Below are positions 1 to 62,870 of a stretch of 62,870 nt of DNA, one piece after another. The position numbers and the translations under genes are program-made. This DNA is from a virus: IMG/VR virus record IMGVR_UViG_3300041991_000007, positions 1-62,870 of that record; one strand, 5' to 3'. The notes under the pieces are model-generated. The model saw only the letters and a list, made by a program, of their open reading frames with translations, had not been told where the DNA came from and ran no database searches. Positions within the stretch are counted from its first letter, which is position 1; each line of letters starts with the position of its first letter.

Positions 1-2220
1 GCCCGCGTCGATCTTGGACTTATTCTCGTCGTGAGACTTATCCACATGAAGTTCAAACACACGCATCGCTTCTGCTGTATAGCCTCTACGTGCATTAGCT
101 AGTTTGTCGTACAAACTTACATTACTGGTACTGCAAATAATAGTGTCCCAATAAATATCGTTTGCACGATTCTGTCCATCACGGGTCGCTCGCATTTTAC
201 CGCGTCCACCTGTGAAGGCCAGAACAAATGTGCTAAGCCTATCTCCATCCATTTTGGTAACTTCGTCAAAAGCGATAGGAATATTGCTGAGATAACCAAT
301 AAAGTTAAATATAGCATTATCTGTATCCTCTGTCCGTAGTTGGTTGGGATTCGGCTTACCCCAAACACTCGTCATCACTTGTAGGGCTGTGGACTTACCT
401 GCCGCACTATCTCCTACAATGTTATACATAACTCCGCTGTAACCTGTGAGCGGCATCAAGGGTGCCGCGAATCCTAGCATTATGGCTAGTATGTATGGGT
501 CTGAGCCTTCGATGGTGCGGTACATATCGAACCCGCGTTTCCATGCTGATAGGCTTCCTGCTACCGATGCGCTGGGCGCTGCATCCCGTAAATGTGGCGA
601 GATTCCGCTATTAGTGATAGCCCCATTATTACTCATGTAGCCATCACTTAATACGAATTTAGGATCGGCGCTGTAAATATCGCGCCAACCAAATCGTGAA
701 AACTCGACTTCGGCAGCATTCTCCATCTGTAGATACCTTACATAGTCCACTAGGTACTTAGTCATAGCCGGGGCTTTGCTAAACTCCGAGACTACGCCCT
801 TATCGGATAGGAATTGAGTTAGCTTCTTACCATCGGCTAGGTGCCCTGTAGGTAGTCGAAACTTCTTTAGTCCATCTTTAGGTAGCCAAAGATGAATTTC
901 CATCGCTTCTGATTCTGTAGATTCTGTACGTAGACGCTTAGTCGGATACATATCGTAGTCATATACACGATCAATTACATCATCAAACCCTTCGTCCGTC
1001 TTAACCTTCTTACGTACAAACACGCCACCATTCTCACCACGGAAATATGGCTTGGGCGGTAACGGTATTACAACTGTCTCTATAGTCTGATTACCGCCTT
1101 CGTCTACTACGGTAGTCTCGACTGTTTTAGCTTCTGTTGCTGGGGCTTCAATTCGCGCTACTTGTAGCGGCGTCTTAATAATGTTTAGGAACGGACACCC
1201 TTGGCAACGCTTGGCATCCACTGATTGAAACTTAGCGCATGTAGTCGGGCCGCTTTGTGCCCCTATAACCTGCATGTACTTTAGATATGTACGTTCACCA
1301 TCATAATCGGGATGGCCCTTAGATAGCATATGCGCAATCTTTTCGCGCTCTACTAGCTTACCATCTTTGGTCTTATACTCCATATACTGCGCAAGTCCGA
1401 GCATGGCGTACCATTCTGGTTCCGCTGCCGTGGCTTGGTGTAGCATATAATCTTTAACCCAATTACACTTTTTAATTACTTGGGTTAGGTCTGTAGCGCC
1501 GTAGTCTATAAAAGTAGTACCTAGGTCTACAGTCTTTTTACCACCTTCTTCACCGGGCGCAATGCGATCAAGCATTAAGCGTAAGGCTGCAAAGTCCACA
1601 AACTCTTCGTTAGTCTGTATTACTTCTACAGGTGTAGGCGGATTACTCTTAAGATTAAAGCTATTCGGTATACGTAATACACCGGCGCTATCTGCTACGC
1701 GGGAGCCATCGGCTACCAGCATAGGCGCGATTAGTTCAATCGCCTTCTTTAGTTTGCGTGCTGACTTTACCCATACTTCCGACTCGATACCATCTGCCAT
1801 TGGCCAATAAACGTGAAGCCCGAAACCACTATTAACTATCGTGGGTTGCGGTAGACTGAGGGCTTCGCACACATCTTGCACGCCTTGCAGCGCACTATCT
1901 ATGTCTGCGTAGAAACCTTCCTTCTCTGGTCGAATATCTACATCCAGTACAAAGCATCGTGTGTATAGCATATTCTGCTGGACACGGATGCGATCTTTAC
2001 CCTTTACCTCTATGCTAGAATTACGTAGCGTAGAAATGCAGAAGTAATAATTGTATTGTGTAAAATCTACTCGATCAAGTGCCTCGCAGAATTGGTCTAC
2101 GGAATCAAATACCTTATGGCGAAAGTAAGGCTTACCTGATGCGTGTGGTACTAACCACGCAAGGCACGGCTTACCTTGGCTCGCTAGAATGGAGCCGAAG
2201 AACTCCCGTTGTGATTGCAC
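1..2220 (-). CDS. Primase-helicase (AEP primase + DUF927-type ATPase), N-terminal 740 residues; gene continues at 62870
   Basis: An open frame runs from a GTG at 2220 to base 1 without a stop. The GTG follows a GGGG ribosome site, and an in-frame TAA lies just upstream. The N-terminal part looks like an archaeo-eukaryotic primase: an LDVD motif near residue 90 and SGFGLHVYW near residue 135. The C-terminal part is a DUF927-like superfamily 3-type ATPase with a Walker A motif GDSAAGKST near residue 605 and a following AFDEVTKM Walker B. The likely role is priming and unwinding at the phage replication fork. The frame joins the ORF at 62867-62184 exactly if the genome is circular, giving about 969 residues. 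Upstream genes overlap tightly. The call of a primase-ATPase fusion is firm; polarity and substrate cannot be seen. Confidence 0.88.
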   Translation of the reverse strand, partial: MQSQREFFGSILASQGKPCLAWLVPHASGKPYFRHKVFDSVDQFCEALDRVDFTQYNYYFCISTLRNSSIEVKGKDRIRVQQNMLYTRCFVLDVDIRPEKEGFYADIDSALQGVQDVCEALSLPQPTIVNSGFGLHVYWPMADGIESEVWVKSARKLKKAIELIAPMLVADGSRVADSAGVLRIPNSFNLKSNPPTPVEVIQTNEEFVDFAALRLMLDRIAPGEEGGKKTVDLGTTFIDYGATDLTQVIKKCNWVKDYMLHQATAAEPEWYAMLGLAQYMEYKTKDGKLVEREKIAHMLSKGHPDYDGERTYLKYMQVIGAQSGPTTCAKFQSVDAKRCQGCPFLNIIKTPLQVARIEAPATEAKTVETTVVDEGGNQTIETVVIPLPPKPYFRGENGGVFVRKKVKTDEGFDDVIDRVYDYDMYPTKRLRTESTESEAMEIHLWLPKDGLKKFRLPTGHLADGKKLTQFLSDKGVVSEFSKAPAMTKYLVDYVRYLQMENAAEVEFSRFGWRDIYSADPKFVLSDGYMSNNGAITNSGISPHLRDAAPSASVAGSLSAWKRGFDMYRTIEGSDPYILAIMLGFAAPLMPLTGYSGVMYNIVGDSAAGKSTALQVMTSVWGKPNPNQLRTEDTDNAIFNFIGYLSNIPIAFDEVTKMDGDRLSTFVLAFTGGRGKMRATRDGQNRANDIYWDTIICSTSNVSLYDKLANARRGYTAEAMRVFELHVDKSHDENKSKIDAG

Positions 2221-2228
2221 AGGTGCCC

Positions 2229-2510
2229 CTACGAATTATGTTCGCTGACAAGCTGAGACAGCTTCTCCTGCTTAGTCTCTTGCGAAAGACTTACAGGCAG
2301 CGGTAGCTTACTCTCGGCTACGAGTTTGTTAATCACGGCTAGCGCGCGATCTAACGATTCACTAATGGCGGGGAGCGGCTTAGCCAACTCCCCTTTCTTT
2401 GTGATTAAATAGATCGTAGTGTAATGAACATTCGCGATAGCCGCTAGATTCCGGGCAGTTAACCCGGAACGCTTAAGTGTATCCTTAATTCTAGTGGCTA
2501 TATGTTCCAT
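2229..2510 (-). CDS. Small helix-turn-helix DNA-binding protein
   Basis: 93 residues. The segment from about residue 14 to 38 (SGLTARNLAAIANVHYTTIY) has the spacing of a Cro/CI-type helix-turn-helix, and the C-terminal half is helical and charged. Its ATG overlaps the stop of the SSB-like gene upstream (TAATG), and its stop lies just before the primase start, so it is co-transcribed with the replication genes. It is the only clear HTH regulator in the left arm and so a candidate for binding the operator-like repeats described below. That link is inference. A role as a replication-initiation accessory is also possible. Confidence 0.75.
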   Translation of the reverse strand: MEHIATRIKDTLKRSGLTARNLAAIANVHYTTIYLITKKGELAKPLPAISESLDRALAVINKLVAESKLPLPVSLSQETKQEKLSQLVSEHNS

Positions 2511-3634
2511 TACTCAAGACCCGCTAGCAAATCTGCTAACTCGTCGTCAGTGCCGACTTCTTGTACAACGGGGGCTTCTGCCTGCTTAGTAGCCGCACGC
2601 TGCGGCGTAGGCACACTACTCTGTACAACAGGCTTCTGTGTTGCAGGACGCTGTGTAGTCGTGGCCGGTCGCTGTGTAGTCGTGGCCGGTCGCTGCGTCT
2701 GCTGTGCCGGGGCGGCACGCTGGGCGGTCTGCGCCGCTTGCTGGGGCCGTTGCGCCGCTGCGGGGCGCTGTGCCTGCTGTGTGGCCGGGGCGGGGCGCTG
2801 TGCAGCCTGCTGGGGCCGTTGCGTCTGCACCGGGGCTTCACTGGCTGCGGGGATTTCTTCGTCTGGTGCATCACCGCTTGTGGGTTCTTCATGCGACGAA
2901 TCAAGCGTAGCCATCGAAACTTGCTTGAGATTAATTACTTCGTCACTCTGCACAAGGTCAGATACCACGCCGACTTCTTCTTCGGAAATATAACGCACCG
3001 CCTTAAACAGAAGCTTCGGCACACTGGCATCAGTATCGAAACTAATGCGTGTAACAACAGCACCAGCGTCAACCCCGCGAGTTGAGATCATCTTAACGTA
3101 GTCGTTAAAGTTCTTCTCGTTAACCGAGCTTTCGCCAAATAGACCCTGCGATTTAACATCAAGCTTGAAAACTGTACGTTGGTCGATATCGCCTGCCAAC
3201 ATAACCACCACACGGCGGAAGTAGGCGCAAGCCTTAAACTGCTGGCCGTCTACAATCTTACTGCCCTTAGCATTCTGCTTGCAGGTCATGCACTTATCGG
3301 CCTGCTTAACCTTCACATCGTCGGAAGGTGTAACACCATCTGCACTGTAGCATGTGGGCGGTGCGTTCTCGCCCTGCTTATACGCACCTTCGTAGTACAC
3401 TCGGCTAATTGCCGGGGCTGCACCTAGGATGATAACATCCAAGTATGGCTCTTGGATTACGCCTTCCTCAACTCCGCTGACTACAAGCCGGAAACGTGAA
3501 CCTTTCAGGCCAATACGGTTGCCTCCCGTATACATACCTTCAAGTAGGTTTGTGGTAACACCAAAGTTAGTACCAGCCAAATGGGCTGGTAGCTGCATTG
3601 GGCCATCACCTTGAATTAACAGATCGTTTGACAT
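2510..3634 (-). CDS. Putative single-stranded-DNA-binding-like protein with zinc cysteines and a disordered tail
   Basis: 374 residues in three parts. The first ~230 residues look folded and contain four cysteines in a CYSADG ... CMTC ... C pattern between about 93 and 140, a possible zinc site. Residues ~265-355 are low complexity, made of Q, R, P, A and T with repeated TTTQRPA units. The last 15 residues are acidic and hydrophobic (DDELADLLAGLE). A folded domain, flexible linker and acidic tip is the layout of bacterial SSB and T7 gp2.5. The position beside primase, SNF2 helicase and nucleases supports a replication or recombination role. No OB-fold motif can be proven by eye, so the function is inference. 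Confidence 0.5.
   Translation of the reverse strand: MSNDLLIQGDGPMQLPAHLAGTNFGVTTNLLEGMYTGGNRIGLKGSRFRLVVSGVEEGVIQEPYLDVIILGAAPAISRVYYEGAYKQGENAPPTCYSADGVTPSDDVKVKQADKCMTCKQNAKGSKIVDGQQFKACAYFRRVVVMLAGDIDQRTVFKLDVKSQGLFGESSVNEKNFNDYVKMISTRGVDAGAVVTRISFDTDASVPKLLFKAVRYISEEEVGVVSDLVQSDEVINLKQVSMATLDSSHEEPTSGDAPDEEIPAASEAPVQTQRPQQAAQRPAPATQQAQRPAAAQRPQQAAQTAQRAAPAQQTQRPATTTQRPATTTQRPATQKPVVQSSVPTPQRAATKQAEAPVVQEVGTDDELADLLAGLE
2649..2690. repeat. Two perfect 21-bp tandem copies inside the SSB-like gene
   Basis: Positions 2649-2669 and 2670-2690 are identical 21-mers (CGCTGTGTAGTCGTGGCCGGT). They encode the repeated seven-residue TTTQRPA unit in the disordered linker and are likely prone to slippage. 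Confidence 0.9.
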
Positions 3635-3646
3635 TACATTAACCTC

Positions 3647-4036
3647 TTATGACTTACGGATTATGACACGAAGTTCTGGGTTGACATTAATACCCGGCGG
3701 CATTTCGCCAGACTCTTGGTAGTATTCCTGAATCGTCTTAACCGATACACGCTTCTCCATCATATCGAATCGGCCATTCTCTGCCAGCCAATTCCAGAAA
3801 CTCGGCCAATCAGAACAGTTACCCTTAAACACTGTCTGCTGATAAGCCGTACCATGCGCAGAGCCAAGCTGTGTCGCGCCTGTATTCTGCATTTGTGTCA
3901 TTAGCCAAGTCTCTAGCTTTTCCATCTGTCCTTTGAGTACGGTGTCTTCCTCGTCGTATGCCTTTTTAAGCATACTGCGCTTGTCACGTAGCTTTATATA
4001 GGCTTGGACAACCGTGTCTACATTAACCTGGGCCAC
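3647..4036 (-). CDS. Conserved phage protein of replication/recombination modules, unknown function
   Basis: 129 residues. It has a charged helical N-terminal half (KLRDKRSMLKKAYDEED), then GTAYQQTVFKGNCSDWPSFWNWL and a basic end containing the EMPPGINV motif. I recognise this pattern from uncharacterised phage proteins found next to SSB and nuclease genes, but no activity is known to me. It is the first gene after a good sigma70-like promoter (4075-4103) and has a strong AAGGAG site, so it probably heads the operon with the SSB-like protein, HTH protein and primase-helicase. Confidence 0.75.
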   Translation of the reverse strand: MAQVNVDTVVQAYIKLRDKRSMLKKAYDEEDTVLKGQMEKLETWLMTQMQNTGATQLGSAHGTAYQQTVFKGNCSDWPSFWNWLAENGRFDMMEKRVSVKTIQEYYQESGEMPPGINVNPELRVIIRKS

Positions 4037-4066
4037 GATATATCTCCTTTCGATTTATTTGTTTGG

Positions 4067-4103
4067 GGTTGAAGATTCTACAGGGTTTCTCTCGACTATG
4101 CAA
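4067..4103 (-). promoter_or_regulatory. Sigma70-like promoter with operator-like repeat for the 4036 to 62184 operon
   Basis: Read leftward: -35 TTGCAT (4103-4098), 17-bp spacer, -10 TAGAAT (4080-4075). A degenerate TGTAGAA-N2-TTCTACA-type repeat (12 of 14 arm bases) at 4067-4082 overlaps the -10 box. The block GAAACCCTGTAG is shared with the promoter at 19957-19985. The ATG at 4036 follows about 30 bp downstream. Confidence 0.65.
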
Positions 4104-5640
4104 GCGCTCCCCCATATAGCTCCATAACACGGGATTGCAGACTCTCTTTAGCTTGTAGCAAAGTATAAATAGCTAACTCAACAGGATGGCACCATATGTT
4201 ATAGATGCTCATAGCTAGCTTCTGGCCAGTACGATCTATGCGAGCATTTGCCTGACTATACTGTAGTACACTAAAGGTTGGCGCGTACCATATGATCGTA
4301 TTAGCTGCTGTAAGTGTTAGACCGTGCGCTGCAACTTTCGGGTGCGCGATCAATACTCTAAGTTTATCGTCTGTCTGAAACCTCTTAAAGATTTCATCAC
4401 GTTCGTTCTTACCTACTTCTCCATTGACTAAGGCTACCTCATACTTTTGACTAAGATGATTTTTGAGTAGATGCATGGAATTGATAAATGGCACAAAAAT
4501 AATTACCTTTGCTTCTGCGCTAGCTACTAATTCATCTACTACTTCTAGCCTATTTTTAGGGTCTAAGAACACAGGATCACCGTTTGAATCTTTCACCACA
4601 CCACACATAATCTGTTGTAGCTTACCTAACTTAACGGCGGCGTTGACTGCTTTAATCTCGTAACCTTCTTCTCTATCCTCATGTTTCATGGCCGTCTTTA
4701 CGTTGTCGAATACCTCTTGTTGACTCTCCGACATAACGCATTTTCTAGAGCTAAAGGTCACTGGCGGTAAGTCTAGGCAGTCCTTCTTTGTAAACCTAAT
4801 AGCTGGCTGCATCAACTCATATACACGCTCTACAGCGCCGGGTCTAGCTATCCATTTATACGGGCCATTCTTCCGCATCAATGTTTCTTGGAATAACTTG
4901 AACGAAGCTGGTATTGCCGATGGACTTACTAGCTTAATAATACCGTAAGCATCTGTAGGGGCATTAGCTACGGGAGTACCAGTTAGTAACCACAGACGGG
5001 TATCCGGGCGCAGTATGCCTTGCAAAGCTTTATATCGTTTAGTCTGCGCATTACAGTATGCATCAGCTTCGTCTACAATAATTAAGTCTGGTTTCCACTT
5101 AGCTATTTCTTTCTCTATAGAAACCACACCATCGTAGTTAATAACACATATATCTGAACCAGAATTAAGTAGGCTTATTCTGCGTTCTTTCTTACCTACT
5201 AACTGCGTGGTAGACCATTGTGGAACTACGCCAAAAGATTCGTTAACCCAAACATCCATTACTGACAGAGGGGCAATTATCAGTATTCGTTTTATATGTC
5301 CGCGCTGCTTTAGATAATCCATAGTCCATAGCGCTGCGGCTGTCTTGCCCGTACCCATAGTATTGAATACGAATGCCCTTCGATTTAGAGTAAGAAACTC
5401 TGCCGTTTTGATCTGGTGATCCATCGGCTTGTATCGCCCACCGAATAGAAAACCGTCATACAGTATTGGGCTGGGCGCATTAAGACCTAAATTACGCAAT
5501 ACTCGCACACTATCCAGTGTATGCTTAAGCACTACTATATTACGATTCTTATACCTAATCTCTTTGGCTGTCGGGATAGGTACAGTAATAGATGCTGGAT
5601 TATCTACCGACAATAAAAGTGCGCCATTTTTAACTAGCAT
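4096..5640 (-). CDS. SNF2-family (superfamily 2) DNA helicase/translocase
   Basis: 514 residues. Motif I NTMGTGKTAAA is near residue 95, motif II IIVDEAD near 188, motif III LLTGTP near 217, and motif VI NARIDRTGQ near 465. The closing ARIDRTGQ and the spacing between the two RecA-like lobes are typical of compact phage and bacterial SNF2/DEAD-like proteins. It overlaps the VRR-NUC nuclease gene by 11 bp, a pairing seen in many phages and likely to act together in recombination or replication-fork processing. The promoter of the next operon begins in its stop codon. Confidence 0.92.
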   Translation of the reverse strand: MLVKNGALLLSVDNPASITVPIPTAKEIRYKNRNIVVLKHTLDSVRVLRNLGLNAPSPILYDGFLFGGRYKPMDHQIKTAEFLTLNRRAFVFNTMGTGKTAAALWTMDYLKQRGHIKRILIIAPLSVMDVWVNESFGVVPQWSTTQLVGKKERRISLLNSGSDICVINYDGVVSIEKEIAKWKPDLIIVDEADAYCNAQTKRYKALQGILRPDTRLWLLTGTPVANAPTDAYGIIKLVSPSAIPASFKLFQETLMRKNGPYKWIARPGAVERVYELMQPAIRFTKKDCLDLPPVTFSSRKCVMSESQQEVFDNVKTAMKHEDREEGYEIKAVNAAVKLGKLQQIMCGVVKDSNGDPVFLDPKNRLEVVDELVASAEAKVIIFVPFINSMHLLKNHLSQKYEVALVNGEVGKNERDEIFKRFQTDDKLRVLIAHPKVAAHGLTLTAANTIIWYAPTFSVLQYSQANARIDRTGQKLAMSIYNIWCHPVELAIYTLLQAKESLQSRVMELYGGALA

Positions 5641-6025
5641 GTTTTATTCTTGGTGGCTTATAGGATCGGAAGTCATGGTTAAGGTGGTAGGGAAGTTCGC
5701 CATAGGTATCAATGTAGCAAGCTACAGTCCCTACCTGTAAGTAATTAAACTCATTAATTACTAGACATATACCACCCGCAGATTGTATATCTTCTGCGTA
5801 GCTTATCTGTAGATCACTAGGCTTATTTTTGCCCGCCTTAGTTTCTACTGTCCAGAATTGCCCGCGCTGACATACCAGAAAATCATGTCTACCAGCACTA
5901 CCATACATGGCTGCTGGCGGCATATCTACCTTGATACGTTTGTATGGTTTCAGTATATCCTTTACTCTATCTTTTACCCACTCTTCCTTGATCTTATCAA
6001 TCCCCGGTCGTAGCGCTCGCCCCAT
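5630..6025 (-). CDS. VRR-NUC domain nuclease
   Basis: 131 residues. The core GRHDFLVC...GQFWTVETKAG matches the VRR-NUC signature of the PD-(D/E)XK fold (catalytic D, then ExK), followed by SDLQISYAEDIQSAGGICLVI with the helical Q. VRR-NUC proteins are stand-alone structure-selective or Holliday-junction nucleases. It starts inside the end of the preceding small gene and overlaps the SNF2 helicase gene downstream, so the two are probably translated together. Confidence 0.88.
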   Translation of the reverse strand: MGRALRPGIDKIKEEWVKDRVKDILKPYKRIKVDMPPAAMYGSAGRHDFLVCQRGQFWTVETKAGKNKPSDLQISYAEDIQSAGGICLVINEFNYLQVGTVACYIDTYGELPYHLNHDFRSYKPPRIKHAS

Positions 6026-6197
6026 CAGGTACTCCGAATACTTTAAAACCTACGCTCTGTTTAATCTTACCAGCACTATTGACTACGTAGGCTCTACCTA
6101 TTTTCGGGTCTACTTCTATGCGGTCTGTTTTATAGACTAGAAGTGGCTCAATAAATTCTATCCTAGCTACTTCGGCTCTTTGCACATTATGGAACAT
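5997..6197 (-). CDS. Small protein of unknown function
   Basis: 66 residues from the ATG at 6197. This start is chosen because it forms TAATG with the stop of the nuclease gene and has a GGAG site; a longer form from 6239 would overlap that gene by 43 bp. The protein is beta-rich (ARIEFIEPLLVY, RAYVVNSAG) with no motif I recognise. It lies between two nuclease genes in one operon. Confidence 0.65.
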   Translation of the reverse strand: MFHNVQRAEVARIEFIEPLLVYKTDRIEVDPKIGRAYVVNSAGKIKQSVGFKVFGVPDGASATTGD

Positions 6198-6886
6198 TAC
6201 TTGTTTCTCCCATTGTGCGGGCAAGTCACACATGGACAACCTGCAAAACCTGTACGCGGATTAGGGCGGCATAGTCCAGACGGCTTAGCAGGCCATACAT
6301 CTTCTGACATACTCCATAGCATATCTTCTACACCGGGCATAAACTGTTCTAGTAGTGCTGGCGCTCTATCCCGATGGTACTTGGCTATGGTCGGCTTAGA
6401 TGGATTCTGGAACCATACAAAGCAGGTGGACAGTTCTTCTATGGTAGGAAACTTAGCGAACGTCAGCACAGCCATCAGGTCTAGCTGTAAACTATTAGGC
6501 TTAATCTTACCAGTCTTCCAGTCGAACGCTGCTGCTTTTGAACCGTTTATCTTTACTAGGTCGCCTTTACCGCGTACCCATGTAGTCTTATCCCAAAAGC
6601 CTGTAGGACGTAACTGTTCATCGCAAGCTAGTTCCATTTCCGCGAAGTTTTCACCCGGCGCATCTAATATGCGTTGCACCACGGGTTCCATATGCTTCAT
6701 GGTTTTTGGTACGGGCTTACCTTCTTTGACCTTATCCTCTAAGGCTTTGTGGACTTCTTCGCCCCATATAATCTGAGTAGACTTAGGTTCTACGATGGTC
6801 TTAGCAAAACGTAGTTCGTAGAATTGTCTCGGGCACGTTTGGTATGCACTCCAACTACTAAACGACCACGGAAGTATACGTGCCAT
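6197..6886 (-). CDS. PD-(D/E)XK nuclease of the RecB/Cas4-like family
   Basis: 229 residues. The N-terminal SFSSWSAYQTCPRQFYE, the GKGDLV and AAFDWKTGK core (D...DxK) and a C-terminal cysteine cluster (CRPN...CPCVTCPH) fit Cas4/RecB-like exonucleases. In that family one N-terminal and three C-terminal cysteines can hold an iron-sulfur cluster; the same four positions are filled here. A 5'-3' or end-resection role in phage recombination is likely. No CRISPR array or other cas gene is present, so this is a replication/recombination nuclease rather than part of adaptation. Confidence 0.88.
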   Translation of the reverse strand: MARILPWSFSSWSAYQTCPRQFYELRFAKTIVEPKSTQIIWGEEVHKALEDKVKEGKPVPKTMKHMEPVVQRILDAPGENFAEMELACDEQLRPTGFWDKTTWVRGKGDLVKINGSKAAAFDWKTGKIKPNSLQLDLMAVLTFAKFPTIEELSTCFVWFQNPSKPTIAKYHRDRAPALLEQFMPGVEDMLWSMSEDVWPAKPSGLCRPNPRTGFAGCPCVTCPHNGRNK

Positions 6887-6895
6887 TCTTATCTC

Positions 6896-7321
6896 CTAGA
6901 ACTTCTTGCCGCCTGCTGCTTCGCGGGCTTCGGGTTTATGGTCAGCGCGAGACTGATTATACACCAGTTTCTCTAGAATAGCACCAGAAATATCTAGATT
7001 TAATGCGCCGCCTAAGTCCAGCACCCGGATAATTAAGTCAGCTAACTCTACCTCGACCGCTTTTCTATGCGGCAAATGGTCATCATGCTTATCCTTACGG
7101 AAACCTTCCAGTGCTTCGCTAGCCTCAGAATGGATAAGCGCAATTTTCGTAGCGAAGGTTTCGGGATTAGAGGCTGGAACTTTATGCCATCCTGATTTAA
7201 CCGATAGGCCGTAGCACATACTCTGGAGATTATTAATACCGTGGTATGCTCGGTTAACCATATCTCTCGGGAATGCTAGATTAGACAAAGCGTCCCCCGC
7301 TTTTTGCACAGAAGTATTCAT
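6896..7321 (-). CDS. MazG-like nucleotide pyrophosphohydrolase
   Basis: 141 residues from the ATG at 7321, which shares its A with the TGA of the LysM gene. A TTG at 7324 is the alternative. The helices HSEASEALEGFR and VEVELADLIIRVLDL carry the ExxE...ExxD metal-binding arrangement of all-alpha NTP pyrophosphohydrolases. Such enzymes cleave NTPs or alarmones to NMP and pyrophosphate; in phages they are thought to clean nucleotide pools or counter ppGpp signalling. The company of ThyX and a DUF3310 protein supports nucleotide metabolism. Confidence 0.82.
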   Translation of the reverse strand: MNTSVQKAGDALSNLAFPRDMVNRAYHGINNLQSMCYGLSVKSGWHKVPASNPETFATKIALIHSEASEALEGFRKDKHDDHLPHRKAVEVELADLIIRVLDLGGALNLDISGAILEKLVYNQSRADHKPEAREAAGGKKF

Positions 7322-7479
7322 CAAGCCACCATTTCAGGTACACGGATTATTTGGCCGACTTGTATATAGTCGGGATTAGTTATTTCTGGATTAGCGAATA
7401 GTATCGCCTTGAATGGGATGGAGAATTTTTCCGCAAGCTCGCTGAGTGTATCTCCTGCTTGTACTTGATAAAGTTTCAT
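7321..7479 (-). CDS. Stand-alone LysM domain mini-protein
   Basis: 52 residues, almost exactly one LysM domain: YQVQAGDTLSELAEKF, then ANPEI and VGQIIRVPE. There is no signal peptide and no catalytic partner domain. The ATG has an AGGAG site and overlaps the preceding stop (TAATG). LysM domains bind peptidoglycan, yet this gene sits among DNA metabolism genes in the leftward operon. It could be a small baseplate- or virion-associated factor, or a cytoplasmic adaptor. Confidence 0.85.
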   Translation of the reverse strand: MKLYQVQAGDTLSELAEKFSIPFKAILFANPEITNPDYIQVGQIIRVPEMVA

Positions 7480-7640
7480 TATTCGCTCCTTGATACTGTA
7501 GCATGCTCTAGTTCTAAAGACTCGTCTAATTTTAGACGCGTAATATCGTTAATGCGCTTACCTAACTTAAATAGCGCTACATCTAATGTCTGCGCCATAG
7601 CTTCTTCGTCTTCTGCCTTCACTGTAATATTAATTTCCAT
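7479..7640 (-). CDS. Small acidic protein of unknown function
   Basis: 53 residues, rich in E and D with a helical middle (AMAQTLDVALFKLGKRI). It is linked by overlap at both ends: its ATG lies within the end of the 7630-7908 gene and its TAA overlaps the LysM start. No family recognised. Confidence 0.7.
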   Translation of the reverse strand: MEINITVKAEDEEAMAQTLDVALFKLGKRINDITRLKLDESLELEHATVSRSE

Positions 7641-7908
7641 CCAACTTCTCCGTCTCTTCTTTCGTAAAATCCACGCACAAAGTAGCGTGAAACTTCTCTA
7701 GTTCGCTGATATCGAACACGCCAGTCTCTTCTGCCTTTCTGGCCATATCTACTAGCTTATTCATAAGCTTGGAAGATGCCCATGACGCGCCTGACATAAA
7801 ACTCTGTACATCTGCTCCAGTCTTGCTGGGCATCATACCGCGATACATATGGAACGCATCGACCCTATTTTCAGGGATGCTATGGTGCATTACGCTTAAT
7901 AGTGGCAT
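7630..7908 (-). CDS. Protein of unknown function between ligase and LysM genes
   Basis: 92 residues, helical, with MHHSIPENRVDAFHMYRG near the start and an acidic end. Its start overlaps the end of the ligase gene (TAATG). No family recognised. Confidence 0.72.
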   Translation of the reverse strand: MPLLSVMHHSIPENRVDAFHMYRGMMPSKTGADVQSFMSGASWASSKLMNKLVDMARKAEETGVFDISELEKFHATLCVDFTKEETEKLDGN

Positions 7909-8807
7909 TATACGTCTCTCCTATCTCTGAATCCCAAGAATATGGGATGCCTCGGTTTGTCTACTACACCTACTGGAAAATGTTTATACTTACACAGCTT
8001 GCCTTTTAGATAGTTAGGATTCTTTAGCCACGCTTCCCAAAGGTTTTTCCTTTGCTCAAACGTATATCCCGTACCCAAGTCAAACTCCACTCCACTGTAA
8101 ATATCACGTACATTAAAACCACCAAGTATACCGGCAGCTTCTTTATTTGCAGCGTGGGTAGATCGTTTTGTGTATCCTCGCACATCCGTAGTGGCCTCAT
8201 TATTGTTATGCATTAACTCGTAGGCTCCAACGATTTCTGCTTCACTATCTAGAAACCGTTTAACCTTAAGCATCAAACCTTCTTTGAGTGTACTACGATT
8301 CTGCTTATACGGCCCACTCGGCGCTCTAAGAATGACGCCTTCATAGCCTTCTTGTACTCTAGCGTCTTCGTATGCGTATAGTTCTTCGACAGTACGAATT
8401 AGAGTTTGCGGAAGCCATACTATATTTTCTAGCCCTGCTTCCTGTATGCTTTCTTTAGCAGCCCTAGCTCTATGCATATAGGGCTTATCTATGTCCCAGC
8501 GATCAAACACGTACCACGTAACATCTGGCTCACCGTCCCTAGTCATTACACCAGACATAGTAGTCTGCATGCAGTTAGGGTGATTAGGTTCGCCTACTAT
8601 TAATTCACCATCGAACCCGTGCCAGCATAAAGTTTTGTATTGTTCTTGCGTATACCTATTGGGTATCGCCGTCATAGTGCGCGAGACAAGTACGCCAGAT
8701 TTATTAGTAGCCCGCACTCCATCGAGCTTAGGTGAAGCTAATAAAGGATATGCTAGATTCTCAAACTCTTTCGCCTTTATGGCGAGCATTACCTTTTTTA
8801 TCTCCAT
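7908..8807 (-). CDS. ATP-dependent DNA ligase (T7-like, compact)
   Basis: 299 residues. Motif I is SPKLDGVR with the adenylated lysine at residue 27. GFDGELIVG is motif III, WYVFDRWD is IIIa-like, YEGVILR is motif IV and LMLKVKRF is motif V. An OB-like C-terminal region follows. The length suits minimal phage ligases without extra DNA-binding domains. It would seal nicks left by lagging-strand synthesis with the phage polymerase. Its start overlaps the preceding gene by 47 bp. Confidence 0.95.
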   Translation of the reverse strand: MEIKKVMLAIKAKEFENLAYPLLASPKLDGVRATNKSGVLVSRTMTAIPNRYTQEQYKTLCWHGFDGELIVGEPNHPNCMQTTMSGVMTRDGEPDVTWYVFDRWDIDKPYMHRARAAKESIQEAGLENIVWLPQTLIRTVEELYAYEDARVQEGYEGVILRAPSGPYKQNRSTLKEGLMLKVKRFLDSEAEIVGAYELMHNNNEATTDVRGYTKRSTHAANKEAAGILGGFNVRDIYSGVEFDLGTGYTFEQRKNLWEAWLKNPNYLKGKLCKYKHFPVGVVDKPRHPIFLGFRDRRDV

Positions 8808-9051
8808 GCCCTGCTCCCGCTAAATCTGTTAGTAGTCGAGTTGCTACCACGGCAAGATTGCCGTCTAGAAAACTCTGCCCAAATGCTGCTGATTTATTTC
8901 CTAGTGTGAACTCGAATGCTAGGCAATCATTACGCAATGGCATCCTCATTACACCTACATTACTTTTGAGTCTAGCCCCTACAGCGTATGCTACTTTGTG
9001 GGCATTCCTTGTCAGTAGCGCTGCATCAGATGGCTGTGCAGTATTATCCAT
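8761..9051 (-). CDS. Protein of unknown function upstream of ligase
   Basis: 96 residues with alternating beta-like segments (LAFEFTLGNKSAAFG) and a charged tail. The start overlaps the preceding stop (TAATG) and the end runs 47 bp into the ligase gene. No family recognised. Confidence 0.7.
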   Translation of the reverse strand: MDNTAQPSDAALLTRNAHKVAYAVGARLKSNVGVMRMPLRNDCLAFEFTLGNKSAAFGQSFLDGNLAVVATRLLTDLAGAGHGDKKGNARHKGERV

Positions 9052-9323
9052 TATACTTGGCCAAAGTGTGCGCGGAAGTCCTTTAGAATGGTCTTGCCTT
9101 TTTCCTGTAGTGTTTCCGGGGTAGCATTAGCAAAATATTCATCGCTATAGGACGTGGTAATTTCTTGGTTATATGATCCACCATCGGGGCGCAAAGCAAT
9201 CTCGATATAACCTGCCTCGCCTAAATCTGTGCGCCGTACATACAGTGTATGCTTCGGAAACTTTTTAACTACCGCTTCGCCAATCTTCTGCGCTACTTTT
9301 AGCGCCTTTGCTACATCTGCCAT
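9051..9323 (-). CDS. Protein of unknown function
   Basis: 90 residues: a basic helical N-terminus (ALKVAQKIGEAVVKKF), then a beta section with YVRRTDLGEAGYIEIALRPDG, then a helix. No motif recognised. It belongs to the same tight operon, one base after the membrane protein gene. Confidence 0.75.
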   Translation of the reverse strand: MADVAKALKVAQKIGEAVVKKFPKHTLYVRRTDLGEAGYIEIALRPDGGSYNQEITTSYSDEYFANATPETLQEKGKTILKDFRAHFGQV

Positions 9324-9324
9324 A

Positions 9325-9507
9325 TTAGCCTCCGAGAATCTTCTGCATATTCGTAATCAATGTGCCATTATTGTAACTCATGCACGCACGAAAACCTATG
9401 CGAGCCGCCATATACGCTTCTGCTATAATCCATCCTAGTACCATAAAGGGTACACCAAATACGATACTAAGGAATGCATATAGCAGATGTAGGTATGCTT
9501 TAATCAT
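9325..9507 (-). CDS. Small membrane protein
   Basis: 60 residues with one long hydrophobic stretch (about residues 7-33, FLSIVFGVPFMVLGWIIAE), then a polar tail. The ATG overlaps the polymerase stop (ATGA). Function unknown; its position is in the replication rather than the lysis region. Confidence 0.75.
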   Translation of the reverse strand: MIKAYLHLLYAFLSIVFGVPFMVLGWIIAEAYMAARIGFRACMSYNNGTLITNMQKILGG

Positions 9508-11474
9508 TTTGCGTCTCCATATCTAACTGCTGTGGCTGATTCGATTCCTAACGGTAGCCCCGGTAGGTAGGAAATTGGGCGCGTCATCACACGGGTAACT
9601 AGGTCTGTGTAAGGGCCAGTCTGGATTACTTCCATCTTACCCTTATCTTCGTTCCATTCTTTTATGTCGTCGTCTTCTTCTGGAACCAATGAACCTAATT
9701 CATCGTGTGTCGTCATCTGCACCGGGTAATACTTATGTACTTCAATCTTCTGTTCACGCATAACTAAGGCGGCTACTGCCTGAACGATATTCTCTGTAAC
9801 CTTACCACCGAACAACTTAACTAGCTTTTTACCGTCTAGATAGGTAATCTCGCCGTCGCCATTCTTGCTTAGGCCGGGATACTTAATACATAGACCATTA
9901 GGCAGCATAATAGCTGGCTGCTGAAATAGTGGATCAAGGCAGGTACGTACTAACGAAACACCTTGCATGGGTAGTGGTGTATCTACTACACCCTGCATCA
10001 TACCATTTACGGCCTTATTGCACTGCTTCCAGAATGCGCGTACACCAGTAAATGTGCCTCGATATAGCTGGACAATAAACTCTGCAAACTCTGGTGTAAC
10101 TCCATAAATATTACTTTGCTTACAGTAGTCGATGAATCGTCCTGGCCCCATACCGAAGCCTAGACCCAGCACGGCAGATTTACTGATCTGGCGTTCTGCT
10201 GGCGTGTCCTTTTTATTAATCGGCTTACTGTAAATACGTGTACCGAACCAGCCGTATATATCTCCACCCTCGGCCATAACCTGTAGGGCTTTTGCTTCCT
10301 CACTATCTGGCCCTGATATCTGCATACCTAGCCAAAGAGTAATGCGCGCTTCAATCTGCGAAAGGTCAGCTACGCCTAATACAAAACCTTCTGGCGCGTA
10401 TATGCAGCGCCTTAGCGTGCCGCCCCTCTTAAGATTCTGCGGATTACCGCCACCGCCTTTATTTCCCGAGTACCTTTGCGTGACTTGCGCGCCCGCGTAG
10501 TTGTATCCAACCGGCCAGAATCCGCGTAAGCTGGCGGCGTGATATAGAGTTGTCCTTGTTTCTTCGATAGTGCTTTTATGCTCAAGTCGCGCTGCAACCA
10601 AAGCTTGTACTGCGGGGTTATCGTGATCGAGAAGTTCTTTAAGCCCTTCATCGGTCTTGGCGAACGCATATGTAACTCTACCAGTCTTGGTAATCTTAGT
10701 TGGCGGTGTGACACCTAAGTTCTCCAATGCTGCGGCAAATTTCGGATTAGACATTAGTATTTCGCGGGTCTGTAATCCAGCGTCTTCTAATGCCTGCTGC
10801 TTTTGAATCTTTAATTCTTCCTGATACTGAGCTAGCATTTCTGTGTCTAGCAGTAACTTAGGGTCTGTAAACACCCTGATAGTCCAATCCATCGCAGCAA
10901 TCTCTGACTGCGGAAAATGGGGTATTAGTTTCTTAAATATAGCCCAAGTTAATTCTGTATCTCCGGCTTCCCAATGTCCGCCATCAGGTTCTTCTGGATT
11001 ATTCACCCATCGCGGTGCGCCTACGCAGTAGTCGGCAATCTTCGCTTCTAGTGATGGAGATAGGTCACGCACATTATATGACTTAGACAGTTCGTCCATC
11101 TTAGTCATACCTAGTAGTAATTCTGATATGTATTTAAGCCCGTGGCGTTGTGAGTGCGGGCCAATCAGCGCGCGTGATAGCGCCAATGTGTCTACGTATA
11201 CTTTAGGTAGTATGCCATACTTCCATGCTAAAATAGAACCATCGAACGGCAGGTTATGCCCAATTACCATGTGCTTGTGTAATTCTAATTTGTTCAGCAC
11301 TGGCTGCACTAAGCGGGCAGTAACCCATCTACTTGGGCCGCCATTAATCTTAATGCCTACACCATGAACCTTAAATCGCGGGTCACGGATATAGCTTTCT
11401 GTGGTTATGTCTTTAAGACTTAGCGAATATCCGTCGCCATAAAATGTCTCGAAGTCAAGTACAATAGCTTTCAT
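9504..11474 (-). CDS. Family A DNA polymerase with 3'-5' exonuclease domain
   Basis: 656 residues. The exonuclease motif I DFET is at residues 7-10 and the HNLPFDG motif near 73. The polymerase palm motif A, ADLSQIEAR, is near residue 366, the fingers motif RQISKSAVLGLGFGMG near 425, and motif C MTTHDELG (catalytic D) near 588. This is the layout of T7-like and other phage PolA-type replicases without a 5'-3' exonuclease. It is the main replicative polymerase, working with the primase-helicase, the ligase and the SSB-like protein. Confidence 0.96.
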   Translation of the reverse strand: MKAIVLDFETFYGDGYSLSLKDITTESYIRDPRFKVHGVGIKINGGPSRWVTARLVQPVLNKLELHKHMVIGHNLPFDGSILAWKYGILPKVYVDTLALSRALIGPHSQRHGLKYISELLLGMTKMDELSKSYNVRDLSPSLEAKIADYCVGAPRWVNNPEEPDGGHWEAGDTELTWAIFKKLIPHFPQSEIAAMDWTIRVFTDPKLLLDTEMLAQYQEELKIQKQQALEDAGLQTREILMSNPKFAAALENLGVTPPTKITKTGRVTYAFAKTDEGLKELLDHDNPAVQALVAARLEHKSTIEETRTTLYHAASLRGFWPVGYNYAGAQVTQRYSGNKGGGGNPQNLKRGGTLRRCIYAPEGFVLGVADLSQIEARITLWLGMQISGPDSEEAKALQVMAEGGDIYGWFGTRIYSKPINKKDTPAERQISKSAVLGLGFGMGPGRFIDYCKQSNIYGVTPEFAEFIVQLYRGTFTGVRAFWKQCNKAVNGMMQGVVDTPLPMQGVSLVRTCLDPLFQQPAIMLPNGLCIKYPGLSKNGDGEITYLDGKKLVKLFGGKVTENIVQAVAALVMREQKIEVHKYYPVQMTTHDELGSLVPEEDDDIKEWNEDKGKMEVIQTGPYTDLVTRVMTRPISYLPGLPLGIESATAVRYGDAK

Positions 11475-11514
11475 TTAGCCGCCGGGTAGTTAGGCCATCC
11501 TTGGCCTGTTGTTA

Positions 11515-12201
11515 TTAGGACAGATATTCCTTGATATCTTCCGCGAGCTTCTGACCTACAAATTCGCACACGTATTCATCCGGCTCGCTATGCAGGATAA
11601 TAGCGCGGCTAATTTCGTCGTTGTCCTCTCGGTCATACACGTATGCTGTGAAGCCGATATGCTTACCATGCTTCGGGCAGTCATGCTCGTCTTTGGTCAC
11701 ACGCAAGCGTATGCGTCGAAAGATGCCATTGCCTAGCAGCTTGGAGATTGTCGGCCCGATGGCATTTGCTACCGTCTCCGCATTCGGGCTGGTCTGGTCT
11801 GACTTGCGTGGGTCGATGGGGTTGCGGTCATCCGTGAACGGACTCTCCGCGTAACCGACTCCAAGCGCTGCCGACTTGGCCGTAGACCGCTCTACGGCGT
11901 CCGTGGCGGGTTCCGGCCTCGCAAGGGCATCCGCTAGCTGCTGGTACAGGTCGGGCTTCTCAGGGCGCGGCACGCGGCCATTCACCGGGGCGGGCAATCC
12001 GTTCGTGGCCCACTCAAGATACTGGTCAGCTTTTGCTAGGTCTTCCGACTTTAGACCCTTGTGGTTTGCGCGAGCGTTGTACTTGATGTAGTTGCCCATG
12101 CAAAAGGCTTTGAAACCTTCGTGACCCAGCACGTCATGGATCGCGTAGATTACCTCGATATAACCTGCGGTATAGTGCTGCGGTGATTCTACATTGCTCA
12201 T
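11515..12201 (-). CDS. DUF3310-type protein with a long C-terminal extension
   Basis: 228 residues from the ATG at 12201, chosen because it forms ATGA with the thyX stop and has a GGAGG site. Residues 5-65 carry the DUF3310 pattern: HYTAGYIEVIYAIHDVLG, then FCMGNYIKYNARANHKG and DLAKADQYL. DUF3310 proteins are common near nucleotide metabolism genes of phages and are sometimes called nucleotide-kinase-like; their activity is unproven. The rest (about 160 residues) is proline-rich and then beta-rich, and I do not recognise it. Confidence 0.82.
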   Translation of the reverse strand: MSNVESPQHYTAGYIEVIYAIHDVLGHEGFKAFCMGNYIKYNARANHKGLKSEDLAKADQYLEWATNGLPAPVNGRVPRPEKPDLYQQLADALARPEPATDAVERSTAKSAALGVGYAESPFTDDRNPIDPRKSDQTSPNAETVANAIGPTISKLLGNGIFRRIRLRVTKDEHDCPKHGKHIGFTAYVYDREDNDEISRAIILHSEPDEYVCEFVGQKLAEDIKEYLS

Positions 12202-12875
12202 TTGATTAGTGCCTCCAGTGAGTTTGGCCATAAGTTATTAAGGATGGCCTTTACCTTTTCTGCAATTACACGTACTTCGTACTGCGCGTGTTCATCTAAC
12301 CGTAGTTCCAAGAAGTGAACCCAGTTCCGAAGATTACCACCCATATAAAACCGAGTCAATAAACTTTGCGGTAAAATTGCGCGGGCTTGTTCTCTAGCGA
12401 TTCCAATAGCTAGCATACGTGCGTATGTCTCGACTATGGTTTGGCAATTAGCTTGGTAGCTTTCGACCATACTTTGCGAATCATCGTAAGCAAAGCAACC
12501 TTCGCTACCCTGTTTATTTTTGTCGGACTGCTTACGCCATACGGTAGGAATCCAGAAACCGATTTCCTCGCTAGTGTATCTACGCGAGATTTCGTTAAAA
12601 CTAAATGTCCTGTGCCGATGAATTTGGCTACGAATAAACAGTGGGCATTCAATCATAACCGTAGCATGCTGGTACTCAAACGGAGTTAAGTGCTGATGAT
12701 CCGAAAGATACTTAATAAGCTTAAGGTCTTTAGTTTCATCATACTCTTGGCTATCATTCGCAAAGCTTACTCGCGCAGCCTGCGCTGGAAAGTTATCTCC
12801 GCTATTACCATTAGGCATTGTTGTGCTGGCTACTAGACTTACTTCGCAGTCTTCAATCGTTTTGAATACGGTCAC
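12198..12875 (-). CDS. thyX: Flavin-dependent thymidylate synthase ThyX
   Basis: 225 residues. The ThyX signature RHRTFSFNEISRRY is present in the middle, preceded by HLTPFEYQHATVMIECP and followed by AREQARAILPQSLLTRFYMGGNLRNWVHFLELR, which carries the conserved Q, R and N residues. The enzyme makes dTMP from dUMP using FAD, NADPH and methylene-tetrahydrofolate. The start is a GTG that overlaps the csrA gene by 23 bp. Supply of dTMP for phage DNA synthesis is the expected role. Confidence 0.96.
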   Translation of the reverse strand: MTVFKTIEDCEVSLVASTTMPNGNSGDNFPAQAARVSFANDSQEYDETKDLKLIKYLSDHQHLTPFEYQHATVMIECPLFIRSQIHRHRTFSFNEISRRYTSEEIGFWIPTVWRKQSDKNKQGSEGCFAYDDSQSMVESYQANCQTIVETYARMLAIGIAREQARAILPQSLLTRFYMGGNLRNWVHFLELRLDEHAQYEVRVIAEKVKAILNNLWPNSLEALIK

Positions 12876-13044
12876 GATTCGCCTCCTGCTCTATTCTGCG
12901 CTTAACCTTGTCGCGCAAGATGCGCGTTTCTTTTGGCGCTGTAAATCCTAGCTTCACTCGGCCACCCCCACACTGAACGACTTCAACTTTAATGTCGTCG
13001 CCAATATGGATAACGTCGCCTGTGGTATGGGACATAACTAACAT
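12853..13044 (-). CDS. csrA: CsrA/RsmA homologue (RNA-binding post-transcriptional regulator)
   Basis: 63 residues that align along the whole CsrA fold: MLVMSHTTGDVIHIGDD at the N-terminus, IKVEVVQCGGGRVKLGFTAPKE in the middle (matching the V-x-G-x-x-V-x-x-G-x-x-APKE core) and RILRDKVKRRI at the end. The usual L-T-R start of bacterial CsrA is M-S-H here, so RNA contact by strand beta1 (R6 in the host protein) may be changed. CsrA binds GGA in the leaders of mRNAs. A phage copy could redirect host metabolism or time phage translation. It is co-transcribed with thyX. Confidence 0.88.
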   Translation of the reverse strand: MLVMSHTTGDVIHIGDDIKVEVVQCGGGRVKLGFTAPKETRILRDKVKRRIEQEANRDRIQND

Positions 13045-13045
13045 A

Positions 13046-13462
13046 TTATTCTGCCAAGCTCTCCTTAACTGCGTCTTCCACTTCTCGGATTAATTCTTTC
13101 ATTTGCTGCTCATTGAATATATACACTGACCCTTGAAACTCTATGTCTCTAGTGTCTTTTCTTTCTATGGACTGTATGTCCATCAATCCTGGCCTTTCCA
13201 GCATCATAGATATACCCGCCGCTAATCTACGTCTAACGTGGGATTCTCTTTCTTCCACTTCCACATTATAGTACTGTTCTGCCGTTAATGCACATCTAGA
13301 ATTATATCTATTATCTAGTGGCGGAATAAATGACTCACCGAACTTGCGCTTATTGCCTCGTATCAACTCTTGCGCTGTGGCGGTAAACATGGTGTAGTCC
13401 AGCATGCCAGACTGCTTTGCTGCGCGTAATAGCTCGGCTATATTGTTAGTTGAATTAGCCAT
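13046..13462 (-). CDS. Protein of unknown function after tRNA-Leu
   Basis: 138 residues from the ATG at 13462. A longer frame to 13507 would run into the tRNA. It is helical and charged (YYNVEVEERESHVRRRLAAG; EQQMKELIREVEDAVKESL). No family recognised. It lies 16 bp downstream of tRNA-Leu and ends just before csrA. Confidence 0.75.
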   Translation of the reverse strand: MANSTNNIAELLRAAKQSGMLDYTMFTATAQELIRGNKRKFGESFIPPLDNRYNSRCALTAEQYYNVEVEERESHVRRRLAAGISMMLERPGLMDIQSIERKDTRDIEFQGSVYIFNEQQMKELIREVEDAVKESLAE

Positions 13463-13477
13463 TAGTTCCGTCCTGAA

Positions 13478-13564
13478 TGGTGCGCTGGGCGGGAATCGAA
13501 CCCGCATAGCCTTGCGGCTGAGGGATTTTAAGTCCCTTGCGTCTACCTATTTCGCCACCAGCGC
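13478..13564 (-). tRNA. tRNA-Leu (UAA)
   Basis: An 87-nt cloverleaf with acceptor arms GCGCTGG and CCAGCGC, anticodon loop CTTAAAA (anticodon TAA) on an AGGGA/TCCCT stem, a long variable arm as in class II tRNAs, a T-arm GCGGG TTCGATT CCCGC and an encoded CCA end. It reads UUA, a frequent codon in the AT-richer phage genes. Confidence 0.95.
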
Positions 13565-13570
13565 GATTCA

Positions 13571-13747
13571 TTAATCTTCGTCGTCTGCGTCGTCGGCTAT
13601 CTCGCCAGTACCTTCACAGGTATCGCATTCGATAGAACCATTGCCTTCGCAATCTGCGCACGGATCGTCGTCTTCGTCATAGCCCGAACCACCACACGCC
13701 GTACATAGAAGTTCGCCACTACCTTCACAGTCTGGACACGTCTGCAT
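13571..13747 (-). CDS. DnaJ-type zinc-finger mini-protein
   Basis: 58 residues from the ATG at 13747 (GGGAG site eight bases upstream; a longer frame would overlap the exonuclease gene). It holds four CxxCxGxG-like units: CPDCEGSG, CTACGGSG, CADCEGNG and CDTCEGTG, then an acidic tail. This is the zinc-binding pattern of DnaJ central domains without a J domain. It could be a small chaperone-like or metal-binding factor; partners unknown. Confidence 0.85.
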   Translation of the reverse strand: MQTCPDCEGSGELLCTACGGSGYDEDDDPCADCEGNGSIECDTCEGTGEIADDADDED

Positions 13748-13748
13748 A

Positions 13749-14285
13749 TTAGTTACTCCCATGCTTGAGTAAGGTATAGCACATCTGCATTCGCTTAGCC
13801 TGATGAACTGCATCTGCTAAAGCGTTATGCTTCACGCCTTCAAACGGAATGTTCTTGGCGACCGGGTAATTATCGAGCATTGTACGTACACTACGGTTAT
13901 TAAAGAACGGCCATTCAAAGTTATTGTCTCCGTAGTGCGAGACAAAATTAGCCAAGATGACGCAATCGAAGTCCGGGTCTTTCGCCCAAATACGGCTGGC
14001 CTGCTTAACCTGCTCCATAACCTGAGTAGCCGCCACGTATAGGTGGGTACGCTCCACCGTGTCCGCAAATATCTGTTTGGCTTCGCTATTCTGCTGCATC
14101 CAGAATTGAACCGTCTTAGCGTCTATCTTACTAAGAGTCTGATTAAGTTCTGGGTGAATGATCGGCAGTTCGATTAATGGCTCGTCTGGATGGTGCCTAT
14201 CAAACCACACCATACCGATTGACATAACATGGGCATTGTTGTTTGTACCGAGTGTTTCAATGTCGATCATTAAATCAGTTGACAT
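13749..14285 (-). CDS. DEDDh 3'-5' exonuclease (DnaQ/Rv2179c-like)
   Basis: 178 residues. Motif I is MIDIETLG near residue 6, motif II ILANFVSHYGDNNFEW near 110, and motif III HNALADAVHQA near 155. The conserved D, E, D, D and H of the RNase H-fold exonucleases are all visible. The family includes DNA proofreading and small exoribonucleases; the SIGMVWFD strand resembles the Rv2179c-like subgroup. It may trim DNA ends or RNA. It overlaps the gene upstream by 11 bp. Confidence 0.88.
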   Translation of the reverse strand: MSTDLMIDIETLGTNNNAHVMSIGMVWFDRHHPDEPLIELPIIHPELNQTLSKIDAKTVQFWMQQNSEAKQIFADTVERTHLYVAATQVMEQVKQASRIWAKDPDFDCVILANFVSHYGDNNFEWPFFNNRSVRTMLDNYPVAKNIPFEGVKHNALADAVHQAKRMQMCYTLLKHGSN

Positions 14286-14673
14286 TGTTCTGCTCCGGTT
14301 TCACTGGTGCGCCAGCGTGCTGCGCCATCGTATTATTGGCCCATGCGCAAAGCTGGAACTTCCAAAGCTCAAGCATCGCGATCTGATCCTGAATCGCCAC
14401 ATGATCGCCGTGAACTTTCGTCCAGTTCTGTAGGTCTTGCCATGCGGCTTGCTTGGCCTCGATATCCGGGGGAATCGTAGCCGCGCCATTAGTGGCCCGA
14501 TCTGCGCCGTTATGTACTTCCTTCGGTACGTTGTCGCTGTACTCACGAAAGCCTACTTCCATAGCGTGCTTATCGGATTCTGCGCGAGCGTGCGCCGCAT
14601 TGGTGTCTGTAGCGAAGTAGATAACTCCGTTATCAGTCTCACGCTTCCAGTATCGAGTTTCGATCTTATCCAT
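14275..14673 (-). CDS. Protein of unknown function
   Basis: 132 residues with an N-terminal beta segment (TRYWKRETDNGVIYFATDTNAAHARAES is one continuous patterned stretch, here described rather than assigned), a linker and a tryptophan-rich helical part near residues 75-115. No family recognised. It overlaps genes on both sides. Confidence 0.72.
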   Translation of the reverse strand: MDKIETRYWKRETDNGVIYFATDTNAAHARAESDKHAMEVGFREYSDNVPKEVHNGADRATNGAATIPPDIEAKQAAWQDLQNWTKVHGDHVAIQDQIAMLELWKFQLCAWANNTMAQHAGAPVKPEQNNVN

Positions 14674-15235
14674 TCTCTAGCTCCTTCGTCAGAAAATTAA
14701 TTAGGTGTTTTCGTAGGGCTACCGCTTCTACTTGCCCTTTCAGGCGTAGACAAGCGAATAGTAATAGTTTGCTTGCATGTATGCAACAAACATGGTTCGG
14801 GTCTGTGCCGAATAGTATAGTCAATGCATCAGCTATAGCTTTGTTAGCTGGCTGCATCGTCTCACCGGATATATGTTTCCACATCTGGCATTGCGCTTTG
14901 CGACTTACGGCACGGTCTGGATTTCCCAGCCAATGCCCCGTCTGTGTAAACGTAAATCCTGCCTCACTACCCAATTCCGTAGCGAGTCTGTACAACTCTC
15001 TCATTAGTTTTACTACAATAGTATCTGCGCGAGCCTGATACTTTGGACGTACTGAGCCTAACGCTAGTATAGTGTTCGCTAGGCCGAGGTTTTCAAAACC
15101 CCAGCTAACGGGAATTTCATCATCCCATCCTAGTCCGTCTTTCTGCAAAGCCGCCTGCGTAATCGCTGTGGCATCTTCGCACCAATATCCACCTTTCTTA
15201 ACTTGATTGGCAGTAGTGGTAATAGGTTCTCGCAT
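14666..15235 (-). CDS. Protein of unknown function
   Basis: 189 residues, helical. It includes CIHASKLLLFACLRLKGQ near residue 155 and several cysteines without a clear metal pattern. It heads a run of overlapping genes after an AT-rich gap (15236-15299) that could hold a promoter, though I could not define clear -35 and -10 boxes there. Confidence 0.72.
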   Translation of the reverse strand: MREPITTTANQVKKGGYWCEDATAITQAALQKDGLGWDDEIPVSWGFENLGLANTILALGSVRPKYQARADTIVVKLMRELYRLATELGSEAGFTFTQTGHWLGNPDRAVSRKAQCQMWKHISGETMQPANKAIADALTILFGTDPNHVCCIHASKLLLFACLRLKGQVEAVALRKHLINFLTKELENG

Positions 15236-15299
15236 CTTTAATTAGTCTCATAGTTTAATTAATCTATATAGTTTAAGTGTATTTAGTATTTCATGTCGT

Positions 15300-15743
15300 T
15301 TACTCCATGCCTAGATACTTCTTTGATAGCCTGTTAATCTTGTCTACTACTTTCGGATCAGCCTTAGCTAAGGCTTTATGGAACTTATGTAGTAGATTCA
15401 ACGCTATTCTCTGTATACTATAAGCTTCAAACTCTTTACCCGGCATCTTCTCGCGCATCTTCCGGCATATCTCTTGGTATATATGCACAGCTTCATGGAT
15501 CAATAGCGCTTCATGCTCTAACATAGACCTTTTAGGGTCTATAGCCATTGTTACTACTGCGGCTACACTACCTTCATAATCGAAAAAATGCGCCGTACCC
15601 GTCGAGCCTTCTACTAACCACGGATCGGGGTATGGAACCTTTAATCTCTTTACTTCTTTGAGGTATTGTTTCTCAGTAGTGCAAAGACAATAATACACTT
15701 GGGAGCGTATAAGCTCCCTATCTATCCATTTGACTTTAGACAT
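15300..15743 (-). CDS. Putative zinc metalloprotease-like protein (HEAVH)
   Basis: 147 residues. The motif LLIHEAVHIYQ near residue 80 fits HExxH zinc peptidases, and an E in KEFEAYSIQ about 20 residues later could be the third ligand. A preceding AAVVTMAID strand fits an edge strand of such folds. A substrate cannot be guessed. It is linked by TAATG to the small basic gene upstream. Confidence 0.65.
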   Translation of the reverse strand: MSKVKWIDRELIRSQVYYCLCTTEKQYLKEVKRLKVPYPDPWLVEGSTGTAHFFDYEGSVAAVVTMAIDPKRSMLEHEALLIHEAVHIYQEICRKMREKMPGKEFEAYSIQRIALNLLHKFHKALAKADPKVVDKINRLSKKYLGME

Positions 15744-15913
15744 TACTTACCCTTTACTTTCTTAAGGTTCGGGTTAGCTTTCTTGGCGGCTGGGCTAGCC
15801 TTACGTGTAGAGCTAGCTAAGATAGCGCCCGCATTCTTCATCGGGATACCTTCTTTCTTAGCTATATTACTCTGCACGGCTTTGAAGCCTGCGCCCTTCA
15901 TTGACTTAGCCAT
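15743..15913 (-). CDS. Small basic protein
   Basis: 56 residues, rich in K and A (KANPNLKKVKGK at the end), with an N-terminal helix-like MAKSMKGAGFKAVQSNIAKK. Such proteins may bind nucleic acid or be packaged. The stop overlaps the next ATG (TAATG). No family recognised. Confidence 0.7.
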   Translation of the reverse strand: MAKSMKGAGFKAVQSNIAKKEGIPMKNAGAILASSTRKASPAAKKANPNLKKVKGK

Positions 15914-16050
15914 TACATCTTACCTTTCTTGCTGCCTTTCTTCATGCCCTTGGCTTCCTTAGCCTTCATGGACTTTGATTCCATCTTCTCTTCTTTCTTG
16001 GAATCTTTCTTGCCCATCTTCTTGTCCATCATCTTGTCTGACATTCGCAT
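15913..16050 (-). CDS. Extremely lysine- and methionine-rich mini-protein
   Basis: 45 residues from the ATG at 16050 (GAGAG site eight bases upstream). Roughly a third of the residues are lysine and nine are methionine, in a KKxxKK pattern with no hydrophobic core. It is likely unfolded and would bind nucleic acid or acidic partners. It sits next to another basic mini-protein; both may act on DNA or host nucleic acids. Function inferred from composition only. Confidence 0.65.
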   Translation of the reverse strand: MRMSDKMMDKKMGKKDSKKEEKMESKSMKAKEAKGMKKGSKKGKM

Positions 16051-16051
16051 G

Positions 16052-16336
16052 TTAATCACTCTCGTTGCTTCGCCGTACTGCAAGTACAATAGCATCAACG
16101 TAAGGCACGGCTCCTACGCCATGTACTAAGTAACCTGTAAGATCGCCTGCTATTTCCACTGCCTCATATTCCGCGTGGCTGGTAAGCTTGGCTATTAGCA
16201 CGCCCACTACCATTACCACTGTGCCCATTAACATGCGGTGACGTACTGAATGCTGTTCGCCTAGCATGTGGTCGCACAATATACGCGGAACATTTACTTT
16301 GTGTAGCACCTTCTGCACTCTGGCTATCTTAGACAT
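16052..16336 (-). CDS. Small membrane protein
   Basis: 94 residues from the ATG at 16336 (AAGG site). A basic N-terminus is followed by a hydrophobic helix near residues 35-52 (MLMGTVVMVVGVLIAKL), then a second amphipathic stretch (GYLVHGVGAVPYVDAIVLAV). Function unknown. Confidence 0.68.
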   Translation of the reverse strand: MSKIARVQKVLHKVNVPRILCDHMLGEQHSVRHRMLMGTVVMVVGVLIAKLTSHAEYEAVEIAGDLTGYLVHGVGAVPYVDAIVLAVRRSNESD

Positions 16337-16355
16337 GTCCGTGCCTTGGGGATTA

Positions 16356-16670
16356 TTAATTCGTTGATGGATTCCGGCTAACATCTACCGGCTGGGGTAC
16401 TGGTGGAACGGGAACTACTAATTCTGCGTGCAGTTCCTTAAACATATTCTGGAAACCTGCGGCCTCGCGCATGATAAGGAACCTTGCGAACTGACTCGGG
16501 CGGCAGATTATTTCTATCTCTTGATTAGGTGAGTTTCGTGCTGCTTCTCGTAGATCATTCCACTGATCCCAAGTGATGCCGAGGGAATCTTTCAGGAGTT
16601 GGCGCGACTTTTCAAAGTCGAAATAGTACGCACGAAGACGAAACTTTACCCGATCTTTTGACATTGCCAT
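16356..16670 (-). CDS. Protein of unknown function downstream of tRNA-Ile2
   Basis: 104 residues from the ATG at 16670 (GGAG site). The longer frame would overlap the tRNA. It has a basic N-terminus, a WDQWNDLREAARN helix and a proline-rich end (VPVPPVPQPVD). No family recognised. Confidence 0.7.
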   Translation of the reverse strand: MAMSKDRVKFRLRAYYFDFEKSRQLLKDSLGITWDQWNDLREAARNSPNQEIEIICRPSQFARFLIMREAAGFQNMFKELHAELVVPVPPVPQPVDVSRNPSTN

Positions 16671-16690
16671 GATTAATACTCCGTTATTAG

Positions 16691-16767
16691 TGGTAGGCGG
16701 TGTGGGACTTGAACCCACGACCAAGCGATTATGAGTCACCTGCTCTGACCAACTGAGCTAACCGCCT
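16691..16767 (-). tRNA. tRNA-Ile2 (CAU anticodon, reads AUA)
   Basis: A 77-nt cloverleaf with acceptor arms AGGCGGT/ACCGCCT, anticodon loop CTCATAA and encoded CCA. The D-arm to variable-loop stretch closely resembles E. coli tRNA-Ile2 (AGAGCAGGNGACTCATAATC and TTGGTCG), so the C34 is expected to become lysidine by host TilS and read AUA rather than AUG. The 5' end lies within the coding end of the DUF1353 gene. Confidence 0.9.
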
Positions 16768-17150
16768 AGACGTTTCTTGTATCTGTTCCAAGCACGCCAA
16801 CCGAATGCGCGTACTAGACTATACACTATATTGTAGTACCATTTAGGGGCTTTCTGACTCTTGCACGCATCCCGTAATAGTTGATCGCATTGCTTCCGTG
16901 TAAATACTCCTAACATGCCACAATTCTGATACAGCCAATCATGTACTATGGACGGTTCTACTAAATGCTTATCCGATGGCGGTATTAGAAACCACGCAAG
17001 TCTAGGTGTACTACCTAAATCTGTATGTACCCCTGCCGGGACTGTTATCTCTTTGTCTAATCTAAAACTTAGATAGGTAAGTGGCGCGCTAACTGTCCAG
17101 TCATTTCTATCTGGTGTATGTTTAATGTCAGCTAGAGATTCAAACGGCAT
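16758..17150 (-). CDS. DUF1353-type protein
   Basis: 130 residues. The pattern ITVPAGVHTDLGSTPRLAWFLIPP...IVHDWLYQN is the DUF1353 signature, with conserved TD, SxPR and HDWLY residues. It is widespread in phages and its function is unknown to me. Its last codons, including the TAG, lie in the first ten bases of the tRNA-Ile2 gene, so the coding end and the tRNA 5' end share sequence. Confidence 0.85.
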   Translation of the reverse strand: MPFESLADIKHTPDRNDWTVSAPLTYLSFRLDKEITVPAGVHTDLGSTPRLAWFLIPPSDKHLVEPSIVHDWLYQNCGMLGVFTRKQCDQLLRDACKSQKAPKWYYNIVYSLVRAFGWRAWNRYKKRLGG

Positions 17151-17165
17151 AATTATTTACCTATC

Positions 17166-17250
17166 TGGTGCGAATGGCGGGAGTCGAACCCGCACGCCTT
17201 GCGGCGCTAGAACCTAAATCTAGTGCGTCTGCCAATTCCGCCACACTCGC
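17166..17250 (-). tRNA. tRNA-Leu (UAG)
   Basis: An 85-nt cloverleaf starting GCGAGTG, anticodon loop TTTAGGT (anticodon TAG) on a CTAGA/TCTAG stem, a long variable arm, a T-arm GCGGG TTCGACT CCCGC and encoded CCA. It reads CUA, the leucine codon that is very common in these phage genes. The acceptor pair next to position 7 is imperfect (G-T or mismatch). Confidence 0.93.
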
Positions 17251-17255
17251 ATTAC

Positions 17256-17331
17256 TGGTGCCGGTAGTAAGAATCGAACTCACGACCTATTCATTACAAG
17301 TGAATTGCTCTACCAACTGAGCTATACCGGC
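17256..17331 (-). tRNA. tRNA-Thr (UGU)
   Basis: A 76-nt cloverleaf with acceptor GCCGGTA/TACCGGC, anticodon loop CTTGTAA (anticodon TGT) on an ATTCA/TGAAT stem, T-arm GTGAG TTCGATT CTTAC and encoded CCA. It lies five bases upstream of tRNA-Leu(UAG), so both are probably cut from one transcript. Confidence 0.95.
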
Positions 17332-17337
17332 TAAATA

Positions 17338-17586
17338 TATGCACGCACCCTTTACAACCTTTGGTGTCCCATGAGCTATGTACCGCTATGAGGGATGGCG
17401 CGTGTCTAACTACATTATCGTTATGCTGACGCCCGTGTTTAGGTGGGTCTGAAGTCTAAACACTCTCGCTTTAGATGCGGTCTATTCCCGGTTGGAGGCA
17501 GAACCGTGTAGACTGGTTCCGTTAACACACGGTTTCCTTGTGCCTCGACCATTAGCCGAGGGGCTGACAAGCCTACCACCAGCATA
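17338..17586 (-). ncRNA. Possible structured non-coding RNA next to the tRNA genes
   Basis: About 250 bp between tRNA-Thr and the next gene hold no open frame I would accept. Read leftward they contain several perfect stems: CCTCG/CGAGG at 17543-17561, ACCGTGT/ACACGGT at 17503-17533, and GTGTTTAG/CTAAACAC at 17435-17463. A GGA lies in the loop of the second stem, and ACAAGGA lies just before it, both resembling CsrA sites. It could be a processed leader, a regulatory RNA or just spacer. Confidence 0.4.
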
Positions 17587-17587
17587 C

Positions 17588-17851
17588 TTAATCTGCGGTC
17601 AGTTCTACTACCCCGCGAAATTTACTGAATTGATCGGTGATATATTGCCTATCGAAGTCGCCAATTAGATTAAGTCCATTAGAAGTAATCGCTACTCCCT
17701 GAAACATATCATCGCCCCATTTGACTTCTTTTGTTACCATGACTATATAGGTCATGTTTTCCGGGGCATCATATTGTACCAAGTCGCCCTTACCGAAAAG
17801 TACCTTCGGTTCACTAAGCTGCACTGTAGTAATCTGCGCTCTGGTACTCAT
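17588..17851 (-). CDS. Protein of unknown function
   Basis: 87 residues, beta-rich (KVLFGKGDLVQYDA, TYIVMVTKEVKWGDDMFQGVAITSNG when read in pieces), perhaps a small barrel. The ATG overlaps the stop upstream (ATGA). No family recognised. Confidence 0.72.
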   Translation of the reverse strand: MSTRAQITTVQLSEPKVLFGKGDLVQYDAPENMTYIVMVTKEVKWGDDMFQGVAITSNGLNLIGDFDRQYITDQFSKFRGVVELTAD

Positions 17852-18201
17852 GCGATAGCCCTCTGCTCTATAACAACTCTTTCACGGACTGCTTCAAAGC
17901 CGAAGCTAGCATAGAAAGAGTAAAGTGCGTCTCGATTAGCAGGGCAGTAATCGCCTTCGCGCATGTAGTCCAGCAATGTTTCATCTTCCTGATACTCCAC
18001 AAAGGATGATTCTGCGAACTCGTAGCGTGGTGCGCCTAGAGTCAATTCGTAGCCTTCGCCATCTTCGTTCGGTAGAACTAGTGTCATGCCTTCGGTCGGC
18101 GGAAATGGGAGCGTCCTGCTAGTTCTCATAACAACGTCTTGATCCTCTACAGGATGCTTTATCGTCATTATTACTATTAATTTGTAGTACGCCCCGTTCA
18201 T
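17848..18201 (-). CDS. Protein of unknown function
   Basis: 117 residues from the ATG at 18201 (GAGG site, TAATG overlap). A second ATG 11 codons later is possible. Mixed alpha/beta, with FEAVRERVVIEQRAIA at the end. No family recognised. Confidence 0.7.
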   Translation of the reverse strand: MNGAYYKLIVIMTIKHPVEDQDVVMRTSRTLPFPPTEGMTLVLPNEDGEGYELTLGAPRYEFAESSFVEYQEDETLLDYMREGDYCPANRDALYSFYASFGFEAVRERVVIEQRAIA

Positions 18202-18455
18202 TACCCGAACCTCTGAGTGCGGCGTAAACGCTTGGCGATGTTGCGGCCAGAATTAAGCGTCTTGCGATGGCCTACCACCATCTGCGGCCCGTGGAAAATC
18301 TCTTTCTTAGCCCTCGCAATAATGGCTAGAGGGTTCTCCACGATAGGTGCGCTGATGTGGGTATAGTGGCCCCGGCTAGCAAAAAACTTAGCCTTTGTCG
18401 GATGGGCTTCGCCTTGGCGTTTCCTTCGTAGCGTAGTTACTCTGGCCTCATTCAT
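18201..18455 (-). CDS. Small very basic protein
   Basis: 84 residues with many R, K and H (TLRRKRQGEAHPTKAKF, NIAKRLRRTQRFG). Probably nucleic-acid-binding by composition. The ATG overlaps the stop upstream (ATGA). No family recognised. Confidence 0.7.
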   Translation of the reverse strand: MNEARVTTLRRKRQGEAHPTKAKFFASRGHYTHISAPIVENPLAIIARAKKEIFHGPQMVVGHRKTLNSGRNIAKRLRRTQRFG

Positions 18456-18637
18456 GCTGCTCTGCTCCCATTAATCTTTCGTGCTTCTTCCAGCGTGGGT
18501 AACTCTGCACGCTGCCCGTGTTTTGTGAGTTTCGACTGCGCCATGTACTGCTCGCGATTCTCCATGTAGCGCCCTGACGTGACCAGCCTGCAACTCTGTG
18601 GAATTATTAATTCCCTAAGCTTAGGTGATCTGTCCAT
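18452..18637 (-). CDS. Small protein of unknown function
   Basis: 61 residues from the ATG at 18637 with an AAGGG site eight bases before it. Charged, with no motif. A shorter form from an internal ATG at about residue 25 cannot be excluded. Confidence 0.62.
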   Translation of the reverse strand: MDRSPKLRELIIPQSCRLVTSGRYMENREQYMAQSKLTKHGQRAELPTLEEARKINGSRAA

Positions 18638-18639
18638 GA

Positions 18640-18810
18640 TTACGGCCCTTCGTATTTGACGCGGACGCCATTGGTCTGCGTTACATATTTGGGTCGCGGG
18701 ATTTCTTTCAGGTGCATAAGCCGCTGCTTTGGGTGCTTACACAGTTCGTGTATCTGGCGACGAATGCTACTCGACTCGTTACCAAACATGATTTTTTCGA
18801 CCTTACCCAT
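18640..18810 (-). CDS. Small basic protein of unknown function
   Basis: 56 residues from the ATG at 18810, which has an AAGGAG site; the frame extends to 18828 but that start lacks one. Basic, with IRRQIHELCKHPKQRLMHL in the middle. No family recognised. Confidence 0.65.
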   Translation of the reverse strand: MGKVEKIMFGNESSSIRRQIHELCKHPKQRLMHLKEIPRPKYVTQTNGVRVKYEGP

Positions 18811-18811
18811 T

Positions 18812-18985
18812 CTAGTTCTCCTTAACAACGTCTACAGCAAGTGCGACACAGACTACCCCGGCCAGCAAAAATATGCTACCGATTGAGTATGTCTCGTCGC
18901 GGTAAAAGTAAACAGCGAACAGCAGAAAGCACCCGCCAAGTAGCAGGTGTCCAAGTGCTGACAGGTATGCTTTGATCCGGCGCAT
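18812..18985 (-). CDS. Small membrane protein with two helices
   Basis: 57 residues: a basic start (MRRIKAYLSALG), a first hydrophobic helix (LLLGGCFLLFAVYFY), a short loop (RDETYS) and a second helix (IGSIFLLAGVVCVALAV). The ATG overlaps the stop of the next membrane gene (TAATG). Two such genes in a row suggest a membrane function, for example superinfection control, but nothing proves it. Confidence 0.72.
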   Translation of the reverse strand: MRRIKAYLSALGHLLLGGCFLLFAVYFYRDETYSIGSIFLLAGVVCVALAVDVVKEN

Positions 18986-19197
18986 TAGAATTTAACCTGC
19001 TTGAGATTATCTCTAGCGACTACCAGACAAGCGTAGATCGCGGGAAAGCAGATTAATGCGACTTCGATCTGACCTTCCAATAGGGCCAGGAAAAACGCGA
19101 GCACAAACTCTGCGCCAGACGTGGCTGTGCCTAGGAAAATCAGTAGGTGGATTATTGATTCCACCGTTGGGTGCAGTCGGCCCTTAAATCCATTCAT
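18985..19197 (-). CDS. Small membrane protein
   Basis: 70 residues with two hydrophobic stretches (IIHLLIFLGTATSGAEFVLAFF and ALICFPAIYACLVVA). Paired by overlap with the membrane gene downstream. Function unknown. Confidence 0.72.
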   Translation of the reverse strand: MNGFKGRLHPTVESIIHLLIFLGTATSGAEFVLAFFLALLEGQIEVALICFPAIYACLVVARDNLKQVKF

Positions 19198-19210
19198 GGT
19201 ACAGCCCCTA

Positions 19211-19390
19211 TTAGTTAGCGATTACTTCACTCACTACCACGTCTTGATGCTGGTGTACGTAGGTTTCCACGCTCTCGCCAGCGTCTTGCAGGCACGCTAT
19301 AATCTGCGGCGTTTGCCCGTGGCCTACTATGGTCACATTAACAGGCTGGCCTGCAAACTCTTCTAGTGTGATCTTGACTTTGGTAGTCAT
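19211..19390 (-). CDS. Small protein of unknown function
   Basis: 59 residues, alpha/beta (VKITLEEFAGQPVNVTIVG; QIIACLQDAGESVETYV). Its start overlaps the HNH-like gene stop. No family recognised. Confidence 0.7.
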   Translation of the reverse strand: MTTKVKITLEEFAGQPVNVTIVGHGQTPQIIACLQDAGESVETYVHQHQDVVVSEVIAN

Positions 19391-19632
19391 TATCCTTTAC
19401 GCCTATTAGTCATCTTCTTTACCACGCGAAGATTAGAGCCTGAATTACTGAGTTTGCTTCCATTCGCTGAACCGCGTTTATGATCTACTTCTTTACCATC
19501 CTTGCTTGCTTTACCTTCGCGGTCAAGCTTACGTACAGCTTTATTCCGCTGATTACGGTTGTCAATCTGTTTCTGCTTACCGTGGAAGTCTGCGTATTCC
19601 GCAGCGTAGTTCCGTGGTTCTTTGCGTGGCAT
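19390..19632 (-). CDS. HNH-like small phage protein
   Basis: 80 residues. The C-terminal part DGKEVDHKRG...NSGSNLRVVKKMTNR has the DH...N...N pattern of HNH endonucleases (the D-H and the later N residues), but the first histidine-cysteine side is weak and the protein is short. It may be a minimal or degenerate HNH nuclease or a non-catalytic relative. The N-terminal half is basic and helical. An ATG at 19632 with no gene directly upstream suggests a local transcription start. Confidence 0.7.
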   Translation of the reverse strand: MPRKEPRNYAAEYADFHGKQKQIDNRNQRNKAVRKLDREGKASKDGKEVDHKRGSANGSKLSNSGSNLRVVKKMTNRRKG

Positions 19633-19647
19633 CGTGATAGCCCCGAA

Positions 19648-19747
19648 TTAATCTTGCGCTGCGCCGTACTACGCTGGGGTAAGATAGGTCGCAGGGGATA
19701 CAACCTAAATACGCACCATCTACATAGACGGCGCAGCGCAAGATTAA
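19648..19747. repeat. Perfect 20-bp inverted repeat with 60-bp spacer
   Basis: Arms at 19648-19667 (TTAATCTTGCGCTGCGCCGT) and 19728-19747 are exact reverse complements. The right arm contains the stop codon of the 19744-19908 gene and the left arm lies 15 bp upstream of the HNH-like start. No open frame fits in the spacer. It could form a long RNA hairpin or a DNA cruciform. Confidence 0.9.
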
Positions 19748-19908
19748 CTCTGTAATTGTTTAACTAAGTTCTTAACTTGGATTACTTCCAGTGCGAAAGA
19801 GTTGCGTACTGCCGTCTCTTTAATCTGTGGAAGTAAACTTTCCATAACCGTTATGCGACCTAGTAGGTCTGCAATGCGCTGGGTCAGGATCGGGTCGGGG
19901 GAAGTCAT
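19744..19908 (-). CDS. Small helical protein
   Basis: 54 residues with a coiled-coil-like pattern (RIADLLGRITVMESLLPQIK, then NLVKQLQS). It has its own sigma70-like promoter about 50 bp upstream, and its stop codon lies within a 20-bp inverted repeat. No family recognised. Confidence 0.68.
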   Translation of the reverse strand: MTSPDPILTQRIADLLGRITVMESLLPQIKETAVRNSFALEVIQVKNLVKQLQS

Positions 19909-19948
19909 CAGGCCACCATAGGGCTGTACAGGGCGGTTTGCAAGCCCG

Positions 19949-19985
19949 TGTAGAAGATGCTACAGGGTTTCGCCCGGAAACGCAA
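19949..19985 (-). promoter_or_regulatory. Sigma70-like promoter with operator-like repeat for the 19908 gene
   Basis: Read leftward: -35 TTGCGT (19985-19980), 17-bp spacer, -10 TAGCAT (19962-19957). The near-palindrome TGTAGAA-GA-TGCTACA at 19949-19964 overlaps the -10 box. The block GAAACCCTGTAG is shared with the promoter at 4075-4103. Confidence 0.62.
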
Positions 19986-19988
19986 GCG

Positions 19989-20012
19989 CCCCGGCGAGCG
20001 GACTCGCCGGGG
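19989..20012 (-). terminator. Strong GC hairpin after the 20027-20500 gene
   Basis: A perfect 10-bp stem CCCCGGCGAG/CTCGCCGGGG with a four-base loop lies 15 bp beyond the stop of the 20027-20500 gene, just before the promoter at 19985. No T-run follows, so it may be a weak terminator or an mRNA-stabilising end. Confidence 0.55.
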
Positions 20013-20026
20013 TACTCAAGCTGCTA

Positions 20027-20500
20027 TTACTCGTCACCAAGGTTCAGGTCGTCGCTGTCCAGATCGCCTTCGCCTTCGTCGTCGCTGCCGTCGCTCTCGG
20101 TTCCGGTAGCACTGGCCTTCGCGGCCTTCGCTGCGTCCTTCGCCTTCTGCTCGGCGGTACGCTCGCCGTTGTGCCACACGCGCAGTTCGGGGTTGCCCGA
20201 CTCGTTGCCGTCTGCATCCGGCTCACCGTTCGGGAAATAGCGGGTAACGACATTGATACCCTGCTTCTTGCCCAGCGAGCTAAAGTAGCTCTGCTTCTGC
20301 GCGGCCTTACGCTTCGCGTCTTCCTCGACCGAAAGCGGGGTGCCGTCCTGCTTGGTGGCGTTTTCCTCGCCCACAATGTCAATCTTGAAAGACTGACCCG
20401 GCTTCATGTGTTCCAGCGGGTACTGGCTGCCACGCGGCGCGAACTCGATTTCACGCTTGGGGATGCTGACGCCATCTTCGATTACAAATTCAAAGCTCAT
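20027..20500 (-). CDS. Phage protein with acidic C-terminal tail, unknown function
   Basis: 157 residues. The N-terminal third (FEFVIEDGVSIPKRE, then YPLEHMKPGQSFKI) is a pattern I know from small uncharacterised phage proteins. The middle contains VVTRYFP and LRVWHNGE, and the last 35 residues are alanine-rich and then strongly acidic (ESDGSDDEGEGDLDSDD). Codon use is GC-rich compared with the polymerase and tail genes. It has its own TTGACA promoter and a hairpin after it, so it is probably strongly and separately expressed. The acidic tail could mimic DNA or contact a partner. Confidence 0.75.
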   Translation of the reverse strand: MSFEFVIEDGVSIPKREIEFAPRGSQYPLEHMKPGQSFKIDIVGEENATKQDGTPLSVEEDAKRKAAQKQSYFSSLGKKQGINVVTRYFPNGEPDADGNESGNPELRVWHNGERTAEQKAKDAAKAAKASATGTESDGSDDEGEGDLDSDDLNLGDE

Positions 20501-20565
20501 GGGAATATCCTCACTAGGTTGGGTTGAATCCGGCTTGTGTAGTGAATCTGGCCGGGTGTGGAGCT

Positions 20566-20594
20566 AGTAAACCACTACGGTTTGCAGTTGTCAA
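20566..20594 (-). promoter_or_regulatory. Sigma70-like promoter for the 20500 gene
   Basis: Read leftward: -35 TTGACA (20594-20589, consensus), 17-bp spacer, -10 TTTACT (20571-20566). A palindrome AAACC-ACTAC-GGTTT at 20569-20583 lies between the boxes and could be an operator. Confidence 0.6.
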
Positions 20595-20881
20595 CAACTT
20601 TCTTCGTCGGGGTTTACCAGTGCTGCGGCTCGGGCTTCTAGCACTGTCGCCATGCGCTCTAGCTCGGCCCTACGGTACATGCTGCCCGTGAATCTAAACC
20701 ATCCGTTTGTGTAGCGAACGCGGACTGTCTGCCCTGTCGCCGCATGGTACGCGGCTTCGTATCGGCTCGCTAGCGCGTCTGCATAGGCTAGGCGCATGGT
20801 CTTCTGTGCCTCGGACACTCGCGCCCTGTCTGCGGCCCTTGCTGACAGCCCTGCTAGGTGTCGGCGCTGGTATGCGTTCAT
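20591..20881 (-). CDS. Protein of unknown function, paralogue of the 21879-22205 gene
   Basis: 96 residues from the ATG at 20881, which forms ATGA with the SprT-like stop. The C-terminal ~45 residues (AAYHAATGQTVRVRYTNGW, then a helix ending EARAAAL) match the end of the 21879-22205 product in length and pattern. Function unknown. The end overlaps the -35 box of the next promoter. Confidence 0.7.
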   Translation of the reverse strand: MNAYQRRHLAGLSARAADRARVSEAQKTMRLAYADALASRYEAAYHAATGQTVRVRYTNGWFRFTGSMYRRAELERMATVLEARAAALVNPDEESC

Positions 20882-21309
20882 AGGTTGAACGTCCCTGCCG
20901 GGTACTTCGCCTGTCCAGTACCGCCCAGCCGCTTGCATACCTTCACCCAGCCGTCATCATGGTTATGGCTATGGCCGTGCTGTGGCCGGAAGTCGCAAAC
21001 AACGTGAGCTAGTTCATGCGGGATTACATCGTCAAGTACGGCTTGCAAATTCTGCTCTACCGCAGACTTATTAATCCTAACTAACACCATCGGTTTATCA
21101 CGTTCACCACGTAACACCACCGCGCAAGCTGCCGCCGATGGATGGTTAGACACTCGCGCTATCGTGGCATGGTTCATAAACGCTAACTTAAAATCGTGCG
21201 GCTCGTGGATCTGGTACGTGTTCTTAGCCTCAGTCCATACGGACTTAACCCGGCGCATTACTCGGGACTCGGCAGATTCTTTATCCGTGGTAACGGCTGG
21301 AATAAACAT
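20878..21309 (-). CDS. SprT-like zinc metalloprotease
   Basis: 143 residues. The motif DDVIPHELAHVVCDF near residue 95 gives HExxH, followed by a histidine-rich loop (HGHSHNHDDGW) and KVCKRLGG, which is the SprT/SPRTN arrangement with the third histidine ligand. SPRTN-type proteases cut proteins crosslinked to DNA; SprT-like proteins of phages are uncharacterised. The N-terminal RVMRRVKSVWTEAKNTYQI helix also fits. Expected to act in the cytoplasm. Confidence 0.82.
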   Translation of the reverse strand: MFIPAVTTDKESAESRVMRRVKSVWTEAKNTYQIHEPHDFKLAFMNHATIARVSNHPSAAACAVVLRGERDKPMVLVRINKSAVEQNLQAVLDDVIPHELAHVVCDFRPQHGHSHNHDDGWVKVCKRLGGTGQAKYPAGTFNL

Positions 21310-21578
21310 TAATCTTTCTCCATATCCGCTAGTATCTGGCGGGCTAATTCTGGATCGTGTTTAATTCTCGTTTCCAGTTCCCAGCATCTATCGCAAAGCT
21401 TCGTACCAAACATTCTTGTAGGAGCATTACATATCCTACACCCTACTACATTATCGCCCATCGAATTGCCGTGCCTGTGGCATGGGGTTTTGAGGTAGCC
21501 CCCCATTTCGTAGCCCTTACGTACTGAGCTAGTATTATTTGAGTCGGCATATACGCACCCACACTTAAGCGTAGACAT
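21309..21578 (-). CDS. Zinc-finger protein of unknown function
   Basis: 89 residues with a CxC near the start, then C-R-I-C...C-D-R-C (CRICNAP...LCDRCW), a four-cysteine zinc knuckle, and a helical end. It lies between overlapping genes; function unknown. Confidence 0.75.
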   Translation of the reverse strand: MSTLKCGCVYADSNNTSSVRKGYEMGGYLKTPCHRHGNSMGDNVVGCRICNAPTRMFGTKLCDRCWELETRIKHDPELARQILADMEKD

Positions 21579-21874
21579 TACTTTCCCCTGCGCCAGTTCC
21601 AGATTGAGCGCCGGCCTGTGAACTTCGTGACTTTCTTTGTCACGCGGGCTTTAATCATAGCCCATACGGTTTCGTATTCGGGCCAATCTTTCTCGACTAC
21701 CACGCATACCAGCGGCGGCTTGCCCCTGATCTGGCGCAGCACGTCCTGAGTAGCGCGCATTGATTCCAGAGTCTCGATGGAGCTTTGTGGTACGTCGCTA
21801 CGCTTAAAGACGAAGTAGCGATCTTCGCGCTTGAACTCCGCGCCTGTGTTGTATGTTGCCGGTTGCTCTGACAT
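21578..21874 (-). CDS. Protein of unknown function
   Basis: 98 residues from the ATG at 21874, just after the stop of the gene upstream. The longer frame to 21976 would overlap that gene. Alpha/beta with PPLVCVVVEKDWPEYETVW and a basic end (GRRSIWNWRRGK). The pattern resembles small phage proteins beside DNA-processing genes, but I cannot name a family. Confidence 0.68.
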   Translation of the reverse strand: MSEQPATYNTGAEFKREDRYFVFKRSDVPQSSIETLESMRATQDVLRQIRGKPPLVCVVVEKDWPEYETVWAMIKARVTKKVTKFTGRRSIWNWRRGK

Positions 21875-21878
21875 AATC

Positions 21879-22205
21879 TTAGCCCGCCCTATACTCAAGT
21901 TGTTTTGCCATTTCCAGCAAGCGCTGCCTGCTGACCCTGTGACTTGTACCACTGACACGCAACCACGGTTTATCATATTGAACTACGGGATTAATCCCGT
22001 ATACTGCTTTGTACGCCTCACTGAATCGGGCCACGATATTCTTTAGCCCGCGATCCATCTTGTGTTTAATCTGTTCGGCTGGCAGGGGTACATCTTCGAT
22101 CAGGACGCCAGCGTTCCGCATCTTGCGACGTTCTAGGGCGTTGTTGATTATCTCTGTCGTGGTTTGTGGGCAGACGTAAGGTACATGCTCGTCAATCTTA
22201 ATCAT
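21879..22205 (-). CDS. Protein of unknown function, paralogue of the 20591-20881 gene
   Basis: 108 residues from the ATG at 22205 (ATGA overlap with the gene upstream). The N-terminal half is helical; the C-terminal part (EAYKAVYGINPVVQYDKPW, then RLLEMAKQLEYRAG) corresponds to the end of the 20591-20881 product. Two copies within 1.6 kb suggest an old duplication. Confidence 0.72.
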   Translation of the reverse strand: MIKIDEHVPYVCPQTTTEIINNALERRKMRNAGVLIEDVPLPAEQIKHKMDRGLKNIVARFSEAYKAVYGINPVVQYDKPWLRVSGTSHRVSRQRLLEMAKQLEYRAG

Positions 22206-22360
22206 CGTCCTATCCACCATGTTAGTACGAAGTATTTGCAGCCGCGCCGCTTAGCTGCTAAATAGTATTTAATCACATAGCGCAACTTCATTTCGGTGCA
22301 TATATGCACACGACGCTGCTTAATCGGATCATATGCTTCTAGTTTATATCGCGAACCCAT
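22202..22360 (-). CDS. Small basic protein
   Basis: 52 residues, basic and aromatic (MKLRYVIKYYLAAKRRG, YFVLTWWIGR). It overlaps the gene downstream by ATGA and begins one base after the stop of the next gene upstream. No family recognised. Confidence 0.68.
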   Translation of the reverse strand: MGSRYKLEAYDPIKQRRVHICTEMKLRYVIKYYLAAKRRGCKYFVLTWWIGR

Positions 22361-22361
22361 A

Positions 22362-22520
22362 TCAATTCTCCGCTTCATGGATTATTACTATGGGAGTTTC
22401 ACTGTCCCGGTGTGGGTGACACCAGCAATCTAGGCTGCGGGTATGCTCGCGCCCGAATAGCGGTATCACATGGTATTCTGTGAAGTCGTCATTAATCTTA
22501 TTTTCGTAAACTCCCCACAT
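22362..22520 (-). CDS. Small Cys/His protein
   Basis: 52 residues with FTEYHVIPLFGREH and then LDCWCHPHRD. The cysteine-histidine cluster could bind zinc. I know this pattern from small phage proteins of unknown function. Confidence 0.72.
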   Translation of the reverse strand: MWGVYENKINDDFTEYHVIPLFGREHTRSLDCWCHPHRDSETPIVIIHEAEN

Positions 22521-22521
22521 A

Positions 22522-22809
22522 TTAACCTACCGTAAAACTCGTGTCGTGTGGATGTAGCGTAGTCGCTAGCGGATCGGCTGGCATATGTTCTGCCTCGCCA
22601 TGTACTGCGCCTTCGCGGAAATCTCCGAAACGCTGTGCATAATTCATAAACTGTTCTTGCACTGGCGTCCTTCGGAAGTAATAACCTTTTCCGAAGTTTA
22701 ATTCTTGCTCGGTGTAGTACGTAACAAGGTGCCCGTGAACGTATATCTCGCGGCATCCTGTGTCCGGGTTATCATATACTGCGGGCATTAGTTTTACTCG
22801 ATAATCCAT
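22522..22809 (-). CDS. Protein of unknown function
   Basis: 95 residues, beta-rich at the start (YDNPDTGCREIYVHGHLV), with no motif recognised. It begins just upstream of the 22520 gene in the same operon. Confidence 0.72.
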   Translation of the reverse strand: MDYRVKLMPAVYDNPDTGCREIYVHGHLVTYYTEQELNFGKGYYFRRTPVQEQFMNYAQRFGDFREGAVHGEAEHMPADPLATTLHPHDTSFTVG

Positions 22810-22843
22810 GTATGCAGCCTATAATCTAAGCTGCATAGGTTGA

Positions 22844-22999
22844 CTACCGCTTCTTCATACCCTTGCGGGCTGCGATATCCTTGAGCTTCTGGATAGCCAT
22901 TGCCTGCCGCTTTGCGGCCTTGCTGGCATCCTTCACATGGTAGCGGTGCTTGATGCGCGCCCATGCGTTCTGGCGACTTGCTACGGCTGTACCGGGCAT
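22844..22999 (-). CDS. Small basic helical protein
   Basis: 51 residues, one in three basic (RIKHRYHVKDASKAAKRQ; KLKDIAARKGMKKR). Likely a nucleic-acid-binding helix. A GGAGAG site precedes the ATG. Confidence 0.7.
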   Translation of the reverse strand: MPGTAVASRQNAWARIKHRYHVKDASKAAKRQAMAIQKLKDIAARKGMKKR

Positions 23000-23009
23000 A
23001 ACTTCTCTC

Positions 23010-23141
23010 CTACTTTGGTATTACGCGGAATTGAGCGGCTGGCAACGTGTACGTCTCGCGCCAGCCTTTCGGCGGATTAATCGGCAAGCGATTAAATGGG
23101 TTGGGTTTCTTGCGCTTGGGTTTCGGTTTCAGTTCGGCCAT
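23010..23141 (-). CDS. Small basic, proline-rich protein
   Basis: 43 residues (LKPKPKRKKPNPF at the start). The ATG overlaps the stop of the 23141-23575 gene (TAATG). No family recognised. Confidence 0.65.
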   Translation of the reverse strand: MAELKPKPKRKKPNPFNRLPINPPKGWRETYTLPAAQFRVIPK

Positions 23142-23575
23142 TATTCAGCCGCAACCTTTGCCGCCAAGTCATGCTTTGCGATAATGGCCTGCATCGTCTG
23201 GTCTGCGCCGTCCAGTGCGGTGTAGAAGTCGCCATCATCCGGCTTCATCTGGTAATCGCTCGGGTCGATCCCGGCCTTGTTCAGCACGCCATACATGAAC
23301 CGCGCAGCGCCGCGCATGTACTTCGATGCTTCCAGCGCAAACTGCGCGCTAGGCAGGTGGTCGGTATTTTCTGCGATGGCGCACGCGCAACCAGCGGCCT
23401 CGGCCAGTGCGGGCAGGTTATGGCGAAGCGTGCGAAACGTCTTGTAGTCGCTGAGCGTATACCCAGCGGCCAGAATGCGGGCCTTGTTCTTGTCGCTCTG
23501 TTCCCGGTCGCCTGCACCAGCGAGCGCGGCCAGCAGTGCTTCAAGCGGGTTTTCAGCGTTTTCTTTCGTTTGCAT
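23141..23575 (-). CDS. Helical protein, paralogue of the 23646-24080 gene
   Basis: 144 residues, alanine-rich and helical. It shares overall length and the segment around residue 100 (YGVLNKAGIDPSDY against EATLNRAGIDPDSL) with the neighbour upstream. GC-rich codons. Function unknown. A hairpin lies between the two copies, and the gene is followed by small basic genes. Confidence 0.75.
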   Translation of the reverse strand: MQTKENAENPLEALLAALAGAGDREQSDKNKARILAAGYTLSDYKTFRTLRHNLPALAEAAGCACAIAENTDHLPSAQFALEASKYMRGAARFMYGVLNKAGIDPSDYQMKPDDGDFYTALDGADQTMQAIIAKHDLAAKVAAE

Positions 23576-23606
23576 GGCATTTAATCCTTTTGTCTGGATG
23601 AATTAA

Positions 23607-23638
23607 TAGACCGCTAGGAGTTAATCCCTAGCGGTCTA
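23607..23638 (-). terminator. 12-bp stem hairpin between the paralogous genes
   Basis: TAGACCGCTAGG and CCTAGCGGTCTA (23607-23618 and 23627-23638) form a perfect 12-bp stem with an eight-base loop, eight bases after the stop of the 23646-24080 gene. Only a short T-rich run (TTAATT) follows leftward, so termination may be partial. Confidence 0.6.
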
Positions 23639-23645
23639 GTTGGTA

Positions 23646-24080
23646 TTACGCGGTAGCCGTCAACTGCGCGGCAGTCAGGCCGGAAAGGTCTTCACCGGAC
23701 AGCGTGCGGTCAAAAATGCTGACGGCATGCTGCATGCGACCCCGAAACTGGTTCATGTCGCGACGGACACCCAGCGAATCCGGGTCGATACCGGCACGGT
23801 TGAGCGTGGCTTCCATCCACGTTGCCGTATCGGAAATGTACTGCGCGGTTTCCTTGCCGAGTGCGGCGGTGCGCTTGTCGCCGGTCTTGCTCGCCACGGT
23901 CATGTAGTACGCGAGTGCGCCCGCCTGATCGTCGAAAGTTTCACGGAACAAGCTGAGCTTGTGATAATAGTTCTCGGTGCAACCGGCTGCGGCCATCTTG
24001 CGCCGCAAGGTTTCTTCCGCTTCGGCCTGCTTGCGCCGGGCTTCGATCATCTTTTGCAGCGCGTTGAGAATGTCGCTCAT
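23646..24080 (-). CDS. Helical protein, first gene after the operator-controlled promoter
   Basis: 144 residues, helical, with a basic N-terminal helix (MIEARRKQAEAEETLRRKM) and the shared LNRAGIDP segment. It is the first gene after the strongest leftward promoter I see (24161-24190, TTGACA/TACAAT), has a GGAGG site, and is followed by a strong hairpin, so it is probably abundant early. Function unknown. Confidence 0.78.
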   Translation of the reverse strand: MSDILNALQKMIEARRKQAEAEETLRRKMAAAGCTENYYHKLSLFRETFDDQAGALAYYMTVASKTGDKRTAALGKETAQYISDTATWMEATLNRAGIDPDSLGVRRDMNQFRGRMQHAVSIFDRTLSGEDLSGLTAAQLTATA

Positions 24081-24133
24081 GTTGTGTTACCTCCATGCTG
24101 TGCTGAGTTGTGCAGCGTTTTATGCGCCGTGTG

Positions 24134-24162
24134 ATAGCCCCAAACCATCGGGCCGGGGCTAT
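24134..24162 (-). terminator. Inverted repeat after the amidoligase gene
   Basis: ATAGCCCC (24134-24141) and GGGGCTAT (24155-24162) form an 8-bp stem downstream of the amidoligase stop at 24187. The repeat overlaps the -10 box of the promoter at 24161, so it may end the upstream transcript and also fold at the very start of the new one. Confidence 0.45.
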
Positions 24163-24190
24163 TGTAGAACTTTCTACAAACGCATGTCAA
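24161..24190 (-). promoter_or_regulatory. Strong sigma70-like promoter with perfect operator palindrome
   Basis: Read leftward: -35 TTGACA (24190-24185, consensus), 18-bp spacer, -10 TACAAT (24166-24161). The perfect repeat TTGTAGAA-CT-TTCTACAA (24162-24179) covers the -10 box and part of the spacer, the usual place for a repressor. The -35 box overlaps the stop codon of the amidoligase gene. Confidence 0.75.
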
Positions 24191-25485
24191 GCGGCCATTG
24201 AGTACGGATCGACTTCCGGCGCGATGGCGCTAGCAGGCCGCTGGCGGCGGTTCTGGCGGCGTTCGTACCTGGCCCTTGCTCTCGCTACCTGTTCGGCTAT
24301 GAGCCGCGCCTCACGCTCGGCTAGAGCGGCCTGCTCTCTGCCGTCCGTGGTGCGCTGCTGCAACGCCCCTAGTACATCGACAGCGGTAGGGTGCTGATTG
24401 TAGTCGCGCATGCTGTAGCGCCAGCGGTGCGCGATCTGCGCGGTTTCGTTGCGGTAGTCTGCCGGGTCAAGCCCAAGCGTCGCCAGCATATTGAGCCAGC
24501 CGCGTTTAGCTTCGCTCCACTTAATCGCCCGCATTTGCTCGCCGCTCATTACATCGTTAGGATTATATTCCGTTATATCCCACTTCTCGACATAATTGCA
24601 GATAGCATTGGCGAGAATAATGTTCCGCTTTAGTTTATCTTCGCCGCCCATTTCAAAACAACGGAACTCGATTGTGCCATTATCACCGTAGTCGGTAATT
24701 CTCACCATATCGTCTTTGTCTCCGGTATACTGGATAGACTCCACGCTGAGCATATCTGTTTCGGCTTTCGTGAATTTATTGCGCAGACGTATCAGGCGCA
24801 TTTTCCACATCATTAAATATGTCTGCGCTGCTAATACGTCTCTCGCATCGCACTCGCGATAAACCCTTTCGCACCACCTATCGGCGCGGTGCATGTATGC
24901 TGTTTCGCTTGCTACCGCGTGCGCGTATCTTTTTATGCGGGACTCGCAATGCTCCACAGTATCTTCATCGTTATTACCTGAGTAACGGTTGCGGCGGGAC
25001 AAATGCTGTCGGGTAAGCGGCTTGGCATTAATATCGTCCACCGTATTAAGCGTGGCCCATGCAAGCCACGGATTCATTGCAGCGAATAGCATCATGCGTT
25101 TTGAATACATGGAGCGTTCTTTATTATCGCTGCCAATAATCCCTGTGTGAATATGCGCGCCGCCACCGCTGCTATAATCGGCTTGCACCACTAACCCTAA
25201 TTCCTCGGCTTCCCTGCGCAGTCTCCGCGCTATGCTTAGCAGTGTGGACAGCTTGCGATATGGCTTCGTGCGGATTTCCACGCAACCCGGATCGGTAGTG
25301 GCTTCACCCCAAACAGGTATTTTCTTTGCGCGGATAAGGTGCTGCATTAACCGGGCGAGTGCGTAGTTAACATCCGATTCCATCGGCGCGTGTTCCGGCT
25401 CAAATGTAGCGCCCCGATTTAATGCAACTTGATACATGGCGGGAACGTAGGTCAATTCAATACCCATTGTCGTTGTCAGGCTCAT
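24187..25485 (-). CDS. Probable amidoligase (glutamine-synthetase-like COOH-NH2 ligase)
   Basis: 432 residues. The pattern fits the Amidoligase_2 family: GIELTYVP at residues 8-15 (metal-binding E), DPGCVEIRTKPY at 65-76, SSGGGAHIHTGI near 105-116 with H111 and H113, and GTIEFRCFEMGG near 275. These enzymes are predicted to join carboxyl and amino groups using ATP, forming amide links on peptides or small molecules. The last 60 residues are arginine-rich. A GGAGA site precedes the ATG. It ends the run that begins with the MoxR-like ATPase, so both probably belong to one system. The family call is good; the substrate is unknown. Confidence 0.75.
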   Translation of the reverse strand: MSLTTTMGIELTYVPAMYQVALNRGATFEPEHAPMESDVNYALARLMQHLIRAKKIPVWGEATTDPGCVEIRTKPYRKLSTLLSIARRLRREAEELGLVVQADYSSGGGAHIHTGIIGSDNKERSMYSKRMMLFAAMNPWLAWATLNTVDDINAKPLTRQHLSRRNRYSGNNDEDTVEHCESRIKRYAHAVASETAYMHRADRWCERVYRECDARDVLAAQTYLMMWKMRLIRLRNKFTKAETDMLSVESIQYTGDKDDMVRITDYGDNGTIEFRCFEMGGEDKLKRNIILANAICNYVEKWDITEYNPNDVMSGEQMRAIKWSEAKRGWLNMLATLGLDPADYRNETAQIAHRWRYSMRDYNQHPTAVDVLGALQQRTTDGREQAALAEREARLIAEQVARARARYERRQNRRQRPASAIAPEVDPYSMAA

Positions 25486-25496
25486 GGCATTATCTC

Positions 25497-25748
25497 CTAA
25501 AGGTCGTCGGCTTGATCGTTAATCATCTGGTTATATTCGATTACTCGCGACTCGCAACAATCGCCGCAAAGGTAATCGGTAATATAAACATCCGAACCTA
25601 GCTCGCGCTCCACTTTGCGCCAGCCGTGCGTTAACGCATACTGCAAATTCTTATGCGCTCCGCAATCGTGGCATTCAAGTGTAGCCGCTAACATACTCGG
25701 CACCATCTGGTTAAACACCAGCGGCGCAAACGTGATAGCCCCGCGCAT
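25497..25748 (-). CDS. Small zinc-ribbon-like protein
   Basis: 83 residues from the ATG at 25748 (GGAGG site, TAATG overlap; a start at 25763 is less likely). CHDCGAH and LCGDCCES provide two CxxC pairs about 35 residues apart, a zinc-ribbon layout. It lies between the MoxR-like/partner genes and the amidoligase and could be an adaptor or carrier in that system. Confidence 0.72.
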   Translation of the reverse strand: MRGAITFAPLVFNQMVPSMLAATLECHDCGAHKNLQYALTHGWRKVERELGSDVYITDYLCGDCCESRVIEYNQMINDQADDL

Positions 25749-26026
25749 TATGGCATCCTCCAATTATTAATCAGCCCGTGTTTAATGCGCAAGCGGTTTA
25801 CTTCCTCGCGCATCTTCTGTTTCGCTTCGGTTGCGGTATCATAATTATAGCCGCACGCCACTACCCGCGACAAGGTAGGATTGAAATTGTATTCAATCGA
25901 GTATGTCCATTTGTCCTGTCCTTGAATGGGCGGATATACCCGCCCCGGATTAATCGCTGTGATTTTCATTTGATTCACCCTCACGGTATGGAATGGATAT
26001 TGATTGCGCAAGTCTTGCCTATTCAT
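25748..26026 (-). CDS. Protein of unknown function in the MoxR/amidoligase cassette
   Basis: 92 residues from the ATG at 26026 (AAGGAG site). The longer frame to 26098 would overlap the partner gene. Beta-rich (TVRVNQMKITAINPG, YSIEYNFNPTLSRVV) then a helical basic end. No family recognised. Confidence 0.7.
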   Translation of the reverse strand: MNRQDLRNQYPFHTVRVNQMKITAINPGRVYPPIQGQDKWTYSIEYNFNPTLSRVVACGYNYDTATEAKQKMREEVNRLRIKHGLINNWRMP

Positions 26027-26885
26027 TATCCAGACTCCTTTGCTTTTCGATCTGCTTATGTACCCACTTAACCGGGTCGTTTCCGAACTCATAAGCATCC
26101 GTCAAGTAACCGCCCTGCATCAGTATGTCTTGCGGTTCCATGTTTAGCAACTTACGAAAACGCTGCTCCCGTTCACTCCGATTATACCCGTTATCGGGAT
26201 GGCCGAATAACCAATCACATCCGGCACTGCTAACGCCTGTCGCTTGCTCGCTATTAGTGAACGCCATGCACCTGCAAAACTCCCGCGTTGCGAAGGCCGC
26301 AATGGTTGAATGCAAGTCAATCGGGTGAGTGTTAATCGGAACCACTCCGACATAACCTGCGCGGCCATGATATCTATTATCTAACGCGATTATTGCATAC
26401 AACTCGACTGGCCGTTCTTCCGCTGTCCGCATTACTAGCGCAGCCAGTCCAGCGGCGCGACGTTCTAGGTCATGCGTGCTAGTGCCGCCACTAACAACCG
26501 CCTCAATGTAATAGCGAATCGGCGCGGTGTTATCTTCCTCACTGTGCTTGACGCGCATGCTAAACGGATCGCCTGCCAGATAATCCGGCACTACTGGATA
26601 AGCGCCGAATGGTGACGGCTGCCAGTGCTGGCGGTCGCGGTCGCGATAGCTTGCGTCGATCTTTTCCACTAGCGCTTTCGCTTCGCGCATGTGCTGCTCG
26701 CCTATATTCTGCTCGCAGAATCGCACGGCTTCTCGCTCGCTAACGTGACCTAGGAACGATTGACGCCCGCCATACTGCCGCCCTTCGCCTTTCTCGCTGT
26801 ACCTGTACCACTCGGTTACGTTGTCAAACCGCTGCATGACAATCGGCAAGCTGCCGTATATATCATTGTGATTAGTGACGATCAT
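26019..26885 (-). CDS. MoxR-associated partner protein (DUF7192-like)
   Basis: 288 residues. SLPIVMQRFDNVTEWYRY at the start, then YLAGDPFSMRV and an IRYYIEAVVSGG...LAALVMRTAEERPVELY stretch recall a phage family that I know as DUF7192 and that travels with MoxR-like ATPases. In related modules a VWA-type protein binds the ATPase; this protein has the alternating strand-helix pattern of such a fold in its second half (VELYAIIALD; GYVGVVPINT) but no clear MIDAS motif. Its start is separated by only one base from the ATPase stop. Partnership with the ATPase is likely; activity is unknown. Confidence 0.6.
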   Translation of the reverse strand: MIVTNHNDIYGSLPIVMQRFDNVTEWYRYSEKGEGRQYGGRQSFLGHVSEREAVRFCEQNIGEQHMREAKALVEKIDASYRDRDRQHWQPSPFGAYPVVPDYLAGDPFSMRVKHSEEDNTAPIRYYIEAVVSGGTSTHDLERRAAGLAALVMRTAEERPVELYAIIALDNRYHGRAGYVGVVPINTHPIDLHSTIAAFATREFCRCMAFTNSEQATGVSSAGCDWLFGHPDNGYNRSEREQRFRKLLNMEPQDILMQGGYLTDAYEFGNDPVKWVHKQIEKQRSLDNE

Positions 26886-26886
26886 A

Positions 26887-28272
26887 TCAGCGCACTCCCG
26901 CTTTAATCTTTACGTTGTTCCACTGGTCATCGCTCAAGCCTTTGCGAACCGTCATATTAATTACCGCTTCGCGATCCACTCCACTAGCTAGCAGCGCATT
27001 ACCGCGCAATGATGCACGCGGGGTAACTAGATGTTTAACACCAGCGGCCTTGCATGCTGCCCGGATTTTCTGGACATAGTTTGTCCATTCATTATCGCCA
27101 GCAATAGCGCGTTCCAGTATTTCATCATACTGCCAGTCAAGCATGATGAAACGATCAACCGTTGCCGCGTCAATCTTTGTGCGCCCGACATATTCATGCG
27201 TCGCACCAGTGCCGTAAGTATTAGCGGCTGCAATGAATCGGCAATCAGCGTGCATCTTAACCACGCCATCGGGAAACACGCATTCCCCGTTTTCAAGCGC
27301 CGCATTAAACGCCACTAGTGCCGCTGGATTGCTGGCGTCTACTTCGTCCCAAAGAAACACGCCGCCATTTTCGTATGCTTCGCGAAACGTGGTGCGATGG
27401 TATGTGCCGCCAGCGTCAATAAACCCTAGCAACTGATAAACATTATCCACTGCGCCCGTATGATGGAACGCAATATCAAACGCCTTTGCCGCATGCTTTG
27501 CTGCCGTCGTCTTACCTGATCCAGCGGGGCCGGGCATCCAAATGGGAAAGCCTGCCTGCATTGCCTTAATCAGTGTCGGAAATAGCTTATGTTGCATCCC
27601 CAAGTCTTGCGCCGTCGTCGTGCCGTCCGGGTCTTTATGATGGACAGTAACGATTGTCGGCTTTACGGTTTTATTCGCTTCGTCGCGTGCGATTGCCCTG
27701 ACTTGCGCTTCGTCAATCGCTGGCGCTTGTGGCGTGAGTGCCGCCATTAATGCCGCCAGTGCGGCTTGCGCACCTTCGGGCATACCTTCGGGCAGGGTAG
27801 GCACTGGCGCAGCCTTAGCGGGCAAATTCTGCGGCTGTGCTGCCGTACCTTGCGACCGCTTCGCGCCTTGCGGTACAGGGATATCATCGGAAAGGATCGC
27901 GGCAATTTCGCCTGCTAATTCATCATCGGCATTATCCACGGGTTCGGGTTCCTGATTGTTGGCGGTAGGATCATCCATGTTTATAAACGTGGTTAGTGGC
28001 CTACCCTTTTTATTAGGGTTATTTGAGTACGCTTCGGCGCGTGCCTCATACTTCGGCAAATATTCCGCAAGCTTTTCTGCGGCTCGCGCATTAGCGTCTG
28101 CCCTAACGGCTAGATCATTCGCATAGTGCGCTTTAAATGGCCGCTCGTACTTAGACTGCCAATTAGTAACAGTGCCGAATACATCGCGTTCAAGCCTTTC
28201 AATGTCGCCGGTAATCAGGTTGGCAATGCGCAGTGCCGTGTTATTACGAAACGCAAAAGAGATAACAGACAT
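26887..28272 (-). CDS. MoxR-like AAA+ ATPase
   Basis: 461 residues from the ATG at 28272 (GGAG site); a TTG at 28290 is the alternative. The N-terminal ~230 residues are charged and partly disordered. The AAA+ core follows: Walker A MPGPAGSGKTTAAKH, GVFLWDEVDASNP (Walker B), FIAAANTYG (sensor 1), then RTKIDAATVDRF with the arginine finger. This is the AAA_5/MoxR pattern. These ATPases usually remodel or activate a partner protein using ATP. It is the first gene of the cassette ending in the amidoligase. Confidence 0.9.
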   Translation of the reverse strand: MSVISFAFRNNTALRIANLITGDIERLERDVFGTVTNWQSKYERPFKAHYANDLAVRADANARAAEKLAEYLPKYEARAEAYSNNPNKKGRPLTTFINMDDPTANNQEPEPVDNADDELAGEIAAILSDDIPVPQGAKRSQGTAAQPQNLPAKAAPVPTLPEGMPEGAQAALAALMAALTPQAPAIDEAQVRAIARDEANKTVKPTIVTVHHKDPDGTTTAQDLGMQHKLFPTLIKAMQAGFPIWMPGPAGSGKTTAAKHAAKAFDIAFHHTGAVDNVYQLLGFIDAGGTYHRTTFREAYENGGVFLWDEVDASNPAALVAFNAALENGECVFPDGVVKMHADCRFIAAANTYGTGATHEYVGRTKIDAATVDRFIMLDWQYDEILERAIAGDNEWTNYVQKIRAACKAAGVKHLVTPRASLRGNALLASGVDREAVINMTVRKGLSDDQWNNVKIKAGVR

Positions 28273-28297
28273 GATTTTATGCTCCGTCAATTGTATT

Positions 28298-28315
28298 GCC
28301 TAGACTCGCCTAGGC
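28298..28315 (-). terminator. Short hairpin between the zinc protein and MoxR-like genes
   Basis: GCCTAG and CTAGGC with a six-base loop lie between the stop at 28336 and the start at 28272. It is short and has no T-run; it may reduce read-through. Confidence 0.3.
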
Positions 28316-28335
28316 GCGTTTGGTACGTGGTTAAC

Positions 28336-28668
28336 TTAGAACGTGAAGCCTGCCAGCACTAGGACCGAACCGCTGCGATATTGGCAATGGTTCATATTGT
28401 CAAAGTCGATCAATTCATATTTGCCATGCTTGCCGAAGCCACGGCAATAATCGCCCTTAATCCATGTTGTCTTATATTCCTTCGTGTAGCCTTTGCCGTC
28501 GCACTCGCTGCAATCGTTATGCTCGCAAGTCTCAGGATTAAGCTGCAATCCTTTACCCGCACAACCTTCGCACAAGTCCACTCGCCGGATATATTCGCCC
28601 TTCGGTAATGCTTTGATCGCATACAATCCAAGCGGGGCAGTGTTTACCTTCGTGATTTTCTTTACCAT
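28336..28668 (-). CDS. Zinc-binding protein with DnaJ-like cysteine motifs
   Basis: 110 residues from the ATG at 28668 (GGGAG site). CEGCAGKG and CSECDGKG are DnaJ-type CxxCxGxG units with extra Cys/His between them, and the end (NHCQYRSGSVLVLAGF) is hydrophobic. It resembles the 13571-13747 protein in the zinc part only. It is the first gene left of the GTTTC-rich region, so may be expressed early. Function unknown. Confidence 0.72.
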   Translation of the reverse strand: MVKKITKVNTAPLGLYAIKALPKGEYIRRVDLCEGCAGKGLQLNPETCEHNDCSECDGKGYTKEYKTTWIKGDYCRGFGKHGKYELIDFDNMNHCQYRSGSVLVLAGFTF

Positions 28669-29197
28669 TGCATTAACTCCCATGATGGTCTTGCGGATGG
28701 ATGAACGCATGCGCGCTCGCGGTCTTTAGTGTAGCTGGTATGGGCTAGTGCGGCAAGCGTTCCATGTGCTTGATTTTCCTAGCGTTTCTAGTGCTGGCCG
28801 TGTTTCGTCCATGTGACCGGCTCGCAGCTCAAGTGCCGCCGTGTTTCCATTAGGTGTACCGATTGCACTAGCAGGAAACAAAAGAAACAAGCGCAGTAGT
28901 ACATTCAACAATGTTTCGCTTGTTTCGTGTTAGTGCAAGCTACAAAAACAAATTAGTTAAATCAGTTAGTTAGCGGCGCGTGTTTCGTGTTTCGCTGGCG
29001 ACATATACAGGTCGCAAGTATCAGGGTGTTTCCGCACTGCACTGACTGGATTAACTAGGCGGCTCGATATCGTGAAACACGGGGGAACGTGGTGCGCTTT
29101 TGTGCTCGCCTATAAACTGCTTATAAAACTCAAGAAACAGAAACAAATTCCGTCGCAGCCCTTGGTGTACAAGCGTTTCGCATTTGTTTCTGGCAAG

Positions 29198-29206
29198 TTA
29201 TCCACA
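29198..29206 (+). promoter_or_regulatory. DnaA box (TTATCCACA)
   Basis: An exact match to the high-affinity bacterial DnaA box. A second site with one mismatch (CTATCCACA) is at 29264-29272. Both lie among the GTTTC repeats. A single nine-base match can occur by chance, but the context favours meaning. Confidence 0.5.
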
Positions 29207-29320
29207 TTAGGCAAAACACCGATTTACTGGCAAATCAGGCACTTAATCATGCCCCGCGCGTTTCTATCCACAACCCCCAGAAGATACAAACTAGACCGAC
29301 TTAGCCTAGTTAATGGCTTA

Positions 29321-29387
29321 ACCGTGCCGATATAAACTAATGCCCCTGTTTACCCGCAAAACTTTCTGCGGTTATATCGGTACGGTC
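29321..29387. repeat. 15-bp inverted repeat with nested hairpin
   Basis: ACCGTGCCGATATAA (29321-29335) and TTATATCGGTACGGT (29373-29387) pair in 14 of 15 positions. Inside, CCGCA (29355-29359) and TGCGG (29368-29372) form a second stem adjoining the right arm. The structure lies downstream of the RadC stop (29443) read leftward and could be a terminator or an origin element. Confidence 0.7.
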
Positions 29388-29442
29388 TGCGCATTAAAGA
29401 AACACGGCCTAGCGTTTCCGCGTTTCTATGTTGTGACCATTA

Positions 29443-29928
29443 TTACATTAGGCCACGCGCCGCCATACTTACCGGCTCACCTTCACCCACAACTAAATGA
29501 TCTAGCACTCGCACGCCGACATATTTTAGTGCTGCCATTAGTTCGTGAGTTATTGCCCTATCCGCTGCGCTAGGTTCTGCCACGCCAGACGGATGATTAT
29601 GGGTGAATATGCAAGCCGCTGCATTATGCTCCAAAGCGCTGCGCACAACTTCACGCGGATGCACACTAGCGCCGTCGATTGTGCCTTGAAACATCTCCTC
29701 AAAGTCTAACACTCTATGCCGGTTATCCAGCCAGATAACACAAAACGCTTCGGACTTGTAACCGGCAAAGTGTAGCCGTGCATAATCACCAGAATCGCGC
29801 GGATTACCTAGGCTTATTAATCCTACCCTTACGCGATCGTTTAGGATATCCAGCGCACAGCGTATTACTTCGTCTTGTTCCTGCGTATTCATATTGCGGA
29901 TTAGTTTATTAATGATTTTGCGTGCCAT
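29443..29928 (-). CDS. radC: RadC family JAMM-domain protein
   Basis: 161 residues from the ATG at 29928 (GGGAG site eight bases upstream). [18 protein letters not shown], then [16 protein letters not shown] carry the JAMM/MPN+ motif (E...HxHPSGxxxPSxxD) of RadC. The N-terminal helix-hairpin-helix part of long RadC proteins is missing. RadC is now seen mainly on mobile elements and phages; a role in restart or repair is suggested but unproven, and JAMM folds elsewhere are deubiquitinase-like peptidases. First gene of the left arm, near the divergence point. Confidence 0.9.
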
Positions 29929-30028
29929 GTTATTAACTCCCATGTTATTTAGTCCCGCACAATGCGGGGCAGACTTTATTGCGGAGTATTAATCGTATTA
30001 TTAATACCCTAACCGGAGCGCGTTAAAA

Positions 30029-30044
30029 CAAGGGGCGCCCCTTG
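30029..30044. repeat. Perfect 16-bp palindrome
   Basis: CAAGGGGCGCCCCTTG, lying just downstream of the leftward -10 box. It is placed as an operator would be, or it could be a cleavage or packaging site. Confidence 0.8.
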
Positions 30045-30054
30045 CCCTGATTTA

Positions 30055-30082
30055 ATTATACTCGCACCATTATATTAATCAA
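30055..30082 (-). promoter_or_regulatory. Leftward sigma70-like promoter upstream of radC
   Basis: -10 TATAAT (30060-30055, consensus) and -35 TTGATT (30082-30077) with a 16-bp spacer, read leftward. The radC start lies about 120 bp downstream; the palindrome 30029-30044 falls near the expected start of transcription. Confidence 0.6.
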
Positions 30083-30399
30083 CCTGCCCCGATTAAACCG
30101 CGCCCCTATTATGTCCGCGCCTGCCTTATTCGACCCTCCTTGACCGACCCCCATGCGGACCACGGCCCGCCCCGCACCCCTCGTACTCCGCCAAACCACC
30201 GTCCGACACTCATATCTGAGCACTTTTTAGAAAATCTTAGTCGAGGATACTGCGGAGAATTCTTATCCTTAAAATATTATATATCTCAAAATTATTTTTG
30301 CCCCCGGAAAAGATCGGGCCTACCCACTTGCTATCTCTCGCGGCTACCTACATACTAGGCGTACATCAGCCACACCTTGTTGAATCTTATACTGTATCT

Positions 30400-31062
30400 A
30401 TGTCAGCCACACTTACGCACCCTGCACCTATGCCAAGTACATTTAGGGACTCAGTAGCCCTAAGAGCTAGGAATCTCAGATTCCGTGGCATAGGAAACCC
30501 ATTCACATTTTTGGCAGAGATTGGTTTAGTACCGATCAAAGAGTACATATATCGTGGGGCTACAATCATTGACCTGGCAGATGAACTAAATCTACCCGTC
30601 ACCACAATACGTACATGGATAGAAGAGAATGGATATCAGGGGGAGTTAGAGGAAGCTAGCACGCTATCGGCAGAAGGTTATATACGCCAAGGCGAGTTAA
30701 TGCTTAAGTCCGCAGAGAACAAGTTTAACTTGGATAAAGCGAAAGCCATGATCGAGCATGGGCGCTGGATGGCATCTAAGAAAGATAAGAAGACTTATGG
30801 GCAGAGTGCTGCGGAAGTAGGCCAGCAAGCAGCAGTATCTTACACGTTCCTTATAGGGGATAATGCAGCCATACAGGTAAATGGGAACCCACATGGGCCT
30901 GATGCACGCGCACTGAATGTAGAGAAGCCGAATGACACGCCAGTAGAGTTTAGGTTGGGAGATACTAATCCGTTCCAAGTTGAACGACCGCCTGACTACT
31001 TACAGCGAACACACTCTGACTTTCCTGTAGTAGCTCCTATCGACAACCCGGATGAAGTGTAA
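30400..31062 (+). CDS. terS: Terminase small subunit
   Basis: 220 residues from the ATG at 30400. A TTG at 30298 and an ATG at 30430 are alternatives and none has a good ribosome site. The middle holds a helix-turn-helix (ATIIDLADELNLPVTTIRTWI), followed by a long helical section (LMLKSAENKFNLDKAKAMIEHGRWMASKKDKKTYGQ), as in phage TerS proteins that bind the packaging site and form a ring. The stop overlaps the TerL start (TAATG). The position directly before TerL makes the call firm. Confidence 0.82.
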   Translation: MSATLTHPAPMPSTFRDSVALRARNLRFRGIGNPFTFLAEIGLVPIKEYIYRGATIIDLADELNLPVTTIRTWIEENGYQGELEEASTLSAEGYIRQGELMLKSAENKFNLDKAKAMIEHGRWMASKKDKKTYGQSAAEVGQQAAVSYTFLIGDNAAIQVNGNPHGPDARALNVEKPNDTPVEFRLGDTNPFQVERPPDYLQRTHSDFPVVAPIDNPDEV

Positions 31063-32564
31063 TGGATGCCGACGATCTAATCCTTGCACAGAAGCCAGAC
31101 TTTAAGAAGACAGCGCTAGCTAATGCGTCTAAGGCGTTTGTCTATAAAGCAGAGCCTACTTTAACGCGATTACATAACGATCGCGGGTTAGACTTGCAGT
31201 ACATAGAAGGCCCAGTAGGTTCGGGTAAGTCTACTGGTTGTATGATGGAAGTGCTGATGCGTGCAATGCGCCAGCAGCCAGATGACCAGAATGTACGCCG
31301 TAGTCGATGGGTGTTTGTGCGTAATACGTATCCTGAGCTTAAGACCACAACAATTAAGACGTGGCAGCAGTGGGTGCCAAACGATATTGCGCCCATAGTG
31401 TACTCGATGCCGATACAATGCCGCTTCAAGCAGAAGATGGCAGATGGTACTAGCGTAGACCTTGAGATATATTTCATGGCGCTAGATACCGCAGAAGACG
31501 TTAAGAAGCTACTGTCACTGGAACTTACAGGCGCGTATATAAACGAAGGTCGTGAGATTCCTGTAGAAATTGTAGATGGTCTTCTAGAACGTATTGACCG
31601 ATATCCAGAAACAAAGAAAGATGCTGAGGGCAATAAATTATTCGGCGCTACTGAGCCGGGCATTATTGTGGACTCAAACCCACCACGCACAACTCACTGG
31701 TGCTATACAAAGTTTGAGGAAGGTTCGACACCAGAAGGATGGCGCCGGTATAAACAGCCACCTGCCGTATTCTGGAATGGGGAGGGTTGGGAGCTAAATC
31801 CTGACGCAGAGAATCTAAGCCACCTATCTGACAACTATTACATGCGTCAGATGGCTAAGAGCGAAGAAGCCATCCGTGTGAACCTTGCTGGTGAGTATGG
31901 TATGACTCGCCGTGGTAAGCCAGTCTTCTCTAAATTCTCGGAAATGAAGCATGTTGCGAAAGAGATTATATTACCTAGGCGTGGCACTAGCATACTTCTT
32001 GGCATTGACTTTGGCCTCACTCCTGCATGTATTATTGCTCAGTTAAACTTTAAAGGATTAGTTTTACTTGATGAGCTACCCGCAACAGATGAAAGCTTAG
32101 AAGACTTCCTAGATAACTATATACTTCCTCTACTACGAAATAAGTATAGCGGCTATAGTGTAGTAGCTAGCGGCGATCCGGCTGGCGGTCAAAGGTCTGG
32201 ATTAACTAAGATGACTGCTATACAGATGATGACTATGCGGGGTATTAAGACATACCCTGCATTGACTAATAAGTTTTCTACACGTAAAGAAGCAGTAGAC
32301 TTCTTCTTAGGTCGTGATGAAGGATTTGTTATTAGTCCACATCTAACACATACCCGCGAAGTAATGGGGGCAGGTTACGTATGGAAAGAGACACGTAACA
32401 ATCAAGGCAAGGTATTAGATATCGCAGATAAGAATGAGTTTTCGCATATGGCGGACGCGATTCAGTATCTTGCATTGTACGCACGTCATGGCGCGGGCAG
32501 TGGCATGCGGGCGCTAGGGTCGAACGTGGTCACACCGAAAGCCCCGGCGCACCTGTGGGCTTGA
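31062..32564 (+). CDS. terL: Terminase large subunit
   Basis: 500 residues. The ATPase Walker A EGPVGSGKSTG has GSGKST at 53-58, followed by RNTYPELKTTTIKTW, typical of podovirus-type TerL. The nuclease half has ILLGIDFGLTPACIIAQL near 320 (first catalytic D), SGDPAGGQRSG, and HMADAIQYLALYAR near the end (last catalytic D). It pumps DNA into the prohead and cuts it; with a circularly permuted genome a headful mode is likely. The end is rich in G and A. Confidence 0.95.
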   Translation: MDADDLILAQKPDFKKTALANASKAFVYKAEPTLTRLHNDRGLDLQYIEGPVGSGKSTGCMMEVLMRAMRQQPDDQNVRRSRWVFVRNTYPELKTTTIKTWQQWVPNDIAPIVYSMPIQCRFKQKMADGTSVDLEIYFMALDTAEDVKKLLSLELTGAYINEGREIPVEIVDGLLERIDRYPETKKDAEGNKLFGATEPGIIVDSNPPRTTHWCYTKFEEGSTPEGWRRYKQPPAVFWNGEGWELNPDAENLSHLSDNYYMRQMAKSEEAIRVNLAGEYGMTRRGKPVFSKFSEMKHVAKEIILPRRGTSILLGIDFGLTPACIIAQLNFKGLVLLDELPATDESLEDFLDNYILPLLRNKYSGYSVVASGDPAGGQRSGLTKMTAIQMMTMRGIKTYPALTNKFSTRKEAVDFFLGRDEGFVISPHLTHTREVMGAGYVWKETRNNQGKVLDIADKNEFSHMADAIQYLALYARHGAGSGMRALGSNVVTPKAPAHLWA

Positions 32565-32617
32565 CGGCCTGTGCGCGAGTCTCTAGGGTTGGACTATCGG
32601 CACATCGGGGCAAGAGT

Positions 32618-33097
32618 ATGGACGGCATCCAGTTAGGTGTTTACGTGGTTAATAAAACACTAACAGAATTATTTGCACCTAAGTTTGACAGCCCTAGTGC
32701 TAGGATTCAGTTGCTAGCTACTGGACTACAAGAATCTAAATTCATAGATCGAGTGCAAAGGGGCAATGGCCCAGCACATAGTTTATGGCAAGAAGAACCC
32801 AATGGAATTAAAGCGGTACTAGGGCATAGAGTTGTAGGCCCAATTCTAGTAGATATCTGCAACAAGTTAGGAGTATCAGCAGATTGGGAAACTATATACA
32901 AGGAAGTAATTAACAACGATGAACTTGCTTGCAGTGTCGCTAGGTTAATTCTGTACGCAGATGGTAACCCACTACCACAGGTAGGAGATAGCGATGGTGC
33001 TTGGCAGTGTTACATTCGTAATTGGAGGCCCGGTAGACCGCGTGTCGAGTCTTGGGCCGCAAACTACGCGCTTGCGCAGGAGCAGGTCGATGGCTGA
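32618..33097 (+). CDS. Lysozyme-like protein (probable endolysin)
   Basis: 159 residues from the ATG at 32618; the open frame extends upstream into the terL end but the homologous part starts here. LLATGLQESKFIDRVQ with E39 in the QES position fits the catalytic glutamate of lysozyme/transglycosylase folds. GPAHSLWQEE, then LACSVARLILY and the end WQCYIRNWRPGRP are shared by a phage family I know beside terminase and spanin genes. No signal peptide. It would cut peptidoglycan at lysis, exported by a holin. Confidence 0.75.
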   Translation: MDGIQLGVYVVNKTLTELFAPKFDSPSARIQLLATGLQESKFIDRVQRGNGPAHSLWQEEPNGIKAVLGHRVVGPILVDICNKLGVSADWETIYKEVINNDELACSVARLILYADGNPLPQVGDSDGAWQCYIRNWRPGRPRVESWAANYALAQEQVDG

Positions 33098-33425
33098 TTT
33101 GCCGGACGGTACAGGTTTGTTGGGTGTACTCGGCACAGGCGTAGCAGGAATAGCAGCAGGGTTTTTACTATTACGTAAATACCTTTCAGGGGATTCCGTA
33201 GAGCGCGCAGGTAATGACGCACAACTACAGATCATAACAATGCTGCAAGAGCAGGTTAAGCAAGAGCGTTTGCGTGCCGATCAAGCAGTAGCCGCTAGGG
33301 ATGCGGCAGTAGAGCAGATTAGTCAATTACGTGCTCAAGTTGCGCAACTATCTGTACAAGTTCAGAGTTTACAAAATCAAATCTCTACAGCTGGAGCGGT
33401 ACAAAATAACGTGCCGAAGCAGTAA
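33090..33425 (+). CDS. Membrane protein with coiled coil, holin-like
   Basis: 111 residues from the ATG at 33090 (ATGGCTGA overlap with the lysozyme-like gene). A glycine-rich hydrophobic helix at residues 9-33 (LLGVLGTGVAGIAAGFLLL) is followed by a long charged/Q-rich coiled coil. One membrane helix with a soluble tail fits a class III-like holin or a lysis accessory. Position in the lysis cassette supports this. Confidence 0.65.
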   Translation: MADLPDGTGLLGVLGTGVAGIAAGFLLLRKYLSGDSVERAGNDAQLQIITMLQEQVKQERLRADQAVAARDAAVEQISQLRAQVAQLSVQVQSLQNQISTAGAVQNNVPKQ

Positions 33426-33676
33426 TGACTACCCACGAATGGTGTAAGCACCATCAAGGTTGGTTAGGCGCACTGATGCTATGTATCGGTGCGTTCGCTA
33501 TTGGGAGTCTTACTACCACTATAATTGAAGGTAGAATCAATAAACGACTCTCCGCACAAGAGACTATTAATTCTGCGCAAGATCAAATGATGGTAGCAAA
33601 TAGAAAGACAATAGAAGATTTACGTAGTAGAATACGTATACTAGAACAGGATAAGTGCTATGATGGAAAGCATTAA
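33425..33676 (+). CDS. Membrane protein, second holin-like candidate
   Basis: 83 residues. A helix at residues 13-33 (LGALMLCIGAFAIGSLTTTII) is preceded by a short N-terminus and followed by a charged coiled coil (NRKTIEDLRSRIRILEQD). The ATG overlaps the preceding stop (TAATG). It resembles its neighbour in layout, and either could be the holin. Confidence 0.65.
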   Translation: MTTHEWCKHHQGWLGALMLCIGAFAIGSLTTTIIEGRINKRLSAQETINSAQDQMMVANRKTIEDLRSRIRILEQDKCYDGKH

Positions 33677-34040
33677 GCCATACCTATGGATAGCAGAACT
33701 AGTCTTAGTAGGACTACTGGCATTCTGCTGTGTCATGGCTGGTTACAACTACGCGCATAAAGATGTAGCATTAGTACAGAGTAAATTAGATACTGCAAAT
33801 GATGCTATAGCGCAAAGAGATAAAACCATAAAAGATTTTGAAGCCGCTACTAAGCAAGCCCAAGCTGATGAAGCTGCGGCTAAATTAAGAGAAGCTAAAG
33901 CAAAAGAAGATTTAGCTACTTTTAAAGCGGACAATAAAAAGAAAGATACAGCCTTTACGAAAAGCACAATTAGTATCGTAAAGAAACCAGAATGCGCAGT
34001 GCTTAAGGAGCGCTTATGTCCAGCCGCTATGGGATACTAA
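33660..34040 (+). CDS. Rz: Rz-like inner-membrane spanin
   Basis: 126 residues. An N-terminal membrane anchor (YLWIAELVLVGLLAFCCVMAG, residues about 8-28) is followed by a long periplasmic coiled coil (KLDTANDAIAQRDKTIKDF...). This is the i-spanin layout. The Rz1-like gene starts inside its end in another frame, as in lambda-type pairs. It would link to Rz1 across the periplasm to fuse the membranes in the last step of lysis. Confidence 0.82.
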   Translation: MMESIKPYLWIAELVLVGLLAFCCVMAGYNYAHKDVALVQSKLDTANDAIAQRDKTIKDFEAATKQAQADEAAAKLREAKAKEDLATFKADNKKKDTAFTKSTISIVKKPECAVLKERLCPAAMGY

Positions 34041-34312
34041 TACTAGCCCTAGGACTAGTAGGCTGTGGTCAAACTAGGCCAACTCAAATACATGAGGTAC
34101 AAGTTCCAGTCTATAAGTATGTAGCTGTACCTGCTAAATATACAGCACATATAGATATAGCAGAGCCGGTAGTCACAGAAGAATGTGGCCCGGCTGATAC
34201 TGTATGTGAAATGCGTCAAGTCGCATATAAGCGCAAACTAGGGTTGCAGCAATGCAATAAACAACTTGACGAAATAATGTTTATTCAAGGGAAAGATACT
34301 AATGGCAACTGA
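34016..34312 (+). CDS. Rz1: Rz1-like outer-membrane spanin lipoprotein
   Basis: 98 residues. A signal sequence ILILALGLVGCG ends in a lipobox (LVGC, lipidated C17). The mature part is short and P/V/Y-rich (VQVPVYKYVAVPAKY), then contains three more cysteines. It overlaps the Rz end by 25 bp and the portal start by 11 bp. A lipoprotein o-spanin fits a Gram-negative host. Confidence 0.82.
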   Translation: MSSRYGILILALGLVGCGQTRPTQIHEVQVPVYKYVAVPAKYTAHIDIAEPVVTEECGPADTVCEMRQVAYKRKLGLQQCNKQLDEIMFIQGKDTNGN

Positions 34313-36293
34313 TGATGCAGAACTAGGCCAGTTTGGTTTAGGGGAAGTAGCCAATACTAAACTAGAAGACGAGTTGTCGCAGTTAGTACAGCGGCACTAC
34401 CTAGATGCGCGTCAGCATAAGATGAACGCAGGAATTACAGAGCGTTTACTACGAAACTTACGCGCCAAGAAATGTAAGTATCAACCAGACGAAGAGACAT
34501 TACTAGGCCCATATAATGATGTATATGTGGGATTATGCTCGCTAAAAGCGCGGGCAGCCTCGTCGTGGCTTATTGACATAATCTCAAGTAATCTAGATAA
34601 ACCTTGGACACTTGACCCTACGCCAGAACCAGAGCTACCTGAAAAATTAATGGAGCAAGCTATACAGATGCTTCTCCAAGAGCTACCTAATTTTAATTCG
34701 TTTGACGCATTAAAAGATAGGGCTACTCAAGTTAAATCTGCGCTACAAGACTTTAGCCAAAAGGAAGCTAAAGACGCTACACAAAGAATGGAGACGCGCA
34801 TTAATGACCAGATGACAGAAGCAGACTGGCTTAATGTGTACGCTAACTACGTAGATGATTTGACAGTATTTCCTACGGCATTTATGCGTGGGCCAATAGA
34901 AGTTAATACTTTAGACCCTGAATGGAAAGGTAATCAATTTGTGGTTAAGCAGAAGGCTGTACCGCATATGCGGGTAATCAGTCCTTTCGATGCTTACCCT
35001 GCCCCTAACGCCACCAGCATACAACATAGTGAATATTTCATCGAAGCGCGTGAATGGAGACACGCCGAGGTTCATAATCTTATAGGTGTACCTACTTTTG
35101 TAGAATCTACTATTCGACAGGTATTAAAAGCATACGAAGATGGCTACGTTCCGACAAAGATGGAAGATAATGTCAGAGCTAATCTTGAAGATAGGGACAA
35201 GATTCTACGTCACAAAAAAGGGTTGGAAGTTGTTATCTTCAACGGTAAGATTCTTGGGAAGCATCTAGTAAAGTTCGGCGCAATCATAGATGATCCGCAA
35301 AAGTTTTATGAAGCGGAAGTATGGTGCATAGGTGCTTACACAATTCGAGCCGTACTTAATCCTAGTCCCGTAGGTGCGCGTCCTGTCTACTGCACTTCGT
35401 ATACCAAAGTTAATGGTAGTATATGGGGGCAAAGCGTAATTGATTTAGTATATGATACACAGCGCGTATGTAACGCAGCCGTGCGATCATTAGTGCGTAA
35501 TATGGGTTACGCTAGCGGCCCTATTGGTGAAGTAATCAATGATCGACTTGCAGAGACAGAAGATGAACTATCTATAGCACCATATAAAATCTATAGAGTA
35601 GGCCCAGATATTACAGGAACAGGTGCGCCAGCATTCCGTTTCCATAATGTCACATCTATCTCTAAGGATTTAATGGATGTATTCCAGCAATTCAGTAAGG
35701 TAGCCGATGATTTATCTGGTGTACCTGCATATGTTTTAGGTAATCCACAAGTAGCAGGCGCAGGTAGAACCCTAGGCGGTTTATCTATGCTAATGGGTAA
35801 TGCGGCTAAAGGTATTAAACAGGTACAGCTTAATATAGATAGAGATATTATATCTAGAGTAGTAGGTGCATACTACTATTACAATATGTCTACGTCTAAT
35901 GATCCGGGTATTAAAGCTGATGCTAAGGTAGTAGCACGCGGCGCGACAGGTCTACTACAGCGAGAACTTGCACAGACTCGCACAGTCGAAGTGTTACAGC
36001 TATTGACTCCGTATGCTGCGCAGGGTTTAATAGACAAGAACGCGCTAGATTATATCCTACGCGCTATCCTGCAAGGCACTGGATTGCCGGTAGATAAGAT
36101 AGTCCCTGACCCGGATGCGGCCTCAAATGTACAGGATTTGGCTAGCCTACTAGGTAGTCAAGGGCAGGGAAGTCAAACACAGGCGTTCAACCGTGGAACA
36201 AGTACGCCAGTGCAGCTACCCCCGCAAAGCCAGCCACCGCCTATGGCAAGTGGTGGAGCACCATTTCCACAAGTAGGTTCAATGGCGCATTAG
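34302..36293 (+). CDS. Portal (head-tail connector) protein
   Basis: 663 residues, the usual size for the connector of T7-like and other podoviruses. Mostly helical, with PDEETLLGPYNDVYVGLCSLKARAASSWLIDII near the start and MSTSNDPGIKADAKVVARGATGLLQRE near 545, and a Q/P/G-rich disordered end. The GNPQVAGAGRTLGGLSMLMGNAAKG segment near 480 is the conserved region of podoviral portals. A dodecameric ring at the vertex is expected; it receives the terminase and later the tail. Confidence 0.9.
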   Translation: MATDDAELGQFGLGEVANTKLEDELSQLVQRHYLDARQHKMNAGITERLLRNLRAKKCKYQPDEETLLGPYNDVYVGLCSLKARAASSWLIDIISSNLDKPWTLDPTPEPELPEKLMEQAIQMLLQELPNFNSFDALKDRATQVKSALQDFSQKEAKDATQRMETRINDQMTEADWLNVYANYVDDLTVFPTAFMRGPIEVNTLDPEWKGNQFVVKQKAVPHMRVISPFDAYPAPNATSIQHSEYFIEAREWRHAEVHNLIGVPTFVESTIRQVLKAYEDGYVPTKMEDNVRANLEDRDKILRHKKGLEVVIFNGKILGKHLVKFGAIIDDPQKFYEAEVWCIGAYTIRAVLNPSPVGARPVYCTSYTKVNGSIWGQSVIDLVYDTQRVCNAAVRSLVRNMGYASGPIGEVINDRLAETEDELSIAPYKIYRVGPDITGTGAPAFRFHNVTSISKDLMDVFQQFSKVADDLSGVPAYVLGNPQVAGAGRTLGGLSMLMGNAAKGIKQVQLNIDRDIISRVVGAYYYYNMSTSNDPGIKADAKVVARGATGLLQRELAQTRTVEVLQLLTPYAAQGLIDKNALDYILRAILQGTGLPVDKIVPDPDAASNVQDLASLLGSQGQGSQTQAFNRGTSTPVQLPPQSQPPPMASGGAPFPQVGSMAH

Positions 36294-36308
36294 CGCATAG
36301 GTGATAAT

Positions 36309-36557
36309 ATGTCAAAGCAAAATAGCATGACCAGCAATCCGGGTGCGCAAGGCTACGCCAGTTTTGGTAGCAGCTTTAAGCAGGAAACTAGCAATATAAA
36401 GGGTAGTAGCCTACCCATGTCGCAGACTATCGCTAATCCGGGCAAAGGCCCGATGAACCCTAGTGGTGGCGGCAAAGGCCCAGCGATGCTTAAGTTCGGC
36501 CCGGCTAAGGTTCCGAAGCCCGCAAAGAACCGGGCAGGATTTACTACATCGGATTAA
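36309..36557 (+). CDS. Small Gly/Pro-rich protein between portal and scaffold
   Basis: 82 residues with many G, P, S and K (GKGPMNPSGGGKGPAMLKFGPAKVP). Probably unfolded and perhaps a minor head protein. No family recognised. Confidence 0.72.
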   Translation: MSKQNSMTSNPGAQGYASFGSSFKQETSNIKGSSLPMSQTIANPGKGPMNPSGGGKGPAMLKFGPAKVPKPAKNRAGFTTSD

Positions 36558-36559
36558 TT

Positions 36560-36760
36560 ATGGATAAGAGTTTACTAGACGATGTACGTAGAGCGAGCGC
36601 TACAGGGGTCAATAGACCCCTGTTAGCATATTGGAAGGCAAGATTAGAAGAACTTAAAAATAATCTGATTCATGGTAGCCCTGAAATGTATAGAGAGATA
36701 CGTGGACGGGCACTAGAAGCAGAAGAATTTATTAAAATCCTCGAAAGTGTAAAGGAGTAA
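36560..36760 (+). CDS. Small helical protein between portal and scaffold
   Basis: 66 residues, helical (PLLAYWKARLEELKNNLIHG, then EMYREIRGRALEAEEFIKIL). It begins two bases after the preceding stop. A perfect 9-bp hairpin (36602-36623) lies inside the coding start. Function unknown; a head-assembly accessory by context. Confidence 0.72.
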   Translation: MDKSLLDDVRRASATGVNRPLLAYWKARLEELKNNLIHGSPEMYREIRGRALEAEEFIKILESVKE

Positions 36761-36764
36761 TACA

Positions 36765-37730
36765 ATGGCTGAGAATGTATCTGCGTTGCCTAGCTCAATG
36801 CAAGCACGTCGCGCTGCTTTGGAAACACAGAATAATGATCCTGCATCTGCCCCGGCACCTGCCCCGGCACCTGCCCCGGCACCTACACCTACTCCAACTG
36901 AACCTGTAGAGGCTAAGGTTACTATTAGCCGCGCAGAATTCAATGACCTACAGGCGGCGGCTGGCAAGGCCCGCGCTGCCGAAGGGCGCACCGAAGCGCT
37001 GCAAATGGACGTGGAAGCCCTCACCCGGCGCTTGACAGAGCTTGAGGATGGCTCTAAGGGTAGTCCCAAGCCCGCAGCAAAGCCCGCAGCGAGCGCAGAT
37101 CCATGGGAACCGACACCAGTTGAGTACAGCGAAGATGATCTGAAAGACTACGGCGAAAGCAAAGGTTTTGTCGCTAAGGTTATTCAGGAAGCTTTAAATA
37201 AAGAGCTACCTAAGATCGTTGCCCGGCTCGACGCTATCGAAGAACAGATTACTGGCGTCCGTACTATCGCAGAAGGAGCCTCTAAGACTGCAAGTGGGGT
37301 AAAGGCTAAAACCTATACTGACCAAGTGCGGGAAAAGGTAGGTAACTTTGATGAATGCACAGGACATAAAAACTGGCGTGACTTCACCGAAGCGACAGAT
37401 CCAGATACAGGATATACTTACGCAGAACTAATCCAAAACAATTTCGCTAGAGAGAATGTTATTGGTATGGTTCGTGTGTTTGATAAGTTTAAGGAGAAGT
37501 ACGGCGTAGGCAAAGCCCCGGCAGCTACAGGTTATGAAGGGGGAATGCCGAACGGTGGTGGCGGATCGGATGAAGAAATCGACACCGGCCCGAAAATGCT
37601 ACCGTTTAGCAAGCGAAAGGAAGCGCACAAGCAATACATCAACAAGGAAATCAGTTACGAAGACTACGAGCGTATTAAGTCTGAGTATGACGCCGCCGAC
37701 CGTGAAGGCCGAGTGGATTATAACAAGTAA
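36765..37730 (+). CDS. Scaffolding protein
   Basis: 321 residues, acidic and helical. An N-terminal AP-repeat linker (residues ~27-45) is followed by a coiled coil (LQMDVEALTRRLTELED), a charged core and a glycine-rich hinge, then a helical basic end (KRKEAHKQYINKEISYEDYERI) that fits a capsid-binding tail. Its place directly before the major capsid gene is that of podoviral scaffolds, which fill the prohead and exit before packaging. Confidence 0.8.
   Translation: MAENVSALPSSMQARRAALETQNNDPASAPAPAPAPAPAPTPTPTEPVEAKVTISRAEFNDLQAAAGKARAAEGRTEALQMDVEALTRRLTELEDGSKGSPKPAAKPAASADPWEPTPVEYSEDDLKDYGESKGFVAKVIQEALNKELPKIVARLDAIEEQITGVRTIAEGASKTASGVKAKTYTDQVREKVGNFDECTGHKNWRDFTEATDPDTGYTYAELIQNNFARENVIGMVRVFDKFKEKYGVGKAPAATGYEGGMPNGGGGSDEEIDTGPKMLPFSKRKEAHKQYINKEISYEDYERIKSEYDAADREGRVDYNK
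36848..36883. repeat. Three perfect 12-bp repeats in the scaffold gene
   Basis: Three copies of TGCCCCGGCACC encode the repeated APAP linker near the scaffold N-terminus. Confidence 0.88.
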
Positions 37731-37746
37731 GATCGGAGAATAGAAA

Positions 37747-38682
37747 ATGGCCGTACCTGCCGCAAGTGGCTACCCCCAGTACAGCAATAGTCTTATTACA
37801 CCGCTTTTCCGCATGGACTTGCTGGAACGGTTCTATACCACCACGGTCTACAGCGATATTTCTACCACGGAATATACTGGTGACTTGCAGAAGGGTGGCG
37901 ACCAGATTACCTTCATGCGTGAACCGAAGGTAGTTGTTCGAGACTACGATAAGAATGGTAAGATCATCCACGACACCATTGATGGTGAACCCGTGACGAT
38001 GACGATTGATTACGCCAAGACGTTCTCAATCAAGATGAATCACATCGACGAACGCCAGATTCAGAACTTCGACAAGTGGAAGGCTGCCTTCCTTAAGTCT
38101 GCGGGTTATGAACTGACACGGGCCATTGACCCGCAGTTGATGACTGAAATGTGGACGAATGTTGCAGCGTATAACCAAGGCGCTACCGCAGGTCTAGTAT
38201 CTAAGAATATCAACTTAGGTACTACCGGCGCTCCGCTAGCAGTTACTTCGGCTACAATTCCGCTAGTGCTAGCGCAGGTTTATCAGGTTCTAGATGAAGC
38301 CCTAGCTCCGCGCGAAGGTCGATTCATGGTGCTACCGTCTGCCGCAATCACTGTGCTAAAGAATAGTGAACTGCGTTTAGCGTATGCTACCGGACTAAAT
38401 AGCTCACCGATGGTCAATGGTAAGCTACCGGCAGATATCGCAGGATTTACCATTCTAGAGTCGCAGAACGTCCCGAGTGTAATGGACACTGGTGTTCGTG
38501 CCTACCATGTGGTCGCCGGCGTAAAGATGGCTACCGCATTCGCGGCTCAGATCGAAGATAGCCGTGTTGTCACGGATAAGGACGATTGGGCGAACTACTA
38601 CCAGGGTCTATCGGTATACGGCTTCAAGGTTCTATACCCGGACGCTCTGGTTCACCTGTACGCTTCGTTCAGCGCAAGCTAA
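37747..38682 (+). CDS. Major capsid protein (HK97-like fold)
   Basis: 311 residues, full length with no long propeptide. LERFYTTTVYSDIST, TGDLQKGGDQITFMREP, an IKMNHIDERQI region and a C-terminal YQGLSVYGFKVLYPDALVHLYAS are typical of the P22-independent podoviral capsid proteins with an HK97 fold. Codons are more GC-rich than those of nearby tail genes, as expected for the most abundant virion protein. A GGAG-type site precedes the ATG. Confidence 0.9.
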   Translation: MAVPAASGYPQYSNSLITPLFRMDLLERFYTTTVYSDISTTEYTGDLQKGGDQITFMREPKVVVRDYDKNGKIIHDTIDGEPVTMTIDYAKTFSIKMNHIDERQIQNFDKWKAAFLKSAGYELTRAIDPQLMTEMWTNVAAYNQGATAGLVSKNINLGTTGAPLAVTSATIPLVLAQVYQVLDEALAPREGRFMVLPSAAITVLKNSELRLAYATGLNSSPMVNGKLPADIAGFTILESQNVPSVMDTGVRAYHVVAGVKMATAFAAQIEDSRVVTDKDDWANYYQGLSVYGFKVLYPDALVHLYASFSAS

Positions 38683-38709
38683 TAGACTAATAGCGGGAGT
38701 AAATAAGAA

Positions 38710-39306
38710 ATGGCAACACATCAGTTATATGAAGGCGGCCCTGCTAATAGTACACTTGCCCGTACTCAGTGGCCCGCGTATACCTTCAGCGCAGCAGACC
38801 CGAAGTTTGCTGAGGTCGATGTATCGCAGCATTACGGTACTCCGTATGCCGTGCTACGTCGAGTCTTAGACTTTAAGAATGACTTGGCGCTACGTCGTTA
38901 CTTTACGGATAATGCCGTAGCGTCTACAGATACGCTTAACCTGATTCTAATTCCGAAAGGATGCTTAGTATTAGGTGCGTATCTTGAAGTCGAAGCTCCG
39001 GCAGATGGTGGCGCGATTACGGCTACCGCAGTGACGGCTGGTGGCACCATCTTCGGTAATTCGTCTGGTGCGGTCGCAGTTGATCTAGCTACAGCCGGGG
39101 CACGTTTCTCTGCGCCTGCTGGTGCGTGGATCACAGCTAGTGGTGCAATGTCACTAGCTACAGCGCAGGCAGTCCTAACGCCTGACATGGCCCAGCTTGT
39201 ATTAGCCACAAAGGCTACTGCGGGATTAGCTGGTTTCGGTAATCTACGTCTGAATTATTCGCTGATGATTGTTCAGGCCCGAGAGAACCCGGCCACTAAC
39301 TTCTAA
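38710..39306 (+). CDS. Capsid decoration-like or minor head protein
   Basis: 198 residues, beta-rich and alanine-rich, with VASTDTLNLILIPKGCLVLGAYLEVEAP split into typical beta strands and a long A/T/G-rich second half (ITATAVTAGGTIFG). Genes of this type right after the major capsid protein often encode decoration or head-fibre proteins. GC-rich codons suggest abundance. Confidence 0.7.
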   Translation: MATHQLYEGGPANSTLARTQWPAYTFSAADPKFAEVDVSQHYGTPYAVLRRVLDFKNDLALRRYFTDNAVASTDTLNLILIPKGCLVLGAYLEVEAPADGGAITATAVTAGGTIFGNSSGAVAVDLATAGARFSAPAGAWITASGAMSLATAQAVLTPDMAQLVLATKATAGLAGFGNLRLNYSLMIVQARENPATNF

Positions 39307-39317
39307 GGTGAATACAG

Positions 39318-39485
39318 ATGGCAAGTATGCAGTATGAAGAGGGTAAGGTGTATCTACGTGACGTGCGTTCTGGACAGATTTATCTGTACGAAAGGAATCT
39401 AGCTAGCAACAAGAACTTTGAAGCGCACATCCCGAACCCGGTCAAGGAAGAAGTTAAGCCCGAACCCGAAGGGGATGGTGAGTAA
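39318..39485 (+). CDS. Small acidic protein
   Basis: 55 residues. VYLRDVRSGQIYLYERNLASN, then an acidic, proline-rich tail (EEVKPEPEGDGE). The pattern resembles small head-completion or decoration accessories next to capsid genes, but no family can be named. Confidence 0.72.
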   Translation: MASMQYEEGKVYLRDVRSGQIYLYERNLASNKNFEAHIPNPVKEEVKPEPEGDGE

Positions 39486-39512
39486 GTAGGTGCAGTAAAC
39501 TAGGAGCGAGTA

Positions 39513-40220
39513 ATGAATACAGTTGGTCAGTATCTTACTCACGCATCTACCCAGCTTAATGACCAGCGTTATGGCCGCGCCTTCACTCGTTGGGGGCGCG
39601 GCTTGCTTTTGGACTACATGAATCTTGGGTTATCGGAAATAGGTACATATTTTCCCGATGATTTTACCCAGACGATTGAAGTAACGCTAAAGCCGGGACG
39701 TGAGCAAAGTATAGATACAATTAACAATATAGTCTCTGTCACTAATAATGCTGACGGAACGCCTCTGACAGTCATGGATCAAGGACTATCGGAGAGCTTT
39801 GCTGTGTATGATATTTGCCAGCCAAGCATAAACTTTGTAAATGGGGAACCAGTATACAGGGCCGTGTCTTATGCAATACGTAGAGAAGATGCACGAAAAT
39901 TTATAGTAGAGCCACCTGTACCACAAGGTATGGCGCCTATCTTACTAGTAAGTATTGATGGGGCGATACCAGAGTATACTACGGCAGACTGGGATTCTCC
40001 ACACAATGTACCGCCTAAATATACTAATCCTTTGATGGATTTTATATTAGGTAAAGCTTTAGGGCTTAATATGGAGTCAGTGTCTTCGCAAGCAGAGAGT
40101 CGAGAGCACTTACAGCGATTCTATTCCGTACTCGGTATTAACTATAAACAGTCTTCCCGATTTAATTCTGGCTACTATCAGGGTAAGACAGGTGATGGCG
40201 ATAAACGGGCAGGGCCATGA
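39513..40220 (+). CDS. Head-tail adaptor protein (DUF6682-like)
   Basis: 235 residues. RWGRGLLLDYMNLGLSEIGTYFPD at the start, a beta middle and a helical TNPLMDFILGKALGLNMES near 185 match the phage adaptor family I know as DUF6682, located after the capsid gene. It would form the first ring below the portal. It overlaps the next gene by ATGA. Confidence 0.72.
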   Translation: MNTVGQYLTHASTQLNDQRYGRAFTRWGRGLLLDYMNLGLSEIGTYFPDDFTQTIEVTLKPGREQSIDTINNIVSVTNNADGTPLTVMDQGLSESFAVYDICQPSINFVNGEPVYRAVSYAIRREDARKFIVEPPVPQGMAPILLVSIDGAIPEYTTADWDSPHNVPPKYTNPLMDFILGKALGLNMESVSSQAESREHLQRFYSVLGINYKQSSRFNSGYYQGKTGDGDKRAGP

Positions 40221-40855
40221 ACCAACCTAACTTTACATCTCTAGATTATCTAGATAGCGTGCCGTTAAATACCCTTTTACGGCATGTACTCCCGTTTGTG
40301 CCTAAAGTTCCACAAGCAATGGCACTCGATTTACTACGCCAGAAGTATATCGAGTTTGCTAGGCGCACTCGTATACTTTGCTGCGAGATAGTCAAAGATT
40401 ATCAATCTGGCGTATCAGATTACTACTTAACTGCTCCAGACGACCATGAAATATATTCTATCGTGGGCATAGAAGGTGGACGTTATGGGTATTACTGGTA
40501 CGGTATGGAGCGAGTGGGTTGGCAGACACAATTTGACGTTATAGATAACAACTGCATAGTATTACGCCAAACCCCTAGCGTAGACCTAAAATCAGGTTTA
40601 AAAGTATATGTGACTCTGTTGCCGCAAGAATGCATAGACTATATGCCTAAAAGTATAGCGTTACCTTTTGGGCAGAAGATAGGTAGAGCAGTAGTGGGAG
40701 ATTTGCTAAATCTTCCCGGTAAAGATTGGACTAACCCAGCACTAGCTAGGAAATACGAATTAGATTATGAGAGGGTGCTATTATCTGCTAGAGCACTAGC
40801 AGTATCTAACAGAAAAGTAGATAGTAACTCAATAAAGCCTATACGTATACTATGA
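40217..40855 (+). CDS. Tail-adaptor or tubular-like protein
   Basis: 212 residues, alpha/beta. LLRHVLPFVPKVPQAMALDLLRQKYIEFARRT at the start, LTAPDDHEIYSIVGIEG and a C-terminal helix pair. Position and size fit a second ring protein of the short tail. Overlaps its neighbours by ATGA at both ends. Confidence 0.65.
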   Translation: MNQPNFTSLDYLDSVPLNTLLRHVLPFVPKVPQAMALDLLRQKYIEFARRTRILCCEIVKDYQSGVSDYYLTAPDDHEIYSIVGIEGGRYGYYWYGMERVGWQTQFDVIDNNCIVLRQTPSVDLKSGLKVYVTLLPQECIDYMPKSIALPFGQKIGRAVVGDLLNLPGKDWTNPALARKYELDYERVLLSARALAVSNRKVDSNSIKPIRIL

Positions 40856-41289
40856 AAATTCCATACCCTATAGTTAGTAAGAAAAATCCTTTCTTCTATA
40901 TAGCAGTTTCAGGCATTGACTTATCCTCGATAACAACTACCGGGGATACTAAGTTGCAAGTATATAGGGTTTGGAAGAATACTAGTAATACAGATACTCC
41001 CGTAGATACTACATCGCTTAATTCTCCGCCTGATTATGTATCGCAGTATAATGTACCGCCCTACTATACAGGGGATAATACCCAAGCAAGTGCGGCTATT
41101 AATCCTGTAAACTATGCTCCTTCTGACCAGAAAAAGAATAGGTTTACATTCGTATTCGATAGCCAACTATTTGATATGGATGGTGGACGGTATAGAGCAG
41201 ATTTCTACTATAAAGGAACATATGTTTCTTGTGCATACCTAGAATACGACAAAGATAGTGCAGCAATAGCAGGTAGCGCAAATGTTTAA
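40852..41289 (+). CDS. Tail protein of unknown function
   Basis: 145 residues, beta-rich and tyrosine-rich (GRYRADFYYKGTYVSCAYLEYD). It begins the cluster of small tail genes that use AT-rich codons. No family recognised. Confidence 0.65.
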   Translation: MKIPYPIVSKKNPFFYIAVSGIDLSSITTTGDTKLQVYRVWKNTSNTDTPVDTTSLNSPPDYVSQYNVPPYYTGDNTQASAAINPVNYAPSDQKKNRFTFVFDSQLFDMDGGRYRADFYYKGTYVSCAYLEYDKDSAAIAGSANV

Positions 41290-41770
41290 AAGTTTATATG
41301 GATTATGCGGAGAGCTAACAGCCGCACTCACCAATTTTGCTACGTCAATTACAGTAGATGATGAACTATTAGCGAAGTTACGTATAGCGCTTAAAGGTTC
41401 AGATTATACTTACCTAATAATTAAAACTACCACAACCTATGAGATTGTGCGTACTAATAGTTTTGTAGGTAATAATATAGGAGTTATACGCGCACAAGAT
41501 AGTACCACTGCGCAGGCATTCGCCTCTGGAACTACAGTAGAGTTTGTGATGGGCGACCAAGCTATCGCAGATATGATTAGCGATCGCATGTTAGGCCAAA
41601 TAACACTAACTGGTACAGGTATAATTGAAGTAACTAAAACATCCGATACAAGTTATAGCATTTACGCGCCGCCAGTCAGCATCGTATCTGAATCTAGTAA
41701 AGTGTTAGTCGGTGGCGAATACCCTAATTTTGTACTATCTGCACCTTTGGTAAGCGGCTGCTGTGATTAA
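41282..41770 (+). CDS. Tail/fibre protein with repeated N-terminal module (copy 1)
   Basis: 162 residues. The first ~100 residues form a module also found in three other tail genes: a start strand, ITVDDELL, DYTYLIIK, EIVRTNS, VIRAQDSTTAQAFASGTTVEF and QAIADMI. The end is beta-rich and closes with SGCCD. It overlaps the next gene by eight bases. Probably a fibre or receptor-binding accessory. Confidence 0.7.
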   Translation: MFKSLYGLCGELTAALTNFATSITVDDELLAKLRIALKGSDYTYLIIKTTTTYEIVRTNSFVGNNIGVIRAQDSTTAQAFASGTTVEFVMGDQAIADMISDRMLGQITLTGTGIIEVTKTSDTSYSIYAPPVSIVSESSKVLVGGEYPNFVLSAPLVSGCCD

Positions 41771-42710
41771 GAGATTATATCTAGCCAATGGAACTATAGT
41801 ATCTCCGTTAGACAAATCGTCAAATGATATAGCGGTAGATACAAGTATTGCTACTCTTCTCCAAGATAACTTAAACTTGGGCGATCACTGCTATCTAACT
41901 CTACTATATAAAGATAATCTAGAAGTAATAAAAATACGTCGAGATTATTCAGGATTTCGAGTAGATAGAGGGCAGGATGGTACGGTGCAATACAGTTTTC
42001 CTGCTGGCGCCCAGCTAGTATATAGACTGACTAGTGCGGAGATATCCGATGCAGCTACAGTATTGGACTGGAATATCTACGCTAGTGGGTATGGATTCGC
42101 CACAGTAGTAGGCGGCAATGGCACTTGGGAAATAGGTTTAGATGCCATACACGCAGATACGGTAGGTGGATTAACTACTCGTGTAGAGGATAATGAACTA
42201 GTAATTTCAGATAATATAGGAGCTTTTGGATGCTGCGATGGTGGATTAACTGGGGCACCTTTTATTCCAGGCCCATTCTTCTATCTAACTAGTATGCTAT
42301 ATCCACAGGAATCTATAGAGGCAGTAACCCCAAATCCGAAAGATAGATTAGGTAGCCCAATACCGCCTATTTCATTTGATTCTCAGTGGTGGCTACTAAC
42401 GCAGCCGTCCGTATTAGATAAATATGTAGGGCACGATATAAGCTTGCTAGATTGGGAAAACTACGGTGGAGAGGCTACATTTACTGCCCCTACAGATAAA
42501 TATATCCTACCCACAGTAGGAGTAGGAGTATTTGAAGATTGGTTAGAGTACGGAGGACAAAAAGAATTTACCGTACCCCCTGAAAAGTACATACTAACTA
42601 ATTGCTATCCACTTGAAATGCTTATGTATGGCGGAGAAGTAGACTACCCGCGTGCATTAGATAAGTACATACTACCTACAATTTCACTACTAGATTGGAC
42701 ACTATCGTAA
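41763..42710 (+). CDS. Tail/fibre protein with module copy 2 and YGG repeats
   Basis: 315 residues. The N-terminal module (IAVDTSIATLL, HCYLTLLY, LEVIKIRR, FRVDRGQDGT, EISDA) is like that of the 41282 gene. A GAFGCCDGG motif follows near residue 158. The last 100 residues have about three repeats of roughly 33 residues with DKYILPT, LLDWENYGG and FTAP-like elements. Repeated beta units suggest a fibre shaft or lectin-like array. Confidence 0.72.
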   Translation: MIKRLYLANGTIVSPLDKSSNDIAVDTSIATLLQDNLNLGDHCYLTLLYKDNLEVIKIRRDYSGFRVDRGQDGTVQYSFPAGAQLVYRLTSAEISDAATVLDWNIYASGYGFATVVGGNGTWEIGLDAIHADTVGGLTTRVEDNELVISDNIGAFGCCDGGLTGAPFIPGPFFYLTSMLYPQESIEAVTPNPKDRLGSPIPPISFDSQWWLLTQPSVLDKYVGHDISLLDWENYGGEATFTAPTDKYILPTVGVGVFEDWLEYGGQKEFTVPPEKYILTNCYPLEMLMYGGEVDYPRALDKYILPTISLLDWTLS

Positions 42711-43735
42711 TGGGCAGAATAATTCTTCCGCAAAAGAAGTTACCCGCGAATACTCTACTCATGCATATGGGTGCGGCAGGTTTTTATCGCCTAGAAGTGA
42801 ATAAAGCGGAATCTAATCTTCTAGTAAAAGATACGGGATGGTTTAAAAATATCATCACAGATCGTGGTTTGGTTGAATGGTATATATTGCCTAAATTCGG
42901 ATCATTCGATGATTCAGGCGATATAGCTTCCAACTGCTGCGTAGGGACTGGTAATACTACACCGGCTACTACAGATGTACAGCTTGCAGCCTATCTAGCT
43001 AGTGCTTCAAGCACAACAGGTGGTGGCACTGGTGGCTACCCCGGCAAAGCTTCGGCTGGATATGTAGCAGCCGCAGGAGCCGAACCTGCTTACTGGTATG
43101 CACGTTATACCTATCAGTTTGGTACAGGTGTAGCCGCAGGTAACTTAACCGAAGTAGGAACCTACCCCGGTGGAGCTTCTTATAGCGCAGATTTATTTAG
43201 TCGAGCGCTTATATTAGATGATATGGGAAATCCTACTTCTATTACTGTACTAAGCGATGAAATACTAACTGTAACATGGGAACTTCGTTGGTATTTAGAT
43301 ACTACAGATCATTCGTTTAGCTTTAATTTAAATGGTAGTCCATTAACAGGAACTTATCGTCTCTTTAATGGAGCCACTCAACTAGCTAATACTGGAAATG
43401 TGAGCGCAGGATACACAAACATAACTCTATACTCAGGAGATATAGTTTCTGCGTTAAGTGGTTCGCCTACAGGCCAATTAGGTAATATTAATAGTAACTA
43501 TTATACTATACCTATAGTACAATTTGTTAATGACCTATCTAATTCTGGTACTTGCTATATAGATAAGCGAGGAACTTTCCCTACTAATAATGGGACAGGT
43601 ACTATAGCTTCATTTACATATCAGTATCATATGTGGTCGTATCAGTTTGGGGCTTTAAGTATACCTATAACCAAAACTATAGGTCAGCAATTACAGGTTA
43701 ACTTCCGAAATTCATGGGCTAGGTATACCCCATAA
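42710..43735 (+). CDS. Tail protein, glycine/tyrosine-rich
   Basis: 341 residues from the ATG at 42710 (TAATG overlap). A beta-rich N-terminus is followed by NCCVGTGN near 75, a Gly/Ala/Tyr-rich middle (TGGYPGKASAGYVAAAG) and a beta-rich C-terminal domain. It shares the cysteine pair with its neighbours. Likely a tail fibre or receptor-binding component. Confidence 0.68.
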   Translation: MGRIILPQKKLPANTLLMHMGAAGFYRLEVNKAESNLLVKDTGWFKNIITDRGLVEWYILPKFGSFDDSGDIASNCCVGTGNTTPATTDVQLAAYLASASSTTGGGTGGYPGKASAGYVAAAGAEPAYWYARYTYQFGTGVAAGNLTEVGTYPGGASYSADLFSRALILDDMGNPTSITVLSDEILTVTWELRWYLDTTDHSFSFNLNGSPLTGTYRLFNGATQLANTGNVSAGYTNITLYSGDIVSALSGSPTGQLGNINSNYYTIPIVQFVNDLSNSGTCYIDKRGTFPTNNGTGTIASFTYQYHMWSYQFGALSIPITKTIGQQLQVNFRNSWARYTP

Positions 43736-44319
43736 TGGCGATGCCTAATGATTCTTTATCGCAAGTAACTGTACGTTACGCGTGGAAAGGTGCCCCTCAA
43801 GACGATCCAACTAGCTTACAAGACTATGAGTTAGGTGGAGTAGGGCTTAATGATACGTCTAAAGGATTGCAATATCAGTTATGGACGTTTGATGCCATAG
43901 GAGATACTGTATACGTATCTGCCCCTAATACGTCAGGACGTATACAACTTATACAAGTAGCAGGGACTATAGAAGGTATAGCGGCTACTTTCGACCAGAA
44001 CATGAATCCCTTTGTCGCGTATAGTCAGGGTGCGCAATGGCACTATTGGTGGTATGATCCACTAGTAGGGCACATGGTAATAAGCGATTTACCTTCCGCT
44101 ATAGACTCATGTAGAGTATGCTTAGACGATAGACGCGATTGGCAAATAGCTGCTTCCGATATACTATTATTTTACACAAGAAATGGAAATCTGTACCATC
44201 GTAGGCAACGAGATAGATATACCGCAGAGCTACTACTTCGCGAAGGTGTAGGTGGTAAATTAGTACGAGCCGATATGAATGGGATAAATAGATTACAGCT
44301 AAAGTTGCAGGTAGGATAA
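43735..44319 (+). CDS. Tail protein of unknown function
   Basis: 194 residues, beta-rich with a propeller-like blade pattern (QLWTFDAIGDTVYVSAP; GAQWHYWWYDPLVGHMV). No family recognised. Overlaps the preceding stop by TAATG. Confidence 0.68.
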   Translation: MAMPNDSLSQVTVRYAWKGAPQDDPTSLQDYELGGVGLNDTSKGLQYQLWTFDAIGDTVYVSAPNTSGRIQLIQVAGTIEGIAATFDQNMNPFVAYSQGAQWHYWWYDPLVGHMVISDLPSAIDSCRVCLDDRRDWQIAASDILLFYTRNGNLYHRRQRDRYTAELLLREGVGGKLVRADMNGINRLQLKLQVG

Positions 44320-44883
44320 GTGAAAAGAGCATATCTTACTAATGGTAGTTTAGCTGCATTAGCTAGGCCGCAAGATAATATACTACTAGTAGATACCGAT
44401 ACATGGATGTATCTAAACAGTATTCTTAGCGGGGATTACTGCTATTTAGTAGTGGACAACCTAGAGGTAGTTAAGGTACAATCCCTAGAAGCCCCGAACG
44501 TCCTATTAGTTGTACGTGGGATAGATGAAACCAAACGAGGTACATGGGGTATAGGAACATCTATAAAATACGGGATAACTGGCGCAGAAATAAACGATGC
44601 AGTAACACATACTGGGACTAATATAACTGCGACTTATCCACTTACATATATAGATGGGATATTGAGTTACCCTGAAATGGACATATTAGGGATAGGTGGA
44701 ATCACTGTAAATGGTAGTAATGAAGGATCATGGATGATACAGAATATACCCGATAACGTAGGTTGCGGCTGCTTAGAAACAGCATTACCGCCCCCAATAC
44801 CGCTAAGGTATTTTCATTTGCGTATAGTTACCGAAGGTTACTATAGAAGCACAGAAAATGGTGACTATAGAGGTTACTTATAA
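44320..44883 (+). CDS. Tail/fibre protein with repeated N-terminal module (copy 3)
   Basis: 187 residues from a GTG right after the preceding stop. The N-terminal module has ILLVDTDTWMYL, DYCYLVVDNLEVVKVQ, LLVVRGIDETK and ITGAEINDA, like copies 1 and 2. The motif VGCGCLE lies near 148, then a short basic end. Function as for the other copies. Confidence 0.7.
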   Translation: MKRAYLTNGSLAALARPQDNILLVDTDTWMYLNSILSGDYCYLVVDNLEVVKVQSLEAPNVLLVVRGIDETKRGTWGIGTSIKYGITGAEINDAVTHTGTNITATYPLTYIDGILSYPEMDILGIGGITVNGSNEGSWMIQNIPDNVGCGCLETALPPPIPLRYFHLRIVTEGYYRSTENGDYRGYL

Positions 44884-45548
44884 TGTCTGATCCGACAGTT
44901 AAAACTATAGGAGATTTACCTGCCGGCCCTACAGACTTGGTAGGTACTGAACTAGTAGAGATTCAGGATGGAGTAGGCGTAGGCGCTAGTAAACAGAGTA
45001 CAGCGGCTAAAGTAGCGGCTATAGCTTTGCGACAGTCTGTACAAACTATAGCCGCTGGAACAGGTGGGGCAGTAGTAGATTCTACAGACCCTAATCATCC
45101 TACTATATCATTACCTATTCCGGTAGCAGGAAATAATTTTAGTATTGATAATACTAATCCAGAAGCACCTATCTATTCATCGACTACGCCAGTAGCCGGT
45201 GGAGTAAATGCATCATATGGATCGGTAGGCGGGGCAGGACTAAAAGCGGGTGATGGTGTAATAGGTATATCTACCGCAGCGTATACATTGACGGGATGGA
45301 GCGTACAATGCGATCCATCCGGTTCAGTACAGATAGATGTAAAGATAGGAACACTTGGTAGCGCTCCATCTTCTATAGTCGGTACAGGTAATTTCCCTAC
45401 TATTGTAGGTACTACATATAATTCATCTACAGATTTATCTAGTTGGGATAGTGTAAGTATACCTAAAGGTGCATTAGTAGAGATATCAGTCAAGTCTGCT
45501 AGCATGGCTACATGGTTTACTTTAGCGCTTCTAGGAAAAAGAGTATGA
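44883..45548 (+). CDS. Tail fibre protein
   Basis: 221 residues. The N-terminal segment KTIGDLPAGPTDLVGTELVEIQDG is typical of phage fibre proteins that join the baseplate. The middle is G/A/T/S-rich and the C-terminal domain beta-rich (SVQIDVKIGTLGSAPSSIVGTG, then ISVKSASMATW). Likely a trimeric fibre with a small tip. Confidence 0.75.
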   Translation: MSDPTVKTIGDLPAGPTDLVGTELVEIQDGVGVGASKQSTAAKVAAIALRQSVQTIAAGTGGAVVDSTDPNHPTISLPIPVAGNNFSIDNTNPEAPIYSSTTPVAGGVNASYGSVGGAGLKAGDGVIGISTAAYTLTGWSVQCDPSGSVQIDVKIGTLGSAPSSIVGTGNFPTIVGTTYNSSTDLSSWDSVSIPKGALVEISVKSASMATWFTLALLGKRV

Positions 45549-46486
45549 CCACAGCAATTTATTCTACTGCATGGTCGCATTTAACAGATGCAGACTTTAG
45601 AGCTTGGGGGTCTGAATTATCTGCCGCAATGCAGACGTGCGGCCTTTTACCCAGCGCAGATACAGGTCAGATTAACTGGACTACAGTAGCGCGCCCTGCC
45701 GGCAATAATACTGCGGCAGGATACGAAATTTACCAATTCACAGATTCTTTGCAGGCTACATATCCTATATTCGTGAAGATAGAATATGGGACAGGAAATA
45801 CTCATACTAACTACGATAGCCCCGCATTGTGGATAACTGTAGGGCAAGGTTCTAATGGATCAGGAACACTTACAGGGGTACTAACAACTCGTACACAGAT
45901 AATGTGTAATAGTAGTGGACAGAATGCTCGCGTAATAGGTAATAATTCAACTTCTTGGCCTACATTTATAAGCTTTAATGGTAGTTATTTAGGAGTAGCT
46001 TTAAAGATAGGTGGATTGTATAATACCTATTCAGGGCAGACTGGCGGTAGTTGCATGTTCGCTATAGGGCGCGCTGTAGATGCTACAGGTGCATATGTCG
46101 GCGGCAAAATAATGGTAGCGCACCCTGATTCAACTAATCCTGCATCAGTATTCTACGATACTGCGCAGACTTTCTGCATAAATACTATTACAGGACTAAT
46201 GTATTCGCAGAATAATGGGTACTTTACCTTTATACCGTACTCAGAACTTAATACTTCTGTAGGCGGAGCACAGTTTCAGGTATTTCCTACATATGGTGTA
46301 TACCCAGAAGCTTCGCCTAATTTATGGTTGCTGTATGGAGTAAATGGAGAATTACCACTTGGGGTAACTATTAAAGCTACACCAGTAGGGGCTGCTTCCC
46401 ATACGTACATAATGACAGGCACAGCATCCGCAGGTTGGGGATTACCTTCTAACAATAACTATTCTATGCTAATGTTGTGGGAATAA
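45545..46486 (+). CDS. Tail fibre/receptor-binding protein, tandem copy A
   Basis: 313 residues from the ATG at 45545 (four-base overlap with the preceding stop). The N-terminal ~75 residues (DFRAWGSELSAAMQ, SADTGQINWTTV, FTDSLQATYPIFVKIEYG) match the next gene closely. The C-terminal half is beta-rich and diverged. Likely a tip or receptor-binding protein. Confidence 0.75.
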   Translation: MTTAIYSTAWSHLTDADFRAWGSELSAAMQTCGLLPSADTGQINWTTVARPAGNNTAAGYEIYQFTDSLQATYPIFVKIEYGTGNTHTNYDSPALWITVGQGSNGSGTLTGVLTTRTQIMCNSSGQNARVIGNNSTSWPTFISFNGSYLGVALKIGGLYNTYSGQTGGSCMFAIGRAVDATGAYVGGKIMVAHPDSTNPASVFYDTAQTFCINTITGLMYSQNNGYFTFIPYSELNTSVGGAQFQVFPTYGVYPEASPNLWLLYGVNGELPLGVTIKATPVGAASHTYIMTGTASAGWGLPSNNNYSMLMLWE

Positions 46487-46487
46487 T

Positions 46488-47411
46488 ATGGCTACTCAAA
46501 ATTTCTCTACTGTGTTTGAACAGACGTCGGATGCCACCTTTAGAAATTGGGGGCTAGAACTTTCGACTGCGCTGCAAGCGACTGGGTTAGCCCAAACTGC
46601 AGATACAGGTCAGATTAACTGGACTACAGTATTACGCCCTACGACAGCTAGCGCTTCCGCTGGATATGAAGTTTACGCTTTTACAGATACTCTACAAGCT
46701 ACAGACCCCATATTCATTAAGATAGAGTATGGGTCAGGGCCATTAAGTAATGGGCAGCAACCCGGTATATGGATAACTATAGGTACAAGTACGAATGGTG
46801 CAGGCACTCTAGGCGGCAGTTTAAGTGCGCGTACTCCAATGTGGGTTTACGATAGAGCCTCTGGCGGTATTCGCTCATACTCTACACCGTACCAATCGTA
46901 TATATGCTTTGATGGCAGTTATTTGGGGGTAGTACACAAACTAGAAGGATGCACAGCATATAATGGCGGTATATGGCCTAATGCTGCGTTTATGATCGGC
47001 CGACCCTGTGATAACACTGGCGCATACATTGGTGGTGGGTACATATTTCTACATAATAAAGTATCCTACGGTACACCGCAGAATAACCCGTGGACTATGT
47101 ACTGCATGAATACGGCTACAGGTGTATCGTACACCACAGATTCATACTTCTCGCTAGCCCCATATGGGCTATCGGCTACATTACTAGCTAGTGGGGATAT
47201 ACAAGTATTTCCCTGCTTTAGTTGTCTACCCCTCATATCGCCTATTAATTGGGCTATATATGGAGTAGTAGCAGAGACAGCGCAAGGTGCTACAGCTCAT
47301 ACGGCAGTAGTAGGTGCAACTGCACAAGATTATCTAATGATTGGTAGCGCAGCATATGGTGCAGCTTTACCGAATGATACTCTACACTCCCTTATGATGA
47401 AGTTCCAATAA
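46488..47411 (+). CDS. Tail fibre/receptor-binding protein, tandem copy B
   Basis: 307 residues. The N-terminal region (TFRNWGLELSTALQ, TADTGQINWTTV, FTDTLQATDPIFIKIEYG) is a close copy of the gene upstream, and 33 bases (46599-46631) are identical to 45656-45688 at the DNA level. The C-terminal region differs more. Duplication with diversification would broaden receptor choice. Confidence 0.75.
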   Translation: MATQNFSTVFEQTSDATFRNWGLELSTALQATGLAQTADTGQINWTTVLRPTTASASAGYEVYAFTDTLQATDPIFIKIEYGSGPLSNGQQPGIWITIGTSTNGAGTLGGSLSARTPMWVYDRASGGIRSYSTPYQSYICFDGSYLGVVHKLEGCTAYNGGIWPNAAFMIGRPCDNTGAYIGGGYIFLHNKVSYGTPQNNPWTMYCMNTATGVSYTTDSYFSLAPYGLSATLLASGDIQVFPCFSCLPLISPINWAIYGVVAETAQGATAHTAVVGATAQDYLMIGSAAYGAALPNDTLHSLMMKFQ

Positions 47412-47617
47412 TGGCCGTAATAACCATACCAACTCCTACTCCACTAGTAGATTTTGCTAATTCAGGATTTGCCCCAAAAGATGCTACTAGTCTAATAAAA
47501 GTAGGTAGTGTAGTATCGCTATTTAGCGATTTAGCTACAAAGACGATAGGTATAGGTATAATGCCCGCTACTGGCGGCGGCGGCGGCGGGACACAAGGGT
47601 CTATATCTTTTAACTAA
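47411..47617 (+). CDS. Small tail-region protein
   Basis: 68 residues, with a proline/threonine-rich start, a beta segment (VGSVVSLFSDLATKTIGIGI) and a poly-glycine run (GGGGGG) before the end. The ATG overlaps the preceding stop (TAATG). Confidence 0.7.
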   Translation: MAVITIPTPTPLVDFANSGFAPKDATSLIKVGSVVSLFSDLATKTIGIGIMPATGGGGGGTQGSISFN

Positions 47618-47629
47618 TGGTGAGTTACC

Positions 47630-49048
47630 ATGTCTCTTAAGATTTTATATACCACTATTAGTGGAATGCTGACTGCCGATATTTCGGCGGCTACTACCTT
47701 AATACCAGTAGATGCTGATACCCTTTCGATAATTAACTCTAGTGTAAACTTCGGTGCTGGTGAATGGACATACCTAACACTAAGTAACGATATCTATTCA
47801 GAAGAAGTAAAAGTAATAGGTACGCAGACTACATATCTTACAGTAGTACGCGCGCAGTCTGGTTCTACAGCGCAGACTTTTGGCGCCGCTAATACTACTA
47901 TTTATGATCGTGTAGGCGCGCAAGCTATACTTGATTTAATCGCAGCCAATCCAGCACCAGTAGATGTTGACGTAGTAGGAACCGGTTTAGCTACAGTTAC
48001 TAGCGCTACTTCTGGAGGGACTACAACATATACATTAAATGTCGCTCCACCTAGTTTTTCTGGCGAAGGCGGTAATACAGTTTTAGGTTTATGGCCTAAC
48101 TTAATTATAGCTTACGAAGGCAGCACAGAAGGATGTGGATGTTCAGGTGGAAGTGGTAGCGGAACTGGTGTAGATACCGTAGTAGTAACTAGCGCTATAT
48201 TGTCTGCGTCTATAGCTGCTAATGTATTAACTCTAGCATTACCATCCCCATCTTTTATAGGTTCTGGTGGTGTAACTGTATCTGGATCATGGGCAGACGG
48301 CTATACAATATCTGGCGGTGGCGGTGGCGGAACTGGTACTGTCACATCCGTAGCCGCAGGCACAGGGCTAACACTTACTGGATCGCCTAGCACTAATCCT
48401 ACTCTATCCCTAACAGCTACTGGCGTAGGGGCTGGCATATATGGTGGATTCACATTTAATGCGCAGGGGCAATTAACCGGCGTAGCGAGTGGGTATGCCC
48501 CGGTAGGTTCCCTAGCTTTCACTAATGGCGCTACTGTAACTCTTACGGGTACTGATTATACCGTAACAATGCATACCGCAGATGTGGGTGTACAGGGTAT
48601 AGTAGCTTTAGCTGATAGTGCATCACCACTAGATTCCGCAGACGATGCTACAGCAGTTACACCTAAATTACTAGCAGCGGTAATAAGCACTTTAGGTGGG
48701 ACTCTTTTAGGTGCAGGATCTTCTAATGGTGAATCTGATGCTCTATATACAAATGTACTGTCTACAACAGCGCTAACTATTGCGCTAGCTTCTGGACAGA
48801 AAGCACTGATTATAGGTGAAGTAGAAGTAGTAAATACTACGCCATCCAGTGTGCCTACTTTTGGTGTAGCAGTCTTTAATTCTAGCACAGTTAAACTATA
48901 CGGTTCTAAATCTATAGTACAGAATAAACAGCCTGTAGTGTTTGTGCTTAATGGGCCAGTAAGTAGCACAAATATCTCCTTAGTAACTACTGCTCTAGGT
49001 AGTGGAGATTCAGTCACTTCATCTAATCTTGCAGCGATAATCTTCTAA
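47630..49048 (+). CDS. Long tail fibre with repeated N-terminal module (copy 4)
   Basis: 472 residues. The N-terminal module (TTLIPVDADTL, WTYLTLSNDIYSEEVKVIG, TVVRAQSGSTAQTFG, AILDLIA) is the fourth copy. Then come GCGCSGGSGSG near 168, two glycine-rich beta units around SGGGGGGTGTVTSVAAG, a typical fibre shaft pattern (TLSLTATGVGAGIYGG; GQLTGVASGYAP) and a globular end. Probably the main side fibre. Confidence 0.78.
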   Translation: MSLKILYTTISGMLTADISAATTLIPVDADTLSIINSSVNFGAGEWTYLTLSNDIYSEEVKVIGTQTTYLTVVRAQSGSTAQTFGAANTTIYDRVGAQAILDLIAANPAPVDVDVVGTGLATVTSATSGGTTTYTLNVAPPSFSGEGGNTVLGLWPNLIIAYEGSTEGCGCSGGSGSGTGVDTVVVTSAILSASIAANVLTLALPSPSFIGSGGVTVSGSWADGYTISGGGGGGTGTVTSVAAGTGLTLTGSPSTNPTLSLTATGVGAGIYGGFTFNAQGQLTGVASGYAPVGSLAFTNGATVTLTGTDYTVTMHTADVGVQGIVALADSASPLDSADDATAVTPKLLAAVISTLGGTLLGAGSSNGESDALYTNVLSTTALTIALASGQKALIIGEVEVVNTTPSSVPTFGVAVFNSSTVKLYGSKSIVQNKQPVVFVLNGPVSSTNISLVTTALGSGDSVTSSNLAAIIF

Positions 49049-50856
49049 TGCCAAGTATACGCATTCAGCAGTTTGGCGGAATTAACACAGAAATCTCGGC
49101 TCGACTAAGCCGAGAAGACGTTGCGCAGGTGGCGCATAATTGCCTGTTATGGGATGGTACACTACGCCCTCTAGCCAAGTGGGTAAGTAATCAAGGCGGC
49201 CTATCTAATCGCTATACAATTATGTTCGATGGGACAAATATAATCTCTAAGAACTTACAGAAGGCAGTAAAGTTAGATGCCCCAGTATATGTAGATGGTA
49301 CAGTAGTAGGATTAAATCCTTCTATAGTAGATTCTGACAGAAGTAACGTATGCTATCAGAATACATATACCCAAATAGATCAAATTACAGAAGTAGGTGT
49401 TACCGCCCCACTAATTTCGACTTATACTAATATAGGTTGGACTCCACAGCACCTATCTATAAAGCCAGTTAATAGGCTTTATGCAGCATCACTCGTGCGA
49501 GATAACTATGGAAAACTGGAAGAAGGCCCGATAGCTCTACTTCCAGAACAAAACTATACAGACTTGCATTATGAAGGGGATGCATGCCGTGTAGACTTAC
49601 GTATATCAGATGCTCCTGTACGGGAGCGTTGTTATGTGCGTTTATATCGCAGTATTTCAGCGCTAGAGACTGGACAGGAAATATCTAATATCCTAGATAC
49701 CGATTGGTACTTAGTAGCGGAACTAAAGAATTATGTAGCGTACCTAGGTGGTGTATTTAGAGAATACTCCTATATTGATGGAGGTTCACCTGTAGCATCT
49801 TCTTTAGATATATATTTAGCTGCGCACTTCTACCCGCCTCACCCATACACATATAAATATATAGCCGCCACAGAAGGTGGGTGGATAGCTATTGCTACTG
49901 ACGATGGGCACTTGTCTATATCTGAAAGGTATATGACACACGCATGGCCTACAGAAAATACTTTGAAAATTCCCGGTAAGATAACCGATATGGTTGCTTA
50001 CTATGATAACGTATTCGTAGGCACAAACCATGAACCCTACATTATCACTATTGGAGTCGGGGAAGCGCTGGGCGCACAGATCAATCCTCGGCCCTTCCAT
50101 GAGGATTACGCCTGTTTGCCGGGGTCTATGGCCCGGACAGGCGGCGGCGCGCTCTATGCGTCCGCAGCGGGGCTTGTGGCCCTATCTCAAGAAGGGATGC
50201 GGGTAATCACGGCGTCTGTAGCCAGTGGTATTCGACCGCTGTACCATGTAAAGTATGTGGCAGCAGATACACTACAGCATTGTACTGATCTTACTTTCCA
50301 AGATACTAATTACGGAGCTTATTTCAGAGGTACATATTTTGGGTTCTGTTCTCCTGCAACGGTAGACAATGGTATCTACTTGTCTATAGGTTATCTGTTC
50401 GATACTGGGAGCACACTAGATGGTAGCCATCCATCGCAAAGATTAGCTACCTTTGATTACCCTAGTGGAAAGGTTATTAGCCACTGCATTACTAATGATG
50501 GTCTGGCTATACTTATAAATAATGCTGTATGGACTATGGCATTACCTAATATGGTGACTAAAGATAGTTACGCTAATTCTCCTAAACAGTGCTACGCGTG
50601 GAAATCTAAGAAGTATGTTTTTCCGGGCGAAACTACATTCGCATTTGCTAAGGTAGTACATGACTGCGATGGATTCGTAAGGCTCAAAATATACTGCGAT
50701 GGAATCTGTGTTTATGACACCAATGTTCCCGGAAGCAAACCAATCGCTTTACCGCCATCCGTAGTAGGCGTAACATGGGAAGTGGAAGTACATGGAACCG
50801 CAACGGTACATGAAATTCATATGGCAACTTCGATAGACGAGCTAATAGAACAATGA
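49048..50856 (+). CDS. Tail tube/nozzle-like structural protein
   Basis: 602 residues. The start IRIQQFGGINTEISARLSREDVAQVAHNCLLWDGTLRPL, given here in parts only as IRIQQFGGINTEIS, is typical of podoviral tail proteins that form the lower tube or hub. The rest is beta-rich with WIAIATDDGHLSI, IGYLFDTGS and DYPSGKVISHCITN-type propeller blades. Size and place match T7 gp12-like or nozzle proteins. Overlaps the next gene by ATGA. Confidence 0.72.
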   Translation: MPSIRIQQFGGINTEISARLSREDVAQVAHNCLLWDGTLRPLAKWVSNQGGLSNRYTIMFDGTNIISKNLQKAVKLDAPVYVDGTVVGLNPSIVDSDRSNVCYQNTYTQIDQITEVGVTAPLISTYTNIGWTPQHLSIKPVNRLYAASLVRDNYGKLEEGPIALLPEQNYTDLHYEGDACRVDLRISDAPVRERCYVRLYRSISALETGQEISNILDTDWYLVAELKNYVAYLGGVFREYSYIDGGSPVASSLDIYLAAHFYPPHPYTYKYIAATEGGWIAIATDDGHLSISERYMTHAWPTENTLKIPGKITDMVAYYDNVFVGTNHEPYIITIGVGEALGAQINPRPFHEDYACLPGSMARTGGGALYASAAGLVALSQEGMRVITASVASGIRPLYHVKYVAADTLQHCTDLTFQDTNYGAYFRGTYFGFCSPATVDNGIYLSIGYLFDTGSTLDGSHPSQRLATFDYPSGKVISHCITNDGLAILINNAVWTMALPNMVTKDSYANSPKQCYAWKSKKYVFPGETTFAFAKVVHDCDGFVRLKIYCDGICVYDTNVPGSKPIALPPSVVGVTWEVEVHGTATVHEIHMATSIDELIEQ

Positions 50857-51368
50857 GCGAATTACAGAAGTCAATCCGACAAGTGGTAGGCAAACAGATG
50901 GAAATAGATGGTACTCTACGAGAACTATTTATTAAGCATTTAGAGATTAATTCCGAAGAGAATAAAGATAATCCTGGCTACAAAGCATACGCTGGCTATG
51001 CAGTAGAAGTTGGTGTAGCTTTGATGAATCTAGTTATATCTATAAAGAAGCCAGATTCAGGTAGGGGTTTTCGAGCAGTATCCGATTTAGTGTATACGCT
51101 AAATGCCAATGATTTTTGGGTTAAGAATGCTCCTGTGTTAGTACCTGTCCTAACAATAGTCCTAAACTCGCATAGGGATTATATAGACATGGTATCTCGC
51201 AGAACAGAACTACAGGACTATGCAGTATACGATAAGATGATGAGCGCGGCAGATGGAGCTTCGCTGGAACTCTTCTCGATGCTACTATACTTAGTAGGCG
51301 GCCCAGCTTTAATGAATACCAATTCACTCCCGCTTAAAATGGATTTAGCACCTTTCTTACTGAGTTAA
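50853..51368 (+). CDS. Virion or assembly protein of unknown function
   Basis: 171 residues, helical (SIRQVVGKQMEIDGTLRELFIKH in part; AVEVGVALMNLVISIKK). A hydrophobic helix LFSMLLYLVGGPALM lies near the end. It starts the internal-protein part of the right arm. No family recognised. Confidence 0.68.
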   Translation: MSELQKSIRQVVGKQMEIDGTLRELFIKHLEINSEENKDNPGYKAYAGYAVEVGVALMNLVISIKKPDSGRGFRAVSDLVYTLNANDFWVKNAPVLVPVLTIVLNSHRDYIDMVSRRTELQDYAVYDKMMSAADGASLELFSMLLYLVGGPALMNTNSLPLKMDLAPFLLS

Positions 51369-51369
51369 T

Positions 51370-52110
51370 ATGGTAACGCAAAGTTTTATTTTCGATGAAA
51401 CAGAAATCCTGACCCAAGCCGCAGAAGCAGCGGCGGGGTTGGGTTCTTTTATTTCAGGATTGCAGAATATAGAACTTTCGCGTAAGTATTACAATTTGTA
51501 TAATCAGCAAAGACAGTTCTATTACTCTACATTCCAGAGTGGTGCAGAACGGACTCTCGCCAACCAAGCATATAGTGAGCCTACGTATGTACTTAATTAC
51601 GGAGCTAGAGCACAGACGGTACTAAATCCGTCTACAGGCCCACTAGCCACAGAAGCCACGGATGTATTGAGTTGGGTTACTCGACATGGCGGTATGTTCG
51701 CACAGACTATAGATCCAGATATCAGCGAACTAGAAGTCGATATGGCCCGTATTACTTCTGACTGGATTAACTATCTCTACCGTTTTGAAGAGCTATGGGC
51801 AGATATTCGCAATGATACTAGATGGGCGCATAGATTGACAGTCCATAATATTGCGATTAAACAGGGCACTGCAATCACAGCATCTTTAAGTGATGCTGTG
51901 AAAAATTACTCTAGTCAGATTACAGACTTATCTTCGCAGTTAGCTACCTATGGAAATGGTATAGCTAAATATGCAGGGTATAAACGTGGACTACAGGATA
52001 CTGCACAAGAATTTACGCAAGGAACTAAATTTTCGCGTCAGCCAGTAATGACACAGCTACCAGCTAAGAATATGGGGCCAGATTTAGAGCGTGCTAGGAG
52101 TATGGCATGA
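51370..52110 (+). CDS. Internal virion protein, paralogue of the next gene
   Basis: 246 residues, helical. Near the N-terminus AAAGLGSFISGLQ, a tyrosine/glutamine-rich middle (YYNLYNQQRQFYYS), and near the end LATYGNGIAKYAGYKRG. The next gene has the same order of parts (ASIGNGYAAYSGYNDSR at its end). Both are probably packed in the head and ejected with DNA. Confidence 0.65.
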   Translation: MVTQSFIFDETEILTQAAEAAAGLGSFISGLQNIELSRKYYNLYNQQRQFYYSTFQSGAERTLANQAYSEPTYVLNYGARAQTVLNPSTGPLATEATDVLSWVTRHGGMFAQTIDPDISELEVDMARITSDWINYLYRFEELWADIRNDTRWAHRLTVHNIAIKQGTAITASLSDAVKNYSSQITDLSSQLATYGNGIAKYAGYKRGLQDTAQEFTQGTKFSRQPVMTQLPAKNMGPDLERARSMA

Positions 52111-52844
52111 TTAATAATACCCCACAAGTAACGCAGCGCCAAAACAAGACTGGTATTTCCGGTACTGGACAGACACAACCACTAGCAGGAGAAGACTCTA
52201 CTTCGCTAGATACTTCTATAAGCAAAGGTGGTATGCGTGGCCTTGGGCTATTAGCAGCGGCTATAGCTGAGTATGAGCTTAAAAAGAAAGCAGTCGATCT
52301 TGCTAAAGACTACTATAATGTTAATCAGCAGGACTACGTGTTTTTTCAGACTGTGCATCAACCCGCCATCGGTAGTTCTGCTAATGAAGTTTTCAGTTCC
52401 CTTAACCCTACGTATAATTATGATTTTTATGCTTCTGTACCAGCGGCTATCGCGAAAGTAAATAATACTGACAAGCAATGGTATGAAGCACGTCGTAGAA
52501 TCCCTAAGTACAATATAGGGCAGCAGCGTCGATTAGATTACGATATGGGTATAGCGCGGGCGCATGCTGTAACAGCGGGCTGGAATGCAGGTATTCGATA
52601 CGAATTAAGTTGGGTAGATGACCACAATAATCGCGCTTTCAATCGTAAGGCCGCAGTAGTTAATGTCGGTCTAGGTATTGGAAACATAGTGCGTGAAGGT
52701 CTAGCTAGTTCAGTAACTTCACTATCCACAAGCTATGATGCAATAGGCGATACAGTCGCATCTATAGGTAATGGCTATGCTGCATACAGTGGATATAATG
52801 ATTCTAGGCAACAAGTGCGCAAAGCCGCAAGTGGAGATAACTAA
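52107..52844 (+). CDS. Internal virion protein, paralogue of the previous gene
   Basis: 245 residues. A disordered N-terminus, a helical AAIAEYELKKKAVDLAKDYYNVNQQ, a middle with WYEARRRIPKYNIGQQRRLDYDMG, and an end matching the neighbour upstream. Start overlaps the preceding stop by ATGA. Same length and order of elements suggest an old duplication. Confidence 0.65.
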   Translation: MINNTPQVTQRQNKTGISGTGQTQPLAGEDSTSLDTSISKGGMRGLGLLAAAIAEYELKKKAVDLAKDYYNVNQQDYVFFQTVHQPAIGSSANEVFSSLNPTYNYDFYASVPAAIAKVNNTDKQWYEARRRIPKYNIGQQRRLDYDMGIARAHAVTAGWNAGIRYELSWVDDHNNRAFNRKAAVVNVGLGIGNIVREGLASSVTSLSTSYDAIGDTVASIGNGYAAYSGYNDSRQQVRKAASGDN

Positions 52845-53599
52845 TGGCTAGGCAGGTTATGTTCGATCCGTTTGGTTCGTATACACAAGGATTCGATCAA
52901 GGCGCAGGTCGCCAAATACAGCAAGAAGGCGCTATGCGCCAAGACCGTGCGATGGATAATACCAACGCATTAGCACCATATCAGCTTGCGGCAGCGCAAC
53001 GCGAAGATACATTAGGTAAAACGACTCTACCATATCAGCAGGCTCTAGCGCCTTTTGCGCTAGATACTGCGCGCGCTAATAGGTATGATACTCAAGTTCG
53101 GCAGGCGGGAAACTTCGCGCAGACGTTTAATGCTCCTGCCCCGCTTGAGCATATAATGCAGCAGTATTTTGGCGTAACACCGGCTAATGTGTCTACAGGT
53201 AATGGGCCACCGACTACCACGCTATTTATGAATGACGCCAATGGTAATCCAGTCCCTATCTCTAGTACCCCTAATCTTGGGCAGCATGTACTAGATTACC
53301 TAAACTGGCAGCGGGCTATACAAGCGCGACAGTTAGAGAATCAGCAACAGTATCAAAGTGGAATAATACAAAATACTGCGGCACGTAATGAAGCCTATGG
53401 AGTAGGCCAACAGGCTAGAATGTTAGGTGCATATGGCCGTTACTATCAAGGTGCTGGCGGTATAAATGGTAACTCTCTGTTCGGGGGTAATATGCCTATG
53501 GACTTAACCAATCCCGGCTACTACACTCAACCGCAGCAGCCGCAAGGATATCCGCCACAAGTCGGAGTAGATCCAGCGTATAATCTCGGAACACCATAA
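52844..53599 (+). CDS. Glutamine-rich virion protein
   Basis: 251 residues, rich in Q, N, Y and A with few hydrophobic clusters (QDRAMDNTNALAPYQLAAAQ; QLENQQQYQSGIIQNTAARN). The end is P/Q/Y-rich. Probably an internal virion or tail-linked protein. No family recognised. Confidence 0.68.
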   Translation: MARQVMFDPFGSYTQGFDQGAGRQIQQEGAMRQDRAMDNTNALAPYQLAAAQREDTLGKTTLPYQQALAPFALDTARANRYDTQVRQAGNFAQTFNAPAPLEHIMQQYFGVTPANVSTGNGPPTTTLFMNDANGNPVPISSTPNLGQHVLDYLNWQRAIQARQLENQQQYQSGIIQNTAARNEAYGVGQQARMLGAYGRYYQGAGGINGNSLFGGNMPMDLTNPGYYTQPQQPQGYPPQVGVDPAYNLGTP

Positions 53600-54243
53600 T
53601 GCCTGATGCAGTGCAAGATTTTGTATCGCAGCAGAATCTATTTAATCTAGCGCAAGGTCAACAGCCGCAGCCTACACAGCCGCAGCCTAATCCATCTGTA
53701 TCCGAAGATAGTTCGGGTATGGATGCATATATGCCGCCTGTACCTAGTACCAACGTAGTCCATTTACCGCAGTTTTACCAGCGTAAATATATTAGTTATG
53801 ATGTAGAGCCGCAAGCTGCCCGCGAAAATGACTCGTTCAATAGCATGGCTAAAACGCTAGAACAGGTAATTAAAGAGAAAGAATCTACTGATAATTATCA
53901 GGCAGTAAATCCGAAAAGTTCAGCTAGTGGGGCGTATCAATATACAGACTCTACTTGGAATAACTATGGGGGTTATCCAAAAGCTGCACTAGCTCCACCG
54001 GCAGTACAAGACCAAAAATTTAGGGAAGATATCCAGCATAGGCTAGCCGCTTTCGATGGCGACCCATATAAAGCTATTGCTGCGCATTATTTACCCGCAC
54101 TGGCTGACGATCCTACCAAATGGAATAAACCATTTAAAGTACATGGTCGTGTAGTAAAGCCAGTTCTTTCATATGTACGATATGTAACAAAAGGAACTCC
54201 CTTAGAGGCTGGACTAGATGAATACCTTGCGAACAGGCAATAA
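53599..54243 (+). CDS. Virion-associated lysozyme/transglycosylase-like protein
   Basis: 214 residues. The N-terminal ~90 residues are disordered (PQPTQPQPNPS). The C-terminal domain has EKESTDNYQAVNPKSSASGAYQ (described here in parts: KESTDNY with the likely catalytic E, then SSASGAYQYTDSTWNNYGG), the RPF/transglycosylase pattern, then a helical end. It would open the cell wall during DNA entry; the separate lysis enzyme is at 32618. Confidence 0.78.
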   Translation: MPDAVQDFVSQQNLFNLAQGQQPQPTQPQPNPSVSEDSSGMDAYMPPVPSTNVVHLPQFYQRKYISYDVEPQAARENDSFNSMAKTLEQVIKEKESTDNYQAVNPKSSASGAYQYTDSTWNNYGGYPKAALAPPAVQDQKFREDIQHRLAAFDGDPYKAIAAHYLPALADDPTKWNKPFKVHGRVVKPVLSYVRYVTKGTPLEAGLDEYLANRQ

Positions 54244-54244
54244 A

Positions 54245-54559
54245 ATGTCTACTAGCCTACAGGAAGGGTTAGGTGAATTTAATATAATGCGGGATCAAGC
54301 GATTGAAGGTACTAAAAATATGAAGGGTCAAAACCCTAAGTATTTTGGTATGTCTAATCGTGGTAAAGATGTAGAAATGTTTTTCCCGAAAGAAAATATA
54401 ACTGAACTAGATAATCATTACGGGATGGACTTAGCAGTAATAGTTCCCGAAGGTACGGGTACATTCGATATGCTTAAACCTGCATTTGGCATGCGGCTAA
54501 GCACAAAAGAACCTAGGACAATTCGTAACTACCTGCGTAAGTTGTTGGAGTCGGTCTAA
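54245..54559 (+). CDS. Virion-region protein of unknown function
   Basis: 104 residues from the ATG at 54245, which follows the preceding stop by one base. Alpha/beta with NPKYFGMSNRGKDVEMFFPKE in the middle. Its stop overlaps the giant gene start (TAATG). No family recognised. Confidence 0.68.
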   Translation: MSTSLQEGLGEFNIMRDQAIEGTKNMKGQNPKYFGMSNRGKDVEMFFPKENITELDNHYGMDLAVIVPEGTGTFDMLKPAFGMRLSTKEPRTIRNYLRKLLESV

Positions 54560-57500
54560 TGCCTGATGGACTACAAAGCTATAATGTGCCGCCCGCTGGC
54601 GCACCGCCGCCCGGTTTGATGCCGACACAGTTTACAGCACCCGCAAACTATCAAGCGGATACCGCACCACCGCAATATAGTTCTCCGAGCCTACCGGCTC
54701 CGATTAACTATGCGCCGCAAACTACCCAGCAACCTAGTTCAGTAGATCCTAGTGCTTTACCGCCCGGTTCGCATCCACCGCCGTATATGGCAGTGTTAAG
54801 CGCAGCCGAGAAAAGTCTTGGTCGTCCGCTTACCCCGGACGAATTTGATAAACTTACAAATGACTATAAAACTAACTATGCCGTTCCTGCGCTTAATTCC
54901 CAGTTTAAAGGTAAGAAAGCAAATGTAGAGGCGGAAGTCGCTTCGTTTGATAACCAAGTACAGCATCTTCGCCAACAGCGTTATGGTGATGCGCAAGACC
55001 AAGCAGCCAAAGATACTGGTGTACTCGGCGCATTTGGTTTAGGCGCGAAAGGCGGACTAGAGAAAGGCGTAGCAGGTATAGGTGTACTAGCTTCATCTAT
55101 TGCGGACGCTTTTGGATTGGCCCCAAATAAAGTTGCAGATTATCTGCGGTCGCAAGCTAACCCCAATCTAAATTCTGACGCTGCTATACAAGTTAAGCAG
55201 CTAGAATCTATGCGGGATAATTTAATAGCTAAGTGGCCGAAAGATGAAGCTAAAATTAGGGCCGACCTTGATCCTAAGATTGCAGTATTAACTGATACAG
55301 CTAAAACGCCAAACTTAATTAGTAACGCCAATACTAATTTAGCTACAGCTTCTCAAGCGCACCCATATGCGGCATTCGCTGGTAATCTAGCTGGACAATT
55401 AGCACCATTTCTACTTACTCGTGGAGCAGGTACACTTGCTACAGCCACGGGCGAAGCTATTGGTAACACTGGCGCTAATGCAGCACAGCAACTATCAGAA
55501 GGCCAGAACTTAGGCACTGTACAAACACAAGCAGCCGTAGACGCGCCGCTAGAGACTTTAGCTGCGTTCTTACCTGCACACTTCAATGGTAAGTTACTAA
55601 CTCGCGCACTTAAGGGTGCTGCCGTAGGTGGTGGGGCTAATCTTGCGCAGCAGACTGCCGATGTAGGTATTAATAGCAATAATAAGTTCGATCCTATGTC
55701 CGCTGGTGCTAGTACCGCGTTAGCAGCACTTATTGCAGCTATACCCGGCGCACATGCAGACACAAGCATGTTCGGTAAAAAGCCGCTCAAGCGCCCCGCC
55801 GCTGGCGAGCCTGCCTCTGCTACTGGTACGGCCCCGGAAACGCCCCCAGCGAACGCAGGTGCGGGCACAGTGACCCCCAACGCGGATGGTAGTTATACTG
55901 TAACAACTACCGCAGGCGAAACGCGTTTAACCGGGGCGAACGCCAAACGGCAAGCCGAAACTTTGGCGGCTACTATACAGGATGGCGCGAAGCCCGCAAG
56001 CACGCCCATAGACTTCTACAAGATTATGATAGACACCGCTCCGGCGGAGGGTATCGAGCAGCCAGCGTTTATTAAGTTACAGGCTTCTGCATTAGAGAAA
56101 GCTAACGCTCAAGCTAAGAAGTATAAGACAGAGATACAGAACGCTAATACCCCCGAAAAAGTAGTTCAGGGGGCATGGGCGCTTGCGCAGCGTTTTACTG
56201 GCAAACAATGGGATAACTTAAATGCCCCGCAGCGTGAACAGACTGTAGAGACGTTATCAGCATGGCTAGCCAAGAAATCTAAAGTAGATATGGAGTCTGT
56301 AGGACAGCATCTACAGACTTTACGTGAACCGCCAGCACCAGAAGGCTCTACTCCGCCTATTACAGAGCACCCTTTACCGGCAGATATAACGGGGCAGCAA
56401 GCTCCGGGCACAGTAGCACAAGATAAATTAGATGGGCAGCAGCCCACAGCTCCTACAGAAACACCTAGTTATGTTGGGAAGCCAGAATATGACAGCGTAT
56501 GGAAACAGGTAACTGACGAAAATATACCGGGGGATAAGTTACCAACGTCAGCTAAGATTCTGCGCGATGCAATAGACACTGGCAAAATAACTAGTAGGGA
56601 ACAGTTCGATAATATACTTGCGCAAGCGGCTAAGACTAAGGGAAATGCTTTAAAAGCTAAAGCTAAGGCTCCTACCCCTAGCGCGGAAACTGCTAAGAAA
56701 GCTGTAGCCGATACTGTTACCGAAGCTTTAACAGATAAATCTACAGTAGAGTCTCAGAAGAATAAATTAAAGGCCGGCGTAAAGAAACAGACAGAAGCCC
56801 AATATAACAAGGGCTACTTTCATGCGCTAATGAATCGCGAAAAGGCCGCAGGTTCGCCGGAAGAAGCCCAGCTACGTAATGACCCCAACTTTGTCGCTGC
56901 TTCTGAGGCTATGCGACAGGGTAAGATTACTTCGCCTGAAGATGTGGGTAGATTCTTAAGTAGCAAAAAAGGGACTACCACAGTTGGCGATACTCTAGCT
57001 GGACACGAATCAAAGCAAGTAGGCGCATTACTTGGAAGTAAAAGCACTAAGTCTGAAATTGTACAGGCTCGTAAGGCTGTACGTACTAATGTAGTTGAGC
57101 CGCTAGTTAAACTGGGTGAAGATCGGGCTGCCATTAATAAGATGACAGTTGCCGAAGCTTCTGCGCATCTACAGAGATTAGCTGATACATTTACTAGTTC
57201 AGAATCTACAGTAACCCCTAAGAAAACTCTAAAGAAAGGAGCTAATGTAGAGCCTGTAGAGAATCCCGATCAACCGCCACCGAAGCCCAAAGGCGGACTA
57301 AAGAAAAGGAAAACTCCAAGCCCAAAAGCCGAAGCCCCGGCAACTAAGGAAGCTGGGGCAACAACTCCGCTGGACGCAAAGTTACGCGCACGGCTAAGTA
57401 ATAAGCTCCCACAGCATTCTATAGATGAATTACATAATGCAGTTTCCCGTGCGCAAGTAGGGGATAAGGGGGATTTAACCGATTTAATTGCGGGATGGAC

Positions 57501-60500
57501 TGAGATTAATGATCTTAGCCAGTCCGATGCCAAGTGGTTACGTGCTTTAGGTAAGCAAGAGCCACTTAATGATGAATACTACAATAATAATGCTAGTGGC
57601 GAATCTAAAGCTTCCCTCGAAGCACAACGCCGTATAGCTGATGAAAAAGCTGCGGGACAGACCCGCGCAATAATTCGTCGTGATGGAAGTGTAGAACCTC
57701 TTATAGGTGTAGATGCTGTAGATACACATGCTCGCGCAGGTGAAGTTGTTGTACAGCGTGGAGTCGGTAAGAACGAATGGACTATACTTTCTCATGGAGA
57801 CGATATAAGTCGGCCTATTGCAGAAGGTAAGATTAATCGCGCCCGCGAAGAATTAAATAGTACGCACGAAGCCACTCGTAAGCCTACACTGGAAGAAGTA
57901 ACATCGCTTAACGATGAACGTACTAAATTAAATAAGGGTACAGAAAAAGAACTAGATAAAATCACGCCCGTACAGACAAAGCGTCGTATTCAAGGTATAG
58001 TTAATAAGATACGTGAAGGCGCAGATGTACGCGAGACGGGTAAAGAATTACAGGCTCTCCATGATGATATGGAGAAAGTAAAGATGGAACGTAAGATGCG
58101 GGACGCATTCCGACCACTACAGCGTGGTACGGAGTATGTTCGTGCGCGTCTACAAAAGATGATATCAGAACATCCAGAAGGGGATGACCATTACGAAGCA
58201 GGTAAGTTAGGTCTATGGCTACTAGATAAGAATCCGAACTTAGGTAATTATCTAGCCATACGCATTCACGCTTTAGGTGCAGACGGCCCTTCTGGTAGAT
58301 TTAGCCCTGTATCTCGGCTAGTACATATTAATTCTACCGACACTAATCCTGGCACTGTCGTACATGAAATACTGCACAGCGCTGAACAGTTGATGCCTGA
58401 TGATCTACAGGCTAGACTCCGTGGAGAGTATATAGGCAGATTACAGAATAAGATTAAGCAAGTAGCGAAGTCTGGCAACAAGATGGGTGAGCGCTATTTA
58501 CAGTTAGCGCTAGAAGATTATGTACATCCTTCTGAGCAAGCCAGAAAAGAAATGTCGCTGCTACTTCGTACCCAAGGAAAGCATATTCCTTACGATGAAT
58601 TCTATAAGTATACTAACCCTAGCGAATACTTTGCGGTAGAAGGTACTAATATACTTAATCGTAGGTATTTGGCAGATTCTTGGATCGCGAAGATAAAAGA
58701 ATGGTTAGGTGGATATGTACAGCATCTTAAAGGTGCGTTGGGGCTAGATAGTAATAGTGCTGTAATCAAAGCGGTCAATGAATCGCTAAAGACGCGCGGA
58801 GAAGACTATAATTCTAAAATGCTGCTTACCCCGCGTAAAGGTGGGCAGGAAACTCGTACTGTAAATGATGAACGCGCCGCGCAGGATGGCGAAGCTCCTA
58901 CAGACGAAGAATTAGGTTATGAAGCTGCTCCCGATAATGAAGACCCCAATTTACAGGAGAAGCCGCCTAAAAAGCCAAATGCAGTTAATTTAGATAAAGT
59001 TACTACTGCACAGCATGCTATCGAACAGTCTATGTCTGCGGACTATGGCTTAGAGAAAGCTATGCAGCAGTTACGTGCTAAGGGTATCGAAGTAAATGAA
59101 CACAATAATGTCGAAGATGCCGCGTATACTAAGAATGGCTTAGTTAGCGAATATAACTCCAAGGACTTCGATGAAGCATTTAGTCCTGTAGATGATTTAG
59201 TGACGCAGATTTATTCTGACCACGCTAAAACTAAGCAGGAATTTGTAGATAAGCTAAATAAGTTCTATCAGAATACGCACTTCATGGAGCGCGCTAAAAC
59301 AGATTGGGCTATGGAATCTCCGCTAGAAGGTACAGCGGGGTTTGATCGCGCCGATCTATTGGAGCAAGTAAGCAATAATGAGATTGATCCTGTTAAGGCT
59401 GCAAAGGAACTAGATACCCTAGCGCGTAAGCACGCTAGTATGACTTGGCAGGAATGGGCTGAGCACAATAAAGTGCCGCTTGAGACTATGCAGAAGGAGT
59501 TAGATAAGCTAGATAAAGAATCAGGCATCAATCAGAAATCTATGGAGAAGCTAAATAAGCTAATGGATGGTGCGCGCGAGCGTACTACCCAGCGACTAGA
59601 ATTAGCTGGCCTAGTAGATAAGGCCGATCCGTGGAAAGCTTTTTACGGCTGGAAGTGGTACGTACCACTTAAAGGCTCGGCGTATGGTGGTGGCCCCGAT
59701 AATAATTTCGACCTAATACCGACTAAGCGTATTGCACTGTCTGTACTGAATAAGCAGCTTCAAGTAATGGAAGGTCGGCATAGTTTTGCTGATAAACCCT
59801 TCACGCGCCTATTCGTGGACATGGCTAGGGCTGGCGAACGTCAGGGTAATAGCCACGTATTAGATAAGGTCTATAATCTCGCGGTAGATCATGGTAAAGC
59901 CATAGGCGCGCATATAGATACATTTACAGGCCGCCCGAAAGATGGGTACACAAATACTAAGACTGGTGATAAGGTAGATAGGTTAAAGGCTCCGGCTAGC
60001 GGGGTTATTATCAATGATGGCGATACCCATTATGTAGTAACGCTACCTAAAAATAGCCAGCTACTTCGTGGCCTAATACAGATGAATAATGTTGAACGGC
60101 CTAATGCTCTTGAGCGTAAGGTCGCTAAGGGCACTAATGCTCTAGCTCGACTGTATACTACTGTACATCCTGGCTGGCAGACGTTTAGTGGTTTCGTGCG
60201 CGACTTAACCTATATTCCTGTTACACTAGGCGCTACTAAGTATAGTAACCCGTTCCACGCTTTACCCTTGTGGAAAGACTACGGCGGTAATGTGCTACAG
60301 GCGTATAAGGCTCTCCCCACACTGATACCGCACCTACTAGGTAAGAACAATCAACTAAGGGCGATGGGCGAAGCCGACCCGCAAAGCTGGGCAGGCTGGA
60401 CGCGCCGCTATGAGATTGCAGGCGGCTCCAATCAGTTCACTAAGGGGTTCGATACCCCAAGCGTAGAGCGCCTATTCACAAGCCGCTTAAAGGACATAGA

Positions 60501-61833
60501 TGGCGTCCTAGATGCTACTAAGTGGGGCTGGGCTAAGACCCTAGAGTATACAGGCAACTACGCTAACTTCTTAGAAGCCATTGGCCGCGTAGCCATGTTC
60601 AAGACGCTAGTAGAACGTGGCATGTCTGAATCTCAAGCCGCAGTAGAAGTGCGTAAGACGCTAGACTATTCTAAGTCTGGTATTAAAGGCCGTCGCATAA
60701 ACTCATGGTTAGCCTTCTTCCGTGTGGGTATGACAGGTGCAGATGCTATGCGCCGTGCGTTTACTAAGCCTACTGGTGGGCTAGACTTTAAGAAGATGGC
60801 AGCATGGCAGGGCTTCATGGGTGCGTTAGGTGCTATTGGGTATATGTCTGCTACGGCTATGTTAGGTAAAGACCCGGACGGTAAAGATAGAATAGCTAAG
60901 GTAGATACTAGCCAGTTAACGCAGAAAATACTATTCCCGTTAGGAGATAAAGTCGCAGGCGTTAATCTTGGTCTAGGACTTCCACAGGTACTAATGTCTC
61001 CGGGCATTCTTGGTGCTGCCTACGCTATGGGGCATATCAAGGGTGGTGATGCTATTCAAGCGTATACCGATACACTAGCTCGCAACGGGCCTATTACACC
61101 GGCTGGAACCAAAGGCCATACACCTACTGACTTCTTAGCATCCTATGTGCTAGGCTTTACGCCTACTGTAGTGCGACCGCTGGTAGACGTAGAACGTAAT
61201 ACCACAGTATTTAATTCTCCTATTCATAGTGATATGGGTACTAATAGTAAGTACCCAAGTGATTCTGGTAGGACTAATACGCCAGAAGTGTTTAAAGAAA
61301 TGGCGCAGTGGCTTGCTGATGCTACTGACCATAAGGTAGATTATGCACCGGAAGATATACGATACCTGATTCAGAGCTACGGCGGTCAGTGGGCCACCGA
61401 TATAGTTAAGACCGCTACATCTAATCCTGATGTTGCCGCAGGTGCGCCACCTACACCTAACCGCATGGCTGGTAAGTTGTTCGTGGATACTAGTCACTAC
61501 ATGCAGAATGAAATGTATGACACACTTGACCAACTTCAAGATTCCCGTCGTCGGTATAGCTCCATTGTATCCAGAGCTAAGGATGATGGTGCGTCTGATG
61601 AACAAGCCAAAGCACAAGCCGATCAGATCGTATCTCGCGATCCGCAGTTTAAGGCGGAAATGCAGGCATACCGCGCACTCGATAATGCCCGTAAATCATA
61701 TCAACAGAAAGTAACTGCTATACGCAATAATAAGCTACTATCAGATACACGTAAACAGCTAATGCGTAAACAGCTAGATACGCAAATGCGAATGGCTATC
61801 GAAAAAGCGCAGACTGTGCTACCGAAAGATTGA
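54559..61833 (+). CDS. Giant internal virion protein with HEILH metallopeptidase motif
   Basis: 2424 residues, about an eighth of the coding capacity. The first 120 residues are proline-rich. Alanine/glycine-rich segments (GLGAKGGLEKGVAGIGVLASS and a second near 270-300) could cross or disturb membranes. A lysine-rich disordered middle holds several PK/AP blocks. A zinc-protease motif VVHEILHSAEQL lies at residues 1267-1278 (H1269, E1270, H1273). A conserved region GWQTFSGFVRDLTYIP is near 1875, a hydrophobic helix (FMGALGAIGYMSATAML) near 2090, and a helical end. This is the layout of large phage-injected polyvalent proteins. I see no RNA polymerase or methyltransferase motif. It is expected to be packaged and ejected into the host. 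Confidence 0.82.
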   Translation: MPDGLQSYNVPPAGAPPPGLMPTQFTAPANYQADTAPPQYSSPSLPAPINYAPQTTQQPSSVDPSALPPGSHPPPYMAVLSAAEKSLGRPLTPDEFDKLTNDYKTNYAVPALNSQFKGKKANVEAEVASFDNQVQHLRQQRYGDAQDQAAKDTGVLGAFGLGAKGGLEKGVAGIGVLASSIADAFGLAPNKVADYLRSQANPNLNSDAAIQVKQLESMRDNLIAKWPKDEAKIRADLDPKIAVLTDTAKTPNLISNANTNLATASQAHPYAAFAGNLAGQLAPFLLTRGAGTLATATGEAIGNTGANAAQQLSEGQNLGTVQTQAAVDAPLETLAAFLPAHFNGKLLTRALKGAAVGGGANLAQQTADVGINSNNKFDPMSAGASTALAALIAAIPGAHADTSMFGKKPLKRPAAGEPASATGTAPETPPANAGAGTVTPNADGSYTVTTTAGETRLTGANAKRQAETLAATIQDGAKPASTPIDFYKIMIDTAPAEGIEQPAFIKLQASALEKANAQAKKYKTEIQNANTPEKVVQGAWALAQRFTGKQWDNLNAPQREQTVETLSAWLAKKSKVDMESVGQHLQTLREPPAPEGSTPPITEHPLPADITGQQAPGTVAQDKLDGQQPTAPTETPSYVGKPEYDSVWKQVTDENIPGDKLPTSAKILRDAIDTGKITSREQFDNILAQAAKTKGNALKAKAKAPTPSAETAKKAVADTVTEALTDKSTVESQKNKLKAGVKKQTEAQYNKGYFHALMNREKAAGSPEEAQLRNDPNFVAASEAMRQGKITSPEDVGRFLSSKKGTTTVGDTLAGHESKQVGALLGSKSTKSEIVQARKAVRTNVVEPLVKLGEDRAAINKMTVAEASAHLQRLADTFTSSESTVTPKKTLKKGANVEPVENPDQPPPKPKGGLKKRKTPSPKAEAPATKEAGATTPLDAKLRARLSNKLPQHSIDELHNAVSRAQVGDKGDLTDLIAGWTEINDLSQSDAKWLRALGKQEPLNDEYYNNNASGESKASLEAQRRIADEKAAGQTRAIIRRDGSVEPLIGVDAVDTHARAGEVVVQRGVGKNEWTILSHGDDISRPIAEGKINRAREELNSTHEATRKPTLEEVTSLNDERTKLNKGTEKELDKITPVQTKRRIQGIVNKIREGADVRETGKELQALHDDMEKVKMERKMRDAFRPLQRGTEYVRARLQKMISEHPEGDDHYEAGKLGLWLLDKNPNLGNYLAIRIHALGADGPSGRFSPVSRLVHINSTDTNPGTVVHEILHSAEQLMPDDLQARLRGEYIGRLQNKIKQVAKSGNKMGERYLQLALEDYVHPSEQARKEMSLLLRTQGKHIPYDEFYKYTNPSEYFAVEGTNILNRRYLADSWIAKIKEWLGGYVQHLKGALGLDSNSAVIKAVNESLKTRGEDYNSKMLLTPRKGGQETRTVNDERAAQDGEAPTDEELGYEAAPDNEDPNLQEKPPKKPNAVNLDKVTTAQHAIEQSMSADYGLEKAMQQLRAKGIEVNEHNNVEDAAYTKNGLVSEYNSKDFDEAFSPVDDLVTQIYSDHAKTKQEFVDKLNKFYQNTHFMERAKTDWAMESPLEGTAGFDRADLLEQVSNNEIDPVKAAKELDTLARKHASMTWQEWAEHNKVPLETMQKELDKLDKESGINQKSMEKLNKLMDGARERTTQRLELAGLVDKADPWKAFYGWKWYVPLKGSAYGGGPDNNFDLIPTKRIALSVLNKQLQVMEGRHSFADKPFTRLFVDMARAGERQGNSHVLDKVYNLAVDHGKAIGAHIDTFTGRPKDGYTNTKTGDKVDRLKAPASGVIINDGDTHYVVTLPKNSQLLRGLIQMNNVERPNALERKVAKGTNALARLYTTVHPGWQTFSGFVRDLTYIPVTLGATKYSNPFHALPLWKDYGGNVLQAYKALPTLIPHLLGKNNQLRAMGEADPQSWAGWTRRYEIAGGSNQFTKGFDTPSVERLFTSRLKDIDGVLDATKWGWAKTLEYTGNYANFLEAIGRVAMFKTLVERGMSESQAAVEVRKTLDYSKSGIKGRRINSWLAFFRVGMTGADAMRRAFTKPTGGLDFKKMAAWQGFMGALGAIGYMSATAMLGKDPDGKDRIAKVDTSQLTQKILFPLGDKVAGVNLGLGLPQVLMSPGILGAAYAMGHIKGGDAIQAYTDTLARNGPITPAGTKGHTPTDFLASYVLGFTPTVVRPLVDVERNTTVFNSPIHSDMGTNSKYPSDSGRTNTPEVFKEMAQWLADATDHKVDYAPEDIRYLIQSYGGQWATDIVKTATSNPDVAAGAPPTPNRMAGKLFVDTSHYMQNEMYDTLDQLQDSRRRYSSIVSRAKDDGASDEQAKAQADQIVSRDPQFKAEMQAYRALDNARKSYQQKVTAIRNNKLLSDTRKQLMRKQLDTQMRMAIEKAQTVLPKD

Positions 61834-61843
61834 AGACAAAAAG

Positions 61844-61869
61844 AGGCCCGGTAGGTGACTACCGGGCCT
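61844..61869 (-). terminator. Terminator where the two arms converge
   Basis: A perfect 11-bp stem AGGCCCGGTAG/CTACCGGGCCT with a GTGA loop, followed leftward by CTTTTTG, is a standard factor-independent terminator for the minus-strand operon. It has no T-run in the rightward direction, but the stem may still slow that side. A second small stem GCAGG/CCTGC is at 61874-61890. Confidence 0.85.
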
Positions 61870-61912
61870 AAATGCAGGCTATTAACCTGCCGCAAGACTA
61901 TACCGTATCTAC

Positions 61913-62206
61913 TTAGCTAGAAGTACCGCTAATCGGGCCGGGGGAAGCCTCGCCCACAGCGCCATTCTGAGCGCTCGCCGGGGCATTGCCAGCCGAATTG
62001 GCGGCAGGCGCGGCCTGTTTCGCGGCCAAAAGGTCTTGAATGCGTACATGAAGCGAGCTTATTTCGGCTTCTATGCCTTTGAGCGCCCACTCGTAGATAT
62101 TGGAATCGGCGCTAGCGGTCGAACTGCCGCTACTGGTATGGTGGAACCAATCTTCTATCTTGGTAATCTCGTCATGGATATGGCTAATTGCCGCTACTAT
62201 GCTCAT
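61913..62206 (-). CDS. Small protein at the end of the left operon
   Basis: 97 residues. A helical N-terminal half (AAISHIHDEITKIEDWFHH; ALKGIEAEISSLHVRIQDLL) is followed by a P/A/G/S-rich tail. It overlaps the primase-helicase stop and is the last gene before the terminator. No family recognised. Confidence 0.72.
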   Translation of the reverse strand: MSIVAAISHIHDEITKIEDWFHHTSSGSSTASADSNIYEWALKGIEAEISSLHVRIQDLLAAKQAAPAANSAGNAPASAQNGAVGEASPGPISGTSS

Positions 62207-62870
62207 TGCTAATTTCCTCTAGTGACTTAGATAGTTGTTCGTGCTGCAATGCTACTTCCCACACTTTCACATTTACTTGCGGTAACTTCGTCCCTGCTGT
62301 CAAACGCTTCTGTATTGCGCCATCCTTGATAACTCCTAGTTCCACTAGTTCCCTACGTAACCATGCATTGTCTATCCGTCGCTGGTCACAGTATTCTCGT
62401 ATGGACTGTACGGAGATATAAGCTACGTCTGCCTTACCATCCCTATACTCAAGTCGGCCTTTCACAGTGTTCATATTTCCGTTCATAGCAGACAGGTCTA
62501 CATTACCGTCGCTGATTCGGATTAATGAATTAAGGTTAGCATTAATAAACTCCGCGAGCGTAGAAGTAGGATCAGAAACTGTAGTAGCTACAGCTTGACG
62601 TACTTTCGGTGCAAACCCAAGTGTGCGGGTAACAACGCCTTCAACATCGTAACTATGCAGCTTGAGTATGTCCCTTGCGATCTTGCCCCCTACTAATGCG
62701 CAGGCAAGTAGCGCACCCCAAAACCGTTCCTCATTGCGTAGATTACCTTTCTTAATAATCGTCGCAGTAGCTTTCTCAATCAGTGGTTTAATCTGATTAA
62801 TCCTAGGCATTACATAGGCCAGAAATTCGCGGCCTGCATGCCCATAATTATCTTTGAGTAGCTTCATGCC
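62184..62870 (-). CDS. Primase-helicase C-terminal part (continues from base 1)
   Basis: Codons from 62870 to 62184 give 228 residues and a stop, in frame with the segment 2220-1 if base 62870 joins base 1. The sequence LLKDNYGHAGREFLAYVM is the usual continuation of DUF927-type ATPases (NYG...G..F), then a helical region and a C-terminal domain with SVQSIREYCDQRRIDNAWLRREL, a winged-helix-like stretch. The ATG at 62867 is therefore not a real start. Confidence 0.88.
   Translation of the reverse strand, partial: GMKLLKDNYGHAGREFLAYVMPRINQIKPLIEKATATIIKKGNLRNEERFWGALLACALVGGKIARDILKLHSYDVEGVVTRTLGFAPKVRQAVATTVSDPTSTLAEFINANLNSLIRISDGNVDLSAMNGNMNTVKGRLEYRDGKADVAYISVQSIREYCDQRRIDNAWLRRELVELGVIKDGAIQKRLTAGTKLPQVNVKVWEVALQHEQLSKSLEEISNEHSSGN

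Follow-up and report, generated by a model that had tools for sequence, protein, structure and literature searches.

Phages of many hosts carry a MoxR/CobS-type AAA+ ATPase and a protein of the family DUF7192 as a strict two-gene module, and in one phage group the pair is followed by a predicted ligase gene of the glutamine-synthetase (GS) fold. The window analysed here is an IMG/VR virus record at its full length of 62,870 bases; its own phage group (~62 kb) comprises five distinct phages, and no close DNA relative of the window was found among 50,697 phage records. We consider it fairly probable that the two genes encode a NorQD/CobST-like remodelling pair with a MIDAS-less, VWA-like adaptor, and that a lineage-specific ATP-dependent ligase is transcribed after the pair.

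Virus-encoded MoxR/VWA pairs have already been described. In the literature searched, neither a DUF7192 partner nor the attached ligase seems to have been. The hosts of the phages that carry the pair belong to at least six genera (Sinorhizobium, Rhizobium, Gordonia, Mycobacterium, Tunturiibacter and Staphylococcus); among the carriers are two well-used groups, Kayviruses and cluster L mycobacteriophages. So far the partner is known by its DUF number with no characterised function, and annotations of the ATPase read porphyrin biosynthesis or helicase. A strict two-gene remodelling module of the NorQD/CobST kind offers a concrete hypothesis for tractable laboratory phages (LeBron gp127-gp128).

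Organisation of the gene block

Five minus-strand ORFs, each with an intact frame and a single terminal stop, occupy positions 24187-28272 of the window and are listed here with the promoter at their end.

26887-28272, minus strand: MoxR/CobS-type AAA+ ATPase, 461 aa from the ATG at 28272 (the ORF reaches a TTG at 28290)
26019-26885, minus strand: DUF7192 protein, 288 aa, predicted partner/adaptor with a VWA-like fold
25748-26026, minus strand: small predicted beta-rich protein, 92 aa, no family
25497-25748, minus strand: small CxxC...CxxC protein, 83 aa, putative zinc ribbon
24187-25485, minus strand: predicted GS/YbdK-fold carboxylate-amine ligase (amidoligase-like), 432 aa
24161-24190, minus strand: sigma70-like promoter TTGACA-18-TACAAT, conserved in the relatives L001 and L013

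From the ATPase to the ligase, the junctions are +1 bp, an 8-bp overlap, a 1-bp overlap and +11 bp, in agreement with the touching or overlapping ends and the single direction described in a sequence-only reading of this DNA. A purine-rich Shine-Dalgarno-type sequence lies upstream of each of the five starts. For the ATPase, the evidence favours the ATG at 28272 over the TTG at 28290, as this is the Met at which the relatives start. The -35 of the promoter overlaps the stop codon of the ligase gene, which is therefore probably the last in its transcription unit. We infer that the five genes share one transcript. The palindrome TGTAGAAaGTTCTACA lies within the spacer and -10 of this promoter.

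The gene order, whose absence from other genomes would have told against the sequence-only reading, does recur in at least four other phages, where the identity is 47-67% for the ATPase, 31-70% for the DUF7192 protein and 37-56% for the ligase. Being conserved in these four phages, the three genes are more than chance ORFs. The genes between DUF7192 and the ligase turn over in the relatives while these three stay, and the spacer measures about 0.5 to 0.9 kb. The 92-aa protein has no family match and is recognisable in L001, L013 and L092 but absent in L010; the 83-aa protein, which has family matches at chance level only, occurs in L001 and L013 and was not found in L092 or L010. The entire arm is syntenic among the phage relatives of the window. 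The sequence-only reading had taken all five genes for one system, and this claim is not supported: the pair occurs without the ligase in 39 other records, the small genes are replaced, and the synteny extends over the arm. Its further suggestion, that a protein or a polymer is tagged, is speculative. The five-gene unit was accordingly rejected as a conserved system, as the two small genes turn over within the phage group. Membership in an anti-phage defence system was also rejected, because none of the five proteins matched a PADLOC defence model. The block belongs to a leftward, non-structural arm that also holds replication genes and diverges from the late genes.

Pairing of the ATPase with DUF7192

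Loci were chosen by MoxR similarity, and the survey covers this MoxR clade rather than all phage MoxR genes. DUF7192 was found in 91 of the 93 loci, the other two of which end right after MoxR. In the non-redundant set it was present in 70/72 loci, at position +1 in 66, and no other neighbour was remotely as constant; its Pfam model, PF23822, was detected in 49 of 50 records. It is likely that the ATPase and DUF7192 form a complex. Profile searches of the 39 other pair-carrying records found neither this ligase nor any LUZ24/phiEco32-type amidoligase. A PF12224 scan of 49 records was silent, as it was for the controls, and the absence of amidoligases rests on the profile searches instead. SprT-like metalloproteases adjoin the pair in several loci and also occur within the same arm of the window; with matches in only 6/49 records, such a protease was rejected as an obligate third partner.

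Features of the ATPase and its partner

The family calls made earlier from the sequence were confirmed for all three conserved genes, by model matches above cut-off for the pair and by fold search for the ligase. The ATPase matches AAA_5 (9e-9, over the cut-off) and phrog_249 (1e-50). Its motifs are intact (Walker A GPAGSGKT, Walker B FLWDEVD, sensor-1 NT, Arg finger DRF, sensor-2 PRAS), and G254, G257, G259, K260, D315, E316, N357, T358, R380 and R425 are invariant across nine phages. The sequence-only reading was also right in proposing an ATP-driven MoxR protein with a partner. The closest solved relatives of the ATPase profile are Midasin (5e-27), CobS (1.6e-12) and CbbQ/NorQ, precisely those AAA+ proteins that work with VWA partners, which supports a VWA-type partner here as well. 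Every ligase-carrying record has an N-terminal MoxR extension of ~115 aa, and no other record does.

The DUF7192 protein of the window scores 34.3 bits (2e-8) against a gathering threshold of 27, and relatives reach up to 300 bits. In its predicted structure (pLDDT 90), the order of strands and helices fits VWA. The best PDB fold matches are NorQ-bound NorD VWA domains (E 2e-3, probability 0.80-0.85, low TM-scores), followed by weak matches to Rea1-MIDAS and vWF A domains; the link to VWA is weak, as its E-value does not reach 1e-3. The MIDAS motif DxSxS is not conserved, with D in 11/49 sequences at position 128 and S in 34/49 at position 132, and the window protein reads E..V..S at the MIDAS positions. 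A profile-profile comparison with a MIDAS-bearing cyanophage VWA protein was no better than shuffled controls. Most of the near-invariant residues lie in a hairpin at residues 84-117, which holds 6 of the 17 columns of >=75% identity (hypergeometric P=0.008, with boundaries set after viewing conservation). The favoured reading of DUF7192 is a VWA-like adaptor that has lost the MIDAS site. For the genes at 24187 and 26019, on whose folds the sequence-only reading depended, the results agreed with the assignments that it had made.

A predicted lineage-specific ligase

The ligase has no match in Pfam, PHROG or NCBIfam, and Amidoligase_2 (PF12224) matches neither the window protein nor its four relatives. 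In its AlphaFold model, all 29 structure matches at E<=1e-3 are glutamine-synthetase/YbdK/GCS proteins, in keeping with the suggested GS-like amidoligase; the model is of moderate quality (pLDDT 71, built from five sequences). The motifs TTTMGIE, DPGCVE, GGGAHIHTG, DDINA and TIEFRCFEM are conserved in 5/5 sequences, as are E10, D65, E70, H111, H113, E273 and R275, which would be equivalent to catalytic residues. Comparison of profiles with known phage amidoligases recovered only the E-F-R motif (P 4e-4; unrelated controls 0.03-0.3). From these sequence features, the protein is probably an active, lineage-specific, ATP-dependent carboxylate-amine ligase of the GS fold, a divergent enzyme missed by the standard family models.

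A tblastn search of phage records did not find the ligase, and a search of 84,980 genomes of bacteria and archaea gave none either. The only phages found to carry it are the five distinct members of the window's own group, where it lies behind the pair in all five. Four of the five ligases end in an ssrA-like [LM]AA. Overlap of the promoter with the stop codon partly accounts for this ending, and we therefore do not claim a degron.

Proposed mechanism and alternatives

In the mechanism that we favour, the ATPase, presumably a hexamer, would work with DUF7192 as its VWA-like adaptor. The mechanism of NorQD relies on a VWA finger inside the AAA+ pore (PMC13036017, PMC9976466); by analogy, hairpin 84-117 may dock in the pore of the ATPase ring while the remainder of DUF7192 holds a client, which ATP hydrolysis would twist or remodel. 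Because the metal site of classic VWA partners is lost, DUF7192 would have to grip its client by means other than MIDAS; how a VWA-like adaptor could do so is a question that this raises. The client would be one that many phages, or the hosts of these phages, share. The ligase would be an additional enzyme within the operon, its coupling to the pair optional and not obligate.

That the ligase works together with the ATPase and DUF7192 is possible but doubtful. Slightly less likely still is a single pathway. In it, the ligase would join an amine or peptide to a target in the phage or its host, MoxR-DUF7192 would serve to activate, load or extract this enzyme or its product, and the small proteins would be accessory subunits. 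The constant place of the ligase behind the pair while the intervening genes change, the tight packing, the apparent end of the unit at the ligase before a new promoter, and the co-occurrence of ligase and MoxR extension all speak for it. However, the position of the ligase is weak evidence of a shared pathway because the whole arm is syntenic, so that shared inheritance explains the gene order; moreover, the pair does without the ligase elsewhere and the spacer between them varies. We regard it as unlikely that the pair specifically handles the ligase or its product via the MoxR extension; if true, this would be an AAA+-driven protein/metabolite amidation system of a previously undescribed kind.

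The pair could instead be a virion-assembly chaperone that remodels or matures a structural protein, a role proposed for the MoxR-vWA-metallopeptidase of jumbo phages and reported for Acidianus two-tailed virus (PMC7824862). The SprT-like neighbours would fit, but they are rare, and the window pair lies in the arm with replication genes, divergent from the late genes; we consider this improbable. A viral CobST that joins with the CobN of the host and so increases the cobalamin available for DNA synthesis is much less probable. Such a role was proposed for cobST of archaeal tailed viruses, where the two-gene cluster is widely reported (PMC8651126), and CobS is a close solved relative of our ATPase. 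Yet the ATPase reaches 15.9 bits on the CobS equivalog TIGR01650, far under the cut-off of 558.55, DUF7192 is not a CobT, having neither a sequence link to a MIDAS-bearing VWA partner nor a conserved MIDAS, and authors working on similar phages call the function uncertain (PMC11288001). Least probable of all is an MCM-like replicative or repair helicase acting on DNA. This label comes from LeBron gp128, a homolog adjoining the DUF7192 protein gp127; gp128 has been described as MCM6-like, and its overexpression is highly toxic (PMC13148394). However, its MCM match is below the cut-off, the MoxR profile favours Midasin, CobS and NorQ, and a MoxR system accounts better for the obligate DUF7192 partner.

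Comparison with known systems

NorQ-NorD of Paracoccus (PMC9976466, PMC13036017) likewise combines a MoxR-type AAA+ protein with a single adjacent VWA-fold partner, and NorD supplies the best fold matches of DUF7192. NorD, however, also contains a linker and a large N-terminal domain and depends on its MIDAS, whereas DUF7192 has ~288 aa and no conserved MIDAS. Tailed-virus cobST clusters (PMC8651126) and cyanophage CobS with its 'peptidase' also place a CobS-type AAA+ protein next to a partner, and cyanophage CobS matches the window MoxR profile at 1e-19 to 1e-23. Its partner differs in having an N-terminal HExxH region and a VWA domain with full MIDAS, and DUF7192 has no profile similarity to it. 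The group 2.2 jumbo-phage proteins (PMC7824862) are a phage chaperone-cochaperone pair too, with SprT-like neighbours as a parallel in some DUF7192 loci, but the partner in the window belongs to a different family and is not fused to a peptidase.

YbdK, Amidoligase_2 and the phiEco32-LUZ24 COOH-NH2 ligases share with the window ligase the GS/GCS-type fold and an E-F-R motif near its C-terminal end, although PF12224 fails to match the window protein. The LUZ24/phiEco32-type ligase sits with glutamine amidotransferase, ATP-grasp and UPF0131 genes, none of which was among the scanned proteins of the window arm (a subset of the window ORFs), where the ligase follows MoxR-DUF7192. LeBron gp128-gp127 and the other phage MoxR-DUF7192 pairs (phrog_249, phrog_1909, PF23822) lack the ligase gene and the MoxR extension, but consist of the same two families, adjacent to each other, and are direct relatives of the window pair.

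Layout of the gene block

The window, a virus record of 62,870 bases from IMG/VR, carries five genes running in the same direction, whose ends overlap or nearly touch as the sequence-only reading had noted (junctions of +1, -8, -1 and +11 bp in order), and a ribosome-binding sequence is found upstream of each of the five starts.

Features in and around the block (window coordinates)
28272-26887, minus strand: MoxR-type ATPase, first in transcription order
26885-26019, minus strand: DUF7192 protein, second
26026-25748, minus strand: 92-aa protein, third
25748-25497, minus strand: 83-aa CxxC...CxxC protein, fourth
25485-24187, minus strand: ligase, 432 aa, fifth
24161-24190, minus strand: near-consensus sigma70-like promoter, TTGACA-18-TACAAT, overlapping the ligase stop codon
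28336-28710: gene upstream of MoxR with a DnaJ-type zinc-knuckle-like cysteine region
29443-29943: RadC/JAB-domain gene upstream of the block (PF04002, 9e-42)
20878-21309: SprT-like metalloprotease in the arm carrying the block

Because the promoter overlaps the ligase stop codon and its region is kept in two relatives of this phage group, L001 and L013 (partly also in L010), the ligase is probably the final gene of the unit. The palindrome TGTAGAAaGTTCTACA lies within the promoter's spacer and -10, a hairpin (TAGCCCC...GGGGCTA) lies in the ~30 bases that follow, and the element looks like a regulated internal promoter. The ligase C-terminus (24187-24198) has an ssrA degron-like [LM]AA ending in four of five relatives (EDNYELAA in L010), for part of which the stop-overlapping promoter may account.

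A MoxR-DUF7192 pair common among phages

On sequence grounds the ATPase is MoxR/CobS-like, not a demonstrated CobS. Its AAA+ core is intact and its profile matches the solved structures of Midasin (5e-27), CobS (2e-12) and CbbQ/NorQ, which bears out the earlier MoxR-like call; the DUF7192 assignment of its partner likewise held, with a score above the Pfam cut-off. The PHROG label of the ATPase family is "porphyrin biosynthesis". Tried as a CobS equivalog, the protein scored far under the cut-off.

Eight phage MoxR proteins were aligned, and scanning with this alignment added 80 loci. DUF7192 was missing in only 2 of the 93 loci examined, both of which end right after MoxR. Among 72 non-redundant loci it was present in 70, directly downstream of MoxR in 66, and the next commonest neighbours occurred in nine loci each; as loci were chosen by MoxR similarity, these counts apply to this MoxR clade only. 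PF23822 was present in 49 of 50 records. Annotated examples of the pair include Sinorhizobium phiM5, Gordonia Octobien14, Mycobacterium Lumos, Rhizobium P106B and RHph_X2_24, Tunturiibacter Tunturi_4 and a Kayvirus. One phage contig, IMGVR_UViG_3300036781_000235, encodes two DUF7192 proteins (31032-31742 and 37319-38113). Distantly SprT-like proteins directly adjoin the pair, on either side, in about nine other loci (e.g. L041 9494-10204, L039 6781-7401 and L081 7099-7713).

CobS-CobT-like pairs of tailed viruses have been read as cobaltochelatase (PMC8651126), virion assembly has been proposed for MoxR-vWA-metallopeptidase pairs of jumbo phages (PMC7824862), and other authors commit to no function for phage cobS (PMC11288001). 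The term DUF7192 did not occur in the open-access literature searched. LeBron gp127 and gp128 (L100 2825-3697 and 3920-5164) are such a pair: gp128, the MoxR, was called MCM6-like and is strongly toxic on overexpression, and gp127, the DUF7192 protein, is absent from that study's list of toxic genes (PMC13148394). The cyanophage "peptidase" near CobS (S-PM2, syn9 and P-SSM2) has no Pfam match; it carries an N-terminal metallopeptidase-like motif (HEVGHALFTP) and a C-terminal VWA domain with a full MIDAS (DWSGSM ... GTPL ... TDGE), the metal site of classic VWA partners.

Fold of DUF7192

The DUF7192 model (49 sequences, pLDDT 90) has a strand and helix order that we read as compatible with a VWA fold. 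Its best solved matches are NorQ-bound NorD VWA domains (E 2e-3 and 1e-2, probability 0.80-0.85); Rea1-MIDAS and vWF A domains rank lower. All E-values stay above 1e-3, and the TM-scores are low. The MIDAS signature is unconserved (D at position 128 in only 11 of 49; E-x-V-x-S in the window), and a sequence-profile comparison with the full-MIDAS cyanophage partner was null. We therefore term DUF7192 VWA-like, short of VWA family membership.

The near-invariant residues G94, V99, G105, P107 and M110 cluster within hairpin 84-117, which holds 6 of the 17 conserved columns (P=0.008, with boundaries set after the fact). In NorQD the AAA+ pore receives a VWA finger (PMC13036017, PMC9976466), and this hairpin is a candidate for the same pore-entering role.

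The probable ligase and its possible coupling to the pair

The 432-aa protein, unclaimed by any Pfam, PHROG or NCBIfam family, is likely to be an active ATP-dependent carboxylate-amine ligase. Its model (five sequences, pLDDT 71) agrees with the earlier amidoligase call: all 29 matches at E<=1e-3 are glutamine synthetases (GS), YbdK carboxylate-amine ligase or gamma-glutamylcysteine synthetase. Five relatives share the motifs TTMG-E, DP-x-x-VE, GGG-x-HIHTG, DDINA and FR-x-FEM; against known phage amidoligases the E-F-R motif alone aligns (P 4e-4; unrelated controls 0.03-0.3). Outside the window the ligase was found on only six IMG/VR contigs, and not in the bacterial genomes or phage records searched. 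A limited open-access search found no description of MoxR with an amidoligase, a prior mention being possible in the main amidoligase survey (PMC3268129).

The sequence-only reading had taken all five genes as one system and suggested checking their order in related phages. The pair precedes the ligase in every ligase-bearing phage (the window, L001, L013, L010/L011 and L014/L016), the genes between being replaced while pair and ligase stay, and an N-terminal MoxR extension of ~115 residues is found in exactly these phages and at no other locus. However, the entire arm is syntenic among these relatives, so common descent would be enough to explain the ligase's position, and neither this ligase nor any LUZ24/phiEco32-type amidoligase was found in the 39 other pair-carrying records searched. 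The gene arrangement stands and its interpretation does in part, but we consider it rather doubtful that ligase and pair are coupled as one system. Most likely the locus combines a remodelling pair widespread in phages, its adaptor being MIDAS-poor, with a GS-fold ligase specific to this lineage.

In none of the four relatives was the RadC/JAB-domain gene, which lies upstream of the block, found within the sequence fetched. The zinc-knuckle-like region of the gene next to MoxR is missing in a shorter homolog (L014 6958-7191), as if the knuckle had been inserted.
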